From NCBI RefSeq assembly GCF_035920345.1, contig NZ_CP109149.1:6572001-6636000 (forward strand): 64,000 nucleotides of DNA. The letters run 5' to 3'. How positions within the stretch are numbered: the first letter of the stretch is position 1; each line of letters opens with the position of its first letter. Of this stretch, positions 1 through 64,000 are shown in pieces. Under the pieces are notes generated by a model. That model searched no databases. It was not told where the DNA came from and saw nothing but the letters and a program-made list of their open reading frames with translations. The position numbers and the translations under genes were made by a program. Source of the DNA: Nocardia vinacea (GTDB lineage: Bacteria; Actinomycetota; Actinomycetes; Mycobacteriales; Mycobacteriaceae).

Positions 1-2
1 GC

Positions 3-815
3 CCCGTCCGTGACAACGTCTACAACGCCGTACTCGACTATCTCGCCGCAGGCATCGACCCGGACCGGGCGACGATCTTCACCCATTCAGCCGTTCCGGC
101 GCTCAACCAGCTCATGCTGCCGTTCCTGAGCCTGGTCACCGAGGCCGAACTACACCGCAACCCGACGGTCAAGGCCGAACACGCCGCAGCCGGGCGCGCA
201 TTGAGCGGCCTAATGCTGACCTACCCGGTCCATCAGGCCGCGGACATCCTGTTCTGCAAGGGAAATCTGGTCCCGGTCGGGAAGGACAACCTGCCGCACA
301 TCGAATTGACCAGGGTGATCGCCCGCCGCTTCAACGAACGCTATGGCCACACTTTCCCGGAACCACGACCCTTGCTGACCGCAACCCCCGAAATTCCCGG
401 CCTCGACGGCCGAAAGATGTCGAAAAGCTACGGCAATGCGATCGCCCTCTCGAGTACCGCCGACCAAACCGCCGCCCTCATCCGCCGCACCCGAACCGAC
501 GCCCACCGCACCATCACCTTCGACCCCGAACACCGCCCCGGCATCTCCGCCCTCTTGACCACCGCCGCCCTCTGCACCGGCATCGACGAGCAAACCCTCG
601 CCACCGATATCGGCAGTGCCGGAGCCGGAGCCCTCAAAAAGTTCACCGCCGACGCGGTCAACGACTACTTCGCCGCCCACCGCCGACGACGCGCAGACCT
701 CGCCCGCGACCCGGAATTCGTGTGCACGGTCCTCCGCGCCGGAAACGAAAGCGCCAACGAAATCGCGAACCGCACCCTCGACGAGGTGCGGGCCGCGATG
801 GGAACTACGTACTGA
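3..815 (+). CDS. trpS: Tryptophan--tRNA ligase, C-terminal part (5' end outside window)
   Basis: Class I aminoacyl-tRNA synthetase that charges tRNA-Trp in the cytoplasm. The reading frame is open from the left edge, so the HIGH-containing N-terminus lies outside. Visible are the Rossmann-fold stretch typical of bacterial TrpS (PVHQAADILFC, then VPVGKDNLPHIELTR) and the catalytic KMSKS loop as GRKMSKSYGNAI, followed by the helical anticodon-binding tail ending in EVRAAMGTTY. It is truncated by the window, not broken. Its last 11 bp overlap the end of the convergent hydrolase gene on the other strand, with no room for a terminator between them. Confidence 0.95.
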   Translation, partial: PVRDNVYNAVLDYLAAGIDPDRATIFTHSAVPALNQLMLPFLSLVTEAELHRNPTVKAEHAAAGRALSGLMLTYPVHQAADILFCKGNLVPVGKDNLPHIELTRVIARRFNERYGHTFPEPRPLLTATPEIPGLDGRKMSKSYGNAIALSSTADQTAALIRRTRTDAHRTITFDPEHRPGISALLTTAALCTGIDEQTLATDIGSAGAGALKKFTADAVNDYFAAHRRRRADLARDPEFVCTVLRAGNESANEIANRTLDEVRAAMGTTY

Positions 816-1623
816 TCGGATGTTGTCGCAGGAAATAGCGGACCACCGCGTCGAACGCCTTCGGCGCTTCGAGGTTGCAGCAGTGGCCGACACCGGGAAT
901 CACGACCAACTGCGAGCCGGGGATATTCGCGTGCAATCCCTCGGCGATGCGCAGCGGCGCTCGCTCGTCGAGCTCGCCGTTGAGGATCAGCGTGGGGACG
1001 GCGATGGTGGGTAGCACGTTGCGCAGGTCGGCCTCCGCAAATGCCGAAAGTATCGCGATCATGCCGCTCGGTCGCGAATCGGACATGATCGCCAGCATCT
1101 CGTCGATCCACTCCCGGGGGATCGGCGTGGCGAAAAATGTCGGTAGGTAGGACTCGGCCCACTCGGCCGGTGGCCGCTGGGTCTCCTCCCGTATCCGCCG
1201 CACCCGCTCGTCCACCACATCCGCCGGCAGCGATCCCGCCCATCCGGCGTATGCGCCGACCAGGATCAACGAGCGCGGCACATCGGGGTGGCGGTGATAC
1301 AACTCGATGGCCAGGCCGCCACCGAACGACAGCCCGAGCACATGTGGATGTTCGATACCGAGTCCCCGAATCAAACCCGCCAGGGTGTCGGCGTAGTAAC
1401 CGAGACGCACACCTTCCGGCGGATCGTCGGACCTGCCGCACCCAGGTGCGTCCCAGGCAATGACCGTGTACTCATCGGCGAGCGACTCCAGCTGCAGCCG
1501 CCACGATCGGCTGTCCTCCCATCCGCCATGGAGCAGCACCAGCGGTGGACCGGCACCCACCATCCGGTAGGCGATCGACCACCCATCGACCTCGATCCGA
1601 GCTGAATCGTCCGCAACCTTCAT
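805..1623 (-). CDS. Alpha/beta hydrolase
   Basis: A 272-residue soluble alpha/beta-hydrolase. The oxyanion-hole motif LLHGGW is near residue 30, the nucleophile elbow is GLSFGG (Ser nucleophile), and the catalytic His is in PGVGHCCN near the C-terminus; an Asp in NGELDERAP is the likely acid. The substrate cannot be told. The ATG at 1623 is preferred because the flavin oxidase gene upstream stops at 1629, only 5 bp away, so the two are almost certainly co-transcribed. A longer open frame upstream would run into the oxidase gene and is not needed. Confidence 0.85.
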   Translation of the reverse strand: MKVADDSARIEVDGWSIAYRMVGAGPPLVLLHGGWEDSRSWRLQLESLADEYTVIAWDAPGCGRSDDPPEGVRLGYYADTLAGLIRGLGIEHPHVLGLSFGGGLAIELYHRHPDVPRSLILVGAYAGWAGSLPADVVDERVRRIREETQRPPAEWAESYLPTFFATPIPREWIDEMLAIMSDSRPSGMIAILSAFAEADLRNVLPTIAVPTLILNGELDERAPLRIAEGLHANIPGSQLVVIPGVGHCCNLEAPKAFDAVVRYFLRQHPIST

Positions 1624-1628
1624 CGGGA

Positions 1629-3026
1629 TCAGCCCGGCTTGATATTGGCGTTGCGGTGGAAAACATTCTCGGGGTCGTACTCGGTCTTGATATCGGCCAG
1701 CTTCGCGTATTTGGCGGGTCCATAGGATGCGCGGACCCGGTCCTCGCCCGCCTCCGCCATGAAGTTGACGTACCCACCCTGGTTGGAGGCGAAGGGGCAC
1801 AGCGCTTCCCAGGTCGAGCGCACCCACGCCCTGTCAACGGCCAATATCTCGGCGTCGGGGGCGGCGGCTTCTATATTGCATACGTAGTGTGCCGAGCGCG
1901 CGCCGCCGAATGCGGTGTCGTCCTCCCCGATAGCCGTGAAGGCGCCATCGAGTGTGAAGATCGGCATGAACGAGAGCGGCGATGTCTTCTTCCCGGCCTG
2001 CTCGGTCAGAATCGCGATCACGTCGTCGGAGAAATCGTCGAGATCGAGCGCCTTCTCATATCCGTGAATGCCCCACGGCGCCGCCACATCGAGCATCGAC
2101 TGCAATCCGGTAAAGGGTATCGGGGCAATGAATTCGAAGAGCGGGGTGAGCGCATCACGGATCGGGGCCAGCATCTGGGCATGCTCCTCGGCGGTACCGT
2201 AACCGGCGACGATAAGGGCGTGGCCCGGAACGAAGTGGTACTGCTCCGGTACGAAAGGCTCCGGCGGCGCGGATAATGCGACGCAGACCAGTACTCCCGA
2301 CCTGGGCGGCATCGTTGGGATGAACTCCCGAATCAGATGTAGCGCGGCATCGCCATCCGTCAGTGGCCAGAAGAAGATCCCGACGTGCACTTCGGGCCCG
2401 ATCTGATGGGTGCGATATTCGAATTCGGTGACGATTCCGAAGTTTCCGCCACCACCACGCAACGCCCAGAACAGGTCCGGATGCTCGCTGTCGGACGCCC
2501 GCACGATCCGGCTATCGGCAAGGACGACCTGCGCCGAGACGAGATTGTCGATCGACAGTCCGGCTACGCGGGTCAGCCAACCCATGCCACCCCCCAGGGT
2601 GAGGCCACCCACGCCGGTATCGCTGATCACACCGCCGGGCACGGCCAGTCCGTACGCCTGGGTCGCGGCGTCCATATCCGCCATCGTCGCGCCGCCGCCG
2701 ACCCGGGCTGTCCCGTCCGCCGGGTCCACGACCACGCGATTCATCACGCCGAGATTGATCATCAGGCCGCCGTCGCAGACCGCCGTGCCGCTATAAGCGT
2801 GGGCACCGCCGCGCACCGCTACCTCGAGGTCGTTTTCCCTGGCGAAAGCCAAGGCCGCGGCCACATCCTCGGCGGACAGGCACTGAGCGATCACCGCGGG
2901 CCGCCGATCGATGGCCCCGTTCCAGATGGAGCGGGCATGGTCATAACCCGCGTCGTCAGGAGCGAATACCGGCCCGCCGATAGCGGATCGCAATGCTCTG
3001 AAGTCGAAACTCATTGTTTGGGTCAT
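1629..3026 (-). CDS. FAD-linked oxidase, berberine-bridge-enzyme family
   Basis: Flavoprotein oxidase of about 465 residues with an N-terminal FAD_binding_4 domain and a short C-terminal BBE segment (ENVFHRNANIKPG). RGGAHAYSG carries the His that usually binds FAD covalently. At the position where bicovalent family members have Cys, this protein has Thr (SDTGVGGLTLGGG), which suggests a single covalent link. Substrate unknown; relatives oxidise sugars, alcohols or alkaloid-like compounds. The ATG at 3026 has a GGAG seven bases upstream. It is the first gene of a pair with the hydrolase at 805-1623 and is divergent from the secreted esterase at 3288. Confidence 0.88.
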   Translation of the reverse strand: MTQTMSFDFRALRSAIGGPVFAPDDAGYDHARSIWNGAIDRRPAVIAQCLSAEDVAAALAFARENDLEVAVRGGAHAYSGTAVCDGGLMINLGVMNRVVVDPADGTARVGGGATMADMDAATQAYGLAVPGGVISDTGVGGLTLGGGMGWLTRVAGLSIDNLVSAQVVLADSRIVRASDSEHPDLFWALRGGGGNFGIVTEFEYRTHQIGPEVHVGIFFWPLTDGDAALHLIREFIPTMPPRSGVLVCVALSAPPEPFVPEQYHFVPGHALIVAGYGTAEEHAQMLAPIRDALTPLFEFIAPIPFTGLQSMLDVAAPWGIHGYEKALDLDDFSDDVIAILTEQAGKKTSPLSFMPIFTLDGAFTAIGEDDTAFGGARSAHYVCNIEAAAPDAEILAVDRAWVRSTWEALCPFASNQGGYVNFMAEAGEDRVRASYGPAKYAKLADIKTEYDPENVFHRNANIKPG

Positions 3027-3287
3027 GGCATTTCTCCAGCCACCGGGTCCCCGACCACTCGTGGAAGAGCGGGTCACGCTGTCCGCGTCGCCGACTCTTG
3101 CTGCGGCACCGACACGTAGGTGGTGCTATCCGAATGCCGCGCACACAACCAGCCATCCGGGTGATGTGGCGCGCTTGACATATTAACGCCGGTGCACCGC
3201 AGCCGTACCTGGTTTCGATCCGGTGCCGACCTACCGGCGACGTGTCGGTGCGGCACCGGCCGGAATCTTGGTGCTAAAAGCTTGGGT

Positions 3288-4340
3288 ATGGACAGGGGTG
3301 TAATCGAAGGAGTACATAGATCGGTAGTCGGCATCGCGTTGGTGGGGATGCTCGTCGCGACGACGCTCGGTGCGCCGTCGGCGTTTGCCGAGGTCACCAC
3401 ATCCGCGCAGATTTCTACGGATACGGCGTCGGACGACGGCTCGCACATAACCGACGTCGAGTACATCGACGATCGATATATCCGACTTCAGGTCTATTCC
3501 GCGGCGATGGACGCTGAATTTCCGGTAGAGATCCAGCGGGCCGCGGATGGCTCGGTTCCTCGGCCGACGCTATATCTATTGAACGGTGCGGGCGGCGGTG
3601 AGGACGACGCATCATGGCAGGCACAGAGCGACGCGCGGCAGTTCATGTCGGATAAAAATGTCAACCTGGTCCAGCCGATCGGCGGTAGGTTCAGTTACTA
3701 CACCGACTGGCTCGAGGACGATCCGGTACTGGGTCGCAATAAATGGAAGACCTACCTGACCGATGAATTGCCACCGCTGATCAATGCCGCCATCGGCACC
3801 GACGGAGTCAACGCGATCGCGGGAATTTCCGCTTCCACCGCCACGGTGTTGGCATTGCCCATTGCCAGACCCGACCTCTACCGGGCGGCTGCCGCATATA
3901 GCGGCTGCGCGCAGACAAGCGATCCGATCGGTTCCAGGTTCCTGAAGCTCGTGATCGCCTGGGGTGGCGGAAACGCCGATAACATGTGGGGACCGGTCGG
4001 CTCGCCGGAATGGATGGAAAACGATCCATACCTGCACGCCGATAAATTGCGCGGCATCGATCTCTATCTTTCGTCAGGCAATGGCCTGCCCGGAAAATAT
4101 GACACGCTGGACGGGGCGCATGCCGAACCCGGACTAGACGGACTGACGAATCAAGTTCTACTCGGTGGCGCGATCGAGGCAGCAGCCAATTACTGCATGA
4201 AGAATCTGCAGGCGAAGCTGATATCGCTCGGCATTCCGGCGACGTACAACTTCGACGAGGGCACGCACTCGTGGGGTTATTGGGAAGATGAGTTGAAGCG
4301 GTCGTGGCCGATCCTTGCGCACGGACTCGGCTTGACATAG
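3288..4340 (+). CDS. Secreted esterase, antigen 85/mycolyltransferase-like fold
   Basis: A 350-residue exported protein. The signal peptide has a hydrophobic core (VVGIALVGMLVATTLG) and a likely signal peptidase I site after PSAFA. The mature part matches the esterase D/antigen 85 family: LYLLNGAGG corresponds to the oxyanion region, GISAS to the nucleophile elbow (Ser), and EGTHSWGYW near the C-terminus carries the catalytic His. Family members transfer or hydrolyse mycolic acid esters in the cell wall, but the exact substrate here is not shown. The start is uncertain: the ATG at 3288 has only a weak ribosome binding site, while a GAAGGAG lies inside the n-region. A perfect 18-bp hairpin follows the stop. 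Confidence 0.85.
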   Translation: MDRGVIEGVHRSVVGIALVGMLVATTLGAPSAFAEVTTSAQISTDTASDDGSHITDVEYIDDRYIRLQVYSAAMDAEFPVEIQRAADGSVPRPTLYLLNGAGGGEDDASWQAQSDARQFMSDKNVNLVQPIGGRFSYYTDWLEDDPVLGRNKWKTYLTDELPPLINAAIGTDGVNAIAGISASTATVLALPIARPDLYRAAAAYSGCAQTSDPIGSRFLKLVIAWGGGNADNMWGPVGSPEWMENDPYLHADKLRGIDLYLSSGNGLPGKYDTLDGAHAEPGLDGLTNQVLLGGAIEAAANYCMKNLQAKLISLGIPATYNFDEGTHSWGYWEDELKRSWPILAHGLGLT

Positions 4341-4346
4341 TGCAGC

Positions 4347-4403
4347 ATTGCAACCGAACGCGGGGCGGAGCCCTTCGGCGTCCGGCCCGCGTTCGGTTGC
4401 AAT
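4347..4403. terminator. Bidirectional hairpin, perfect 18-bp arms
   Basis: Arms at 4347-4364 and 4386-4403 are perfectly complementary (core GCAACCGAACGCGGG) around a 21-nt loop. The hairpin begins 7 bp after the esterase stop and ends 3 bp before the stop of the small minus-strand gene at 4406, so it fits a shared bidirectional terminator. There is no clear U-run, which is common for actinobacterial terminators. Confidence 0.75.
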
Positions 4404-4405
4404 GG

Positions 4406-4480
4406 CTAGAGGATAGAGAAAATTATACCGAGCAGTGCGCCAATAGCCGGTCCGAGAATGCTTCCAAGACCCAGCAGCAC
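4406..4480 (-). CDS. Small hydrophobic peptide, 24 residues
   Basis: A 24-codon frame that starts with GTG and reads MLLGLGSILGPAIG, then ALLGIIFSIL. A full AGGAGG Shine-Dalgarno sits six bases before the start (4487-4492), stronger than for most genes in this window. The peptide is almost entirely Gly, Leu, Ile and Ala with no charged residue, so it would sit in the membrane as one short helix. Its stop is 3 bp from a perfect bidirectional terminator. I recognise no family. Translation is an inference from the ribosome binding site and the terminator. Confidence 0.55.
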   Translation of the reverse strand: MLLGLGSILGPAIGALLGIIFSIL

Positions 4481-4706
4481 GAGTGTCCTCCTATTTTCGG
4501 CGGTGTGGCGATGGACCGGTGCGATCATCCCAAGCGGCGCATAGTCGACAGTTCAACGGTCTCGGCGTGTCGGCAAGTTGTCCGGCATAGGCATCGGGCG
4601 TTGACCGGCGCGGACACCGACACGCTATGGAACCAAATAGTCCGTTTTGTGACGCATGTGACATAGCGTCATCGAATACTTCGGCGCTTGGTCAGGAGGC
4701 GGCTCG

Positions 4707-6074
4707 ATGAGGTCGGGTATTCGTACGCGACGGGCAGCGGTCGGCTGTGCTGCATTGGCAATGGCAGGTTCGATCGCGCATCCAGCGGCGGCCGTACCAC
4801 AGCCCGATACCACCCCGCTGCCGCCCGGACTGATCGCGGCCGTCGCGAGTGACCTCGGAATGGATGCGCACGAATATCTCGTACGCACCGAAACCGCCCG
4901 GCGGCTGGCCGAATTCGCACAGCAGGCCCGCGCCGCATTCCCAGCCGTATTCGCCGGGATCCGGATGAACGACGACCGCCCGATCGTCTCCCTCGCCGAA
5001 GGTGAGCGCGCCGCGGACGCCAAATCCATCGCCGCAAAGGCCGGATTCAGCGTGGAAACCGTTGCCGACAGTGAGCGCACCCTCGATGCCCGCCGCGTCG
5101 CCTTCGAACGTTGGTTATCCGGTCAGCCGAGCACCGTCGTCGACTCGATTGTCGCCTACGGCATCGACGTGGTGACCAACAGTTTCGCCGTTCGCCTGGC
5201 GAACGACGTGCAGTTGCCGACCGATATCGGGCCGATCCAGTCGGTGACGGCCGTACTGCCGGAAGCCCGACCCGACGACTCCACCGTCGGCATCCAGGCG
5301 ATCGCGGGAATCGAAGCCGAAGGCGACATCATCGGTGGCCAGCCGTTCGGCATCAAGGTCGACGGAAAAGCGCACCGGTGCTCGTTCGGCTTCAATGCCA
5401 CCGACGCCGGCGGCAATACCGTGAATATCACCGCCGGGCACTGCGACCCGAACAACGTTGTCGAGCCATCCGCGAAAACCACTGAGCCCCAACGCGTCTA
5501 CGAATTCAAAGATGGGCAGCTCGGCAAGGAGATCGGTGACTTCGCGGTCTCCCAGTTCGCACCCAAGGACTACGCGATCGTGCGGATCAACGAGACATTC
5601 GCGCCGCGCTTCCGGAACAACCTGGTGTCCACCCAGAAAATGGATTCACCGGCGCAGGCGCCCGACGTGAATGTGAACAGCAGCAATGCGAGACAGTCGC
5701 GAGCTGCCGGTTCGGATGTTCTGCGCATCGACGGAACCACCGAACCGGTGGTCGGAGCGGCCGTCTGCAAAACCGGCTTCACATCCGGATATTCGTGCGG
5801 GACAGTGCTGGCGGCCGGGCAAAAGGGCCTGTTACGCGGCCACGGCGACCAACCGATCGAGATCGAGAATATGTTCTATGCCGCCCTCTGCGGCCAGCGC
5901 GGCGACAGCGGCGGACCGATCTTCGCAGGCACCAAGGCACTCGGCCTCAGCAGCGCCATCGTCACGGCGAGCTCCCCCTTCGACCTCGGCTGCGGCCACG
6001 TCCCACTGCTGCTCGGCCAGCCGATCAGCAGTGTGCTGCAAGACAATCCGGGTTTGACCATTCGGACGAACTGA
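4707..6074 (+). CDS. Secreted S1-family serine protease with propeptide
   Basis: A 455-residue exported protease related to alpha-lytic/streptogrisin-type enzymes. It has a signal peptide (AAVGCAALAMAGSIAHPAAA), a long alpha-lytic-type pro-region to about residue 205, then the chymotrypsin-fold domain. The catalytic triad is visible: His in NITAGHC, Asp in PKDYAIVRI and Ser in QRGDSGGPIF. Cysteines around the His and Ser motifs suggest disulfides. AGGAGG lies 7 bp before the ATG, which fixes the start. It probably degrades external protein after self-processing. The lysozyme-like gene follows 52 bp downstream and may be co-expressed. Confidence 0.92.
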   Translation: MRSGIRTRRAAVGCAALAMAGSIAHPAAAVPQPDTTPLPPGLIAAVASDLGMDAHEYLVRTETARRLAEFAQQARAAFPAVFAGIRMNDDRPIVSLAEGERAADAKSIAAKAGFSVETVADSERTLDARRVAFERWLSGQPSTVVDSIVAYGIDVVTNSFAVRLANDVQLPTDIGPIQSVTAVLPEARPDDSTVGIQAIAGIEAEGDIIGGQPFGIKVDGKAHRCSFGFNATDAGGNTVNITAGHCDPNNVVEPSAKTTEPQRVYEFKDGQLGKEIGDFAVSQFAPKDYAIVRINETFAPRFRNNLVSTQKMDSPAQAPDVNVNSSNARQSRAAGSDVLRIDGTTEPVVGAAVCKTGFTSGYSCGTVLAAGQKGLLRGHGDQPIEIENMFYAALCGQRGDSGGPIFAGTKALGLSSAIVTASSPFDLGCGHVPLLLGQPISSVLQDNPGLTIRTN

Positions 6075-6126
6075 TGCTCATGAAACCCATCGATATGGAA
6101 GGCAAATACATCTAAGGAGCGAATCG

Positions 6127-7032
6127 ATGCTGCGCGTTGTCGCGGCCGCCATTGCGGTCAGTGCACTCATGGTTTGTGCCGGTCCAGCCGTTGCCGAGGG
6201 GTTGGGCGACAGCGTTGTCACGTTCGCCAATGCCCCGAACGACGACGCCGCAACGTCCGCTGACAGTCCGGCCGATAGTGGCCCCACATCTACTGACGGA
6301 CTGAATGACAGCGCCACCAAGTCCGCCAATTCCCCCAACAGTGCCGCCGCGTCTACAGACAGCCTGGGCGAGAGCGTCAGCACTTCCGCCGAGAGGTTGG
6401 GCGACAGCCTCGCCCCGTCCGCCAACGACTTGGATGGCAGCCTTGCCACGCCGACAGACAGCCTGGGCGAGAGCGTCAACACGCCCGCCGATGCCCTGAG
6501 CAGCGGTGTCGCCACGTCTGCGGACGGTCTGGGCGAAAGAGTCAGCACTTCTGCCGACAGTCTGAACGACAGCGTCACCCCATCCGCCAACGGCCTGGAC
6601 GACAGCCTCGCCGCCTACGCCGAAGACAGCGACAACAACACCGCTACGCCGGCCGACGAGACCGACGACGATATCGCCGTCACGCCCGCCGCCAGCCCGC
6701 CCGACAGTGGAACAACTCCTGCCGGACTCACGCTCTCACTGGTCCGCTTGGGCACCAGAGCCCTCGCCTTGACAGTGGTACCACTCCACCAGTTCCCAGC
6801 CTTCGACGCCGTCATCACCCACGAGAGCGGTTGGGACTTCTTCGCCATCAACCCGAAAAGCGGCGCGTACGGCCTCGGCCAAGCACTGCCCGCCGAAAAA
6901 ATGCAAACCCACGGCGCCGACTGGCGCTTCAACCCACTGACCCAAATCCGCTGGACCTACGACTACATGAACGAGCGCTACGGCGGCCCCGACGGTGCTT
7001 GGGCATTCTGGCAGGTACACCACTGGTACTGA
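6127..7032 (+). CDS. Secreted lysozyme/transglycosylase-like protein with 11-residue repeats
   Basis: A 301-residue exported protein with a signal peptide ending near VAEG. Residues about 55-163 are an Ala/Ser/Asp-rich stretch built from 11-residue repeats. The C-terminal 80 residues form a lysozyme-like domain of the transglycosylase type: FDAVITHESGWDFFAINP has the predicted catalytic Glu, and SGAYGLGQALP and YDYMNERYGG follow. It probably cleaves peptidoglycan outside the membrane. AAGGAG lies upstream of the ATG. The gene ends 6 bp from the convergent DUF3533 gene. Confidence 0.85.
   Translation: MLRVVAAAIAVSALMVCAGPAVAEGLGDSVVTFANAPNDDAATSADSPADSGPTSTDGLNDSATKSANSPNSAAASTDSLGESVSTSAERLGDSLAPSANDLDGSLATPTDSLGESVNTPADALSSGVATSADGLGERVSTSADSLNDSVTPSANGLDDSLAAYAEDSDNNTATPADETDDDIAVTPAASPPDSGTTPAGLTLSLVRLGTRALALTVVPLHQFPAFDAVITHESGWDFFAINPKSGAYGLGQALPAEKMQTHGADWRFNPLTQIRWTYDYMNERYGGPDGAWAFWQVHHWY
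6352..6615 (+). repeat. Eight in-frame 33-bp (11-residue) repeats
   Basis: Eight consecutive units, residues 76-163 of the lysozyme-like protein, fit S-A-D-x-L-x-[DE]-S-[VL]-x-[TP] without gaps, for example SADGLGERVST and SADSLNDSVTP. Two more degenerate units precede them. Hydrophobic residues at positions 5 and 9 of each 11 suggest an extended hendecad helix or coiled coil. Confidence 0.85.
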
Positions 7033-7038
7033 CCGACA

Positions 7039-8337
7039 TCAGCTCTTTGCCGGGGCGCGGTGCAGTTCCTTCCGGTCGTAGTAGCGAGTGACGCCGCCGC
7101 CCACGACCAGTCCGATGACCAACCCCAGCAGCGTCATCCAGATCGCGCGGCTCAGCCCGGCGGAGCCATCGGCGTTGAAATACAGGATCGCCCTGATGCC
7201 GAGGTAAACCTGGTGCATAGGTTCGAAATCGGCAAGCCAGGCAACGGATTTCGGGATTGCCTCGATCGGAATGGTGCCGCCGGAGGACGGCAGGCCGAGC
7301 ACGATGAACAGGATGAGGTTGACCAGCAGACCGGCAGTGCCGAGCGCTGACACGATCGACAGCGCGGTGACGCCGACCGCGATGATCGCGAAGGTGCTGT
7401 AGAGGAACAGCAGCAGCGGCCGCTCGATCGGCATGCCCAGCCAATGCCCGACCGCCATGAATATCCCGGCCACAACCGGCGCGGTGCCGGTGATCACGCC
7501 CCACTTCAGCAGCAGCGTCCGCAGCCGGGAAATCGGCGTCGGCGGATAGTGCACGTACCAGGGACCGAATTCGGTCGGTGCGAAACCGAGCGACGAATCG
7601 ACCATCCCGTTGATCACCATGGCGCCGGTGAATCCGGCCAGCAGCACCATCATCGTGTAAAAGAAGGCCGTCAGACCGCCGCCCGTACCCGACGGCAGGG
7701 GATGGAACGGGGTGATGACCACATCGATCGGCTGGGCCAGCATCAGCCGACTCAGGCCGGCCAGTTCCGGGGCTGATCCAGACGATTGCAGCTGGGTCTG
7801 CACGGTCTCGGTGAGCTGCTTGCCGACCGTCTGATTCGCTTGCGCGAGTGCGCTTCCGGCCACCGTCTGCACAACCTGCGATGAGAACGCCCCGGACCGC
7901 GGATTGGTGTACACCGTGATGATCGGCCGGCTGACATCGCCGGGCACCACGCTGGCGGTGGCGAAAATTCCGAGCCGCTTGGTGAAGTCGCTCGGAATGA
8001 CGATCGCCCCGTACACATTGCCCGAGTTCAACTCTTGCTGCGCTTCGTTGATGCCGAGCACCCGCAGATCGATTTTGTCGCTCGGAATCTGCTGCACCAG
8101 CGCATCACTGATCTGCTTGCCGACATTGGTGGGCTTCCCGCCGATCAGATCCCCACTGTCCTGATCGACCAGCGCGATCGGAAAGCCGTGCAGATGCTTC
8201 GACGGATCGACCACATATGCGAGATACATCGTGGCCAGGAGGGCCATGAGCAGCGACACCACAACCGCAGGCGCCAGCCGGACACGCACGGGCGATCGAC
8301 GAGGACTCGTCTGCTCGACCTCTTCCGGGTTCGTCAT
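7039..8337 (-). CDS. DUF3533/YhgE-Pip-like membrane protein
   Basis: A 432-residue membrane protein. One N-terminal transmembrane helix (about residues 22-42) is followed by an extracytoplasmic domain of about 180 residues (FPIALVDQDSG to the Gln/Thr-rich stretch), then about five C-terminal helices. This is the layout of the DUF3533/ABC-2-like membrane family related to YhgE/Pip. Transport or export is likely, but no ATPase is adjacent and the cargo is unknown. It lies 64 bp downstream of the GDXG lipase gene on the same strand, so the two may share a transcript. Confidence 0.8.
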   Translation of the reverse strand: MTNPEEVEQTSPRRSPVRVRLAPAVVVSLLMALLATMYLAYVVDPSKHLHGFPIALVDQDSGDLIGGKPTNVGKQISDALVQQIPSDKIDLRVLGINEAQQELNSGNVYGAIVIPSDFTKRLGIFATASVVPGDVSRPIITVYTNPRSGAFSSQVVQTVAGSALAQANQTVGKQLTETVQTQLQSSGSAPELAGLSRLMLAQPIDVVITPFHPLPSGTGGGLTAFFYTMMVLLAGFTGAMVINGMVDSSLGFAPTEFGPWYVHYPPTPISRLRTLLLKWGVITGTAPVVAGIFMAVGHWLGMPIERPLLLFLYSTFAIIAVGVTALSIVSALGTAGLLVNLILFIVLGLPSSGGTIPIEAIPKSVAWLADFEPMHQVYLGIRAILYFNADGSAGLSRAIWMTLLGLVIGLVVGGGVTRYYDRKELHRAPAKS

Positions 8338-8401
8338 GACAGCACCGTAATTGCTGGATCGAGACGAATGGGGTGATTGCCGGACTGTGTCTCAGCGGGG
8401 G

Positions 8402-9409
8402 TCAAGCCACAATCTGGCGGTGGAACCGGCCCAGGTCGTCGATCGCGGCTCGAGCGTCGGAAAGGAAATCCGAGGCGACGTGGTGGACGTGCGGCGCGCG
8501 GTCCCAGACCTGCAGCTGTACCGGGACGTCCGCTTCGAGGCAGCGGCGGGCCAGCATTTCCGCGTCGGGCAGCAGGCATTCGGTGGAGCCGACCTGGATC
8601 AGGACCGGAGGTAGACCGGTGAAGTCGTGGTTGACCGGCGACCATGTCGGATCGAGTTCGCCATCGAGGGCGACGCCGCGCCGCGCGATCGTTTCCAGGA
8701 TCCGAGTGGGTATATAGGAATCGAGGTACCGGTTGGGGTGGGCGTTTCGGGTCGTCGAATCGAAGTCGGCCCACGGTGCGATCGCGGAGATGCCGCCGGG
8801 CATCGGCAAGCCGCGTTCCCGGATTGCCAGCACCAGCCGGAAGGCGAGCCCGCCGCCTGCCGAGTCGCCGGAGACGATGATGCGCTCGGGTTGGAAGCCG
8901 TGCTCGAGCAGGTATTCATAGGACTCGACGGCGTCGTCGAGAGTCTCGGTGAAATGCGCACCGGGCAAGTGCCGGTAGTCGACATTGAATGCGGGCATCC
9001 GGCTGGCGCGTCCGATTTTGGCGACGAGGCGCCGATGGGTATTCAAGCCGCCGCTGATATACCCACCGCCGTGGAAGTACAGCAGCGCCGAATCTTGTCG
9101 CTGCCACGGGGCGGGCAGATCGTCGTTCCACAACCATTCGGCGCGGAAGTTGCCCAACTGAACGGTCCACCGTTTGGTGCCTTTGGGAGGCAAGAGTGCG
9201 GCAGCCGGTAGATCGATGAGTCGGCTGAGCCAGAGCGCATGCTCGAACCGGCTGTTGCCACCTAGCAGCGCCAGGGTTGCCAACCCGAACCCGACTGTGC
9301 CGCGCAGCAGCGGATGGGCGATTCGAGTTCCGATACTGGCCTGGTTGGCTGGTTCGACAATCGGTGACGATGCTTCGGGCCGCGCAACGGCCGTCAGGTC
9401 CATTGCCAT
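8402..9409 (-). CDS. GDXG-family (hormone-sensitive lipase type) alpha/beta hydrolase
   Basis: A 335-residue esterase/lipase. The oxyanion motif HGGGYISGG is around residue 115 and the nucleophile elbow GDSAGGG follows. The conserved Asp is probably in GSTECLLPDAEM and the His in APHVHHVA. A short hydrophobic stretch near residues 38-50 may tether it to the membrane. Natural substrates of this family are short acyl esters or lipids. The ATG at 9409 has AAGGG six bases upstream and overlaps the end of the preceding small gene by 16 bp. Confidence 0.88.
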   Translation of the reverse strand: MAMDLTAVARPEASSPIVEPANQASIGTRIAHPLLRGTVGFGLATLALLGGNSRFEHALWLSRLIDLPAAALLPPKGTKRWTVQLGNFRAEWLWNDDLPAPWQRQDSALLYFHGGGYISGGLNTHRRLVAKIGRASRMPAFNVDYRHLPGAHFTETLDDAVESYEYLLEHGFQPERIIVSGDSAGGGLAFRLVLAIRERGLPMPGGISAIAPWADFDSTTRNAHPNRYLDSYIPTRILETIARRGVALDGELDPTWSPVNHDFTGLPPVLIQVGSTECLLPDAEMLARRCLEADVPVQLQVWDRAPHVHHVASDFLSDARAAIDDLGRFHRQIVA

Positions 9410-9660
9410 TGGCTGCCCTTATTCCGACGTGGCGGAATAAGGGTGGTCCAGAAGTCGCGGCGCACCGCGTCCCACACCTTCGTCAGACCCGGATGGAGTT
9501 CTCGTGCTCGCGCGAGATCCGGATAAGCGGCGGGGCCGAACGAGAGCACCGGCGAAGCATCGGATGCGTCGTGCACGGCGACGATCGAGATCAGCTGATT
9601 CTGGATCAATCGCCACGTCACGCGCAGTCCGTCGAATTCGGTTCGACATACGTCATCCAT
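9394..9660 (-). CDS. Small protein of unknown function
   Basis: An 88-residue protein starting MDDVCRTEFDGLRVTWRL. It has no transmembrane segment or signal peptide and no domain I recognise. Codon use is ordinary. The ATG at 9660 has a G-run about seven bases upstream; a longer form from 9711 is possible. Its 3' end overlaps the lipase start by 16 bp, so it is probably translated just before the lipase. Function unknown. Confidence 0.6.
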   Translation of the reverse strand: MDDVCRTEFDGLRVTWRLIQNQLISIVAVHDASDASPVLSFGPAAYPDLARARELHPGLTKVWDAVRRDFWTTLIPPRRNKGSQWQWT

Positions 9661-9991
9661 CGTCGACCCCCGGTTGTCGTGGATGTAGCTCGCGCCTTTG
9701 TCGATCCTCATCGATCGGGCACGCTCGGTGAGATGTCAAGGTCGACCTCCTGCTCACAATTGATCGACCGAGCCTCACAGATCCGGCACGCACAGACATG
9801 GGTAGAAACACCCACTTCTCCACCCATATCCGCAGCTCGCGCATGTTCAGACCGCATTCGCACACACCGATGGGTAGCGCTCGGGGCACAAACCGCATCC
9901 CGCCCCCGGGCGATCAGGTAGCAATCGCTTCGGGAACGACCTTCGCAAACCGGGCCCTCACAGAGCCCCTGGCACGGTTAGATTAGGTCTC

Positions 9992-12307
9992 ATGGGGCGA
10001 AGTAAGCCCACTCGTGTGGTCGGTAACCTGCCATTCGCGGTGACAAGTTTCGTCGGACGGCAACGGGAGATCCGCGAGGTCCGAGAGCTGCTCGCGACGG
10101 CTCGGTTGGTCACGCTCACCGGTGTGGGCGGTGTCGGAAAGACTCGGCTCGCCAGCGAGGTAGCGGCCGCTTCCGGCCGGTCGTTCCCGGACGGGGTGTG
10201 GCTGGTCGACCTGTCCGCCGTCGGCGATCCCGATCTGGTGGCGCAAACGGTGCTGACCAGCCTGGCGATTGTGGACGTATCGAACAGGACCATCGAGGAA
10301 AAGCTCGTCGAGCACCTGGCCGATCTGCAGGCGTTGATAGTGCTGGACAACTGCGAACACCTGGTCGACGCGTGCAGCGCGCTCTGCAATCTGCTGCTGC
10401 GATCCTGTGCCGGATTGCGGATTCTGACCACTAGTCGCGAGTTGCTCGGCGTCGGGGGCGAGCATGTGTACACGGTTCCGACGCTGTCGATGCCGAGCCC
10501 GTACGATCCGGTGACGCTCGGCGCGCTTGCCGCCTACGACGCGCCGACGATGCTGGTAGAGCGCGCTCGGGCAGTGCGCCCCGACCTGAGCCTGACCGAA
10601 CGCGATGCGGATGTGCTGGTGCGGGTATGCGAGCGTCTGGACGGGATTCCGCTCGCCATCGAACTCGCCGCGTCACGGCTGCGGTCGCTGTCGCTGTCAG
10701 CGGTCCTGGAACGGCTCGAGGACCGGTTCATGCTGTTGGCTGGTTCCATCCGAGCAGCTGTGCCGCGGCAGCGAACGCTGCGAGCCCTGATCGACTGGAG
10801 CTATGAGCTGTGCCCGCCGACCGAACAGCTGCTGTGGGAGCGGCTGTCGGTGTTCGCCGGCGGATTCACCCTCACCGCTGCCGAGAGCGTGTGCGCTGGT
10901 CCCGACCTGCCGCGTGAACGCATTCTGGACCTGGTCGACCATCTGGTCGCGCAGTCGATTCTGGCGCCCGTACCGACCGACGGCCCGCCGCGGTATCGGA
11001 TGCTGGAAACGATCCGTGAATACGGCTGGCAACGGCTGACCGAGCGCGACGAGACCGGCGCACTGTGCAAGCGGCATTGCGACCACTACCTCGCACTCGT
11101 CGAGCAGATCGCCGGAGCCTGGAACGGCCCGGGCCAAGCCGCCGGTCTGGCCGAGCTGCGTGCCGAACGCGACAATCTGCAAACCGCGCTGGACTGGGCG
11201 ACGAGTACGCCGACTGCCTGCCACGAAGCGCTGGCACTTGTCACCGCCCTGCGCTATCACTGGACCGCCGACGGATTTCTCGGTGGGGGACGGCGGTGGA
11301 TTGATAAGGCACTGCGCGTCACGGACGACACCTGTCCGGGTCGGATCTCTGCGCTGTGGGTCGCGGGGTGGGTACGATTTCTACAGGGCGATTTCGAGGC
11401 GGCCAACCAGGCACTCGACGAATGCACGGCGGGCGCGGCGGCAGTGGGTGACCGCCACGCACTGGCCTGGGTGAGCTGCCTGCGCGGCACAGCGGAATTG
11501 TTCCGCGGACATCTCGCACCGGCCATCGCCGCCTTCGAGCAGACCCTCGATGACTACGCCGACGATGACGAAGCGGTCCGTATGACCCTGTTCCAGCTCG
11601 CCAGTGCCCAAGCGCACGCCGGTGACCGCAGCGCGGGCGCGACGGCCCGTCAGGGCATCGAGCTGTCCGACCAGCGGGGCGAGCGGTATACCAAATCGCT
11701 TGCACTCTGGGCCCTCGGCTACCACCAGTACGTCTGTGGTGAATACGACAGCGCGACCGAATCGGCGCGCGCCGCACTCGAGATCCAGCGCGAATTCAAT
11801 GACCATGTGGGCGCGCCGCTGATCATGGAGGTGCTGGCCTGGATCGCCGCCGCCCGCGGCGAATACCGGCATGCGGCGCGACTGATGGGTGCGATCGAAT
11901 CGGTGTGGCGGCGGATCGGCGGATCGCTCGCGGCGTTCGGACCGCACTTTGGTGCACAGCACTCGGCCTGCGAGCGCACCCTCGCCCAATCGCTGCGGCC
12001 GACGGACCAGCGCGCGGAAAGAGCGCGCGGTGCGGCGCTGGACCTCGCGCAGGCGATCAACTACGCACTCGACCCGAGCCAGACCGTCCAGGAGCCGGAC
12101 GAGCAGGAGGACACCATGCTCACCGCCCGCGAGCGGCAGGTGGCCGAGCTCGTCACGCAGGGTCTGAGCAACCGGCAGATCGCCGAACGGCTGGTGCTGT
12201 CAACGCGCACCGTCGACCGGCACCTGGAAAACATCCTCTGCAAACTCGGCTACTCGTCTCGGGCACAGATAGCCGCTTGGACCGCGCGCACGCACCGCCT
12301 GCACTAG
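9992..12307 (+). CDS. STAND ATPase/LuxR-type transcriptional regulator 1
   Basis: A 771-residue regulator with an NB-ARC-like NTPase, repeat region and DNA-binding domain in one chain. The P-loop is GVGGVGKTRLA near residue 45, Walker B is LIVLDNCEH near 110, and TTSRELLG corresponds to sensor 1. Residues about 380-690 are helical and TPR-like. The C-terminal LuxR helix-turn-helix runs from LTARERQVAELVTQGLSNRQ to the end. Proteins of this kind sense a ligand or partner, oligomerise with ATP and activate promoters. A second, similar regulator lies 1 kb downstream. Confidence 0.9.
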   Translation: MGRSKPTRVVGNLPFAVTSFVGRQREIREVRELLATARLVTLTGVGGVGKTRLASEVAAASGRSFPDGVWLVDLSAVGDPDLVAQTVLTSLAIVDVSNRTIEEKLVEHLADLQALIVLDNCEHLVDACSALCNLLLRSCAGLRILTTSRELLGVGGEHVYTVPTLSMPSPYDPVTLGALAAYDAPTMLVERARAVRPDLSLTERDADVLVRVCERLDGIPLAIELAASRLRSLSLSAVLERLEDRFMLLAGSIRAAVPRQRTLRALIDWSYELCPPTEQLLWERLSVFAGGFTLTAAESVCAGPDLPRERILDLVDHLVAQSILAPVPTDGPPRYRMLETIREYGWQRLTERDETGALCKRHCDHYLALVEQIAGAWNGPGQAAGLAELRAERDNLQTALDWATSTPTACHEALALVTALRYHWTADGFLGGGRRWIDKALRVTDDTCPGRISALWVAGWVRFLQGDFEAANQALDECTAGAAAVGDRHALAWVSCLRGTAELFRGHLAPAIAAFEQTLDDYADDDEAVRMTLFQLASAQAHAGDRSAGATARQGIELSDQRGERYTKSLALWALGYHQYVCGEYDSATESARAALEIQREFNDHVGAPLIMEVLAWIAAARGEYRHAARLMGAIESVWRRIGGSLAAFGPHFGAQHSACERTLAQSLRPTDQRAERARGAALDLAQAINYALDPSQTVQEPDEQEDTMLTARERQVAELVTQGLSNRQIAERLVLSTRTVDRHLENILCKLGYSSRAQIAAWTARTHRLH

Positions 12308-12418
12308 CCCCTCGACCGGGTCGCGATACGGACCGGTCGGCAGAAATGGGTATACCCCTGGTAGTTCTACCGTCGTGTTCGGGCGCCGAGAAGGCGACGC
12401 TCAGTGGGGACAGCATCC

Positions 12419-13225
12419 ATGGCTATCACACCGAGGTTTCCCATGTCCGAGCAAACATACGAGTCCGGTGGCAGATCCACAGGGACCGATACCGCAATGA
12501 TGATCCGGCGCTGTGGACGCTGTGACAAATTGTTCGCGCCGCTGACCGCCGAATGTTCGTCGTGTCGGTCCTGGGATCTCGAGTGGTCGCCATCGTCGGG
12601 TCTCGGTTCGATTGTGTCGTCGCGGCTCGTACACCGAAGTGTGAGCCGTCCGCACGCCCAGGTGGTGCCGTTGACCATCGCCATTGTGGAACTCGACGAG
12701 GGGCCGTGGGTGTATGCGACGATCGAAGGTGACGTCGCGCCGTCCGCGGATCTGCCGATCCGGGTGCGATTCGAGCCGCGTCCTCGGATCGATCGATTCC
12801 CGGTGTTCACCATCTGCCGAGCGGCACCCGATACGGATGACAGCGTTCGTCCCGCATCACAGCGTATGTGTGCTTCGAACGATATGCGCCCGACGCTTCG
12901 TCCCCCTGTCGAACATCGCTACGACGCGTGGTGGGTGAGGACCTCGCTGCGCGAGTGTGAGCTCATGGAGGGCGCGAAGGCTCTCGACGCGGCGGCAAAA
13001 GCCCTGATCAGCTTTGCGATTCGATGGGCGCCGTTCGGCGGCGCCTCGGCCGGCGAACTGCTGGTGACCTTTGGCGTGACCCGTCGGCGGTTCCTGCACA
13101 TGGTGGAGGAGGCACTGGATCCACGACGGACCGATAGCGCCAAGGTGCGCGGGTTGAAGCGCCATTTGCGGGACGCCTTGGCACAGGCGTGGCAGATGAG
13201 TCCCACCGCGCTCCCGACCGCCTGA
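12419..13225 (+). CDS. Zn-ribbon/OB-fold (DUF35) protein with C-terminal DUF3263-like domain
   Basis: A protein of about 268 residues with two parts. The N-terminal part has a zinc ribbon (CGRC and CSSC pairs) followed by an OB-fold typical of DUF35 acyl-CoA-associated proteins (LTIAIVELDEGPWVYA). The last 80 residues (FAIRWAPFGGASAGELLVTF onward) resemble the small actinobacterial DUF3263 helical domain, a pairing I do not know from elsewhere. The start is uncertain: ATG at 12419 with GGGGA upstream, or ATG at 12443 with GAGG six bases upstream. It sits between two large STAND/LuxR regulators, so a regulatory or adaptor role is possible. Confidence 0.7.
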   Translation: MAITPRFPMSEQTYESGGRSTGTDTAMMIRRCGRCDKLFAPLTAECSSCRSWDLEWSPSSGLGSIVSSRLVHRSVSRPHAQVVPLTIAIVELDEGPWVYATIEGDVAPSADLPIRVRFEPRPRIDRFPVFTICRAAPDTDDSVRPASQRMCASNDMRPTLRPPVEHRYDAWWVRTSLRECELMEGAKALDAAAKALISFAIRWAPFGGASAGELLVTFGVTRRRFLHMVEEALDPRRTDSAKVRGLKRHLRDALAQAWQMSPTALPTA

Positions 13226-13343
13226 TGTAGACACGCACGACTCGCGATCCGTTCACCTTCGTTGGCGATACGCTGACATTGTCGAAAGGTGAGCGCATGG
13301 CGCCCGGTGCTCGCGCACATGCCGAGTGGATTGCCCGCCGCTG

Positions 13344-15770
13344 ATGACAACGGATGATCCACTCCGGACCCGCCGCGACGCGATCGCACCCGTCACGGCC
13401 GATTCGAGCGCGTCCGGGTTCGAGGACTCGTCGCCGATCCGGGTATGGGCCCCGCCGCCACCGCTGCCGGGCGGCCGCACCGGCGAGCTGCCGCTGGAGC
13501 TGACCAGTTTCGTCGACCGCCGCGCCGAGACGGCCGAGGTGAAAAATCTGCTGTCCACCTGCCGACTCGTGACGCTGGCCGGGATCGGTGGTGTCGGCAA
13601 AACCCGGCTGGCGCTGCGAGCGGCGGCGAACGCTCGACGCGATTTCGCCGATGGGGTCTGGGTTGTCGAACTGGCCGACGTGCACGACCCGTCGATGCTG
13701 GTCGAAATCGTGGCGGCCACCCTTGGCCTGCTCGACCAGTCCGACCAGCCGTTGCTCGACATGCTGGTCCAGTTCCTGAACTCGCGGGAAATGCTGCTGG
13801 TTCTCGACAACTGCGAACAAGTGGTGGCGGCCTCGGCGGAGTTGGTCGAGAAGCTGTTGCTGGCCTGTCCGAATCTGCGGATTCTCGTCACCAGCCGCGA
13901 GCCGCTGGATATCGCCGGGGAAGCGACCGTGCGGGTCTTGCCGCTGACGGTCCCGGATCCCGACCACGAGCCCGCATTTCGGGGACTGCCCAAATACGAC
14001 GCTGTGACATTGTTCGCCGACCGCGCCGCAGCAGTGGTGCCGGGCTTCGAACTCTCCGAGGACAACAAGACCACCGTGGCTCGGATCTGTTCCCGGCTGG
14101 ACGGATTGCCGCTGGCAATCGAACTCGCGGCGGCTCGGATGCGCGCCATGTCGCCCGAACAGATCCTGCAGCGGCTCACCGACCGGTACGCGCTGCTCAC
14201 CCGCGGTAGCCGCACCGCGCCGCCGAGACAGCAGACGCTGCGGTGGTGCATCGACTGGAGCTACCAGCTGTGCACACCGGTCGAGCAGCGGATATGGGCC
14301 CGGTTATCGGTATTCGCCAGCGGCTTCGAACTCGATGCCGTCGAGCAGGTGTGCGGTGCCGACCTGGCGCCGGAGAGTCTGCTCGATGCGCTGTCCTCCC
14401 TGGTGGACAAGTCGATCGTGATCCGGGAGGAATCCGATGGCGTCGTGCGCTTCCGGATGTTCGAGACCATGCGCGACTACGGTCGGGAGAAGCTGCAGGA
14501 GAGCGGCGAGTACCGGGATCTGCGTCGACGCCACCGCGACTGGTTCGAGCGATTGGCTCTGGATTCGGAGGCGGGGTGGATCGGCGACCGGCAGCTGGGC
14601 TGGCTCGCGCGGCTCGACCGTGAACAACCGAATTTCCGGGAAATGCTCGAGTTCTGCCTTGCCGAAGACAGTGCGGAGGCCGCCGAAGCCGGGCTGCGCA
14701 CCGCCGCCGCCCTATACCTGTTCTGGAGCTTCCGGGGCCAGTACGGCGAAGGCCGACGCTGGCTCGACCGCATCCTGTCCCACCCCGCCGCGCATTCGAT
14801 ACCCGATCGCGTCAAAGCACTACATGTGAGCGCGATCATGGCGGCGGTACAGGGAAACCTGGAGCGCGCGGCCGCCTTCGTGGAGCAGGCGCGCACGCTC
14901 GCCGAACAGGACCCCGCTCCCACCACCAAGGCGCTGGCCGCGTCTGCCGAGGGAGCCCTGGCACTGTATCGAGGTGAGCCCAATCGGACGATATCCGTGG
15001 TCGAGCCCGCTCTCACGGTATTCGAATCGAATACCCGAGGACATCTGTATATCTCCGTATTGGCCATGCTCGGTTGGGCACACGCACTCCGGGGAGATAC
15101 AAAGCGATCGATCGAATATCGCGAGCAGATACTTTCCATCACCGAAGCGTGCGGCGAATCGCTGTTTCGGTCGACCACGCTGTGGGGGATCGGCATTGCC
15201 GCATGGCAGCAGGGCGAGCGTTCGCACGCACAAGAAGTGTTGCTGGAATCGCTGCGAGTCAGCCGCCACATATCCAGCCCACTCGTCGCGGCGCCCGATA
15301 TCGAGGCACTGGCCTGGACCGCTGACAATGGTGAACGCGCGGCCATTCTGATGGGTGCCGCGGAAGCCCTGTTGCGCTCCGCCACAGGTGTCACGACTTT
15401 CTTCAACGTGCTATACCGCTATCACGACGAATGCGAGCGCAAGGTGCGCCGCACGCTCGGTGACCGAGGATTCGATGCCGCCTTCCGGCGCGGCCAGGCC
15501 ATGGGGATGAGCGCCGCGGTGTCCTACGCCCTGGGGGAACCGCCGACCACCGCACCACACGATTCCGCAACGAGATTGACCAGACGTGAACTCGAGGTCG
15601 CGCACCTTGTCGCCCAAGGACTCACCAACAAACAGATCGCCGCAAAACTGGTGCTCTCCCAACGCACCGCACAGCACCACGTCGAACACATCCTGAGCAA
15701 ACTCGGATTCACCTCCCGCACCCAGATCGCCGCCTGGATCGTGGACGAGGCCCAGCACGGGAGTTCTTGA
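13344..15770 (+). CDS. STAND ATPase/LuxR-type transcriptional regulator 2
   Basis: An 808-residue paralogue of the regulator at 9992-12307. The P-loop is GIGGVGKTRLA, Walker B is LLVLDNCEQ and TSREPLD matches the same position as in regulator 1. It has a TPR-like middle and a C-terminal LuxR helix-turn-helix from LTRRELEVAHLVAQGLTNKQ. An extra N-terminal stretch of about 45 residues is Pro- and Asp-rich. ATG at 13344 is preferred, though a GTG at 13326 is in frame and neither has a clear ribosome binding site. The two regulators may have arisen by duplication around the DUF35-type gene. Confidence 0.88.
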   Translation: MTTDDPLRTRRDAIAPVTADSSASGFEDSSPIRVWAPPPPLPGGRTGELPLELTSFVDRRAETAEVKNLLSTCRLVTLAGIGGVGKTRLALRAAANARRDFADGVWVVELADVHDPSMLVEIVAATLGLLDQSDQPLLDMLVQFLNSREMLLVLDNCEQVVAASAELVEKLLLACPNLRILVTSREPLDIAGEATVRVLPLTVPDPDHEPAFRGLPKYDAVTLFADRAAAVVPGFELSEDNKTTVARICSRLDGLPLAIELAAARMRAMSPEQILQRLTDRYALLTRGSRTAPPRQQTLRWCIDWSYQLCTPVEQRIWARLSVFASGFELDAVEQVCGADLAPESLLDALSSLVDKSIVIREESDGVVRFRMFETMRDYGREKLQESGEYRDLRRRHRDWFERLALDSEAGWIGDRQLGWLARLDREQPNFREMLEFCLAEDSAEAAEAGLRTAAALYLFWSFRGQYGEGRRWLDRILSHPAAHSIPDRVKALHVSAIMAAVQGNLERAAAFVEQARTLAEQDPAPTTKALAASAEGALALYRGEPNRTISVVEPALTVFESNTRGHLYISVLAMLGWAHALRGDTKRSIEYREQILSITEACGESLFRSTTLWGIGIAAWQQGERSHAQEVLLESLRVSRHISSPLVAAPDIEALAWTADNGERAAILMGAAEALLRSATGVTTFFNVLYRYHDECERKVRRTLGDRGFDAAFRRGQAMGMSAAVSYALGEPPTTAPHDSATRLTRRELEVAHLVAQGLTNKQIAAKLVLSQRTAQHHVEHILSKLGFTSRTQIAAWIVDEAQHGSS

Positions 15771-16093
15771 CCGTTGAGCGGAGCCGCCCGGAGTAATCGA
15801 AACCCCTTGCGGCCTAGCACAACTAGCGAGTGCCGCGACAATATCGTCGGGCCCCGAGATCGGGACGCTCAGTCGCGAGTCGCGACCCGTAAACGTCCGG
15901 CTCGTCGACAGGCCGGATGAGTAACAGGGCTCATGAGATCAGTTGTCCCGTAGATGCGGTAGGGTCTGCCCGAAGGTTCGAGTGCTGGTCCCGTATCGAA
16001 CCTCCTGCGCGGGTAGACACTTCGAGTCCCGGTGTCGTGAGCGATCTATTTCTACGGAACAGTCTGTGTCGGTAATTATTCGACTGGAGTGGT
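15771..16093. other. Intergenic region upstream of the porin gene
   Basis: I see no convincing gene in these 323 bp. The segment must contain the promoter of the MspA-type porin; GGAG lies five bases before its ATG. A short palindromic stretch around GTCGCGAGTCGCGAC is present near 15870, with no assigned role. Confidence 0.4.
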
Positions 16094-16765
16094 ATGACCA
16101 GGAAATACCTCAGGATTATTGCATCGCTCACGGCGATAGCCGGTGCAGCGACTTGCATTGCGAACGCACCCGCCGAGGCGGCACCTGGCGAAGCCGGTGC
16201 CGGTGGCATGCACCTCGTCGCGGCAGTGGATGTGAGCAATGTCGTCCCGGCCGGCGGCGATGTAGCACAAGGAATCCCGTTCGTGCACGCAGTCAAAGTG
16301 TCCGGGGATTACTCGGTGTCTGTCGACGGCGGTCCATCCGTTCGCGACGGGGAAATTGCGATCGGATACTTGATCGGTTGCGCCGTGGATATCGCCGACG
16401 GCATCTCCATCGGGATTGCGCCGAGCATCGGCGTCAGCGCGGGTATCGCACCCTCGCTCGCGTTGACCCTCGGCGACTCGACCAGCGTCACCGTCGCGAT
16501 TCAACCGAATGTCGGCGTCAATGCCGGTCTCGCCGGAGCGATCTCGGTAAACCTCGCACCGGGGACCGTCACAGCAGTGGTTATCGGTGCAGCCAGCCTG
16601 GATGAGGACGCAGAGTACCCCTACATATTCAGTCACACCAACACGCCACTGAACATCAGCGGATGCCTGTCGCCCGCATCAGCCATGCCGTTCGTCACCG
16701 CGCGCGTCGACGGTACCAACGGAACCGCCCAAACAACCGGCTACGGAACACAATTCACGTTCTAG
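16094..16765 (+). CDS. MspA-family porin
   Basis: A 223-residue exported outer-membrane (mycomembrane) porin. The signal peptide ends at APAEA. The mature protein has the MspA family hallmarks: an early beta stretch, the GYLIGCAVDI segment near residue 93, the Gly/Val/Ala-rich amphipathic strands, and the C-terminal ISGCLSPASAMPFVTARV followed by GYGTQFTF. Two cysteines at these sites are typical for Nocardia and Rhodococcus members. MspA forms octameric channels for small hydrophilic solutes. No other porin gene is adjacent. Confidence 0.9.
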   Translation: MTRKYLRIIASLTAIAGAATCIANAPAEAAPGEAGAGGMHLVAAVDVSNVVPAGGDVAQGIPFVHAVKVSGDYSVSVDGGPSVRDGEIAIGYLIGCAVDIADGISIGIAPSIGVSAGIAPSLALTLGDSTSVTVAIQPNVGVNAGLAGAISVNLAPGTVTAVVIGAASLDEDAEYPYIFSHTNTPLNISGCLSPASAMPFVTARVDGTNGTAQTTGYGTQFTF

Positions 16766-16946
16766 GGAACACCGCCGCAAACACCGACCCCCCGCTTCCC
16801 AGATGTGGCGACCGCTCGGAACGGATCCTGGGCCTGGCGCCGCCGTCGGGCGCGCCCTGACACCTGCGACCACCAGCGGTACCTACAGATCCGCAACGCC
16901 CTACCTTTATGCACCGCAATACCGCGTCACGACCGCCAGGTCAGAG

Positions 16947-17069
16947 CTAGTCGGACGCGGTCACGAACACCACTTGCTGGCCCGCGATGGTCCTGAACTC
17001 ATTGTCATCGCACACGACGGTCAGCCGTTGCTGAACCTCGACCGCTCGCCGAGGCCGCCTTCGAGTCAT
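16947..17069 (-). CDS. Possible 40-residue peptide, doubtful
   Basis: An ATG-started frame whose second half (VEVQQRLTVVCDDNEF, then AGQQVVFVTASD) looks like real protein rather than shadow sequence. There is no good ribosome binding site and it begins 16 bp after the stop of the LuxR remnant. It may be the tail of a lost gene rather than a functional peptide. Confidence 0.25.
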   Translation of the reverse strand: MTRRRPRRAVEVQQRLTVVCDDNEFRTIAGQQVVFVTASD

Positions 17070-17084
17070 CGCGGTAACGACCTG

Positions 17085-17144
17085 TCAACCGGCGTTGCGC
17101 AGAGCGGCGAGTTCAGCGCGCGAGCGGATGCCGAGTTTGGCGTT
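17085..17144 (-). pseudogene. LuxR helix-turn-helix C-terminal tail, remnant
   Basis: Minus-strand reading gives NAKLGIRSRAELAALRNAG then a stop, the typical end of a LuxR-family DNA-binding domain (compare KLGYSSRAQIAAW in regulator 1 of this window). The sequence upstream in the same frame does not continue the helix-turn-helix, and no start codon leads into it. I read it as the surviving end of a deleted regulator gene. Confidence 0.6.
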
Positions 17145-17267
17145 TCGCCCAGCCGCTGCAGTCCGTCCCGCAGCGCGGCGTCGCTGCGGGACCGGGGGAT
17201 CAACCATGTGTTCGGGTACGGGACCTCATTACGGGACTGCAGGCGGTCCTCACGGTGTTCCTTCGTG

Positions 17268-19103
17268 TCAGAATGCTGCTTCGTCGAGTTCCATGATGCT
17301 GTTGTCGATGTCGGAGATCATCGACCATTCGGCGCTCAGGTGCGGCAGCACGGTCTTGGCGAAGAACGACGCCACGGCGATCTTGCCGCTGTAGAAGGCC
17401 CGGTCCTGCTCGCCGAGATCGGAATCCAGGGCGGTGAGAGCGATTTCGGCCGCCACGATGAGCCGCCAACCGACGAGCAGATCACCGACAGCGAGCAGCA
17501 GCGGCACCGCGACCAAGCCGATCTTGTACAGCTCCGTGGGCTGCTCACGGGCGGCGATCAGGTGCTGGGTCAGTTTGCCCACCATGTCCTGCACATCTTC
17601 CAAGGCGGTGGCGAGCTGGATCTTCTCGGCTTTGAGCCGGCCGCCGTCGCTGGTGGATTCGGTGGTCTCGCGTACCTTGCCGGCCACGTGCGCGAGTGCG
17701 ACACCGTGGTCGCGGGCGATCTTGCGGAAGAAGAAGTCCTGGGCCTGGATTGCAGTCGTGCCCTCGTAGAGCGAGTCGATCTTCGAGTCGCGGATGTACT
17801 GCTCGATCGGGTAGTCCTGCAGGAAACCCGAGCCCCCGAAGCACTGCAGGGATTCGGTCAGATACTGATAACCCCGCTCTGATCCGACGCCCTTGACGAT
17901 CGGCAGCAGCAAATCGTTCACCCGCGCGGCCAGTTCGGCGTCGGCACCTGAAACTTGCTGGGCGGCAACAGCATCCTGGTGGGCGGCGGTGTAGAGGTAG
18001 ATCGCGCGTAGGCCCTCGGCGTAGGCCTTCTGCATCATCAGCGAGCGGCGTACGTCGGGGTGGTGGGTGATGGTGACCTTGGGCGCGTTCTTGTCGGACA
18101 TCTCGGCGAGATCGCCGCCCTGTACGCGGGTCTTGGCGTAGTCGAGGGCGTTGAGGTAGCCGCTGGAGAGAGTGGCGATGGCCTTGGTGCCCACCATCAT
18201 CCGAGCTTCCTCGATGACCTTGAACATCTGCGCGATACCGTCGTGGACCTCGCCGACGAGATACCCAATGGCTGGTGTGCCATGACCGCCGAAGGTCAGC
18301 TCGCAGGTCGCGGACGCCTTCAAACCCATCTTGTGCTCGAGGTTGGTCACGAAAACACCGTTGCGGTCACCGATCTCACCGGTCTGCGCGTCGAACAGGT
18401 ACTTCGGCACCAAAAACAGGCTCAGCCCCTTGGTGCCCGGTCCGGCGCCCTCGGGGCGAGCGAGCACCTGGTGGACGATGTTCTCGAACAGGTCGCCGGA
18501 GTCGGCGGAGGTGATGAACCGCTTGACGCCCTCTAGATGCCAGGTGCCGTCGGGCAGCTGGATCGCCTTGGTGCGCCCGGCACCGACATCAGAGCCGGCG
18601 TCGGGCTCGGTGAGGACCATGGTGGCTCCCCAATTACGTTGTACCGCAAGCTTTGCCCAGTGACGCTGGTCCTCGGTGCCGAGGCTGTGCACGATATCGG
18701 CCATGACGGGACCGCTGAGATACATATAAGCCGCGGGCTGGGCGCCGAGGAGGAATTCGTTGATCGCCCACGCCAGCATTCGCGGGGCGGGCACCCCACC
18801 GATCGCCTCGGCCTTGCCGACCCGCCACCAGTCGCCGTCGTACCAGGCGCGCACGGATCGCTGAAGCGAGTCGGGCAGCCGCACCGAATGAGTGGCCGGG
18901 TCGAACACCGGCGGGTTGCGGTCGGCGTCGGCATAGGACTCCGCCACCGGTCCTTCGGCCAGGCGCGCTGCCTCGACCAGCATCGACCGCACGGTTTCGC
19001 CATCGAGGTCACCGAACTGCCCCGACTGCAGGACCGCCTCCAGGCCGAGCACCTCGAACAGATTGAACTCGAGATCACGCACGTTGCTCTTGTAATGCCC
19101 CAC
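17268..19103 (-). CDS. Acyl-CoA dehydrogenase, FadE5-like
   Basis: A flavoenzyme of about 611 residues that introduces the 2,3-double bond into acyl-CoA in beta-oxidation. The start [19 protein letters not shown], the early [11 protein letters not shown] and the overall length match mycobacterial FadE5. [14 protein letters not shown] is the FAD/acyl-CoA binding region, and [13 protein letters not shown] holds the expected catalytic Glu. The large C-terminal extension is helical. The GTG at 19103 is preferred over the codon at 19121 because it matches the family start and has GAAGGCGAG upstream. A double-TetR regulator gene lies 206 bp upstream on the same strand. Confidence 0.92.
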
Positions 19104-19309
19104 CAGCACTCGCCTTCGCACAGGCCCGGCCTGCAGCCGGGCGAGATGATACGCGCGCCCGCCGACCGCCCGGACATCTCAGGCAGCTCGCGAGCACCGC
19201 TAAGTTACTCGACGCTAAGCTACAGTCTGATGACGTCGCCCAGCAATAGCAGAAACAAGGTCAGTAAGTTAATGGTCGATAAATTTCCTGGAACAGCGCT
19301 TGCCCTGGA

Positions 19310-20533
19310 TCAGGAGCGGGTGGCGCCAGAGAACGCGATCGCGTCGCCCACAGCCACGAGAGCCTCGACGATGTCACCTCGGCGGCTCAGCCGCGGATTG
19401 CGTGCCGCGTCGATGACAACGGTGGTAACCGCCTGGATGGACACTCGCGCCGTCGGCAACGACAGCTCGGGACGCACAGTCTGCAGCATGCGCGCCCAGC
19501 GGATGACGCCGTCACGGTGCGCTTGCCGGTAGCGTTCGGCCAGGTCCCGCGGCAGATGCGCGACCTCGCTGACCGTCGTCCCCATCAGATCGGGCTGCTC
19601 GACAGCGAAGCGCGCGAAATAGGACAGCAGCAGCAACAGCGACTGGCGTGGATCGTCCCCCTCGGTCAACGCCCGCGACATGTAGAGGCGAATCCATTGA
19701 TCGTTGCGATCAATAATCTGGTTGAGCAGCTCCGCCTTACCGGCGAAATGGTGGTACAAAGCAGGCCCACTCACCCCCACTGCCGCGCCGATGTCTTCGA
19801 TGCTCACCGCGGCGTACCCGCGCGTATTGAACAACCGTGCGGCAGCGACGATCAACCGTTCCGGTCGCACGCCGCGATCGAATTCGATGTCACCGGTCAC
19901 CCATGCTGCCCGCACTGCCCGCCTCTCCGAGGCCACGCCGGTCGGTAGCCGGACGTCGATCGTTGCGGCCACAGCCTTGTCGAGTACCTCGGCGAACAGC
20001 GGTCCCGGCAGCTCGACCCGGTGGTAGGACGGACTGACCGCGACCGACAGCACACACCAGCTCAGCAATTCCACATCGGCCGGGGTGAGGTCGGGGCGGC
20101 GCGCGCGGATCGCGGTGCGGAGATAACAAGTCAAACGCACCGCACGCGCGAGCACCCCCATGCGATCCGTCGGTCGCAAGTTGCGGAACTCGAGTTGCCA
20201 CAATCGCGGCAGACCGCGCAATTCCAGCGCGACCCGCACCAACTCGGTCAGCACCGATCCCCCAGAAGGGTCGGCGCGGTGGGCATTGTCGAGCCGCGCC
20301 ACGGTGACGTCCAGACCATCGAGCAAACAGTGTCCGAGCAGTTGTTGCTTGCTGCGGAAATGTCGATACAGCGCGGTGGAGGTGATTCCGACCGCCGCAG
20401 CGATGTCGGACATCGAGGTGCCGTGATAGCCGTGCCGGGCGAAGGCCTCGCTGGCCGCGCGCACGATCGTAGCGCGACGATCGCGCGGTCGGCGGCGGAC
20501 AGATGATCGCACGGGCTGGCTGGTGTCCATCAT
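19310..20533 (-). CDS. Regulator with two tandem TetR domains
   Basis: A 407-residue protein with two complete TetR-type units. The first helix-turn-helix (SMSDIAAAVGITSTALYRHF) is near residues 40-60 and its ligand domain continues to about 200. The second (SIEDIGAAVGVSGPALYHHF) is near 245-265, again followed by a ligand domain. A single chain could act like a built-in dimer. GGGAG lies eight bases before the ATG at 20533. It is divergent from the metal operon at 20732, with a 16-bp palindrome between, and also precedes the FadE5-like gene, so either could be its target. Confidence 0.85.
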   Translation of the reverse strand: MMDTSQPVRSSVRRRPRDRRATIVRAASEAFARHGYHGTSMSDIAAAVGITSTALYRHFRSKQQLLGHCLLDGLDVTVARLDNAHRADPSGGSVLTELVRVALELRGLPRLWQLEFRNLRPTDRMGVLARAVRLTCYLRTAIRARRPDLTPADVELLSWCVLSVAVSPSYHRVELPGPLFAEVLDKAVAATIDVRLPTGVASERRAVRAAWVTGDIEFDRGVRPERLIVAAARLFNTRGYAAVSIEDIGAAVGVSGPALYHHFAGKAELLNQIIDRNDQWIRLYMSRALTEGDDPRQSLLLLLSYFARFAVEQPDLMGTTVSEVAHLPRDLAERYRQAHRDGVIRWARMLQTVRPELSLPTARVSIQAVTTVVIDAARNPRLSRRGDIVEALVAVGDAIAFSGATRS

Positions 20534-20691
20534 CGACCAGTCTCCCAGTCGAGATCGAACACCATCGCCACCGCGGGCCGATTCCTTCCCACGACGCAGG
20601 TCCAGACCTGCCACATGATCGCGCCACCGTGGCCGCCGACCGCCCGACCAGTCGTTTTCAGGGCTATTGAAAGATTATTTTCGGCCTGCCA

Positions 20692-20707
20692 AACTATGGC
20701 GATAGTT
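20692..20707. promoter_or_regulatory. Palindromic operator candidate AACTAT-GGCG-ATAGTT
   Basis: A perfect 6-bp inverted repeat with a 4-bp spacer in the 198-bp region between the double-TetR gene and the multicopper oxidase gene, 25 bp before the oxidase ATG. Size and position fit a TetR-type operator that would block the metal operon promoter. Binding is not shown. Confidence 0.45.
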
Positions 20708-20731
20708 CGCTCTAAGTTTTGACAGGCTGGG

Positions 20732-21790
20732 ATGACATCTTCGATACCGCGCCGGTTCATGCTCGGCAGTGCCGTAGCTGCTTCGACGGGCCTCGCGCTC
20801 GGGACCATGCCGCTGCGCGACTCCGGACCGGCCAAAGCAGAGGGCCCGTCCGGCCCGCATACCGGACACCAGCCGAATACCGGTGGTCACGGCGGCGGGA
20901 TCAGTGGGCCAACCTTCCGCAAGGGCGCGGTGGTCGATCACGTGGCAAACGGTTTCAATCCGACCGCCGTGCTACGTGATTTCGACTACGGGAAGACCTC
21001 GACGCGACCGGACGGGCGGACCTTGCGCGAATGGGATGTCTTCGCCAGCGACGAGGACATCGAGATCGCACCGGGCTTGAAATTCCCCGCGTGGACATTG
21101 AATTCGCGTATCCCTGGCCCGACCTTGCGATGCCGCGAGGGGGATCTGTTGCGGGTCAATTTCACCAATGGCTCGGCGCATCCGCACACGCTGCACTTCC
21201 ATGGCATCCATCCGGCCGAAATGGACGGTATTCCGGGGATCGGGCGCGGTGTCATCCAGCCGGGTGAGAGCTTCACCTACGAGTTCGACGCGACACCGTT
21301 CGGGCTGCACCTGTTCCACTGCCATGTCGGCCCGCTCGCCGAGCACATCGCCCGCGGCATGTACGGGACCTTCATCGTCGATCCGCCGCAGCCGCGACCG
21401 CAAGCCGACGAGATGGTGATGGTGATGCACGGCTACAACACCACTTTCGACGGCGAGGGCAACCAGCTCTACGCGGTCAACGGGATCCCTTTCCACTACA
21501 TGCACGAACCGATCAAGGTGAAGCGCAACGAACTGGTGCGCATCTACCTGGTCAACGTGCTGGAGTACGACCCGATCAACAGCTTCCATATCCACGGGAA
21601 CTTCTTCGACTACTTCCCCACCGGAACCCGCCTGCAGCCAACGGAATACACCGACACCATCGTGCAGGGCCAAGGCCAACGCGGCATCTGCGAGCTCCGC
21701 TTCCCGTATCCGGGGCAGTACATGTTCCACGCCCACAAAACCGAGTTCGCCGAACTCGGTTGGATGGGCATGTTCGAGGTGACGGAGTAA
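20732..21790 (+). CDS. Two-domain multicopper oxidase, exported
   Basis: A 352-residue cupredoxin-type oxidase with an N-terminal export signal resembling a Tat signal (PRRFMLGSAVAAS). Copper ligands are visible: TLHFHGIHP and LFHCHVGPLAEHIARGM in domain 1, SFHIHGNFFD and MFHAHKTEFAELGWMGMF in domain 2. The type 1 copper Cys is in domain 1 (HCH); domain 2 has HAH and lacks it. Two-domain enzymes normally work as trimers. They oxidise metals or phenolics outside the membrane. The permease gene follows after 6 bp, which points to metal oxidation, but the substrate is an inference. Confidence 0.9.
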   Translation: MTSSIPRRFMLGSAVAASTGLALGTMPLRDSGPAKAEGPSGPHTGHQPNTGGHGGGISGPTFRKGAVVDHVANGFNPTAVLRDFDYGKTSTRPDGRTLREWDVFASDEDIEIAPGLKFPAWTLNSRIPGPTLRCREGDLLRVNFTNGSAHPHTLHFHGIHPAEMDGIPGIGRGVIQPGESFTYEFDATPFGLHLFHCHVGPLAEHIARGMYGTFIVDPPQPRPQADEMVMVMHGYNTTFDGEGNQLYAVNGIPFHYMHEPIKVKRNELVRIYLVNVLEYDPINSFHIHGNFFDYFPTGTRLQPTEYTDTIVQGQGQRGICELRFPYPGQYMFHAHKTEFAELGWMGMFEVTE

Positions 21791-21796
21791 CCGCGC

Positions 21797-22978
21797 ATGA
21801 CCGACACCGCACAAACCCGCCGCCCATGGCTCCTCGGGCTCGCCTCGGCCGCCCTACTCATCGTCGCGCTGGCCGGGCTGGCCCTGCTCGGCGGACGCAG
21901 CCTGCCCGAACGCACCGGCCCGCCGGTCGAGGAGATCGCGGTCGAGCACACCGTGCTCGAATCCGGCTCGATCGAACTGACCCTGCGCAACACCGGGCCC
22001 GACCCGGTCTCGATCGCGCAGATTTTCGTCAACGACGCCTACGTCGATTTCACCGGCCCCACCGAGCCGATCGGCCGTCTCGCATCGACCGAACTCCGGC
22101 TGGACTATCCCTGGCAGGAGGGCCAGCCCTACAAGGTCTCGATGCTGACCTCGACCGGTCTTGTGATCGAGCACGACATCCCCGTCGCCGTTACGACGCC
22201 ACGACCGAACGCCTCGTTCTTCGGCCTGATGGCCCTGCTCGGAACCTACGTCGGCATCGTTCCGGTCGTGCTCGGCATGCTGTTTCTGCCGGTGCTGCGC
22301 GCCGCCGGGAGTCGCGTCGTGCGGGTGCTGCTCGCGGTCACCGTCGGACTGCTGGCGTTTCTGGCATGGGAGGGCACGAGCGAAGGATTCGAACTTGCAG
22401 GCGGATCCGGTGGCGCGTTCGGCGGAACCGCGCTGGTCGTACTCGGTGCCGGTCTGGCGTTCCTCACCCTGACCGCCGTGGACCAGTGGCTGCGCACCCG
22501 GCGAAAAACCGCAGCGGCCGAGGGCAGAACCGGTCTGCGGCTGGCCCTGATGATCGCCATCGGCATCGGCCTGCACAACCTCGGTGAGGGACTGGCCATC
22601 GGATCCGCTTATGCGGTCGGTGAATTGGCGCTCGGCACCTTCCTGGTGATCGGGTTCGCCATCCAGAACACCACCGAGGGCCTCGCGGTCGTCGCCCCGC
22701 TGACCGAACGCCGCCCACCGCTGCTGCCCCTGCTCGGTCTGGGCCTGATCGCCGGAGCCCCGGCAATCGCGGGCGCGGTCCTGGGCGCGACGGTGAACAA
22801 CGCCGAACTGTCCGCGCTGTTGCTGGGCGTCGGTGTCGGCGCGATCATTCAGGTCATCGTGCAGATCGCGCCGAGTCTGCGGGAACAGCCGGACGGGAAG
22901 TTCACCGCGGCCACGCTCGGTGGGGTCGTGGTCGGTGTGCTGGTGATGTATTCGACCGGACTATCGGTGAGCGCATGA
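21797..22978 (+). CDS. ZIP-family metal permease (GufA-like) with extracytoplasmic N-domain
   Basis: A 393-residue membrane protein. One N-terminal helix (about residues 10-30) is followed by a beta-rich extracytoplasmic domain to about residue 135, then about eight helices. The metal-site helices carry HNLGEGLAIG and QNTTEGLAVVAPL, the pair typical of the GufA branch of ZIP importers (Zn, Fe, Mn). The extra outer domain could dock the oxidase or hold a metal site. It lies 6 bp after the oxidase gene and overlaps the Rieske gene by 4 bp, so the three are one operon. Confidence 0.87.
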   Translation: MTDTAQTRRPWLLGLASAALLIVALAGLALLGGRSLPERTGPPVEEIAVEHTVLESGSIELTLRNTGPDPVSIAQIFVNDAYVDFTGPTEPIGRLASTELRLDYPWQEGQPYKVSMLTSTGLVIEHDIPVAVTTPRPNASFFGLMALLGTYVGIVPVVLGMLFLPVLRAAGSRVVRVLLAVTVGLLAFLAWEGTSEGFELAGGSGGAFGGTALVVLGAGLAFLTLTAVDQWLRTRRKTAAAEGRTGLRLALMIAIGIGLHNLGEGLAIGSAYAVGELALGTFLVIGFAIQNTTEGLAVVAPLTERRPPLLPLLGLGLIAGAPAIAGAVLGATVNNAELSALLLGVGVGAIIQVIVQIAPSLREQPDGKFTAATLGGVVVGVLVMYSTGLSVSA

Positions 22979-23388
22979 CCAGCACGCCACGTTCGGACCT
23001 ACCGCTGTGTTCAGGGTGCACGCGGCGCAGCATGCTGATCGGGGTAGGTGCCGCCGCTGCAGTAGCCGCGGCCGGATGTGCCAGCAGTAGCGCGGAATCC
23101 GAGCCGCTGCGGATACCACTGACCGAGATCCCCGTGGGCGGCGGGCGCGTGTATTCGCGACAGGGCGTGGTCGTGACCCAGCCGAACCCGGGTGAGGTCC
23201 GGGCCTTCTCGTCCGTATGCCCCCATCAGGGCTGCGCCGTCGCCGAGGTCGCCGACGGAACCATCGAATGCCCCTGCCACGGCAGCAAATTCAGTATCAC
23301 CGACGGGTCGGTAATGCACGGTCCTGCCCGCGAAGCGTTGGAGACCCGCACCGTCACCATCGAAGCGGCAGAGATCGTCATCCAATAG
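22975..23388 (+). CDS. Exported Rieske [2Fe-2S] protein
   Basis: A 137-residue protein. An N-terminal twin-arginine-like segment (RRSMLIGVGAAAA) runs to a lipobox-like AAAGCASS, so it is probably a lipoprotein or membrane-anchored. The Rieske cluster ligands are complete: CPHQGC and CPCHGSKF. It should carry electrons on the outer face of the membrane. The ATG overlaps the permease stop (ATGA), so translation is coupled. Within this operon it could take electrons from, or pass them to, the multicopper oxidase; that link is inferred from context only. Confidence 0.9.
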   Translation: MTSTPRSDLPLCSGCTRRSMLIGVGAAAAVAAAGCASSSAESEPLRIPLTEIPVGGGRVYSRQGVVVTQPNPGEVRAFSSVCPHQGCAVAEVADGTIECPCHGSKFSITDGSVMHGPAREALETRTVTIEAAEIVIQ

Positions 23389-23629
23389 CGCCGCCAACCG
23401 ACCAGGCTTCCCGGCGGCGGCGAACGCTGCAAACAGCCCACCATCACCGATCATCGCCCCCGCCGGCAAGAACAACAGCGCCGTGTACGGAACGGTCCCA
23501 GCCGCGGCGCCCGACAGCGAAACGCTGACCAAGAACACCGCACCCCGCCGCCGGTTAGAATTGGCTCAACCGGTTATGCGTTCGATTCGGACAGTGTTTT
23601 GGTCGAACGTGGTGACGGGAGTGTGGGAT

Positions 23630-26524
23630 ATGAGCACGCACGAAGGACCCGTTCTGCGGTTGGGTCGTAGGACACGGGTGCTGTTGATCGTCCTGCCGGT
23701 GGTCGTCGTGTCGTTGCTGGTGATTCCCCGTCTGACCGGCGCGTATGTGCACTGGTTGTGGTTCGGTGAGGTCGGCTATCGCGGTGTCTGGCTCACCGTA
23801 TTGCTCACCCGTTCGGTGTTGTTCGTCGTGGTCGCGATGTGCGTCGGCAGCGTGGTCTTCACAGCGATGTGGCTCGCGTTCCGGTTCCGGCCGCTGTTCG
23901 CCGCGCCCGCGGAAGTCGACGTTCTGCGGCCGTATCGCGGCGTCGTGCTGCGGTGGCCGATGCGGTTCGGGCTGGGTATCGCCACCGGCATCGGCGTGCT
24001 GTGCGGGTTGGTCGCGCAATCGCAGTGGATGACAGTCCAACTGTTCCTCCACGGCGGTTCGTTCGGTGTGGACGATCCCGAGTTCGGACACGACATCGGG
24101 TTCTACGTCTTCGATCTGCCCTTCTACCGGCTAGTGGTGAACTGGGTGTTCGTCGCGACCGTCCTGGCTTTCCTCGCGAGCCTGGTGACCCATTACCTAC
24201 TCGGCGGGCTGCGGCTGTCTGGAAACCCGAAGGGCATTCTGCGCGCCGCGCGCGTGCAACTCGCGGTGTTGGTCGCGATGTTCATCGTCGTGAAGGCGGC
24301 GGCCTACTGGCTCGATCGGTACACGTTGCTGTCGAGCAGCCGCAAGGAGCCGACGTTCGCAGGCGCCGGCTACACCGATATCAACGCGGTGCTGCCCGCT
24401 CGCCTCATTCTCTTCGCCATCGCGGTCCTGTGCGCCGCGGCCGTATTCGCCGCGGTCGTGGTGCGGGACCTGCGGATCCCGGCGATGGCCGCCGCATTGC
24501 TGCTGTTGTCGTCGATTCTGGTGGGCGGTGTGTGGCCGCTGGTGGTGGAGCAGTTCTCGGTCCGCCCGAACGCCGCCGACATGGAACGCGTCTACATCGA
24601 ACGCAATATCACGGCGACCCGGCAGGCGTACGCGATCGGCGGCGACCGGGTCGACTACCGCGCCTACCCCGGGGTCGGCACCAAGCCGCCGCCGGAGGTC
24701 CCCGCGGACCTGACCACGATCGCCAACGCCCGTCTGCTCGACCCGAACGTCCTCTCACGCACCTTCACCCAGCAGCAACAGCTGAAGAACTTCTACAGCT
24801 TCCCGACGAATCTGGACCTTGACCGATATCGCATCGACGGGCAACTGCGCGATTATGTGGTGGCCGCCCGCGAATTGACCCCGAATGCGTTGAGCGGCAA
24901 CCAGACCCACTGGGTCAACCGGCATACCGTCTACACCCACGGAAACGGATTCGTCGCCGCGCCCGCCAACCGGGTGAACGCCGCCGTGCGCGATGCCGTG
25001 GGCGATGCCGCGGCAGGCAACAGCGGCTACCCGATCTACTCGGTGAGCGATATCGCCTCACAGGAGTCGGGACATCAACTGATCCCGGTGGACCAGCCCC
25101 GCATCTACTTCGGCGAGGTGATCGCGCAGGCCGACCCGGACTACGCCATCGTCGGCGGCGGCGCGGAACCGCGCGAGTACGACACCGACACCACCAAGTA
25201 CACCTACGCCGGAACCGGCGGTGTACCGATCGGGAACTGGTTCAACCGGCTGGCCTTCGCCACCACCTATACCGAGCGCAACATCGTGTTCTCCAAGGCG
25301 ATCGGCCCTGGATCGAAGATCATCTTCAACCGCGACCCGCGCCACCGCGTCGAACTCGTCGCGCCGTGGCTGACCACCGACAACAACCCGTACCCCACAG
25401 TCGTCGACGGCCGCATCGTCTGGATAGTCGACGCTTACACCACGATCGACGGCTACCCATACGCCAAGCGGAGTTCTCTCGAAGCCCTCGCGCCGGGAAG
25501 CGACACCGGCATCCGGCATCCCCGCGAGATCTCCTACCTCCGTAACTCGATCAAGGCCACCGTCGACGCCTACGACGGCACGGTCACCCTCTACCAGGTC
25601 GACCGGAACGATCCGGTGCTGGCGGCATGGATGCGGGTCTTCCCGGGCACCGTCGAACCCGAGGAGTCGATCACCGCCGACCTGCGGGCGCACTTCCGGT
25701 ACCCGGAGGACCAGTTCACGATCCAGCGCGAGATGCTGGCCAAGTATCACGTGGACGAACCGCGAGAGTTCTTCACCACCAACGCCTTCTGGTCGGTGCC
25801 CAGCGATCCGACCGTAGACACCAACCCGCACCAGCCCCCGTTCTACGTCCTACTCGGCGAGCCGGGCACCGCGCGGCCGTCGTTCCGGTTGTCCAGCGCG
25901 ATGGTCGGATTCAACAGGGAATTCCTGTCCGCCTACGTCTCGGCCGATTCCGATCCCGAGAACTACGGCAGGATCACCGTCCTGCACCTGCCCACCGACA
26001 CCCTCACCCAGGGACCCCAGCAGATCCAGAACTCGATGATCTCCGACACCAGGGTGGCCTCGGAGCGCACCCTGCTGGAGCGGTCGAACCGGATCCAGTA
26101 CGGCAATCTGCTCACACTGCCGATCGCCGACGGCGGGGTGCTCTACGTCGAACCGCTGTTCACCGAGCGAATCTCGACGACACCGAACGGGTCGACCTTC
26201 CCCCAGTTGGCACGGGTCCTCGTCAGCTATCGCGATCCGGGTACCGGTGGGGTCCGCGTCGGCTACGCACCGACCCTTGCCGAGGCGCTCGATCAGGTGT
26301 TCGGCCCCGCCACCGGCCGAGCCGCCACCGCACCCGGCGGCAGCCCCGCCGCCCCGCCGCCGCAGAGCGAACCGCCCCCCGTGCCGATACCGGTCCCGCC
26401 CGCGACCACGCCGCCCCTGGACCAGGCGAAGATCGACGAACTCAACGCGCAGATCGAGGCCGTCCGCGAGGCCCTCGAACGCCTCCAGAACCAGGTGGAC
26501 CAACTCGGCCGACCCGGTCGATGA
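23630..26524 (+). CDS. UPF0182 family membrane protein
   Basis: A 964-residue protein conserved across actinobacteria. About seven transmembrane helices lie in the first 330 residues (starting RTRVLLIVLPVVVVSLLVIP), then a large extracytoplasmic domain, then a Pro-rich linker (PAAPPPQSEPPPVPIPVPP) and a short coiled coil (LNAQIEAVREALERLQNQV) at the C-terminus. The function of the family is unknown. ATG 23630 is chosen because it gives the usual N-terminus and has GGGAG upstream; the frame is open further left but that stretch is not typical coding sequence. Confidence 0.9.
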   Translation: MSTHEGPVLRLGRRTRVLLIVLPVVVVSLLVIPRLTGAYVHWLWFGEVGYRGVWLTVLLTRSVLFVVVAMCVGSVVFTAMWLAFRFRPLFAAPAEVDVLRPYRGVVLRWPMRFGLGIATGIGVLCGLVAQSQWMTVQLFLHGGSFGVDDPEFGHDIGFYVFDLPFYRLVVNWVFVATVLAFLASLVTHYLLGGLRLSGNPKGILRAARVQLAVLVAMFIVVKAAAYWLDRYTLLSSSRKEPTFAGAGYTDINAVLPARLILFAIAVLCAAAVFAAVVVRDLRIPAMAAALLLLSSILVGGVWPLVVEQFSVRPNAADMERVYIERNITATRQAYAIGGDRVDYRAYPGVGTKPPPEVPADLTTIANARLLDPNVLSRTFTQQQQLKNFYSFPTNLDLDRYRIDGQLRDYVVAARELTPNALSGNQTHWVNRHTVYTHGNGFVAAPANRVNAAVRDAVGDAAAGNSGYPIYSVSDIASQESGHQLIPVDQPRIYFGEVIAQADPDYAIVGGGAEPREYDTDTTKYTYAGTGGVPIGNWFNRLAFATTYTERNIVFSKAIGPGSKIIFNRDPRHRVELVAPWLTTDNNPYPTVVDGRIVWIVDAYTTIDGYPYAKRSSLEALAPGSDTGIRHPREISYLRNSIKATVDAYDGTVTLYQVDRNDPVLAAWMRVFPGTVEPEESITADLRAHFRYPEDQFTIQREMLAKYHVDEPREFFTTNAFWSVPSDPTVDTNPHQPPFYVLLGEPGTARPSFRLSSAMVGFNREFLSAYVSADSDPENYGRITVLHLPTDTLTQGPQQIQNSMISDTRVASERTLLERSNRIQYGNLLTLPIADGGVLYVEPLFTERISTTPNGSTFPQLARVLVSYRDPGTGGVRVGYAPTLAEALDQVFGPATGRAATAPGGSPAAPPPQSEPPPVPIPVPPATTPPLDQAKIDELNAQIEAVREALERLQNQVDQLGRPGR

Positions 26525-26605
26525 CACTCCTCGCGGCGATATCCCCGCACTGCAATTACGCCTGATCGACGGATCCGAGACTTCTGCGTGTCAGCTCGGC
26601 AGCAT

Positions 26606-26669
26606 TGGTTGTCGCGGCGGGCCGCCAACATTGTGCTCAACGCGAATCCGTGCGGCACCGCGACAACCA
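26606..26669. repeat. Inverted repeat after the UPF0182 gene
   Basis: Arms TGGTTGTCGCGG (26606-26617) and CCGCGACAACCA (26658-26669) are perfectly complementary, and the loop contains a second small palindrome (GGCGGGCCGCC). It lies 80 bp past the UPF0182 stop and may terminate that transcript or the tRNA transcript from the other strand. Confidence 0.45.
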
Positions 26670-26811
26670 GCCAAACCTGTCCCGACAGCGACCCACAACC
26701 CGAAGATCTGAAGCCAACGAGGAGGCGTTTTACGGGGAACTTCTCCCGAGCGTTGGCACACTTGGGTGCCAACCACCGGTTCCGAAACCATCAAAACATC
26801 CTCTGACCTGG

Positions 26812-26884
26812 AGCCGCCTGGGGGAATCGAACCCCCGACCTTTTCATTACGAGTGAAGCGCTCTACCGACTGAGCTAAGGCGGC
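26812..26884 (-). tRNA. tRNA-Thr (anticodon CGU)
   Basis: The minus strand folds as a 73-nt cloverleaf. The acceptor stem is GCCGCCU paired with AGGCGGC, the D-arm is GCUC...GAGC, the anticodon loop CUCGUAA gives CGU, and the T-arm is GGGGG-UUCGAUU-CCCCC. It reads ACG, a frequent Thr codon in high-GC genomes. The CCA end is not encoded. Confidence 0.95.
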
Positions 26885-26947
26885 GTGCCTTTCGGCCACG
26901 CGAGTCTATCGTCCCGACGGTCGGATCGCGAAAACGGGTGGTAGCGG

Positions 26948-28153
26948 TCACGCGGTTTGGGCGGAGATGAGGGTGGCGACCATGGCGGCGAGGGCGAAGC
27001 GAGGTTTGACGTTGATGTCGAGGGCCTCGCGGCAGGCGAGGACGGCTTCGATGGAGCGGAGCAGGCCCTCGGGGCGGACGCGGTCGGCGAGGTCGTGGAT
27101 CTGGTCGGACATATCGGGGTGGGTGAGGGTGACGCCGGAACCGTTGCGGGCGGCACCGAAGCGGACAGCCAGAGCGTCACGGTAGACGCCGGCGACGTCG
27201 ATGAGCGCGCGGTCCAGGGCATCTCGGCCGGTGCGGGTGGCACGGGATTTCTGCCTGCGCTCCAGGTCCTTGAGCACACCGGCCGAACCTCGGGTCGCGC
27301 CGGCGGCGCCCTTACCGGTGCCGCCCGCGCCCATTGCGGTCGCCAGTTCTTCGCGCTCACGTTCGTCGCGGGCCGCACTCATCTGCTTGGCCTCATCGTC
27401 GGCGGATTTCACCAATTCATCCGCGGCGGCATACGCGGCACCCGGCCGCGAAACCGCGCCCACCAACGCCAGCGCCCGCTGCCGACGAGCACGCGCCTCC
27501 TCATCGGTGGCCAACCGCCGAGCCCGCCCGACATGACCGCCGCTCACCGATGCCGCCCAGGTGGCGGTCTTCTCATCGAGCTTGTCGCGCTCGCGCAGCA
27601 CCCGCGCGATGGCGGGCACCGAGGGCGTCACCAGATGTACATGCCGACAGCGCGACCGCAGCGTCACGGAGATGTCCTCCGGATCCACCGATGGCGCGCA
27701 CAGCAGGAATACCGTCCGATCCGGTGGCTCCTCGACCACCTTCAACAGCACATTGCCCGCCGCCTCGGTCAACCGGTCGGCGTCCTCGATCAGCACCACC
27801 TGCCATCGACCGGTACTCGGCCGACGCGAGGCGATCTGCACGATCTCGCGCATCTCCTTGGTGCTGATGCTCAGCCCTTCCGGAATCACCCGCCGCACGT
27901 CGCCGTGCGTTCCGGCCATCGTGGTCGTGCACGCATGGCACCGACCACATCCGGGCTCCCCTTCGTCCGTGCACTGCAACGCGGCCGCAAAGCACAGCGC
28001 CGCAACGGATCTCCCCGATCCGGGCGGGCCGGTGAACAGCCACGAATGCGTCATCGCGCCATTGCCGGTCCCCCCGCGCGCGGCGACCGCGGCCGCCCGC
28101 AATTCGGACTCGACCGCATCCTGCCCAACCAGCCGATCGAAGACACCCGCCAC
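26948..28153 (-). CDS. holB: DNA polymerase III subunit delta'
   Basis: Clamp-loader subunit, 401 residues. The AAA+ core has a P-loop-like GPPGSGRS with Arg in place of the usual Lys, as is common for delta', a zinc-binding cluster (CGRCHAC), the VVLIEDADRL Walker B region and a sensor-1-like SRCRH. The C-terminal domain has an Ala/Arg-rich insert. It sits where Rv3644c is in M. tuberculosis. The start is GTG at 28153. Confidence 0.93.
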   Translation of the reverse strand: MAGVFDRLVGQDAVESELRAAAVAARGGTGNGAMTHSWLFTGPPGSGRSVAALCFAAALQCTDEGEPGCGRCHACTTTMAGTHGDVRRVIPEGLSISTKEMREIVQIASRRPSTGRWQVVLIEDADRLTEAAGNVLLKVVEEPPDRTVFLLCAPSVDPEDISVTLRSRCRHVHLVTPSVPAIARVLRERDKLDEKTATWAASVSGGHVGRARRLATDEEARARRQRALALVGAVSRPGAAYAAADELVKSADDEAKQMSAARDEREREELATAMGAGGTGKGAAGATRGSAGVLKDLERRQKSRATRTGRDALDRALIDVAGVYRDALAVRFGAARNGSGVTLTHPDMSDQIHDLADRVRPEGLLRSIEAVLACREALDINVKPRFALAAMVATLISAQTA

Positions 28154-28212
28154 GCGCTACACCCTAGCCGCCCCCTCCGACAGCCCTGCCCGGACGGCCG
28201 AACGGATCCGAA

Positions 28213-28716
28213 TCAAGCTCGCTGGTAGGTGGTATTAGCACCGTCGAGCGCCTCCCGAAGGATGTCGGCGTGCCCACTATGGTGGGTGATCTCGCGCAAC
28301 ACGTGCAGCAGCGTGAACCGCACGGTCCACCACACGCGGTCGGGCGTCCACGGTGTCGTCGGAGTCGGGATGGACGTGCTCAGATCCGGCTCGGTGCGAA
28401 TCAGCTTCGCGGTCGCCTCCGCCACCTCGTCCCAGGTGGCCAGCAGTCCCGCAACGGTATCGTCGGGCGCCATCACATATTCACCCTCGAATTCGGCCAG
28501 TTCCTGCTTCGCCGTCTCATCGCGCTCGACGATGACCTTTGTCCAGTGCCGCTCGCAGTTGACGACATGGTGCAGCAGTCCACCGAGCGTCAACTCGCTG
28601 ACGGTTGTGCGCTGCCGTGCCTGCTGCTCGTCGAGACCACGCAGGGTGATTCGAAACAGCTCGCGCTGACTGTCGAGTGCGAGGATGAGATCTTCGCGTT
28701 CCTGATCGATGGCCAT
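28213..28716 (-). CDS. DinB-like (DUF664) four-helix protein
   Basis: A 167-residue soluble protein of the DinB/DUF664 superfamily, mycothiol-dependent or metal-binding four-helix bundles. Conserved His residues are seen in LGGLLHHVVNCERHW and REITHHSGHADILRE, the expected metal site. Relatives include thiol transferases; the substrate here is unknown. The M. tuberculosis block has an adenylate cyclase (Rv3645) between its holB and topA genes; here this gene takes that place on the minus strand. Confidence 0.85.
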   Translation of the reverse strand: MAIDQEREDLILALDSQRELFRITLRGLDEQQARQRTTVSELTLGGLLHHVVNCERHWTKVIVERDETAKQELAEFEGEYVMAPDDTVAGLLATWDEVAEATAKLIRTEPDLSTSIPTPTTPWTPDRVWWTVRFTLLHVLREITHHSGHADILREALDGANTTYQRA

Positions 28717-28782
28717 GGCGGTCCCCTTCTCGTTCGAGCTTCGATACCGGGGCGAGGCTACGGCAAGGCGCCGACGAAACCG

Positions 28783-31635
<2,853 letters not shown>

Positions 31636-31788
31636 CGGCGAATACACCTTTCCTTATCGACCCGCGCGGCGCTTTTTCGCGCTGTGCGCGGCTGGGGCAA
31701 GCGGCGGCGACGGGGAGTGACGTTGCCACCAGACACGTTTATACCTTGACGCGACGTGTGGCCGAGCGCTTGCGACTCGAACCACAGA

Positions 31789-31854
31789 GCGTACCTGCGT
31801 CGCTGGTGATCAGTATGCAGTGCCCGTCGCGATACGACCGCACCGCAGGTACGC
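31789..31854. repeat. Inverted repeat between topA and cspA
   Basis: Arms GCGTACCTGCG (31789-31799) and CGCAGGTACGC (31844-31854) are perfect over 11 bp with a 44-nt loop. It lies in the 300-bp topA-cspA gap on the topA 5' side. It could be a leader structure of topA or a regulator site. Confidence 0.4.
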
Positions 31855-31880
31855 GTCGGTTTTGTCTTACCCCAGATATA

Positions 31881-31920
31881 GCTCGTCCCTCACCTCCGTT
31901 ACCGGTGGTGAGGGACGAGC
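31881..31920 (-). terminator. Hairpin terminator of cspA
   Basis: Arms GCTCGTCCCTCACC (31881-31894) and its exact complement (31907-31920) form a 14-bp stem with a 12-nt loop, 15 bp after the cspA stop. In the minus direction it is followed by TATATCTGGGG. It separates cspA from topA on the same strand. Confidence 0.8.
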
Positions 31921-31935
31921 GAATTGTTTCGACGC

Positions 31936-32142
31936 TCAGCTGAGCGCACGAACTCCGGTGGCCTGTGGGCCCTTGGTGCCCTGGCCAACTTCGAACTCGA
32001 CCTTCTGGTTCTCCTCGAGGGTGCGGAAGCCCGACCCTTGGATCTCGGAGTAGTGGACGAAGACGTCGGCGGAGCCGTCCTCGGGCGCGATGAAGCCGAA
32101 CCCCTTCTCCGCGTTGAACCACTTCACAGTTCCCTGTGCCAT
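31936..32142 (-). CDS. cspA: Cold shock protein
   Basis: A 68-residue OB-fold RNA chaperone. [20 protein letters not shown] and DVFVHYSEI contain the RNP1 and RNP2 RNA-binding motifs. AAGGA lies before the ATG. The equivalent of M. tuberculosis Rv3648c. A clear hairpin terminator follows. Confidence 0.96.
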
Positions 32143-32578
32143 TCTGTTCCTTCTCTTTTCTTACCGGAACGGCGGACAAGTAGGTTCATCCACCGGGTCC
32201 GTTCCGACCGATGTACTGTTGGTTCCCCCTGCAGGAAAGCACCAAGCACATCGTTCGCAACATCGATCCTGCTGACGGTTTGGACTTTGGATCCGTCCCT
32301 CGAACACAGAAGCTTGCGACCAGGAACTAGTGAACCATGTCTTCGAGCAATTCAACAGTCGAGTTACCGACAATTTGCAAAAAAGTTGATCTTGCGAATG
32401 CGCAGGTGAGGGACACAATGCCAGAATCCAGACTTGTGGTTCGTTTGCTTACGGATAACCGAGCCAGTGTCTGGCAAACAGCCTGTGACCCAGGTCGCTA
32501 TTTGGTATCGAAATGGCAGGCACGGCTTCCCAAGCGCACACGTTTCACACTTTCTGCGCGTGTCGCGGAGCCCGAGTC
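32143..32578. other. Divergent region, cspA leader and helicase promoter
   Basis: These 436 bp separate cspA (minus) and the helicase gene (plus). No gene is supported. Cold shock genes often have a long structured leader, and this space would allow one, but I cannot place the transcription start. The region near 32330-32400 is AT-richer than its surroundings (for example TTGCAAATTGTC on the minus strand), as expected for a promoter. Confidence 0.4.
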
Positions 32579-34960
32579 GTGAATCCGACCGAACCGCTAA
32601 CTCCGCCACGCGCCAGCAACGGCCGAAGTTACGGGGCATCGTTGCTGAATCGTGTCCTTGATGCGGCGCCCGAGGACGACCCCCGCCTCACCCATGTCGT
32701 CGAGCTCGCCGCACGGCCCGCAGCCACGACTACCTGGCCAGATTGGGCCGCGCCCGACGTCGTCGCCGCGCTGCGAGCCGCCGGAGTCGAGGCGCCGTGG
32801 ACTCATCAGACCAGCACCGCGGACCTCGCCGCGGGCGGCAGGCACGTTGTCGTCAGCACCGGTACAGCATCCGGGAAATCGCTCGGCTACCAACTACCGG
32901 TGCTCACCGCATTGCGCGAAGATCCACTCGCCACTGCCCTTTATCTGGCGCCGACCAAGGCATTGGGTGCTGACCAGCTTCGGGCAATAGCGGAATTGAC
33001 GCATGAGGGGCCGTTGCGGGATGTCCATCCGGCCACATACGACGGGGACACACCGGCCGAGGTCAGGCAGTGGGTGCGGGCGAATGCCCGCTTGATCCTC
33101 ACCAATCCGGACATGCTGCACGTCGGCATGCTGCGCTCACATCAGCGCTGGGCCAGGGTGTTGCGCAGGCTGCGCTATGTGGTGGTCGACGAATGCCACG
33201 CCTACCGGGGCGTATTCGGCTCGCATGTGGCGCTGGTGCTGCGCAGGCTGCGGCGGATCGCGGCACATTACGGCGCGGATCCCGTATTCATACTGTGCTC
33301 GGCCACCACCGCCGAGCCCGCGGCTGCGGCATCCCGGCTGATCGGCGCGCCCTGCGTTGCGGTCACCGAAGACGGATCGCCGCAGGGCTCGCGCACCATC
33401 GCACTATGGGAGCCGCCGCTGTTGACCACCCTGACCGGCGAAAACGGTGCGCCGGTTCGGCGATCCGCGACGTCGGAGGCGGCGAGGATCATGGCCGATC
33501 TGGTGGTCGAAGGCGCGCGCACGCTCGCATTCGTCAGGTCGCGGCGGGCCGCCGAGCTGACCGCGATCGAGGCGCGCAGGCTCCTCGCCGACGTCGATCC
33601 AGAGCTCAGCAAACGAGTCGCCGCCTACCGGGCAGGTTATCTCGCGGAGGATCGGCGCGAACTGGAGGCCGCGCTGTCGGACGGGTCGCTGCTGGGGGCT
33701 GCCACTACGAATGCGCTCGAGCTCGGCGTCGATATAGCGGGGCTGGATGCGGTCGTGATCTCGGGTTTTCCGGGTACGGTCGCCTCGTTCTGGCAGCAGG
33801 CCGGGCGCGCGGGCCGGCGCACGCAGGGATCGCTGGTGCTGCTGGTGGCCAGAGACGATCCGCTGGACACCTTCCTGGTCCACCACCCTGAGGCGCTGCT
33901 GGACAAGCCGATCGAGGCCACCATCACCGATCCGCACAACCCCTATGTACTGGGTCCGCAATTGCTGTGCGCGGCGCTGGAACTGCCGCTCACCGACAAT
34001 GAGGTCGATGAGCTCGGGGCGGGTGAGGTGCTCACCGATCTCGCAGGTCAGGGGTTGATTCGACGCCGGAACGGTGCGGTGCGCGACGGTAGCGCGCGCT
34101 GGTTCGCGACGGCCGAGGCGCAGCCGCACGATGCCGTCGACGTGCGCGGTGGCATCGGCACACCCATTGCCATCGTGGATGGCGAGACCGGCAGATTGCT
34201 CGGCACGGCCGATGCTGGGAGAGCGCGGGCGACGCTACACGAAGGGGCCGTTCACCTGCATCAAGGCGATACCTATCTGGTCGATGAGCTGGATCTCGAG
34301 GGCGGAGTGGCCTTCGTGCGAAGCACCGATCCCGGTTGGACCACCAGCGCCAGACAGGTCACCTCCATCGCCGTCGACGCAGTGACCGAGCAGCGCCGCC
34401 ACGGCCGAGTGACGACCGCATTGGCGCAGGTCAGCGTCACCAGCCAGGTGATCGGGTATCTGCGCACGCTGCGCACCGGCGAAGTGTTGGACCTGGTCGA
34501 GCTGGATATGCCGGAGCAGACGCTGCCGACCCGCGCGGTGCTGTACACGGTGACACCCGAACTGCTCGCCGCGGCAGGCCTGGATACGCCACGGGTGCCG
34601 GGTGCGCTGCACGCCGCCGAACATGCGGCGATCGGCCTATTGCCGCTGGTCGCGACGTGTGACCGGTGGGATATCGGCGGCGTTTCAACCGCCGACCATC
34701 CGGATACCGGGCTGCCGACAGTGTTCGTCTATGACGGGCAGCCCGGTGGTGCGGGCTTCGCCGAACGCGGGTTCGCGCAGCTACGTCGCTGGTTGTCGGC
34801 GACGCTCGCGGTGATCGAGACGTGCACCTGCGCGGTCGGGTGCCCGTCCTGCGTGCAGTCGCCCAAGTGCGGCAATGGCAACCATCCGCTGGACAAGGCC
34901 GGTGCGGCCCGCCTGCTGGCCGCGGTTCTGGGCGAATTGGCCGCCGGTACGGGCAACTGA
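32579..34960 (+). CDS. DEAD/DEAH helicase, MrfA/Hrq1 (YprA) family with DUF1998-type zinc end
   Basis: A 793-residue superfamily 2 helicase equivalent to Rv3649. Motif I is STGTASGKSLGY, motif II is VVDECHAY (DECH), motif III CSATT and motif VI QQAGRAGR. The C-terminal four-Cys module (CTCAVGCPSC, then PKCGNGN) is the zinc site of MrfA/Hrq1 proteins, which act on DNA damage and crosslinks such as those from mitomycin C. The GTG at 32579 has GGAG eight bases upstream; the longer frame from 32513 lacks a ribosome binding site. Confidence 0.92.
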   Translation: MNPTEPLTPPRASNGRSYGASLLNRVLDAAPEDDPRLTHVVELAARPAATTTWPDWAAPDVVAALRAAGVEAPWTHQTSTADLAAGGRHVVVSTGTASGKSLGYQLPVLTALREDPLATALYLAPTKALGADQLRAIAELTHEGPLRDVHPATYDGDTPAEVRQWVRANARLILTNPDMLHVGMLRSHQRWARVLRRLRYVVVDECHAYRGVFGSHVALVLRRLRRIAAHYGADPVFILCSATTAEPAAAASRLIGAPCVAVTEDGSPQGSRTIALWEPPLLTTLTGENGAPVRRSATSEAARIMADLVVEGARTLAFVRSRRAAELTAIEARRLLADVDPELSKRVAAYRAGYLAEDRRELEAALSDGSLLGAATTNALELGVDIAGLDAVVISGFPGTVASFWQQAGRAGRRTQGSLVLLVARDDPLDTFLVHHPEALLDKPIEATITDPHNPYVLGPQLLCAALELPLTDNEVDELGAGEVLTDLAGQGLIRRRNGAVRDGSARWFATAEAQPHDAVDVRGGIGTPIAIVDGETGRLLGTADAGRARATLHEGAVHLHQGDTYLVDELDLEGGVAFVRSTDPGWTTSARQVTSIAVDAVTEQRRHGRVTTALAQVSVTSQVIGYLRTLRTGEVLDLVELDMPEQTLPTRAVLYTVTPELLAAAGLDTPRVPGALHAAEHAAIGLLPLVATCDRWDIGGVSTADHPDTGLPTVFVYDGQPGGAGFAERGFAQLRRWLSATLAVIETCTCAVGCPSCVQSPKCGNGNHPLDKAGAARLLAAVLGELAAGTGN

Positions 34961-35292
34961 ACAGCGCGGCGAAGGCGCCGCGCCCGATTCGTGACAGCGC
35001 CGACCTCCGAACGTGATCGCTTGTCCACCTTTCCGGATGGTCACCAGGGGTTATAGGCGCATGTCGCCGTGCCTCGCCCTGCGATGCCGAGCGCGTCGGA
35101 CCGTCGAATAAAGAGGATTAGATTCATGTTAACTGAGGTATTGCCACGGACGTTACCGCCCGACGTGCAGATTCATTCGATTGCGTTCTGCGGTTACTAA
35201 GTAAATGAGGCAATGGCGTATTTATTCGAGCATCGCAATTACCGAATTCCGGCATCGTGAAAGTACCACTGGCGAGTGTAAGTACGTACCGG
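34961..35292. other. Low-GC intergenic region between convergent genes
   Basis: About 330 bp between the helicase gene and the end of the Tad locus. From 35100 to 35280 the base composition is clearly AT-richer than the flanks. It contains one possible small frame (35126-35200) and no other supportable gene. Confidence 0.5.
35126..35200 (+). CDS. Possible 24-residue peptide with TTA codons
   Basis: ATG-started frame reading MLTEVLPRTLPPDVQ, then IHSIAFCGY, with AGAGGA about eight bases upstream. It contains two TTA Leu codons, which are rare in high-GC actinobacteria and can make translation depend on a scarce tRNA. The surrounding DNA is unusually AT-rich. It could be chance; no family recognised. 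Confidence 0.3.
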   Translation: MLTEVLPRTLPPDVQIHSIAFCGY

Positions 35293-36054
35293 TCACGCTC
35301 CGACTTCTACAGGTCCGGCACGAGCAACCGCGCGAACAGTCCGCTTTCCTAACAGACCCATTGGTACATTCTCTTCAACAGTGACAGTCGCATCCCACTG
35401 CACGACTTCACACTGCTGAATCCGCACTCCCATCCGTTGCGCGATCTCCGCCGCTTCCGTACATCCGACATCGGCCCCGCGCGCGAGTTCCCCCGCCGCC
35501 GCCAATGCCGCCAAATCCGCCGCAGCCTGCGCCCGGTGCCGCGCCACAACAACCGCCCCAACCTGAGCGATCAATAGCGTCGCGCCGATCAGCGCAGCCA
35601 GCGCCAGACAGGCGAACGCCGTCGCGACACCCTCGTCCCGCCGCACCGTGACGCCACGCCGGGCTGCACCACCCAGCGCAAAGACACTGCGCCCATTGGC
35701 GGCTCGGCGGCCTCCGGATGCAAATGCTCGGCACACGCGGCCGACTAGGCCGTCCGTGGCCCGCCGCGGGGATGCGCAAGGTCCGTGCGCATCGCCCAAC
35801 GCGAACGCGATGTACCAACGGGCGAGGCGACTGGCCCCGATGGCGCAGCGGGCACGTGTGGTTCGCCCGTCGGCGATGTCGCTTCGGTTGTGGTCGCCTC
35901 GTTGGCAGGGTGGGCTGTTCGGCGGAGCCGCTTCTACTGCTCGGTCACTGGGCATCCTTACTGCCGCGGTTCGGTCGCGCGGCACGTCGCTGTCTTTCAT
36001 CTGTGTTGCGCCCGGTGGCACGTCGCGGTCCGTTGGTCGGCCGTTGTTGGTCAC
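35293..36054 (-). CDS. TadG-like protein (Rv3654c type) with long N-terminal extension
   Basis: The last ~115 residues match the small Rv3654c-type Tad protein: RRDEGVATAFACLALAALIG with one transmembrane helix, then AAADLAALAAAGELARG, a conserved Cys (VGCTEAAEIA) and a short beta end. The first ~136 residues are Arg/Ala-rich and unlike the family. The GTG at 36054 overlaps the tadE stop by 4 bp (GTGA), which supports coupling, but a GTG at 35646 would give the usual short protein. It is probably a minor pilin-like component of the Tad pilus. Confidence 0.7.
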   Translation of the reverse strand: MTNNGRPTDRDVPPGATQMKDSDVPRDRTAAVRMPSDRAVEAAPPNSPPCQRGDHNRSDIADGRTTRARCAIGASRLARWYIAFALGDAHGPCASPRRATDGLVGRVCRAFASGGRRAANGRSVFALGGAARRGVTVRRDEGVATAFACLALAALIGATLLIAQVGAVVVARHRAQAAADLAALAAAGELARGADVGCTEAAEIAQRMGVRIQQCEVVQWDATVTVEENVPMGLLGKRTVRAVARAGPVEVGA

Positions 36055-36365
36055 GGCTCGGCTCCTGGCTCGCGGGTGGCGACAGCCTCGGCGTGCAGGA
36101 CCAGTAAGGGCAGCAGGGGTGCGCGGGCGGAGACCGCCGCGACTACCCGGTCGCCCTCACTGCGCAGCGAGATGTCGGCGGTCGGCGGAGCTACCCGCCG
36201 CGCCGCCGACACCGCATTCGCTTGATCCCCGCGGGCAGCCAACCGGGCCGCTTCGCGAGCGGCGTCGACACAGCGCACCTGCGTCGACGCCGCGAGCAAG
36301 GCACCGACGCACAGCACCACCGCAAACACGATGGCAACGAGCGCGATCGCCGCCTCAACCGTCAC
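36051..36365 (-). CDS. TadE-like minor pilin
   Basis: A protein of about 104 residues ending in EAVATREPGAEP. DDRGAVTVEAAIALVAIVFA shows the prepilin cleavage pattern (Gly, then Glu at +5) and one transmembrane helix, followed by a Cys (VRCVDAAREAARLA). The only in-frame start codon near the pilin leader is GTG at 36365, which lies inside the cleavage motif and would remove the leader. The frame is open far upstream without any ATG, GTG or TTG nearby, so the true start is unclear. Equivalent to Rv3655c. Confidence 0.7.
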   Translation of the reverse strand: MTVEAAIALVAIVFAVVLCVGALLAASTQVRCVDAAREAARLAARGDQANAVSAARRVAPPTADISLRSEGDRVVAAVSARAPLLPLLVLHAEAVATREPGAEP

Positions 36366-36427
36366 CGCACCCCGATCGTCACCGAGATGCGTTGCACCAC
36401 AGTAGTTTAATCGACAACTACCCTCCG

Positions 36428-36667
36428 CTACACCGCGGTGTTCAACGCCTTGTCGATGATCTTCGTCAGCGCGTTCACAATGCTGTCCCCGGTAACCACC
36501 CCATAGAGCACGGCCCCGAACGCCGCAGCCGCAATAGTCCCGATCGCATACTCCGCCGTACTCATCCCGTCGTCCGCGACCAGCACCCGCAGCACCCGAG
36601 CCCGAATCTCCATGCCAACGGCCCCCAGCCGAAGCACCACCCGATCCCGCATCATCCCCATTCGCAC
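36428..36667 (-). CDS. Flp-like pilin, DUF4244
   Basis: A 79-residue protein (Rv3656c type). The leader ends in VADDG, and mature MSTAEYAIGTIAAAAFGAVL has the Flp signature (Gly/Met cleavage, Glu-Tyr at +5/+6) and one hydrophobic helix. It is the likely structural subunit of a Tad/Flp pilus. GTG start at 36667 with GAGGGG six bases upstream. Confidence 0.85.
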   Translation of the reverse strand: MRMGMMRDRVVLRLGAVGMEIRARVLRVLVADDGMSTAEYAIGTIAAAAFGAVLYGVVTGDSIVNALTKIIDKALNTAV

Positions 36668-36693
36668 TGTATTCCCCTCTCATTCCCGCCTGC

Positions 36694-37010
36694 GCGGCCA
36701 CTCCGCGCCGACACACTCTTCCCCGCCGTGCGCACCCCGGCACCGCGGCGCGCAGCCCACCCCTCCCGAGCAAAGCACTCGGCAGCTCAGCAACGGCACC
36801 TTCAACGCCGCCGCGTTCGACAGCCCCGTGCGCCCCCCGCACCGGGGCGACAATGTCCCGCGTGGCTACTCCGCGCCCATATGCTCTTCCCGGCCGCGCA
36901 CGCCCCAGCACCGCACCACACACCTCGACGCTCCCGAGCGCAGCATTTGGTAGCTCAGCAACAGCACCGTTGGCAGAGCCGTGATCGACAGCGCCCCGCG
37001 CGGCCGTCTC
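36694..37010. repeat. Two imperfect copies of a ~150-bp unit
   Basis: The segment at about 36694-36845 recurs, diverged, at about 36860-37010. Shared landmarks are ACTCCGCGCC, CTCTTCC, CTCCCGAGC and AGCTCAGCAAC(G/A)GCACC at matching distances, a period near 166 bp. Further short echoes run to 37150. The copies lie between tadC and the Flp pilin gene, where related genomes have little spacing. I see no supportable gene in them. Confidence 0.65.
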
Positions 37011-37210
37011 CAGCCCGACAAAGTCCGGCGCGATCGCGCCCAGGTGGGTACTGCTCCGAGTGGGCGTCCCCATCCCGGCACTGCGCGGCGTGATCGTCCA
37101 TAGCTCAACACCGGTCCGAGCAGCGGTCCCAAACCCGACTATGCCCGGCGGAGGCGTCCCCGGATCGGCGTTGTTTCGCACGGCAGTTCCCGGCTGCGGC
37201 AGGCTCGCAC

Positions 37211-37285
37211 CAGTCCGCCTCCGAGGACGCGGCCGATGACGACGATGTCGGTACAGACGAAGGCCGATAGGTAGCAGAGCAGTGC
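37211..37285 (-). pseudogene. Decayed copy of the tadC 3' end
   Basis: A 24-bp stretch at 37211-37234 is identical to 37460-37483 at the end of tadC, and similarity continues for about 50 more bases. Translated on the minus strand it reads LCYLSAFVCTDIVVIGRVLG against LCFLPAFVCLGIV and GRVLGGGLL in the real gene, but without the stop. It is a partial duplication of tadC left downstream of the gene. Confidence 0.75.
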
Positions 37286-37453
37286 CCCGCTCAGCACGGC
37301 TGGGCTCTGTAGATCCCAGCTCGGTAGCGCACCGTGCTGCGCTGTCTGTGGCAGCAGAACTGTCGGAACCGGCAGCGCCTCGCTCGGTCGTTCGTAGCTC
37401 CGTCGTTCGCGAACCCGTCGCTCGTGATGCAGTACTTCCCTGCGCTGTAGTTC

Positions 37454-38116
37454 TCACAGCAGTCCGCCTCCGAGGACGCGGCCGGCGAGGCCGACTACTA
37501 CGGGGACGATGCCGAGGCAGACGAAGGCTGGGAGGAAGCAGAGGCCTAAGGGGCCGCCTATGAGGACTCCGGCGCGTTCGGCGCGGGCGGCGGCCGCATC
37601 TTCGACTCCGCTGCGGCGCTGTTCTGCCAGTTCGCCGATGGCGCTGGCGAGCGAGGCGCCGGAGCGGGCGGAGCGCCGGGCCATGCGTGCCAGTGAGTCG
37701 ACCTCCTCGGCACCCGGTTGGTCTGCGCCGTCGCGCGCCACCTGATCCCAGGCGGTTGCCGCGTCCGCACCCAGTGCCAGCAGGTCGGCTGCCTTGCGTA
37801 ATGCCGCGCCCAGGGCTGGCGGCGCGCTCGGTGCCACCGCGCGGGCTGCAGATGCCATCGGCAATCCGGCTCGTAGGCAGGCGGCCAGCAGGTCGAATAT
37901 CGAGGCTATGGCCAGCGGATCGCTGTTGGTGCCGCGTGGAGATGACGGGGCGACCGGCTGTGGGCCCGCCTCTCGCAGCGTCCGCAATCGCCGATTCACC
38001 GCAACTCGTCCGGGCAGCACGAACAATGCCATTGCGAGCAAAAGCACTGGTGCACTGGACATTCCAGCCATACGCAAACCCTTCGAAACTGTGTATAACC
38101 AGCAGATTTGATTCAT
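37454..38116 (-). CDS. tadC: TadC-like type II secretion F-domain protein
   Basis: A 220-residue inner-membrane platform protein of the Tad pilus (Rv3657c type). It has an N-terminal helix (APVLLLAMALFVLPG), a cytoplasmic T2SSF helical domain with SIFDLLAACLRAGLPMASA, and two C-terminal helices ending in GLAGRVLGGGLL. ATG 38116 overlaps the tadB stop (ATGA) and has AAAGG upstream; an inner ATG at 38071 with AAGGG is a good alternative giving 205 residues. Confidence 0.85.
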   Translation of the reverse strand: MNQICWLYTVSKGLRMAGMSSAPVLLLAMALFVLPGRVAVNRRLRTLREAGPQPVAPSSPRGTNSDPLAIASIFDLLAACLRAGLPMASAARAVAPSAPPALGAALRKAADLLALGADAATAWDQVARDGADQPGAEEVDSLARMARRSARSGASLASAIGELAEQRRSGVEDAAAARAERAGVLIGGPLGLCFLPAFVCLGIVPVVVGLAGRVLGGGLL

Positions 38117-38904
38117 ACGAAGACCTTTCGCGTGATCGCGTCGGTCCACAGCAAGCCGATACACGCCAATGCCGCGCCGAGTGGTAGCAGCACAGTTCCG
38201 GCACCCGGGCTCAGCAGCACGTGCAGTGGAGCGGCACCCATCAGTTGTCCCAGGCCGATACCGAGGAGCGGTAGGCCCGCCAAGACCGCCGCTGTGGCGC
38301 GAGCACCGGCCAGTGCGGCTGTGATGCGCGTGCGAAAACGGATGCGCCCCAATAGGTCCGCGCGAGCGGCCGAGAGCAGCTCCGCCAGAGCGAGACCGTG
38401 GTGCTCGGCAACCTGCCACGCGTCGGCGATCCTGGCGAGTTCCGCATCGACGATCGAATCGGAATCGCGCAACCCGTCCGCGCCGGAACCACCGAGTCTG
38501 CTGCGCGCCGCGCTCACCGCGAAGACGCGTGCGGCCTCCCCGCGCGACTCCTGCGCGGCAACCTCCGCCGCCGCACTCGGATGCGCACCCACCCGCAGCT
38601 CCCCGATCACCGCCTCGAGCGCGTCCAACAGATAAGCGCACTCCGCACTGCGCCGCCGTTCCCGCCTCGCCCACCGCACCCGAATACCGACCGTTCCCCC
38701 AACCAACACCGCCGCAACCAGCGGACCGATTCCAACGGCCAACGCCCCCACGATGACAACACCGATCGCCACCCGAAACCCACTGCCCCGACCGAGCGTT
38801 CGGACATCGCCTGATGCCGTGAACAGGCTGGTGAACCGCCGCCGCGAACTCGGCGGCGGCGCCAGCAAAATCCCGATCGCCAGACACACCAATCCCGCGA
38901 TCAT
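38113..38904 (-). CDS. tadB: TadB-like type II secretion F-domain protein
   Basis: A protein of about 263 residues (Rv3658c type) starting MIAGLVCLAIGILLAP. It has two N-terminal helices, a cytoplasmic T2SSF domain (LLDALEAVIGELRVGAHPSA), and two C-terminal helices. The ATG at 38904 overlaps the stop of a small upstream gene by 4 bp, which decides the start over the GTG at 38931. It partners TadC as the pilus assembly platform. Confidence 0.87.
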   Translation of the reverse strand: MIAGLVCLAIGILLAPPPSSRRRFTSLFTASGDVRTLGRGSGFRVAIGVVIVGALAVGIGPLVAAVLVGGTVGIRVRWARRERRRSAECAYLLDALEAVIGELRVGAHPSAAAEVAAQESRGEAARVFAVSAARSRLGGSGADGLRDSDSIVDAELARIADAWQVAEHHGLALAELLSAARADLLGRIRFRTRITAALAGARATAAVLAGLPLLGIGLGQLMGAAPLHVLLSPGAGTVLLPLGAALACIGLLWTDAITRKVFV

Positions 38905-39116
38905 CGACCGAGCCGTTCGCCGACCAGGCACCGCGACGGTGCCATCCGACCAGCAATTCCCGAGTGCACCGCTGCCGCGATCAGGCTGGACCGCAACGCT
39001 GCCGGAGTCGCGTCCACAAGGAGCACCGGCACCGCATCCGACGACGGGGCCGCAAGCACGCGCGACAACGAAGCCGTCCGGGTTATGAGCGCTGTGCGCT
39101 GCATTCCCGCATTCAC
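38901..39116 (-). CDS. Small protein encoded between cpaF and tadB
   Basis: A 71-residue frame that starts at GTG 39116, overlapping the cpaF stop by 4 bp (GTGA), and ends overlapping the tadB ATG by 4 bp (ATGA). Its sequence (SLSRVLAAPSSDAVPVLLVD, then RSSLIAAAVHSGIAGRM) is soluble-looking with G/C-rich third positions at about 70%. I recognise no family and know of no counterpart in the M. tuberculosis locus. The double overlap argues for real translation. Confidence 0.55.
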   Translation of the reverse strand: MNAGMQRTALITRTASLSRVLAAPSSDAVPVLLVDATPAALRSSLIAAAVHSGIAGRMAPSRCLVGERLGR

Positions 39117-40300
39117 CGGTCGAGCCGTTCGTCGAGGAGGCGAATGAGGGTGGGGGCGGCCGGGGTGGGGGCTTGGTCGGAGTGCCAGGCGGCGGTTATG
39201 GTGACGCGGCCTTGGGGGTCGCGGTCTACGATGCCGATTTCGCGGAGGCCACGGGAGCCGTCGGCTCGGCGGTGGACGTGCAGCACTACCTGGACTGCTG
39301 CGGCGAGTTGGCTGTGGAGGGCGGCTCGGTCCATACCGCCCAGTGCGGCAAGGGCTTCCAGACGGGCGGGGACCTCGCGTGGTGAGTTCGCGTGGACCGT
39401 GCCCGCGCCGCCGTCGTGGCCGGTGTTCAGGGCGGTCAGGAGGTCGACTACCTCCGCGCCACGAACTTCGCCGACGACGATTCGGTCGGGGCGCATTCGC
39501 AGGGCCTGCCGGACAAGATCGCGGACGGTTACCGCGCCGACGCCCTCTACGTTCGCGGTGCGCGCGACCAGGCGCACGACGTGGGGATGTGGGGGTGCCA
39601 GTTCGGCGGCGTCTTCGACGCAGATGATGCGTTCGTCGGCGGCGACCTTGGCCAGTAGGCCGGACAAGAGCGTTGTCTTGCCCGCGCCGGTTCCACCGAC
39701 CACCAGGAAGGCGAGTCTGGCCCGAATGATCTGCTCCAGTAGAAGTTTCGCGTCGGCGGGTACCGCGCCCGCCGCGGCGAGCGCATCCAGTCCCTGTGTC
39801 GCCGGACGCAGCACGCGTAGCGACAGGCAGGTGCCGCCGTGTGCCACCGGCTCCAAGACCGCGTGCAGCCGGACTCCGAACGAATCCCCCAGTGCCGCTT
39901 CCCTTCCGGATAACCGGCCGTCGACCCACGGTTGTGCGTCGTCGAGCCGCCGCCCGGCCGACAGCGCCAACCGCTGTGCCAAGCGGCGCACCGCAGCCTC
40001 ATCCGGAAAGGCGACCGAGGTTCGTTCCAGCCCACGGCCCCGGTCGATCCACACCGCATCCGGCGCAGTCACCAACACATCGGCGACCCGGGGATCCTGC
40101 AGCAGCGGCTCCAACAGCCCCGCTCCGGTCATCTCGGTCTGCAACAGCCGCAATGCCCGCAGCAGATCGGTATCACCGAGTACACCACCGGCCTCGGCTC
40201 GGATAGCAGCCGCCACCTGCGCCGGATCCGGATCTCCCGACGCACCGGACAGCCGTTCCCGCACCCGATCCATCAACTCCGACGTAACCAACGCACTCAC
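39113..40300 (-). CDS. cpaF: TadA/CpaF-type secretion ATPase
   Basis: A 395-residue hexameric ATPase that powers Tad pilus assembly (Rv3659c type). Walker A is VVGGTGAGKTTLL, the Asp box is ICVEDAAEL, Walker B is RIVVGEVRGAEVVDLL and the His box is GTVHANSPREV. GTG 40300 overlaps the stop of the preceding small gene (GTGA). The C-terminal end is coupled to the next small gene in the same way. Confidence 0.93.
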   Translation of the reverse strand: MSALVTSELMDRVRERLSGASGDPDPAQVAAAIRAEAGGVLGDTDLLRALRLLQTEMTGAGLLEPLLQDPRVADVLVTAPDAVWIDRGRGLERTSVAFPDEAAVRRLAQRLALSAGRRLDDAQPWVDGRLSGREAALGDSFGVRLHAVLEPVAHGGTCLSLRVLRPATQGLDALAAAGAVPADAKLLLEQIIRARLAFLVVGGTGAGKTTLLSGLLAKVAADERIICVEDAAELAPPHPHVVRLVARTANVEGVGAVTVRDLVRQALRMRPDRIVVGEVRGAEVVDLLTALNTGHDGGAGTVHANSPREVPARLEALAALGGMDRAALHSQLAAAVQVVLHVHRRADGSRGLREIGIVDRDPQGRVTITAAWHSDQAPTPAAPTLIRLLDERLDR

Positions 40301-40572
40301 CGCGAACCCCTCCCAACCGAAGCGGCAAGAACCTGCCGCAACGTCCGGCGCATCGCCCACGCACTCGAAGCCGCAGATCGCCCAGCACCGAGCACCTCAT
40401 CCGACAGCGCAGATCGCCCCATGCCGAGCACCGTCGGGACAGCGCACGCGGCGTTCCGATACCGCTGCAGCAGCTCGTATTCCATCGGCGCACGCGCCCC
40501 ACCACGGCGCACCGGATTCTCACGCACCGCCGCGCGGACCCGAAACGACGGCTGGGACGTCGACGCACTCAT
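40297..40572 (-). CDS. Small Arg/Ala-rich protein encoded between ssd and cpaF
   Basis: A 91-residue frame starting at ATG 40572, which overlaps the ssd stop by 4 bp (ATGA), and ending on the GTG of cpaF (GTGA). Basic, with MEYELLQRYRNAACAVPTVL in the middle and no clear domain or membrane segment. I know of no equivalent in the mycobacterial locus. The overlaps on both sides support translation as part of the operon. Confidence 0.5.
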   Translation of the reverse strand: MSASTSQPSFRVRAAVRENPVRRGGARAPMEYELLQRYRNAACAVPTVLGMGRSALSDEVLGAGRSAASSAWAMRRTLRQVLAASVGRGSR

Positions 40573-41678
40573 CGCAGCGCCTTCCCGGCCGGAGCGCTGA
40601 GCACCCCGAGCACTGCGTCCGCAGCGTCGCGGAGAGGCCCGCGGCGCAAAGTAAGCCCGCCGCGTTCGAGGCGGGCGGCCAGTCCGGGTTGGGTTCGGAC
40701 GGCGGCTAGGAGGGGGAGGTCGAGGACCTCGGCGACCTCCGGGCCGCGGAGTCCGCCGGGTGCCGGGCCGCGGACTACCAAGCCCTGGTTGGGATTTCGC
40801 TTACCGATATGAGCGGCGACCGATTCGGCGGCGGCTACGGCGCGCAGGCGGGCGGGGACGACCAGGACGACGAGGTCGGCCGCGTCGAGTATCTGGTCGG
40901 CGTGGGGGCCGCGTTCGCCCGAGATGTCGCATATCACCAAATCGCCTGCGGCACGGCCCGCTTCGATGACGGCGCGGACGGCGGCAGCGCCGATTTCGGC
41001 GGGCAAGCGTCCGGCACCGCCGCGGCCGCAGGACAGCACCGCCAGTCCCGGGACGGCTGCCGGCAGTGCGCTGTGCAGTGCGGCGGCCGACACCCGACCG
41101 TCCTCGATCACCAGATCCGGCCAGCGCAGTCCGGCCCTGGTTTCGATGCCGAGCAGCAGGTCGAGACCGCCGCCGAGGGGTGCGCCGTCGACGAGCACGG
41201 TGTCGCGCCGGAACCGCTCGGCGGCGGATCGCAGTCCGGTCGCCGCGGCCAATGTAGAGGCGCCCGCACCGCCGCTCGCACCCGCGATCGCGACGACAAC
41301 ACCGTCACCCACGCGATATTCGCCGTGCTCAGCAAACTTCTCGATAAGTCCGACCGCGGCACCGGGCAGCGCGATGACACGCTCGGCACCGACAGCCGCG
41401 GCGGCCTGCCAATCGGTCAATCCGGGCTCCCCGTCTGTCACCAACACGATGCCGATCCGTCGGAGGTAACCGGCCCGTGCACAGCTCTCGGCCGCCCCCG
41501 TGTCGAGGATCACCAGAGGTGCCGCCACCCAGGCGTGCCGACCGACAGAGAGCGCGCGCTCGTCGAGCGCGCGCTCTGCGGCCGCCGCGACCCGGCGCAC
41601 CTCATCGCGCAGCCGGGTGTCCTGGATGAGCACGAGCGCGGGCGGCGGTGTGAGTGCCGGGGCGGCTTCGAGATTCAT
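40569..41678 (-). CDS. ssd: Septum site-determining protein, CpaE/MinD-like
   Basis: A 369-residue member of the septum site-determining (Rv3660c) family. The N-terminal receiver-like part (ALVLIQDTRLRDEVRRVA) is followed by a MinD/ParA-type domain with a deviant P-loop GASGGAGASTLAAA (no signature Lys) and DTVLVDGAPLGGGLDLLLG. In M. tuberculosis Ssd influences septum placement; in Tad loci CpaE-type proteins position the pilus. First gene of a run of 4-bp-overlapping genes that reaches tadC. Two DnaA boxes lie 53-79 bp upstream of its start. Confidence 0.88.
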   Translation of the reverse strand: MNLEAAPALTPPPALVLIQDTRLRDEVRRVAAAAERALDERALSVGRHAWVAAPLVILDTGAAESCARAGYLRRIGIVLVTDGEPGLTDWQAAAAVGAERVIALPGAAVGLIEKFAEHGEYRVGDGVVVAIAGASGGAGASTLAAATGLRSAAERFRRDTVLVDGAPLGGGLDLLLGIETRAGLRWPDLVIEDGRVSAAALHSALPAAVPGLAVLSCGRGGAGRLPAEIGAAAVRAVIEAGRAAGDLVICDISGERGPHADQILDAADLVVLVVPARLRAVAAAESVAAHIGKRNPNQGLVVRGPAPGGLRGPEVAEVLDLPLLAAVRTQPGLAARLERGGLTLRRGPLRDAADAVLGVLSAPAGKALR

Positions 41679-41730
41679 GCAGGTCAGCGTGCTCGAAGAC
41701 GAAGCCGAGCAGAAGATGCAATATGCCGAA

Positions 41731-41757
41731 TGTGGATAACTCGGGGGGTGTGGATAA
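41731..41757 (-). promoter_or_regulatory. Two perfect DnaA boxes
   Basis: TGTGGATAA occurs at 41731-41739 and again at 41749-41757, which on the minus strand is TTATCCACA twice, the exact consensus DnaA box, in the same orientation with 9 bp between. They lie in the divergent ssd-HAD region, just upstream of ssd. They could make the ssd/tad operon respond to DnaA or titrate it. Confidence 0.7.
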
Positions 41758-41774
41758 ATCCGGAGGCCCGAAAC

Positions 41775-41886
41775 CGGGGAAACCTACCCCGAAATAGAGG
41801 ACGGCCCCAGCCGGGGGGGGAGGAGGCTGGGGCCGTCGGGTTCAGCCCCGGGGGGTCGGGCTGAACGCGCCTGGACTATGTCCAGG
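41775..41886. repeat. Row of four perfect hairpins
   Basis: Within 112 bp there are CGGGG/CCCCG (41775-41791), a 12-bp stem ACGGCCCCAGCC/GGCTGGGGCCGT (41801-41836) with an eight-G loop run, a 9-bp stem GTTCAGCCC/GGGCTGAAC (41840-41866), and a 7-bp stem CCTGGAC/GTCCAGG (41870-41886). The stems do not overlap. They sit between the DnaA boxes and the HAD phosphatase gene, so they are not simply gene-end terminators. Confidence 0.75.
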
Positions 41887-42033
41887 TGCCAGCAATACTA
41901 CACCCAAGCCCGGGCCACAACGCAAGTCTGTATTCGGAGAACTTTGTGGCCACCACCGGCCCGGCGTCCCCGGGGCAAACCCGCCGAACGAACCAGACGC
42001 GCGACCCGTCCGACAGCGTCGCCGCGGCATGCA

Positions 42034-42039
42034 TATTCT
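42034..42039 (+). promoter_or_regulatory. Possible -10 box of a leaderless HAD transcript
   Basis: TATTCT lies six bases before the GTG at 42046 and no Shine-Dalgarno is visible. This spacing would put the transcription start on the start codon, a common arrangement in Mycobacteriales. Confidence 0.35.
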
Positions 42040-42045
42040 GAACGA

Positions 42046-42915
42046 GTGACGGCCGATGGCGACCAGACAGAGCTCGAGGACCAGACGGCACGGGACGTGA
42101 CGGCAACGGAGCGACCGAGCGCCGGTGGCGAGCGCGTAGCCGCTTTCTTCGATCTCGACAAGACGGTGATCGCGAAATCGAGCACCTACGTGTTCAGTAA
42201 GCCCTTCTACGCACAGGGCCTGCTGAACCGGCGCGCGGTGCTGGAGAGCAGTTACGCCCACTTCCTGTTCATGCTCTCGGGCGCCGACCACGATCAGATG
42301 GAGCGCATGCGCGCCAATCTGACGAATATGGTCGCGGGCTGGGATGTCGAGCAGGTGAAATCCATTGTGGCCGAGACACTTCACGAACTCGTCGACCCGC
42401 TGATCTATGCCGAGGCCGCGGATCTCATTGCCGACCACAAGATCCGGGGACACGATGTGGTGATCGTCTCGGCCTCGGGCGAGGAGATCGTCGGTCCGAT
42501 CGCCGAGGTGCTGGGCGCCTCGCATACCGCGGCGACCCGAATGGTGGTCGAGGACGGCCGCTACACCGGCGAGGTCGAATTCTATTGCTACGGTGCGGGT
42601 AAGGTGACCGCGATCGAAAAGCTCGCCGCCACTGAGGGTTACGATCTCTCGCGGTGTTATGCCTACTCCGATTCGGTGACCGATCTACCGATGCTGAGCG
42701 CGGTGGGGCATCCGACGGCGGTGAACCCGGATCGCAATCTGCGACGCGAAGCGGTGGCCAAGGGCTGGCCGATTCTCACGTTCTCCAACCCGGTCTCGCT
42801 GTGGGCGCGCTTCCAGAGTCCGTCGTCGACCACCCTTGCCGCGACGGCGGCGGTCGGGCTGAGCGCGGTGCTGGCCGGTGCGATCAGCTACCGGCTGTTG
42901 CGCCGGCGCCGCTGA
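42046..42915 (+). CDS. HAD-superfamily (SerB-like, IB) phosphatase
   Basis: A 289-residue protein equivalent to Rv3661. The HAD motif I is FFDLDKTVI, motif II Ser/Thr is in VIVSASGEE, and the C-terminal motifs are in CYAYSDSVTDLPML. A hydrophobic segment close to the C-terminus (TLAATAAVGLSAVLAGAI) followed by RRRR suggests a membrane anchor. The natural phosphate ester is unknown; homologues annotated as serine phosphatase-like. Start at GTG 42046 matches the family. Confidence 0.88.
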   Translation: MTADGDQTELEDQTARDVTATERPSAGGERVAAFFDLDKTVIAKSSTYVFSKPFYAQGLLNRRAVLESSYAHFLFMLSGADHDQMERMRANLTNMVAGWDVEQVKSIVAETLHELVDPLIYAEAADLIADHKIRGHDVVIVSASGEEIVGPIAEVLGASHTAATRMVVEDGRYTGEVEFYCYGAGKVTAIEKLAATEGYDLSRCYAYSDSVTDLPMLSAVGHPTAVNPDRNLRREAVAKGWPILTFSNPVSLWARFQSPSSTTLAATAAVGLSAVLAGAISYRLLRRRR

Positions 42916-43066
42916 GCTATTGCTGTCCGGCGCGGGCCGCGCGGCCGGGCTGTTGAGGGGCGCGGCGGAGGGCTTGCTGTCATAACACAGAGGCCGCTGC
43001 GACCAGGCATTTAATCACGAAACGCCGGTAAACACGCCGGTTATTGAATGTTTTCCCAAGCCTTGA

Positions 43067-43082
43067 TGTGAGGGCAGTCACA
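43067..43082. promoter_or_regulatory. Perfect CRP/GlxR box TGTGA-N6-TCACA
   Basis: TGTGAGGGCAGTCACA matches the symmetric CRP-family consensus at all ten defined positions. The genome's own crp is at 58942. The box lies just upstream of the Ms1-like RNA. A TTGATG overlapping its left end and TAGAAA 16 bp further could be -35 and -10, which would put the box inside the promoter and suggest repression. Confidence 0.7.
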
Positions 43083-43097
43083 GTGTAGAAATGTAAC

Positions 43098-43395
43098 TAC
43101 GGAAGGACGGAAGGCCTGAGCGGAGCCGGAAGAGAAGGCTCAGCTCCCCGACCCCCCCCTTCCCAGCACGGGCACCAGGCACCCACGCGGAGCGCGCCGC
43201 GACAAGGGCAGAAGCGTTGTGGGCCTGCGAGATCCGGGTTTTCGACGGCGAAGGCCTCGCACAGGTTGCGGGGATGAACCGGCGGAGTTCGGATAATCGC
43301 CGAGGCCGCAGAACACAACCCACCCAGCACGCTTGGTAACCGGGTATCCGTGCTAGCGGGCGGTGAGGTCGTCAACGACAACGCCGCCCGCTTTG
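43098..43395 (+). ncRNA. Ms1/MTS2823-type small RNA (RNA polymerase-binding)
   Basis: The stretch between the Rv3661-type and Rv3662c-type genes holds no convincing gene, and in mycobacteria exactly this slot on this strand encodes the ~300-nt Ms1/MTS2823 RNA, which binds core RNA polymerase in stationary phase. Here a possible promoter (TTGATG / TAGAAA) with a CRP box precedes it. A strong intrinsic terminator ends it: AGCGGGCGG/CCGCCCGCT (43355-43392) with TTTGATG after it. The predicted length is about 300 nt. Boundaries are estimates; identity rests on synteny, promoter and terminator, not on aligned sequence. Confidence 0.65.
43355..43392 (+). terminator. Intrinsic terminator of the Ms1-like RNA
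   Basis: AGCGGGCGG (43355-43363) pairs perfectly with CCGCCCGCT (43384-43392). An inner GTCG/CGAC pair (43368-43379) extends the hairpin, and TTT follows in the plus direction. Confidence 0.7.
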
Positions 43396-43409
43396 ATGTG
43401 TGTAGACCC

Positions 43410-44156
43410 CTATCCGGATGCCGCGTCGGCGATCGATGTCGCCTCCCGCGCACCGTCTTCGAAGGCGCCGCAGCACAGGATCACCCAGCCGCCCACCGCA
43501 TCCGGAGCACCCGAGCCGAATCCGGCCGCCGCGTCCAGATACTGCTGACGCCGCCGCAACCAGAACACCTCCGGTACGCCGAGGCTGTGCGGGTCCAGCC
43601 CACTGGACGCGGCCACCAGTCGCGAGGCCGCCCGCGCCACGATGCCATCGGCCGTACCAAACGGCCGCAAGGTCAGTAGTTCACCGTGCACGACCGCCGC
43701 GATGACCGGCGCTGGCGCCTTGGATCCGAGCACGGTCTGCACCAACAGGTCGAGCCGTTCGGCCACACCGCCGTCACCGCGCGGGCGCCCGAGTAGCTCC
43801 TCTTCGGTGACCAGATCGGCCGCGGCCAGCAGATGCAGCCGGGCCAGCGCCTGCAGCGGCGCGCGCTGCCAGGTGCCGACCAGATTCCGCAGCGCGTCAC
43901 CGTCGAGCGCCTGCCCGACCCGCAGCGAGCCGGCCAGAATCGGATCCGCGACCCGGCCGTCGGCAGGCAGTTCGGTACTGCCGCCCTCGATCGCGGCGGA
44001 TGAGCGCGCGGCCCGCACCGCCGCCTCGGCGGCCGTGGTCGGCCAGCCCCGCCGGTTCGCCTTGTGCCGATGCACCGCGGCAAGCGCGTCACGCGCCTTA
44101 TCGGCGGCTTCGCGCACACCTGGCAGATCGACGAGGGGCTGTAGCGGATCGGTCAC
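43410..44156 (-). CDS. Rv3662c-like protein with degenerate Fic-type motif
   Basis: A 248-residue soluble protein of all-helical character. GELLTLRPFGTADGIVARAA lines up with the Fic motif (HPFxxGNGR), but the first His is Arg and the GNGR part is DGIVAR, so AMP transfer is unlikely. AARSSAAIEGGSTELPADG corresponds to the SxxIEG segment that Fic proteins often carry before the core. Position and length match Rv3662c. Start GTG 44156 (TDPLQPLVDLPG) has no strong ribosome binding site. It follows dppD by 50 bp and may be transcribed with it. Confidence 0.7.
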   Translation of the reverse strand: MTDPLQPLVDLPGVREAADKARDALAAVHRHKANRRGWPTTAAEAAVRAARSSAAIEGGSTELPADGRVADPILAGSLRVGQALDGDALRNLVGTWQRAPLQALARLHLLAAADLVTEEELLGRPRGDGGVAERLDLLVQTVLGSKAPAPVIAAVVHGELLTLRPFGTADGIVARAASRLVAASSGLDPHSLGVPEVFWLRRRQQYLDAAAGFGSGAPDAVGGWVILCCGAFEDGAREATSIADAASG

Positions 44157-44206
44157 CGTGCTGATTTTGCCGCGCCCGCACCGCGACCGATCCACGACCC
44201 CCCTGG

Positions 44207-45910
44207 TCAGCCTGCCAGCAGGTCCCGTCCGGGAATGGCATCCAGCAGGCGGCGGGTGTACTCCTCCTCGGGGTTCTGGAACACCTCGTCGGTTGTGGCC
44301 GCTTCGACGATCCTGCCGGTCTGCATGACCAGGACGTCGTCGGCGATCTGGCGGACGACGGCCAGGTCATGGGTGATGAACAGATAGGACAGACCCAGCT
44401 CGGCTTGTAAGTCGTTGAGCAGCTTGAGGATCTGAGCCTGGACGAGGACGTCGAGCGCGGAGACCGCCTCGTCGCACACCACGACCTCCGGGGAGAGCGC
44501 GAGCGCACGGGCCACCGCGACACGCTGGCGCTGGCCACCGGAGAGTTCATTGGGGTAGCGGCGCATTACCGAGGACGGCAGCGACACCTTGTCCAACAGA
44601 TCGCGCACCGTTGCCTCGCGTTCCTTAGCCGTGCCGATCTTGTGCGTACGCAGCGGCTCCTCGATGGTGCGGTAAATCGAGTACATCGGATCCAGCGAAC
44701 CGTAGGGATCCTGGAAGATCGGCTGCACTCGACGACGAAAAGCGAACGCGCCCTTACGATCCAGTTTCGCAACTGCACGACCGTCGAAGGTCACCGAACC
44801 CGATGCCGGTTCGAGCAGGCCCAGAACCATCTGTGCCACAGTCGATTTACCCGATCCGGACTCGCCGACAATGGCAGTGGTCGTGCCGCGCTTCAGCCGG
44901 AACGACACATCGTCGACCGCGACGAAATCCGTCGACTTCCACGGCGTACTGCCCCGAATCTTGAACGCCTTGGTCAGATTCTGTGCGACCACCACGTCAT
45001 CGGAGACCGCCGCGATTTCCGTATCGGCCGCCGCGACCTCTTCCGCGACCTGTACGGCCTGCTTACGCACTTCTATGCGCTCACGCACCGAGGACAGCCG
45101 CTGCGAGGCGAGCGAGGGCGCGGAATTCACCAGCTTCTTGGTGTACAGATGCTGGGGTTCGCGCAGAATCTGCAGTGCCGGACCGGATTCCACGACCTTG
45201 CCGCGATACATCACCACCAGGTGCTCGGCGCGTTCCGCGGCCAGGCCGAGGTCGTGGGTGATGAGCAGGACCGCGGTGCCGAGTTCGCTGGTGAGTCCGT
45301 CGAGATGGTCGAGGATCTGCCGCTGCACCGTCACGTCGAGGGCCGAGGTCGGCTCGTCGGCGATCAACAGTTTGGGACGGCACGCCAATCCGATGGCGAT
45401 GAGCGCGCGCTGGCGCATACCGCCGGAGAATTCGTGCGGATACTGGTTCACCCGATGCGCCGCATCCGACATCCCGGCTTCCTCGAGCAGTTCGATGGCG
45501 CGCTGTTTGGCCGCCTTACCCTTGGCAATGCCATTGGCCTCCAAGGTCTCTCGGATCTGGAATCCGATCTTCCACACCGGGTTCAGATTCGACATCGGAT
45601 CCTGCGGTACCAATCCGATACCGCTGCCGCGGACCGCGACGACCTCCCGCTTCGACGCCTTCGCCAGATCCTTGCCGTCGAACCTGATCGAGCCGGAGGT
45701 GACCTGCCCGGTGCCGGGCAGCAGGTCGATAATGCTGTGCGCGGTCGTGGATTTTCCGGATCCGGATTCGCCGACAATGGCGACGGTCTGGCCCGGATAA
45801 ACCGTCAGACCGACGTCGCGAACCGCCGGAATCTTCTTGCCCTCGGAGGAGAAGCAGACGTTGAGATCCTCGATCTCGAGCAATGGTTTATCCGACATCG
45901 CCGTGGTCAC
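44207..45910 (-). CDS. dppD: Peptide ABC transporter, double ATPase
   Basis: A 567-residue ATP-binding protein with two complete cassettes, as in mycobacterial DppD (Rv3663c). Both halves have Walker A GESGSGKST, signatures FSGGMRQR and LSGGQRQR, and Walker B LLIADEPTSALD and VVVCDEAVSALD. The linker is around residues 270-310. It drives uptake of di-/oligopeptides and possibly haem with DppA, B and C. GTG 45910 overlaps the dppC stop (GTGA), with AGGAAGAG before it. Confidence 0.95.
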   Translation of the reverse strand: MTTAMSDKPLLEIEDLNVCFSSEGKKIPAVRDVGLTVYPGQTVAIVGESGSGKSTTAHSIIDLLPGTGQVTSGSIRFDGKDLAKASKREVVAVRGSGIGLVPQDPMSNLNPVWKIGFQIRETLEANGIAKGKAAKQRAIELLEEAGMSDAAHRVNQYPHEFSGGMRQRALIAIGLACRPKLLIADEPTSALDVTVQRQILDHLDGLTSELGTAVLLITHDLGLAAERAEHLVVMYRGKVVESGPALQILREPQHLYTKKLVNSAPSLASQRLSSVRERIEVRKQAVQVAEEVAAADTEIAAVSDDVVVAQNLTKAFKIRGSTPWKSTDFVAVDDVSFRLKRGTTTAIVGESGSGKSTVAQMVLGLLEPASGSVTFDGRAVAKLDRKGAFAFRRRVQPIFQDPYGSLDPMYSIYRTIEEPLRTHKIGTAKEREATVRDLLDKVSLPSSVMRRYPNELSGGQRQRVAVARALALSPEVVVCDEAVSALDVLVQAQILKLLNDLQAELGLSYLFITHDLAVVRQIADDVLVMQTGRIVEAATTDEVFQNPEEEYTRRLLDAIPGRDLLAG

Positions 45911-46860
45911 CTCTTCCTCGCCTTCGGATCGAGCGCGTCCCGCAGCGCGTCGCCGAGCAGGATGAAGCTCAGCACGGTGAGCGCCAAAGCCGTTGCGGGA
46001 TAGAACAGAATCGGCGATCCGCCGCGCAACTCGTGCTGGTTGGTATTGATATCCGAACCCCAGGACACGATCGTGCGCGGCAGACCGACGCCCAGGTAGG
46101 ACAGCGTTGCCTCGGTGACGATGAACGCGCCGAGCCAGATCGTGGTGACCACGATCAGCGGCCCGGCCGCATTCGGCAGCACATGGCGCAGCAGCGTGCG
46201 TATTCGAGAGACACCCAATGCCTTTGCCGCCGTGACATATTCGCTGTTCTTCGCCTCGATCACCGCACTGCGCGCGATACGTGCCGCCTGCGGCCAGGTG
46301 AATGCGGCCAGGATCAGGATGACGGTCCAGATCGTGCGCGAATCCAGCAGCTGCATGATGACGATCGCGGCCAGCATCAATGGAATCGCATAGAAGATCT
46401 CCGCAATGCGGGACACCACCGAATCGAGCAGCCCCCCATAGAAGCCCGCAAGGGCCCCGAGCGTGCCGCCGACGAGCAGGAATACCGTGGTGGCACCCAA
46501 GCCCGCCATTACGGAAGCCCGTGCGCCGTAAACGGTTCGGGTATAGACATCGCAGCCCTGTTTATCGAAACCGAACGGATGTCCGGGCCCGCGTGGATCC
46601 ATGCTGTAATCGCCGTTGCAATAGCGCGGATCCTGATCGGAGAACAGGCCGGGCCACAGCACCACGATGGCGATGAACACGATCAGCACCGCGGCCACGA
46701 TGAAGATCGGATTGCGGCGCAACTGCCGCCACGCGTCCTGCCAGATGCTGGTCGGCGAACCGGTATCGACGACCTGATCGGTGGCGAGCACCTCGACTTC
46801 ATCGGGCGGCGCGACGAAATGCTGCTGCCGGTCCGGAGCTTTCTTCTCGAGCTCAGGCAT
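45907..46860 (-). CDS. dppC: Peptide ABC transporter permease
   Basis: A 317-residue permease with six helices. The first (NPIFIVAAVLIVFIAIVV) follows an N-terminal cytoplasmic tail of about 60 residues. The inner-membrane EAA-like loop is EYVTAAKALGVSRIRTLLRH and the C-terminal end is LLGDALRDALDPKARKR. ATG 46860 overlaps dppB by 8 bp and has GAGG upstream. Confidence 0.95.
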   Translation of the reverse strand: MPELEKKAPDRQQHFVAPPDEVEVLATDQVVDTGSPTSIWQDAWRQLRRNPIFIVAAVLIVFIAIVVLWPGLFSDQDPRYCNGDYSMDPRGPGHPFGFDKQGCDVYTRTVYGARASVMAGLGATTVFLLVGGTLGALAGFYGGLLDSVVSRIAEIFYAIPLMLAAIVIMQLLDSRTIWTVILILAAFTWPQAARIARSAVIEAKNSEYVTAAKALGVSRIRTLLRHVLPNAAGPLIVVTTIWLGAFIVTEATLSYLGVGLPRTIVSWGSDINTNQHELRGGSPILFYPATALALTVLSFILLGDALRDALDPKARKR

Positions 46861-47779
46861 ATCGGATCCTCGGGTCGAGCGCGGCATAGAGCAGATCGAT
46901 GATCAGATTCGAGATCAGGAAGATCACGATGAGCACGGTCACGAATGAGACCACCGTCGGCGGCTCACCGCGGGTAATCGCCTGGTACAGCGTCCCACCC
47001 ACACCCGGGATGTTGAAGATGCCCTCGGTAACGACCGCGCCGCCGATCAACGCACCGAGATCGGCGCCGAGGAAGGTGATCACCGGAATCATCGAATTAC
47101 GCAGAATATGCACGGTGACCACGCGCGGGCGACTGAGTCCCTTCGCGGTCGCGGTGCGCACGTAGTCGGCGGACATATTCTCCGCCACCGAATTTCGGGT
47201 CAGCCGCAGCACATAGGCGAACGAGAGCGACCCGAGAACGAATGCGGGCACGAGCAATTCACCGACGCTGGCCTTACCCGTGACGGTCACCGGCGCGATA
47301 CCCCACTTCACACCCAGTACGAACTGGGCGAGGAAGCCGATCACGAAGATCGGCACCGCGATGATGATCAGACTGACCACCAGCAGCGTGGAATCGAACA
47401 GCTTGCCTTTGCGCAGTCCCGCGATCAGGCCGAAGACGACACCGAAGACGCCCTCGACGAGCACCGCCATGAATGCCAATTTGATGGTGATCGGGAAGGC
47501 GCGGGCGAGTTCGTCGCGCACCGGTCGACCGGAGAAGGCCGTCCCGAAGTCGAGGGTGAAAATGCCCTTCAGGTACAGCAGATACTGCACGATGAACGGA
47601 CGATCCAGGTGATACCGCGCACGCAGTTGGGCCTCGACGGCAGGCGTCATCGGCTTGTCGCCGGCCAGCGCGTGGATCGGATCGCCCGGAACTAAGAAGA
47701 CCAGTGCGTAGATGAGCAGCGTCGCCCCGAGGAAGACGGGGATCATTTGGAGCAGACGCCGCACGACATACCAGGCCAT
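46853..47779 (-). CDS. dppB: Peptide ABC transporter permease
   Basis: A 308-residue permease of the DppB/OppB type beginning MAWYVVRRLLQMIPVFLGAT. The family signature after helix 1 is VFLVPGDPI, the EAA-like loop is DYVRTATAKGLSRPRVVTVH, and the end is ALDPRIRYA. AGGAG lies five bases before ATG 47779. It is separated from dppA by a strong hairpin and ends overlapping dppC. Confidence 0.95.
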   Translation of the reverse strand: MAWYVVRRLLQMIPVFLGATLLIYALVFLVPGDPIHALAGDKPMTPAVEAQLRARYHLDRPFIVQYLLYLKGIFTLDFGTAFSGRPVRDELARAFPITIKLAFMAVLVEGVFGVVFGLIAGLRKGKLFDSTLLVVSLIIIAVPIFVIGFLAQFVLGVKWGIAPVTVTGKASVGELLVPAFVLGSLSFAYVLRLTRNSVAENMSADYVRTATAKGLSRPRVVTVHILRNSMIPVITFLGADLGALIGGAVVTEGIFNIPGVGGTLYQAITRGEPPTVVSFVTVLIVIFLISNLIIDLLYAALDPRIRYA

Positions 47780-47797
47780 TTCGTCTCCTGGGTGAGC

Positions 47798-47837
47798 GGC
47801 GCGGTCGTGCCGTCGGTAAGGGCGGCACGACCGCGCC
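47798..47837 (-). terminator. Intercistronic hairpin between dppA and dppB
   Basis: Arms GGCGCGGTCGTGCCG (47798-47812) and its exact complement (47823-47837) make a 15-bp stem with a 10-nt loop. It lies inside the operon right after dppA. Such hairpins let the binding-protein message accumulate above the permease part by partial termination or 3' end protection. Confidence 0.7.
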
Positions 47838-47843
47838 GAGCGG

Positions 47844-49442
47844 CTACTTCTCGATGTTTTCGAAGTCGAACAGACCATTCCAGGCCAGGTCCGCCTTCTT
47901 CACCTTGTCCGAACGTCCCGCCGCGGCAAGATAATCGATCACCGGGATATCGGCCATATCCTTGATCAGCAACGCCTGCGCCTGCGCCACGATCTTGTAC
48001 GACTCCTCCAGCGTCGGCGCGGCCAGTGCGGCGTCGAGCAGGTGGTCGAATTCGGGGCTCTTGTAGTCGACGTTATTCGTCTCGGAGTAGCTGTAGTACT
48101 GCGAGGTGAGGAACTGCAGCATGGTCGGGTAGTCACCCTGCCAGCCGTAGCGGAACGCCTTGCCGATCGTCTTCTGGTTCACCAGATCTCGGATGTTCTT
48201 GAACGTCGGATACGGCGCGCCGACGGCATCGATACCGAGGGTGTTCTTGATGCTGTTGGCCACGGCCTCGATCCATGCCTGGTGGCCGCCGTCGGAGTTG
48301 TAGGCGATTTCGTAGCGCCCCGACCACGGCGAAATGGCGTCGGCCTGCGCCCAGATCTTCTTGGCCTCTTCGGGGTTGTACTTCAACACCTCGGAGCCGG
48401 GCAGGTTGCCGTTGAATCCGGGCAGGGTGCTCGAAGTGAAGTCGCGCGCCGGAATCTTGGTGCCGTTGAAGATGGTGTCGCAGATCTGCTGCCGGTTGAT
48501 CGCCATCGAGATGGCGCGGCGACGCAGCAGGCCTTCCTCACCGCCGAAGTGCGGGACATTGGCTTGGACGCCGATGTGCTGGTTCTGCGCGGACGGCTCC
48601 AGGATCGCGCGATCGCCGAGGTCCTTCTTGTACGAAGTCAGCGCGCTGTCCGGAATGGTGTCGAGGGTATCGAGATTGCCTGCCTGCAGGTCCGAGTAGG
48701 CGGTGTCGAACGACTGGTACATGACGAACCGCAGACCCTTGTTCTTGGGCGCGCGTCCGCCCTTGTAGTCCGGGTTGGGCGTCAGGTCGATCTTGACGTT
48801 GTGCTCCCAGGTCTGGAACTTGTACGGGCCGTTGCCGATCGGATTCTCACCGAAGGCCTTCATATCCTTGAACGCGGCATCGGGCAGCGGATAGAACGGC
48901 GCGTAACCGAGTTCGGTCTCGAAGTCGATGGACGGTGACTTCAGCTCGACGGTGAAGGTTCGGTCGTCGACCACCTTCAGACCCGACATCGTTTGTGTCG
49001 TTGGCTTTTCCGCCGACACCTCGTCGAATCCGACGATCGGGGTGAACGCATAACTCTGCAGCTGACCGTTGGTGCCGAGGGCGCCGTAGTTCCAGGCGTC
49101 GACGAACGACTTCGCGGTCACCGTGCTGCCGTCGGTGAACTTCCAATCCGGCTTGATGGTGATCGTGTAGGTCTTGCGGTCGGTCGTCTTGATGGACTCG
49201 GCCATCTCGTCGTGCGCAACGCCCTTGCCGTCGTAGTACTTCAGACCCGCGAACAGCCGGTCGACGACGCGGCCGCCCATATTCTCGTTGGTATTGGTCG
49301 GCACCAACGGATTCTGCGGCTCACCACCGTTCGTGGTGACGATGTCGGCGTCGGCACTATCGCTCGACGAACATGCGGACAGTCCCAGGCTTGTGGCCAG
49401 CAGGACTGCCGCGGTCAACGCTGTAGCTCTGTTGAATCTCAA
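47844..49442 (-). CDS. dppA: Peptide-binding lipoprotein
   Basis: A 532-residue solute-binding protein (SBP_bac_5). The lipoprotein signal peptide has the lipobox LSAC at residues 21-24. ENMGGRVVDRLFAGL and YKFQTWEHNVKI fit the family. In M. tuberculosis DppA (Rv3666c) binds peptides and takes part in haem uptake. It is the first gene of the dppABCD operon and divergent from acs. Confidence 0.95.
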   Translation of the reverse strand: MRFNRATALTAAVLLATSLGLSACSSSDSADADIVTTNGGEPQNPLVPTNTNENMGGRVVDRLFAGLKYYDGKGVAHDEMAESIKTTDRKTYTITIKPDWKFTDGSTVTAKSFVDAWNYGALGTNGQLQSYAFTPIVGFDEVSAEKPTTQTMSGLKVVDDRTFTVELKSPSIDFETELGYAPFYPLPDAAFKDMKAFGENPIGNGPYKFQTWEHNVKIDLTPNPDYKGGRAPKNKGLRFVMYQSFDTAYSDLQAGNLDTLDTIPDSALTSYKKDLGDRAILEPSAQNQHIGVQANVPHFGGEEGLLRRRAISMAINRQQICDTIFNGTKIPARDFTSSTLPGFNGNLPGSEVLKYNPEEAKKIWAQADAISPWSGRYEIAYNSDGGHQAWIEAVANSIKNTLGIDAVGAPYPTFKNIRDLVNQKTIGKAFRYGWQGDYPTMLQFLTSQYYSYSETNNVDYKSPEFDHLLDAALAAPTLEESYKIVAQAQALLIKDMADIPVIDYLAAAGRSDKVKKADLAWNGLFDFENIEK

Positions 49443-49876
49443 CGCGTTCTCCCGATTTCGAGACAGGCGAAGGGGATCCGCGACGACGCATGAGTATCTG
49501 CCCAGCGCGCCTCGACTCGATCCGCCTTGGAATGCCTGGGACGTTAGCTATTCGAAGCAGCCTTGTCACCGGATTGACAGAGGTTCGTTCCACTTGTTAC
49601 CAATCCGGCAACATAGTCGAAACGCGCTAAACATTAGGGAGAAGACAGCCATTCGCCGGAAGTATGCCTCCGTTGGGGCTTCCGGCATCCGGAGCTGGTT
49701 GGTCTATGACGATAGCTACCGAAGGCCCGGTTTGTCAGCGGATCGCGCAGGATACCCGCCGCGGTGACGGGATGGAAACCCAATGGACACAGCAGGCGCG
49801 GGCTGGATCACAGTTGGTTACTGTCGAAATCGACTGCGACTGCCAGCACCACGGGGCTACGTAAGGAAGAGACGAG
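49443..49876. other. Divergent dppA-acs promoter region
   Basis: 434 bp with no supportable gene. It must hold the promoters of dppA (minus) and acs (plus). I looked for a TGTGA-N6-TCACA box here and did not find one. Confidence 0.45.
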
Positions 49877-51829
49877 ATGACCGAAACCACCGACCACCGG
49901 GACTCGTACCCGCCGACCGCGGAGTTCGCCGCGGCGGCGAATGCCGACGCGTCGTTGTACCAGCGGGCCACGGCGGATCGCGACGCGTTCTGGACCGAGC
50001 AGGCCGACCGGCTGCACTGGGAGCAGCCGTGGACACAGGTGCTCGACTGGAGTGACGCGCCCGTCGCGAAGTGGTTCGTCGAAGGCAAGCTCAATGTCGC
50101 CTACAACTGCGTGGACCGCCATGTGCTCGACGGGCACGGCGATCAGGTCGCCATCCATTGGGAGGGCGAACCGGGCGACTCCCGCGACATCACCTACGCC
50201 GAACTCCTCGCCGAAGTTTCCCGCGCCGCAAACTATCTGACCGAACTCGGGCTCGAAGCGGGCGATCGGGTCGCCATCTATATGCCGATGGTGCCCGAGG
50301 CGATCGTGTCGATGCTGGCCTGCGCCCGACTCGGACTGACGCATTCGGTGGTATTCGCCGGCTTCTCCCCCACCGCGCTGCGCCAGCGCGTCGACGACGC
50401 GAGCGCGCGGTTGATCATCACCACCGACGGTCAGTGGCGTCGCGGTAAGGCCGCTCCGCTCAAGGAGGCCGTCGACGAGGCGCTCTACGCCAATGGCGAT
50501 GTGCCGCACTCTGTCGAACATGTACTGGTGGTGCGCCGCACCGATATCGAGGTGCCGTGGACCGAGGGCCGTGACCTGTGGTGGCACGAGACCGTCGCGC
50601 AGGCCGCTCCCGAACACCAGGCACAGGCCTTCGACGCCGAGCACCCACTGTTCATCCTCTACACTTCCGGTACCACCGGTAAGCCCAAGGGCATCCTGCA
50701 CACCAGCGGCGGATATCTCACCCAGGCGTCCTACACCCACCACAATGTCTTCGACCACAAGGCCGGACAGGACATCTACTGGTGCACCGCCGATATCGGC
50801 TGGGTCACCGGGCACACCTACATCGTCTACGGACCGCTGTCGAACCGGACCACCCAGGTCGTCTACGAGGGCACACCGAACTTCCCGGATGAGCACCGGC
50901 ACTGGAATATCGTCGAAAAGTACGGCGTCACAATCTATTACACGGCACCGACGCTGGTGCGCACATTCATGAAGTGGGGTAGGGAGATTCCGGCCGCGCA
51001 TGACCTGTCCAGCATCCGGGTGCTCGGCAGCGTCGGCGAACCGATCAATCCGGAGGCCTGGCGCTGGTACCGCCAGGTGATCGGCGCGAACACCGCGCCC
51101 ATCGTGGACACCTGGTGGCAGACCGAGACGGGGTCGATCATGATCTCCCCGCTGCCGGGCGTCACCGCCGCCAAGCCCGGTGCGGCGATGACCCCGCTGC
51201 CCGGAATTTCGGCGAAGGTCGTCGACGAGGAGGGCAAGGCGGTCGAGCTCGGTGAGACCGAGGCCAACGGCTACCTGGTGCTCGATCAGCCGTGGCCGTC
51301 GATGCTGCGCGGCATCTGGGGCGATATGGACCGCTACCGGTCCACCTACTGGGAGCGCTACGCAGAACAGGGCTGGTACTTCGCCGGTGACGGCGCCAAG
51401 CTCGATGCCGACGGCGATCTGTGGGTGCTCGGCCGGGTCGACGATGTGATGAATGTGTCGGGTCACCGCATCTCCACCGCCGAGGTCGAATCCGCACTGG
51501 TCGGTCACTCCGGGGTGGCCGAAGCCGCCGTGGTGGGCGCCAGCGATACGACCACCGGCCAGGGCATCGTCGCCTTCGTGATCCTGACGGCCGAGGCCAA
51601 GGACACCGGCGACGCGCTGATCGACGAACTGAAGGCGGAGGTGTCGCGGGAGATCAGCCCGATCGCCCGGCCCCGCGAGATCCATGTGGTGCCCGAGCTG
51701 CCCAAGACCCGCAGCGGCAAGATCATGCGGCGACTGCTGCGCGATGTCGCGGAGGGCCGCGACTTGGGCGACACCTCGACGCTGGTCGATCCGAATGTTT
51801 TCGAGGCGATTCGGGCCAGCCGCGCCTGA
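49877..51829 (+). CDS. acs: Acetate--CoA ligase (acetyl-CoA synthetase)
   Basis: A 650-residue AMP-forming enzyme that makes acetyl-CoA from acetate, ATP and CoA in the cytoplasm. The P-loop-like motif is LYTSGTTGKPKG, the adenylate motif is DTWWQTETGS, and KTRSGKIMRR near the C-terminus has the Lys that is acetylated to switch the enzyme off. The equivalent of Rv3667. GGAAGAG precedes the ATG and a compact hairpin follows the stop. Confidence 0.97.
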   Translation: MTETTDHRDSYPPTAEFAAAANADASLYQRATADRDAFWTEQADRLHWEQPWTQVLDWSDAPVAKWFVEGKLNVAYNCVDRHVLDGHGDQVAIHWEGEPGDSRDITYAELLAEVSRAANYLTELGLEAGDRVAIYMPMVPEAIVSMLACARLGLTHSVVFAGFSPTALRQRVDDASARLIITTDGQWRRGKAAPLKEAVDEALYANGDVPHSVEHVLVVRRTDIEVPWTEGRDLWWHETVAQAAPEHQAQAFDAEHPLFILYTSGTTGKPKGILHTSGGYLTQASYTHHNVFDHKAGQDIYWCTADIGWVTGHTYIVYGPLSNRTTQVVYEGTPNFPDEHRHWNIVEKYGVTIYYTAPTLVRTFMKWGREIPAAHDLSSIRVLGSVGEPINPEAWRWYRQVIGANTAPIVDTWWQTETGSIMISPLPGVTAAKPGAAMTPLPGISAKVVDEEGKAVELGETEANGYLVLDQPWPSMLRGIWGDMDRYRSTYWERYAEQGWYFAGDGAKLDADGDLWVLGRVDDVMNVSGHRISTAEVESALVGHSGVAEAAVVGASDTTTGQGIVAFVILTAEAKDTGDALIDELKAEVSREISPIARPREIHVVPELPKTRSGKIMRRLLRDVAEGRDLGDTSTLVDPNVFEAIRASRA

Positions 51830-51847
51830 GCCGGCACATCGCGTACA

Positions 51848-51872
51848 GCCGGTGACGGAATTCGTCACCGGC
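51848..51872 (+). terminator. Terminator of acs
   Basis: GCCGGTGACG (51848-51857) and CGTCACCGGC (51863-51872) form a perfect 10-bp stem with a 5-nt loop, 18 bp after the acs stop. A TAGAAT (51882-51887) just beyond it could be the -10 box of nhaA. Confidence 0.75.
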
Positions 51873-51996
51873 CGTACCCGTTAGAATTGCGTAAGGTGTG
51901 CCGGGAAGCCTGGTCGGCATGCGGTCGTGTACCTGAAAGCCGGTTCGGTGGGATTGCGCGTCCGCGGTCGGAGTCCACCCTGGCGGAAGGTTTCCC

Positions 51997-53259
51997 GTGA
52001 TCACCCAAGTTCGCTCGGAGCTGACGCGCTATCTACGCACCGAAACCGTTGGTGGCGCGATACTTATGATCGCGGCTGCTGCCGCGTTGCTGTGGGTGAA
52101 CTCGCCGTGGGGCCAGAGCTACTTCACCGTCACCGAGTACGCCCTGCCGATCAAGGCACTGCATCTGGATCTCACCGTCGCGGACTGGACCAAGGACGGT
52201 CTGCTGGCCATCTTCTTCTTCGTCGCCGGATTGGAGCTCAAACGCGAGCTGGTGGTCGGCGAACTCGCCGATCCCAAGCGGGCCGTGCTGCCGATCATCG
52301 CGGCGGTCGGCGGCGTGGTCACTCCGGCACTGATTGCATTTGCCGTCGGATTCGGCGTCGACGGGATGGACCGAGGCTGGGCGATCCCGGTGGCGACCGA
52401 TATCGCGTTCGCGCTGGCCGTGCTCGCCATGACCGGTTCCCGGATCCCGGCCAGCGCGCGGGTCTTCCTGCTGAGCCTCGCGGTGGTCGACGATCTGCTC
52501 GCCATCATCCTGATCGCGGTGCTGTTCACCACGACGCTGTCGGCGCTGTGGCTACTGGCGGCGGCAGGCTGTTTCGCGGGGTGGGCGCTGGCCCAGCACA
52601 AGCGGATCTCCACACCGCTGCTGTATGTGCCGCTGGCGCTGATCTCCTGGTACGCGCTGCACGAGGCGGGCATCCATCCGACACTGGCCGGTGTCGCGCT
52701 CGGTCTGCTCACCAGGGTGCGCAAGGACCCGGGCGAAACCGGAGCCCCGGCAACGCGGCTCGAGCATATGATCCAGCCGATCTCGGCCGGGCTCTGTGTA
52801 CCGCTGTTCGCCTTGTTCGCCTCCGGAGTTCCGTTGGACGGCAAGGTTTTCCAGCAGCTGTTCAGCGATAGGCTGTCGCTGGCCATAATTCTCGGATTGC
52901 TACTGGGCAAGACCGTCGGCATCTTCGGAATCAGCTGGGTGGCAATCCGATTGGGCATCGCGAAGCGTCCGGCCAGCCTGGGCTACCGGGACATGTTCGC
53001 CCTCTCGGTGCTCGGTGCGATCGGCTTCACCGTTAGCCTTCTGGTGGCAGAACTCGCGCTGACGGACGTCGGTGACGGCTCGGCCGTCGAATTGGCGAAG
53101 GCCGCGGTGTTGGTGACGTCAATGACGGCGTCGCTCGCGGGTTCGGCGCTACTGTTGCGGCGTGGGCGTGTCCACCAGGCGCGGCGGGACGCGCGTGCGA
53201 TAGAACGAGAGACTGAGGCGGAAGCAGTGCCGGGACAGGGAGAAGGGTCGACCAAGTGA
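51997..53259 (+). CDS. nhaA: Na+/H+ antiporter NhaA
   Basis: A 420-residue membrane protein of the NhaA family with about twelve helices. The family stretch FFFVAGLELKRELVVGEL, the ion-site segment PVATDIAFALAVLAM, and the Asp pair in LAVVDDLLAI are all present. It expels Na+ in exchange for H+. GTG 51997 has GGAAGG upstream. In M. tuberculosis the place between acs and Rv3669 is taken by Rv3668c, a protease on the other strand. Confidence 0.95.
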   Translation: MITQVRSELTRYLRTETVGGAILMIAAAAALLWVNSPWGQSYFTVTEYALPIKALHLDLTVADWTKDGLLAIFFFVAGLELKRELVVGELADPKRAVLPIIAAVGGVVTPALIAFAVGFGVDGMDRGWAIPVATDIAFALAVLAMTGSRIPASARVFLLSLAVVDDLLAIILIAVLFTTTLSALWLLAAAGCFAGWALAQHKRISTPLLYVPLALISWYALHEAGIHPTLAGVALGLLTRVRKDPGETGAPATRLEHMIQPISAGLCVPLFALFASGVPLDGKVFQQLFSDRLSLAIILGLLLGKTVGIFGISWVAIRLGIAKRPASLGYRDMFALSVLGAIGFTVSLLVAELALTDVGDGSAVELAKAAVLVTSMTASLAGSALLLRRGRVHQARRDARAIERETEAEAVPGQGEGSTK

Positions 53260-53801
53260 GTTTCGCCCAAGATAGGAATGGGACGCAGCGCGGTAACGGG
53301 GACGAGTCGCGTCGCGACCGCACCGTGACCTCGATTCCCCTCTCGGACGCCAACCCGGCTGGGTCGGCGAGCTTCGGTACCCTGGTCCGCGATGCCACCG
53401 AGCAGATGTCGACGCTGGTGCGGGCCGAGGTCGAGCTGGCCAAGGCCGAGGTGACCGGGGAGATCAAGAAGGGGCTGCAGGGCAGCGTCTACTTCATCCT
53501 CGCGTTGACCGTGCTGCTGTTCAGCACCTTCTTCTTTTTCTTCTTCCTCGGCGAGCTGCTCGATGTCTGGCTGGCGCGCTGGGCGGCGTTCCTGATCGTG
53601 TTCCTGCTGATGATCGTCGCGACGGCGGTGCTCGCCCTGCTCGGCTATCTGCGGGTCAAGAAGCTGCGGGCGCCGGAGAAGACGATCGATTCGCTCAAGC
53701 AGGCGCGCACGGTGCTGCCGAGCGGATTCGGCTCGCACGAGGAACACCTCGCGCTCGCGGAGCCGACGCAGTCGAAGTCGCTCGAGCATCCGTCGAAGTA
53801 G
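53256..53801 (+). CDS. Rv3669-like membrane protein (phage holin-like/DUF1469)
   Basis: A 181-residue protein with two helices (VYFILALTVLLFSTFFFFFF and AAFLIVFLLMIVATAVLALL) after a charged amphipathic segment (LVRAEVELAKAEVTGEIKKG), typical of the DUF1469/holin-superfamily III proteins. Function unknown; probably a membrane-shaping or accessory protein. GTG overlaps the nhaA stop by 4 bp (GTGA). Confidence 0.85.
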   Translation: MSFAQDRNGTQRGNGDESRRDRTVTSIPLSDANPAGSASFGTLVRDATEQMSTLVRAEVELAKAEVTGEIKKGLQGSVYFILALTVLLFSTFFFFFFLGELLDVWLARWAAFLIVFLLMIVATAVLALLGYLRVKKLRAPEKTIDSLKQARTVLPSGFGSHEEHLALAEPTQSKSLEHPSK

Positions 53802-53865
53802 GCGGTCGGGCGGCGCGGCAGCGTCGACTAGGTGGTTAGCCGGACCCCTACTAGGCTCGGTCGGC

Positions 53866-54801
53866 GTGTCGTCGAACTCATTTCCCGATCCGTCCAGCGT
53901 CCGTTACGACGGTCCGTGGACGCATCGGGACGTGCACGCAAACGGCATTCGCTTCCATGTCGTCGAGGCCGAGCCGGACCGCCCGGACGCACCGCTGGTC
54001 GTCCTGCTGCACGGATTCGCCGACCTCTGGTGGTCCTGGCGGCATCAGCTGACCGGACTCGCGGAACTCGGCTACCGCGCGGTCGCGGTGGATCTGCGCG
54101 GCTACGGCGACAGCGATAAACCGCCGCGCGGCTATGACGGTTGGACGCTGGCCGGTGATATCGCCGGCCTCATCCGCGCCATGGGCTATTCCGAGGCCAC
54201 GCTGGTCGGACATGCCGACGGCGGCCTTGTGTGCTGGACGACCGCGGTGCTGCATCCACGACTGGTGCGCTCGATCGCACTGGTGAGTTCCCCGCATCCG
54301 GCCGCGCTCAAGAGCTCGGTACTGCGGGACCGGCGTCAGCGCCGCACCTGGCTGCCGAATTTCCTGCGCTATCAGCTGCCGCGCTACGGCGAACATCTGC
54401 TGACCACCGGCAACGGCTTCGAGGTCGAGCGGCTGCTACGCCAGCGGGTGAGCCGAACCTGGTCGGGCACCGCCGAATTCATCGATACGGCCGATCGGAT
54501 GCGCTCGGCCATCCAGATTCCGGGCGCGGCGCACTGTGCGCTGGAGTATCAGCGCTGGGCCTTCCGCAGTCAGTGGCGTCCGGATGGTCGGCGGTTCATG
54601 GCCACCATGCGGGTGCCGATCCGCATTCCGGTGCTGGCCATGCGCGGTGAACTCGACGGCTACATCCTGCCCGCGACCTTCCAGCGCGGCCGCCGGTTGT
54701 CACCACAGCGGCGACAGGTCGTGATTCCCGGCGCGGGTCACTTCGCGCACCAAGAGAACCCGGAAGCGGTCACGATGGAGTTGGCCAAGCTGCTCGGGTA
54801 G
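53866..54801 (+). CDS. ephE: Epoxide hydrolase-like alpha/beta hydrolase
   Basis: A 311-residue alpha/beta-hydrolase equivalent to Rv3670. The oxyanion motif is LLHGFADLWWSWRHQ. The nucleophile elbow is GHADGGL, where Asp replaces Ser, the mark of epoxide hydrolases or dehalogenases. The catalytic His is in GAGHFAHQENPE. DLRGYGDSDKPP is a conserved family segment. It probably opens epoxides on lipids; substrate unknown. Start GTG 53866. Confidence 0.88.
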   Translation: MSSNSFPDPSSVRYDGPWTHRDVHANGIRFHVVEAEPDRPDAPLVVLLHGFADLWWSWRHQLTGLAELGYRAVAVDLRGYGDSDKPPRGYDGWTLAGDIAGLIRAMGYSEATLVGHADGGLVCWTTAVLHPRLVRSIALVSSPHPAALKSSVLRDRRQRRTWLPNFLRYQLPRYGEHLLTTGNGFEVERLLRQRVSRTWSGTAEFIDTADRMRSAIQIPGAAHCALEYQRWAFRSQWRPDGRRFMATMRVPIRIPVLAMRGELDGYILPATFQRGRRLSPQRRQVVIPGAGHFAHQENPEAVTMELAKLLG

Positions 54802-55088
54802 CCGGTTCCTGCCTGGACAACTCGTCGAGCAGCGTGGTCCGGACATGCCGCGCCACTGCGATGCATCCGAGCGATGCTCAGCGTCGGCACCGGTTTCACG
54901 CAGGCCCGTCGGATCGACCGTGCCGGCCGATCCGACCATTGTCGGCGCCGCATGCAAAGGACCGGTGCTCGAGCGTTGGCGGCCCGCGGTCATGCCTTGG
55001 CGACCGCCGGAACCTTGGGCACTGTGGCCGAATTGGGTCCGACCCGGGCGGGCGACCGGCTCGCGTAACCAGTCGCCTCCAGCCGGTC

Positions 55089-56282
55089 TCAGCTCAGTAC
55101 ACAGGCTCCGGTCTGAATCTGCGTATTCGACCCGGGCGCAGCCTCCACTTGCGCACGCACCTCGTTCAGCGTCAGCACATAACCGGTGTCATCGTCGGTG
55201 ACAGCCGCACCGAAGACCACCCCGAGCACCTGCCCCTCGGTATCCACCAGCGGCCCACCGGAATTACCGGCCCGCACCAAACCACGGACGGTGTAGACCT
55301 CACGCTCCACCGTGCCGTTGCGGTAGATGGTCGGCCCGGTCAGATCCAGTGTCTCGCGCACCCGAGCCGCGCTGGCCGTGTACGGTCCGCCGCCCGGGTA
55401 GCCGAGCACGATGGCGCTGTCGCCGGAGTGCGCGGGCGAGGGCGCCTGCGGGACGATCGGGGCGGTGAGGCCGGGCACCGCGAGCACCGCGACATCCTTG
55501 GACGGATCGAACAGCACCACCGTCGCCTCGAGCGGCCCGCGCGCGGTATCCACGCTGACGCTCGTCGTACCCGCGACCACGTGCGCATTGGTCATCACGC
55601 GTTCGGGCGCGATCACGAAGCCGGAACCCTCCAACGCCCGCTGGCAGCTCGGCGCCACGCCGCGGATGCGCAGCACGCTCTGCTGCAGCGAGGCCGCGAC
55701 CGGGCTGGCGAGCACGCTGGGGTCAGGCGGTTCGACCGCAGCGATCGGCGCGCGACCGAACGGTCCGATGACATCCGGCAGCCCGGATGTGTTGAGCAGT
55801 TTGGAGAATTCGTTCGGCAGCCGCCGCAGCCAATTCGGGGACACATCGTTGACGTCGGCGAGCACCTTCGAACCATTGATGGCCGCGGCGATGGCCGGCT
55901 GAGACGAGGTGGCCAGTGGCAACGCCAGCAGCCATGCGGTGACCAACACCGCGACCGCCTGCAGCACCGCGCCGACGACGCTGTCCACGCTGCGGGTGAA
56001 CGGATGCCGCATACCGCCGCGGGCGGCCCGGCCGAGCACCATGCCCGCGACTTCACCGACGATGACCAGCACCACGATCAACAGCACGCCGGTGAGCACC
56101 CGGGGTCTGCCCTCGTTGACATGGACCAGGATGTGCGGCGCGATGAGAATGCCCGCGACCGCGCCGAGTACGACGCCCAGGAAGGCCAGCGCGGAGGCCA
56201 CCGCGCCCTGCCGCCAACCGGAGGAGGCGGCCAGCAGCGCGAGCAGCACCACCGCGATATCGAGCCAAGCCGATGAGCTCAT
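55089..56282 (-). CDS. marP: Membrane serine protease, acid resistance (MarP)
   Basis: A 397-residue periplasmic protease with four N-terminal transmembrane helices (Rv3671c type). The chymotrypsin-fold domain has the triad His in VMTNAHVV, Asp in DPSKDVAVL and Ser in RAGNSGGPLV. Cysteines in APSCQRAL and near the end (TGACVLS) match the MarP disulfide. It keeps internal pH stable in acid in M. tuberculosis. ATG 56282 overlaps the NUDIX stop (ATGA). Confidence 0.93.
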   Translation of the reverse strand: MSSSAWLDIAVVLLALLAASSGWRQGAVASALAFLGVVLGAVAGILIAPHILVHVNEGRPRVLTGVLLIVVLVIVGEVAGMVLGRAARGGMRHPFTRSVDSVVGAVLQAVAVLVTAWLLALPLATSSQPAIAAAINGSKVLADVNDVSPNWLRRLPNEFSKLLNTSGLPDVIGPFGRAPIAAVEPPDPSVLASPVAASLQQSVLRIRGVAPSCQRALEGSGFVIAPERVMTNAHVVAGTTSVSVDTARGPLEATVVLFDPSKDVAVLAVPGLTAPIVPQAPSPAHSGDSAIVLGYPGGGPYTASAARVRETLDLTGPTIYRNGTVEREVYTVRGLVRAGNSGGPLVDTEGQVLGVVFGAAVTDDDTGYVLTLNEVRAQVEAAPGSNTQIQTGACVLS

Positions 56283-56998
56283 AACGTCATCCCTACGGCC
56301 GCCAGCGCGGACTCTAGATCGCGAACATCGCTGTGGTCCCAGTCCCGTTCCCACCCGGCGGCCTTGCAGATGCCCGCCAGAATGCCGCCGGTCAGGCCCC
56401 ACACCAGCATTCCGTCCACCTGGAATGCCGGACTCTGATAGCCGAGGCTGCCGCGCACCATGAAGCGATTCGCCGGATCCAGCAGATCGGCGAGCGGCAC
56501 CCGCACGACACGTTCGGTCTCGATGTGGTTGACCACGTGGACCGCCCTCGGGGTGTGCCAGTAGGCCACCACCGGGGTCACGTCGAATCGGGACGGGGGC
56601 ACGAAAAGCTTCGGCAGTACCGCAAACGGTTCGACGCCCTCGCGCGCCAGCCCGGTCTCCTCACAGGCCTCGCGCAGGGCAGTATCGATCGGTCCGGAGT
56701 CGCCGGGATCGACCGCTCCGCCGGGAAAGGCGACCTGGCCGCGGTGCTGGCGCATGGTGGACGCGCGCTGGGTGAGCAGCACATCCGCATTCGCGGGCAG
56801 CCCGCCCGGCGTCTCGGGATCGGCTTCGGGCGAACCACTGAACAGCACGAGCACGGCCGCTTGCCGCGGTGTGGTGCTGATCGTCATGGCCCGCCGCACC
56901 GCCCGCGCCAAGGACAGTGTGTCGGTGGAATCGGTATTCGGGTCCGCCGCTCGGCGCAGCCACCGCGGGATGCTGTGCGGCACGGAGATCTCGGTCAT
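56279..56998 (-). CDS. NUDIX hydrolase, CoA pyrophosphatase type
   Basis: A 239-residue enzyme equivalent to Rv3672c. The CoA-type signature LLTQRASTMRQHRGQVAFPG precedes the Nudix box (GGAVDPGDS, then REACEETGL). It should cleave CoA or related nucleotides to 4'-phosphopantetheine and 3',5'-ADP. ATG 56998 overlaps the thioredoxin-like stop (ATGA). Confidence 0.92.
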   Translation of the reverse strand: MTEISVPHSIPRWLRRAADPNTDSTDTLSLARAVRRAMTISTTPRQAAVLVLFSGSPEADPETPGGLPANADVLLTQRASTMRQHRGQVAFPGGAVDPGDSGPIDTALREACEETGLAREGVEPFAVLPKLFVPPSRFDVTPVVAYWHTPRAVHVVNHIETERVVRVPLADLLDPANRFMVRGSLGYQSPAFQVDGMLVWGLTGGILAGICKAAGWERDWDHSDVRDLESALAAVGMTL

Positions 56999-57630
56999 GC
57001 CGCAACTCCCAAATTATTCGCGACCGTATCGGCGATATCGTCGACGCCGTTGAAGGCCCGCACCACCACCTCGGCGACCGAACCATCGGCACGCAACAAC
57101 ACCGATACCGGCAGCACCGCGGGCGCACCGACCGCGGTTCGCACCTTGGTGCGCGGGTCGAGGACGCCGGGCAACGTCACCTTCAGGTCGGTCAGCAGCG
57201 CGAGCGCCCTCGCCTCATCCGGATCGCTGTGCACGGTCAGCACGGTAATCGCGTTTCCGGCCCGTCGCGCGTACTCCTGCACATCCGGCAACTCCTTGGC
57301 ACACGGTCCACACCAGTACGCCCACAGGTTCAGCAGTGCCGGTTTGCCCGCGAGTGCGGCCGCCAGGTCGACCGGTTTGCCGTCGGACAGACAGGTCAGG
57401 GCGAGTCCGGCAAGCGGCCCGCGTCCCACCGTATCCGCCGCGGGCGTCGGACAATTCGCGAGCCCGGCGGCGGTGCGCGCCTCGACCGATGAGCTCGCAA
57501 GGGAATTCGCCGGGTGGTCGCCGCTCGTCGCGGTGTCGTCGTTATCGCGGGGCCACAGCGCGACCGCCAAGGCCACAACGGTGATCAACCCTGCCAGCGC
57601 CAGGCGCGCCGCGACAGGTATTCGTCTCAC
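56995..57630 (-). CDS. Membrane-anchored thioredoxin-like (TlpA/ResA) protein
   Basis: A 211-residue protein (Rv3673c type) with an N-terminal signal anchor ([19 protein letters not shown]) and an extracytoplasmic thioredoxin fold with active site [14 protein letters not shown] (CGPC). It has two extra Cys (LANCPTP, LTCLSDG). Likely reduces or isomerises disulfides outside the membrane, perhaps of MarP next door. GTG 57630 overlaps the nth stop (GTGA). Confidence 0.9.
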
Positions 57631-58460
57631 CGGCCCACCAGCTCGAGCAAATGCTCCGCCTCCGGACCCTTCACCAGCTTGGCCGCGGCTTCCGGATCGG
57701 TCACCCCGAGCCCGAACGACGGGCAGTCCTTGGCCAGAATGCAGACACCGCATGCGGGCTTGCGGGAATGGCAGACCCGACGCCCGTGGAAAATCACGCG
57801 ATGGGACAGCATTGTCCATTCCTTGCGTTCGATGATCGCGCCGATGGCGTGTTCGACCTTCACCGGATCTTCCTCGGTGGTCCACGCCCAGCGGCGCACC
57901 AGCCGACCGAAATGGGTGTCGACCGTAATGCCGGGCACCCCGAAGGCGTTGCCGAGGATGACGTTGGCAGTCTTGCGGCCGATGCCAGGCAACTGCACCA
58001 GTTCGTCGAGGGTGTGAGGCAATTCACCATCGAAGCGTTCGACCAGCGCCTGCCCGAGCCCGATCAGCGAACTGGTCTTGTTGCGGAAGAAGCCGGTCGG
58101 CCGGATGTATTCCTCCAGCTCGGCACGGTTTGCCTCGGCATAGGCGCGGGCATCCTGATACTTCGCGAAGAGCGCTGGTGTGGTCAGATTCACCCGCTCA
58201 TCGGTGCACTGCGCGGAAAGTATTGTCGCAACCGCCAATTCGAGCGGTGTAGTGAAATCCAGCTCACAGTGCGCGTCCGGAAAAGCCACCGCGAGAGTGC
58301 GGTTCATCCGGCGGGCCCTTCGGGTCAGGCCGAGTTGGGTTTCCGCTTGTCGCGCTCGGGATTTGCGCTTCGGCGCGGGGACCGCGGCGGGTTGCGCATC
58401 GGTCGCCTCGACGGCAGGCGCAGGCCCGCTCACGGCAGCTGTGGAGGGGGAGACACGCAC
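57627..58460 (-). CDS. nth: Endonuclease III
   Basis: A DNA glycosylase/AP lyase of about 277 residues that removes oxidised pyrimidines. The helix-hairpin-helix is [13 protein letters not shown] with the catalytic Lys upstream in the same fold and Asp in [10 protein letters not shown]. The 4Fe-4S cluster is C-x6-C-x2-C-x5-C ([17 protein letters not shown]). The start is uncertain: GTG 58460 gives an N-terminal basic tail of about 45 residues before the conserved ARRMNRTLA. Confidence 0.92.
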
Positions 58461-58551
58461 GCGTCCACCATACGGAACCACCCCACAACGGTGCCCTCCT
58501 AGATCTCTTGCCGTGTTCCATCTGAGACCTAGACCGTGTTTACTGCTCGTC

Positions 58552-58794
58552 ATGCAAGGACTCGCTGTGGTGCTCTTCCCAGTGGTGCTGATGCTATTTG
58601 CACTGGGCATGGAGCGGGTCGAGAATCGGCTCCGCAAACTTCTCGAACCCGACGAAGAGGTTCAGCAGTACCTGGACAAGGCAAGCAACGCCGAAGTGAA
58701 GGAGCTGACGAAGCTCGGACTGCCCGCCGCGGTGGCACGGATGCGCAGGCGCCGGTCCCGTGGCGAAGAGCTGGACGTCGCACGCGCCAGCTGA
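58552..58794 (+). CDS. Small membrane protein, Rv3675-like
   Basis: An 80-residue protein with one N-terminal helix ([16 protein letters not shown]) followed by a charged cytoplasmic part ([18 protein letters not shown]) ending in an Arg-rich stretch. Located between nth and crp as is Rv3675. Function unknown. ATG 58552 has no clear ribosome binding site. Confidence 0.72.
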
Positions 58795-58840
58795 ATCCCC
58801 TACCAACCGGTACCTGGCACGCCGCGCAATCCACTCGTTA

Positions 58841-58856
58841 CGTGGTGTCTGTCACT
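58841..58856. promoter_or_regulatory. Weak CRP-like site upstream of crp
   Basis: CGTGG-TGTCTG-TCACT matches seven of ten defined positions of TGTGA-N6-TCACA, about 86 bp before the crp start. It could allow CRP to regulate its own gene. TAGACT (about 58876) downstream could be a -10 box. Confidence 0.3.
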
Positions 58857-58941
58857 ACGCTGCTGTAATGCCGCGTAGACTGCGCTGTTGGCCGAATCGC
58901 TTCGGTCCAGGACAGAGCCATTTCCCATAAGGAGCACATTC

Positions 58942-59616
58942 GTGGACGAGGCCCTCGCCAGAGCAGGCATCTTCCAAGGCGTAGAGCCCACCGCGGTGGC
59001 GGCTCTCGCCAAACAACTGCAGCCCGTGGATTTCCCGCGCGGCCATGTCATCTTCAACGAGGGCGAGCCCGGCGACCGGTTGTACATCATCACCACCGGA
59101 AAGGTGAAGATCGGACGGCGTTCCCCGGACGGCAGGGAAAACCTGCTGACCATCATGGGTCCGTCGGACATGTTCGGTGAGCTGTCGATCTTCGACCCGG
59201 GTCCGCGCACCTCGACCGCTACCACCGTGACCGAGGTCCGTGCGGTCACCATGGACCGTGACGCACTCAAGTCCTGGATCGACCAGCGGCCCGAGATCGC
59301 CGAGCAACTGTTGCGCGTTCTCGCCCGTCGTTTGCGCCGCACCAACAACAACCTGGCCGACCTGATCTTCACCGACGTCCCCGGCCGGGTCGCCAAGGCG
59401 TTGCTGCAGCTCGCACAGCGGTTCGGCACCCAGGAGGCCGGTGCGTTGCGGGTGACCCACGACCTCACCCAGGAAGAGATCGCGCAGCTGGTCGGCGCCT
59501 CCCGCGAGACCGTGAACAAGGCTCTGGCCGACTTCGCGCACCGCGGCTGGCTACGGCTGGAAGGCAAGAGTGTGCTGATCTCCGACTCCGAGCGCCTGGC
59601 CCGCCGCGCGCGCTGA
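58942..59616 (+). CDS. crp: CRP-family transcriptional regulator (cAMP receptor)
   Basis: A 224-residue regulator, the same length as M. tuberculosis Crp (Rv3676). The cyclic nucleotide pocket is [17 protein letters not shown], followed by a dimerisation helix ([20 protein letters not shown]) and a helix-turn-helix [23 protein letters not shown] 58942 has AAGGAG upstream. It likely binds the perfect box at 43067. Confidence 0.96.
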
Positions 59617-59698
59617 CGCTCGAATCCGAGTGGCGACGGACACCCGGCCGCTACGAAGACGCGTCGCGGCAGGTGGCCGCCGCGGCATCTGAGCGCGA

Positions 59699-59739
59699 AA
59701 GCACGCTGAGTTCAGCTACCACATGAACTCAGCGTGCTT
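59699..59739. terminator. Bidirectional terminator between crp and MBL genes
   Basis: AAGCACGCTGAGTTCA (59699-59714) and its exact complement (59724-59739) form a 16-bp stem with a 9-nt loop, lying 8 bp from the end of the convergent hydrolase gene. TGTTTCT follows on the plus strand. Confidence 0.85.
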
Positions 59740-59747
59740 CGGTGTTT

Positions 59748-60542
59748 CTAGTTCTGCTCGGCGCGCAGGTACTCCAACTGCGCTTGCACCGAACTGCGTG
59801 CCGCCGGCCACAGCCGCTTGTCGACATCGGCATAGACCTTGCGCACGACCGACATCGCACCCGCGTTCGGGCCGAGCACGCGCAATGCCTCCCGCACCTG
59901 ATCGAGCCGCTCCCGCCGATGCGCGATGTAGTACCGCGCGATCGGTTCCAGATCGGGATGATCCGGACCATGTGCGGGTAGCAGCGCGCGTCCCGCACCC
60001 GCCTCGACCAGCTTGTCCAGCGATGCCAGGTAATCGGCGAGGGTGCCGTCGGTGGAATCGAGCACGGTGGTGCCGAAGCCGAGGATGGTGTCACCGGTCA
60101 ACACCGCGTCGTCGAGTACGAAACTCACCGAATCCTTGGTGTGGCCGGGGGTGTCGAGGACGATGATCCGCAGTCCGGCGGCCTCGATCACCTCGCCGTC
60201 GACCAGCGGCGCATCCGAATCGCGCAGGAATTCGGCGGTCCTGGCCCGCACCGGCGTACCCGTCAGCTTGACCAGCCGGTCGATACCACCGGTGTGATCG
60301 TGATGCCGGTGGGTGATCAGGGTGAGCGCGATATTGCCGTCGGTGACGCGGGCGATCGTCTCGCTGTGCGCCTTATCCTTCGGTCCCGGATCGACGACGA
60401 CGTATTCCGATTGTCCCGGCGCGCGCAGCAGCCAGGTATTGGTGCCCTCCAGCGTCATCTGGCCGGGATTGTCCGCGAGCACGACCGCCGCGGTCGGCGT
60501 GACCTGCCGCAGCTGGCCGTATGCGGGATGGGTGAGCGTCAT
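59748..60542 (-). CDS. Metallo-beta-lactamase-fold hydrolase
   Basis: A 264-residue zinc hydrolase equivalent to Rv3677c. The metal motif is LITHRHHDHTGG (HxHxDH), with further ligands in LDTPGHTKDSVSF and AHGPDHPDLEP. The N-terminal part (PGQMTLEGTNTWLL) is typical of the glyoxalase II/LACTB2-like branch. Substrate unknown, perhaps a thioester or RNA. Followed upstream by the RidA gene in the same direction. Confidence 0.9.
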   Translation of the reverse strand: MTLTHPAYGQLRQVTPTAAVVLADNPGQMTLEGTNTWLLRAPGQSEYVVVDPGPKDKAHSETIARVTDGNIALTLITHRHHDHTGGIDRLVKLTGTPVRARTAEFLRDSDAPLVDGEVIEAAGLRIIVLDTPGHTKDSVSFVLDDAVLTGDTILGFGTTVLDSTDGTLADYLASLDKLVEAGAGRALLPAHGPDHPDLEPIARYYIAHRRERLDQVREALRVLGPNAGAMSVVRKVYADVDKRLWPAARSSVQAQLEYLRAEQN

Positions 60543-60551
60543 CGAACCTGT

Positions 60552-61010
60552 CTAGCGCACTTCGGCGATCAGCTCGACTTCGACGGGGGTGTTGCGGGGC
60601 AGTTCGGCGACGCCGACCGCGGAGCGCGCATGCACGCCCGCATCACCGAAGACCGCGCCGAGCAACTCCGAGGCACCATTGATGACCTGCGGCTGATCGG
60701 TGAATCCCGGTGCGGAGGCGACGAATCCGACCACCTTCACAATGCGCACCACCGCGTCGAGCCCGACCAGATCGTGCACCGCGGCAATCGCGTTCAGCGC
60801 GCAGAACTTGGCCGCCTCCTTGGCTTGATCGAGCGAGACCTCCGCGCCGACCTTGCCGGTCGCCGAGAGCTGGCCGTCCACGAACGGCAGCTGGCCGGAG
60901 GTGTAGACCAGCGATCCGGTGCGGATCGCCGGAATGTAAGCGGCGACCGGTGCCACGACCGGTGGCAGGGTCAGGCCGAGTTGGGCGAGGTTCTTCTCCC
61001 ACTGGGTCAT
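60552..61010 (-). CDS. RidA family protein (enamine/imine deaminase)
   Basis: A 152-residue protein equivalent to Rv3678c. [20 protein letters not shown] and [13 protein letters not shown] are family landmarks; it probably forms trimers and hydrolyses reactive enamines or imines. The typical Arg in the final substrate motif (family: R-x-x-LP) is present as [12 protein letters not shown]. Ends 10 bp before the MBL gene. Confidence 0.9.
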
Positions 61011-61028
61011 ATGTGCAAGTCCCTTCGG

Positions 61029-61190
61029 TTACTTGGGGCGCTTGAGGTAGGCGACGTGCTGTTCACCGGTCGGACCGGGCAGCACGGTCACCAGTTCCCA
61101 GCCGTCGGCGCCCCACTGGTCCAGGATCTGCTTGGTCGCATGCGTCAGCAGCGGAACGGTGGCGTACTCCCACACCTTCGAATCACTCAT
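61029..61190 (-). CDS. DUF4177 small protein
   Basis: A 53-residue protein, MSDSKVWEYATVPLLTHATK to AYLKRPK, equivalent to Rv3678A. WEYATVPLLTH and GWELVTVLPGPTGEQ are the DUF4177 core (WEYKxVxL, GWELV). Function unknown. It ends 18 bp before the RidA gene on the same strand. Confidence 0.85.
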   Translation of the reverse strand: MSDSKVWEYATVPLLTHATKQILDQWGADGWELVTVLPGPTGEQHVAYLKRPK

Positions 61191-61637
61191 GACAGTAACT
61201 TTGGCAGCGCCTTCGGCGCTGCGTGTTCGCGGCCCCCTTCTGTCTCGCGTCCGACCCTTTCGAGCGACCTGCAAGCAGTCGCTAGCGGCGCCGTCGAGAC
61301 TCGCGCCTTCGGCGCATGCGCTTCGACGGCTCGGACGCGAGACGGGCCGCGAACGGGTCGCTCGTAAAACTCGCTCTGTCGTGGTTGCTGATGGCGGATC
61401 GTTCGGCACCCGATGCACAGGCGGGGGATGGTCGATGCCCGCATGCGCTTCGGCCCCTCGGCCGCGAGAAGGCCACGAATGGGTCGCTCGTAAGACTCGC
61501 TCCGTTGTGATCGATAGAGCAGGTATCTCACCCTGCGGCAAACTCGGCTCCAACTGTCTGAGGCAGAATCACTGAAAAATGAGGCGCTGACCATATCGCT
61601 GGGACGCGACGTCAGAACGGGTTATAGGCTCGCGATC
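61191..61637. repeat. Intergenic region with copies of a short repeat
   Basis: The ~70-bp unit at 61314-61383 is repeated at 61441-61510, sharing GCATGCGCTTCG, CGCGAGA, GGGTCGCTCGTAA and ACTCGCTC at matching spacing. A third, inverted, more diverged copy lies near 61205-61275. This divergent DUF4177-bagA gap has no supportable gene; a long minus-strand frame through it is only repeat translation. It looks like a dispersed intergenic repeat. Confidence 0.65.
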
Positions 61638-62675
61638 GTGGGAGTACCAACAGCAGTGCCTATTTCGGCGGAGCCGGGGCTGGAAACGGGTTGGCCGGAG
61701 CGCGCGGATAAGGCCCGCCTGCACTATGTCTCCGGCAAAGGGGGAACCGGTAAGTCGACGGTCGCCGCCGCGCTGGCACTCGCGCTGGCCGCGGGCGGAC
61801 GGCGGGTGCTGTTGGTCGAGGTGGAGAGCAGACAATCCATTGCCCAGCTGTTCGATCTGCCGCCGCTGCCGCCCACCGAAACCCGGATCGCCACCGCGGA
61901 CGGCGGCGGTGAAGTAGTCGCGCTCGCACTGGATATCGAGCACGCGTTCCTCGAATACCTGGATATGTTCTACAACTTGGGCTTCGCCGGGCGGGCGATG
62001 CGCCGGGTCGGCGCCATCGAATTCGTCACCACGATCGCACCCGGTCTGCGCGATGTCATCCTGACCGGCAAGATCAAGGAATGCGCGGTCCGGGTGGATA
62101 AGCAGGGCAAGCCCGTATTCGACGAAATTGTCGTCGACGCACCGCCGACCGGACGGATCGCCAGCTTCCTCGATGTCACCCAGGCCATGGTCGAGGTGGC
62201 CAAGGGCGGGCCGATCGCCTCGCAGGCCGAGGGCGTCTCGAGGCTGCTGCACTCCGATCAGACGATGATCCACCTGGTCACCCTGCTGGAGGCGCTGCCG
62301 GTGCAGGAAACCGCCGACGCGGTCGCCGAACTCACCGCCAATGACCTGCGGATCGGCACCGTCATCGTGAACCGGGCGACCAAGGGCCAGCTACCCGCCG
62401 ACGTGCGCAACAACGCCGCACACGGCGATATCGACCGCGACGCCATTCGCGCCGGCCTCACCGAGGCCGGAATTTCCCTGTCGGACCAGGACTTCCAGGG
62501 CTTGATCACCGAAACTGTCGAGCATTCGGCCACTTTGCGGGCACAGGACGAAAGCGCCGCCGAACTCGCGAACGTGGATGTCACGCGGATGTATCTGCCC
62601 GCGCTCGCAGACGGCATGGATCTCGGTGGCATCTATGAACTTGCCGAACATCTGAGCAAGCAGGGGGTCCGATGA
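61638..62675 (+). CDS. bagA: Get3/ArsA-like ATPase BagA
   Basis: A 345-residue ATPase of the Get3/ArsA type, equivalent to Rv3679. Walker A is [17 protein letters not shown], switch I/II Asp is in [11 protein letters not shown], and NRATKGQL is a conserved segment. BagA and BagB form a complex in M. tuberculosis needed for growth on glycerol and resistance to nitric oxide. GTG 61638. Confidence 0.92.
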
Positions 62676-63811
62676 GCAATTCGAATGTGGCCACGCCACT
62701 GGATGTTTCGAGCATTATCGCCGATCCCACCGCGCGGGTGGTGGTCTGCTGCGGCTCCGGCGGCGTCGGCAAGACGACCACCGCGGCGGCGATCGGATTG
62801 CATGCGGCCGAGCAGGGTCGCAAGGTCGTGGTACTCACCATCGACCCGGCACGTCGACTGGCCCAGTCACTCGGTGTCGCCGATCTGGACAACACCCCGC
62901 AGCGGGTGGCGCTCGGTCCGGAGGCCAAGGGCGAATTGCACGCGATGATGCTCAATATGCGGCGCACCTTCGACGATATGGTGCTCGAGCACACCAGTCC
63001 GGAGAAGGCGGAGCAGATTTTCGCCAACCCCTTCTATCAGACGGTCGCCTCCTCCTTCGGCGGTACGCAGGAGTACATGGCGATGGAGAAGCTCGGTCAG
63101 TTGGCCGGGCGCAAGGAGTGGGACCTGATCGTGGTCGACACTCCGCCGTCGCGCAATGCCCTCGATTTCCTCGATGCGCCACAGCGGCTCGGAAACTTCT
63201 TGAACGGCAGGATGATCCGGGTCATCATGGCTCCTGGTCGCGGTGTCACCCGATTGGTGACCGGTGCGATGAGCCTGGCCGTGCGCGGTGTTTCGACCAT
63301 TGTCGGCGGCCAGATGCTCAAGGACGCGTCGAATTTCCTGCAGTCGCTGGATTCGCTGTTCGGTGGTTTCCAGGATCGCGCGGACCGCACGTACGCGATG
63401 CTCTCTAAGCCGGGCACGCACTTCCTGGTGGTTGCGGCCGCCGAACCGGATGCGCTGCGCGAGGCGTCGTTCTTCGTCGACCGCCTCTCGACCGAACGCA
63501 TGCCGCTGGCCGGACTGATCTTGAACCGGACCCACCCGATGCTCAGTTCACTGTCCGCCGATCATGCGCTGACCGCCGCCGATCAGCTCACCGAATCCGA
63601 TCCGCTTACCGCCGCGGTGCTGCGCATTCACGCCCAGCGGGTCGCTACCGCCAAGCGCGAACAGCATCTGCTGCACCGGTTCACCGGTGCGCATCCGCGG
63701 GTGCCGATCGCCTCGGTGACCGCGCTGCCCTTCGAGGTCTCCGATCTGGAGGCACTGCGTGCCGTCGCGACGCAACTCACCGATGCGCACCCGGTCGAGG
63801 TGACCGCCTGA
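62672..63811 (+). CDS. bagB: Get3/ArsA-like ATPase BagB
   Basis: A 379-residue partner of BagA (Rv3680 type). Walker A is [28 protein letters not shown] follows, and the switch is [20 protein letters not shown] overlaps the bagA stop (ATGA), so the two are made together. A strong hairpin follows. Confidence 0.93.
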
Positions 63812-63881
63812 GGCGTGGTCGGCAGCGAAATCGACTGAGCGACTGTGTCATTCTGATGTCGGTTTGATATAGACCATTAAC

Positions 63882-63913
63882 GAAGCCGAGCCCGCAATCG
63901 CGGGCTCGGCTTC
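63882..63913. terminator. Bidirectional terminator between bagB and whiB4
   Basis: GAAGCCGAGCCCGC (63882-63895) and its exact complement (63900-63913) form a 14-bp stem with a 4-nt AATC loop. The whiB4 stop is 11 bp away. TTAATGG follows in the minus direction. Confidence 0.9.
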
Positions 63914-63923
63914 ATCTCCAGGA

Positions 63924-64000
63924 TTAGATTGCAATTTGATGTTGACGCTGGGCTTGGAAAAAGTCCGCCCAGGACGTCACCTCCGGATGCTGCTTGAGCA
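63924..64000 (-). CDS. whiB4: WhiB4 transcription factor, C-terminal end (partial)
   Basis: The minus-strand frame at the right edge reads LKQHPEVTSWADFFQ, then AQRQHQIAI and a stop. LKQHPEV-SW matches the C-terminal end of WhiB4 (Rv3681c), an iron-sulfur redox regulator. The four cluster cysteines lie outside the window. Position after bagB also fits. Confidence 0.8.
   Translation of the reverse strand, partial: LKQHPEVTSWADFFQAQRQHQIAI

Follow-up and report, generated by a model that had tools for sequence, protein, structure and literature searches.

A phased pair of DnaA-box-like sequences upstream of ssd-tad as a candidate operator of a natural-transformation regulon in Actinomycetes

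In a 64-kb stretch of Nocardia DNA (hereafter the window), two exact copies of TTATCCACA lie between the end of a 6C small RNA gene and the start codon of ssd (41678), both on the minus strand, which is the coding strand of ssd, and both pointing at ssd, with a start-to-start distance of 18 bp. Judging from comparative sequence data, the pair is very probably an operator, and we consider it likely that it serves the ssd-tad promoter as part of a natural-transformation regulon of the Actinomycetes. The boxes and the protein-coding genes around them are as follows:

41749..41757, minus strand: distal box, exact match to TTATCCACA; its counterpart is conserved in relatives
41731..41739, minus strand: proximal box, exact match to TTATCCACA, 52 nt upstream of the ssd start codon (41678)
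40569..41678, minus strand: ssd (cpaE/tadZ homologue), 369 aa; TIGR03815, 356 bits against a cut-off of 154.45; no Pfam family
39113..40360, minus strand: tadA-like ATPase; TIGR03819, 524.5 bits against 373.15; PF00437
38113..38931, minus strand: tadB-like membrane protein; PF00482, 27.5 bits against 25.2
37454..38104, minus strand: tadC-like membrane protein, start approximate; PF00482, 57.1 bits
42046..42915, plus strand: divergent HAD-IB hydrolase; TIGR01490, 220.6 bits against 98.3
42034-42039, plus strand: TATTCT, which by eye may be the -10 element of the HAD-IB gene

By its profile matches, ssd is a member of the CpaE/TadZ family of the Tad pilus and heads a tad operon: the TIGR03815 score lies above the cut-off and the adjoining gene matches TIGR03819. 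Among named proteins, it is nearest to the ssd of N. vinacea (98%) and Nocardia pseudovaccinii (96%), which places the organism in Nocardia. The gap upstream of it is divergent, as had been stated in the original prediction on this DNA, with ssd on the minus strand and the HAD-IB gene on the plus strand, the GTG start of the latter at 42046 being our own reading. Elsewhere in the window, a tRNA gene (71.2 bits) was located at 26812-26884 on the minus strand.

The claim that two such boxes so close together exceed chance was borne out. TTRTCCACA has two exact matches in the window against a shuffle mean of 0.31, two being reached in 3 of 100 shuffles. A single TTATCCACA is not rare in the 10.36-Mb genome (22 sites versus 18 for the reversed pattern); the paired form TTRTCCACAN{7,11}TTRTCCACA was found twice, at ssd and at one other place, versus none for its control. 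A chance origin of the pair is thus ruled out by the shuffles, the reversed-pattern controls and the genome-wide pair counts. The sole other TTRTCCACA pair of this genome (G000:C1:8147081-8147107) is situated 62 nt upstream of a 207-aa ORF without a Pfam family. The actinobacterial DnaA-box consensus is (T/C)(T/C)(G/A/C)TCCACA, and both window copies of TTATCCACA fit it.

Upstream of the boxes, the same gap carries a row of hairpins, in which two further features were placed:

41796..41869, minus strand: the core part of the 6C small RNA, as covered by the Rfam model RF01066 at 67.1 bits (gathering threshold 47)
41895..41900, minus strand: TAGTAT, candidate -10 element of 6C, read by eye

The covariance-model score above the gathering threshold identifies the two larger hairpins as the 6C RNA, and an extra 5' hairpin extends to 41889. 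The row contains an inverted repeat that is perfect over 13 bp (41800-41812/41825-41837), a pair of 12-nt arms with 92% complementarity that includes 9 perfect bp (41837-41848/41858-41869) and a 10-nt pair with 90% complementarity (41867-41876/41880-41889). Its fold (-63.9 kcal/mol, z -6.5) consists of three hairpins plus a weak stem of 4 bp, and an equally stable fold was reached in 0 of 200 shuffles. The stems of 12, 9 and 7 bp proposed originally were close to those measured; the 5-bp stem can be matched only to the weak last one. Hairpins acting as terminators or insulators were considered and rejected (0 terminator-like sites), and the proposal that they insulate the divergent gene was given up, the hairpins being an RNA gene. 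A consensus promoter scan of 41600-42150 reported no promoter. Matches to RF01066 occur in 163 of the 201 genomes of the GTDB family. At E <= 0.001, two were obtained in the window's genome, one of which falls outside the window. The 6C described here is an ordinary RF01066 member, with two hairpins with C-rich loops and a position upstream of ssd; no difference was seen from the 6C of mycobacteria, B11, for which two C-rich loops are described (PMC10470900).

Conservation upstream of ssd was analysed within the GTDB family in 130 loci, i.e., 129 6C loci among the places listed and the window itself. Matches to ssd were found by tblastn in 122 of them; of the eight loci without a match, seven have another gene behind 6C, and one (L099) stops mid-contig after the box pair. 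Two Nocardia loci (L042 and L043), in which the match was restricted to the later part of the ssd protein, were left out, leaving 120 anchored loci. Sense TCCACA is present in the 200 bp before ssd in 113 of these 120 (antisense in 6) and is the commonest of all 6-mers there; as a background, in 220-bp windows elsewhere in the same loci it was seen in 17 of 1240 (antisense in 30). Two copies occur in 79 loci, with spacings of 17 (7 loci), 18 (45), 19 (24), 20 (2) and 10 bp (1), i.e., 17-20 bp in 78 of the 79, and these 78 phased pairs compare with a shuffled mean of 0.03. No antisense TCCACA pair was found in the 200-bp windows of the 120 loci. In the relatives, the TCCACA core is preceded by Y, Y and R, and the next base is mostly G. 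The box is present in at least one genome of 24 of the 25 genera of the family, and the pair in 18. In genus g29, which is probably Mycobacterium, only 2 of 14 carry the pair at ssd.

The outside set was collected with a TIGR03815 probe in the order and class, and comprised 132 loci among the places listed plus two named loci (134 in all). Sense TCCACA was found upstream of ssd in 114 of these 134 Actinomycetes loci, and the antisense form in 18. Conservation in relatives, the check to which the original prediction had been put, thus did not refute it within or beyond the family. Of the 38 outside families, 32 have at least one positive locus, and the main exception is family f33, with boxes in two of its seven loci. 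The 92 outside spacings fall at 17-20 bp (49), about one helical turn further at 26-31 bp (23) and elsewhere (20), and a phased pair is present in 70 loci versus 0 in shuffles. It should be noted that most of the genomes are related and these counts are not independent, a weakness that is partly offset by the sampling of 25 genera within the family and 38 families outside it.

As the boxes come directly after 6C on the same strand, they could belong to the RNA gene, for example as the site of a protein roadblock that ends its transcript. Outside the family, too, 6C precedes ssd in the same orientation in 14 of the 20 loci tested; we know of no description of this constant company. Nonetheless, we regard such a role as highly improbable, since the loci in which 6C and ssd are separated speak against it. 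In the seven loci with another gene behind 6C, no TTRTCCAC[AC] was found within about 260 bp. In three loci (L057, L094 and L111), ssd is 1.07-1.17 kb behind 6C, and in the former two, where a gene is inserted between 6C and ssd, a sense pair stands directly before ssd. By this comparison of gene orders, the pair is linked to ssd and not to 6C, because the inserted-gene loci keep it at ssd. L111 and five of the seven other-gene loci have only antisense TCCACA, 0.7-1.2 kb on from 6C; in the remaining two of the seven, sense copies were seen, as a pair at 1.33 kb in L085 and as one box at 1.2 kb in L056. In G008, one of the five antisense-only loci, ssd starts 1.14 kb behind 6C. Three loci of genus g9 (L072, L087 and L090) carry antisense TCCACA copies 30-31 bp apart, 1.0-1.2 kb behind 6C and near the ssd start (the position of ssd being known only for G008), in what appears to be an inversion of the pair. 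With these antisense cases, part of genus g9 breaks the orientation rule.

The distance between the boxes and ssd is also constrained. An in-frame start codon was found 49-54 nt from the end of the proximal box in 85 of the 113 family loci, in 36 of them at exactly 52 nt; none has it at 56-60 nt, and 17 more have it at 61-63 nt, one helical turn further (11 of these in genus g27). Without any use of start codons, the pattern [TC]AnnnT has its main peak 38-41 nt beyond the box (64 matches in the 113 loci), with a second peak at 49-51 nt (19) and about one match per position elsewhere, the first base being always C. The corresponding element of the window is:

41686..41691, minus strand: CACGCT, candidate -10 element of ssd, at the CAnnnT peak of the relatives, its promoter function being inferred; 7 nt before the start codon

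In the outside set, distances to the start codon are broad, and the -10 peak is the better measure; it was seen at 38-41 nt in 40 of 114 loci, with the second peak nearly absent (2). From these positions we infer that the ssd promoter is weak and probably leaderless, as the start codon follows the CAnnnT -10 element by about 7 nt, and that the pair would lie at about -53 to -79. This is the region where bacterial activators commonly sit.

The pair also recurs at other genes. Genome-wide, its 18-bp form (TCCACAN{11,13}TCCACA, with the reversed pattern as a control) gave 12 sites versus 2 controls in G068, 8 versus 3 in G214, 6 versus 2 in the window's genome (G000), 3 versus 1 in G052, 2 versus 0 in G110 and 1 versus 5 in G422, these totals including three 5'-most sites inside genes (L379, L383, by eye in the dnaA coding sequence, and L396). 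In G214, the genes behind the pair are recA, yraN (UPF0102), ssd and a ComEA-type gene (SLBB, helix-hairpin-helix), together with genes for an SSB paralogue, a DUF559 protein and an XRE-type protein; in G068, they are ssd, a ComEA-type gene, yraN, recA and genes for a SAF/RcpC-type and an AbiEi_4 protein. The window's Nocardia has the pair before ssd, yraN, an SSB paralogue gene and three genes without a clear role, and G110 has it before ssd and a type IV prepilin peptidase gene; the SSB paralogue and the prepilin peptidase were seen behind a pair in individual genomes. Some of the genome-wide pairs are inside genes or before nothing recognisable. Proteins of the AbiEi_4 type (L540, L532, L402 and similar), a DUF559 protein (L380) and a Uma2 nuclease-like protein (L537) are encoded behind the pair, and the AbiEi-, DUF559- and Uma2-type proteins are candidate members of the regulon. 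Upstream of gyrA of G214 (L397), which by eye has an intein-like insertion, three box-like sites were observed.

Based on a test that took genes family by family, yraN is preceded by the pair in 25 of 30 genomes, in 14 of them with the start codon at 51-54 or 62-66 nt; the five without it include all three g29 genomes. In the window's genome, the next gene after yraN encodes a ComM-type Mg-chelatase. For comEA, sampled in 25 of the 30 genomes, the rule was satisfied in 23 (19 of 20 and 4 of 5; the comEA genes of G214 and G068, found through the motif, were not counted), 18 of them with the start at 50-54 or 63-64 nt. Both misses do have a pair: in L487 it is followed by a start codon after 53 nt, and in L437 no in-frame start stands at the expected distance from it. 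The comEA gene of the window's genome is preceded by TTATCCACA and, 18 bp on, by the degenerate TTATCAACA, 63 nt before the ATG. The pair precedes recA in 15 of 30 genomes, among them none of the four Nocardia and none of the three g29 genomes. The recA frames of G197 and G147 (L517 and L518) are about 730 aa long and match the RecA model in two separate parts, as would be the case if an intein interrupted them. One element is therefore common to ssd, comEA, yraN and part of recA, as in a competence regulon.

A longer form of the pair, with a spacing of about 29 bp (27-30 bp), is abundant in G431 (32 sites), G362 (28), G422 (16) and G317 (14), versus 3 controls each; the same form gave 5 sites versus 4 controls in the window's genome and 1 versus 7 in G214. 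Six loci were annotated for each of G431, G422, G362 and G317, and one for G214. Where the ssd pair is spaced by about 29 bp (G422, G362 and G317), the pairs of yraN and comEA are spaced by 27-30 bp as well, though that of recA in G317 is spaced by 16. Such a joint shift of promoters by one helical turn is as expected of a shared protein.

These target genes bear on what the site is for. The theme would be DNA uptake, since ssd belongs to the CpaE/TadZ family and has tadA as its neighbour, and the pair recurs at comEA, yraN and some recA genes. The original prediction pointed instead to the septum, which DnaA may couple to the replication cycle by way of ssd, and overproduced Ssd does cause filamentation in M. 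tuberculosis (PMC3095998). We find this reading very improbable, because ssd matches CpaE/TadZ and heads the tad operon, and the same boxes stand before DNA-uptake genes. Of the proposed DnaA control of the Tad genes, the conserved DnaA-like boxes at the ssd/Tad promoter stand and septum genes as the theme do not.

The identity of the binding protein is less clear-cut, and sequence features point in two directions. The TCCACA core is shared with the oriC boxes of the same genomes (172 copies on both strands in 36.4 kb from 28 dnaA-downstream regions), but spacings there are 9, 32 and 43-45 bp, with 18 bp never and 19 bp once, and the spacing of the pair is thus not that of oriC. A second protein with DnaA domain IV (PF08299) was considered as the binder and discarded, this domain being found in one protein per genome in 14 of 14 genomes. 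In G431 and G362, the 29-bp pattern also matched a TTATCCACAG cluster between genes for a cyclophilin and a DUF881 protein (by Pfam for G362), which by gene order we take to be the counterpart of Rv0010c-Rv0011c. The Rv0010c-Rv0011c region is bound by DnaA in vitro and its homologue is bound in M. smegmatis; the five top regions that the available part of the same DnaA map of two mycobacteria names do not include ssd, comEA or yraN (PMC7738170). The absence of ssd from this map weighs less, given that g29 so rarely has the ssd pair. The domain I dimer of DnaA is conserved across the Actinomycetes (PMC13270200).

On these grounds we put it at an even chance that the binder is DnaA itself. Nearly as plausible, although we rate it somewhat below that, is the same regulon under a dedicated competence regulator with a DnaA-box-like site, such as a protein of the HTH_17 kind or some other small DNA-binding protein that multimerises head-to-tail. 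A strict spacing that shifts jointly at all promoters of a genome and differs from that of oriC would suit such a protein, as would the absence of ssd from the named top DnaA sites; furthermore, in a screen of M. luteus, mutations that raise or change comEA/EC expression cluster at Mlut_14660, which encodes an HTH_17 protein divergent from cpaB and tadZ (PMC8467076). On the other side, the motif is identical to the DnaA box and to the core of the oriC boxes in these genomes, and no candidate regulator gene was found next to the regulon genes; in L393, no HTH_17 gene beside cpaB was recognised by eye among 19 ORFs of at least 50 aa.

DnaA titration had been the other suggestion made originally; such a site, or a DnaA-switch site of the datA or DARS kind, would act in replication with no role in transcription. 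The boxes do match DnaA boxes, and the distance between 6C/ssd and dnaA is 285-697 kb in 26 genomes (some sizes rounded), a proximity to the origin not used as evidence in our main reading. Sites like datA and DARS are dense box clusters independent of a promoter, whereas here only two boxes are found, both belonging to a single promoter and set at a constant distance from the start codon that keeps the helical phase, and the pair is repeated before other competence genes. Titration was accordingly set aside as very unlikely.

In the explanation that we favour, the pair would act as operator for the promoter of the ssd-tad (Flp pilus) genes, within a regulon that extends over the class. Its two 9-mers, which read YYRTCCACA and mostly have G as the next base, would be bound head-to-tail by a trans-acting protein on one constant face of the helix, just upstream of a weak promoter with a CAnnnT -10 element, where the protein would most likely activate; that the operator activates is probable from its position. 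Through the pairs at comEA, yraN and, in some lineages, recA, the genes for the pilus, DNA uptake and DNA processing would be switched jointly, and genes for an SSB paralogue, a prepilin peptidase and others may be included in some lineages. More tentatively, and in our estimate just short of an even chance, DnaA could be the master activator of natural transformation in the Actinomycetes, acting as a dimer on two head-to-tail boxes and tying uptake to the replication state, in a circuit that 6C may join.

Whatever the binder, the pair provides a precise candidate operator, a list of target promoters and the biochemical question of whether the protein bound is DnaA, and it could predict which actinobacteria have a DNA-uptake programme. 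It also offers a possible role for the conserved domain I dimer of DnaA (PMC13270200) and, if the DnaA reading is true, DNA uptake would be tied to the state of chromosome replication. Transformation of Micrococcus luteus depends on tad genes, which in many actinobacteria are found together with comEA/EC; M. luteus lacks homologues of ComK and of most of its cascade (PMC4322843), and the upstream signals and cascade of its competence were said to remain to be identified (PMC12849477, January 2026). A letter search, confined among the M. luteus papers to the available part of PMC4322843, found no published motif. In the open-access literature (subscription papers and preprints being outside its scope), no description of a DnaA-Tad or DnaA-competence operator in actinobacteria was found among the matches listed.

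Several known systems resemble this one in part. The Flp/Tad transformation of M. luteus has the same uptake machine of tad and comEA/EC (PMC4322843). The competence regulons of Firmicutes, those of ComK and sigma-X (PMC8467076), likewise place one element before pilus, comEA and DNA-processing genes, but the element is a different one. In Streptococcus pneumoniae, an oversupply of DnaA stimulates competence (PMC8394987); competence under replication stress acts there via comCDE and stalled forks, and not via DnaA boxes at com promoters. Finally, the mycobacterial DnaA sites outside oriC (PMC7738170) are also DnaA-box-like and intergenic, whereas the sites described here form a fixed pair at many competence promoters.
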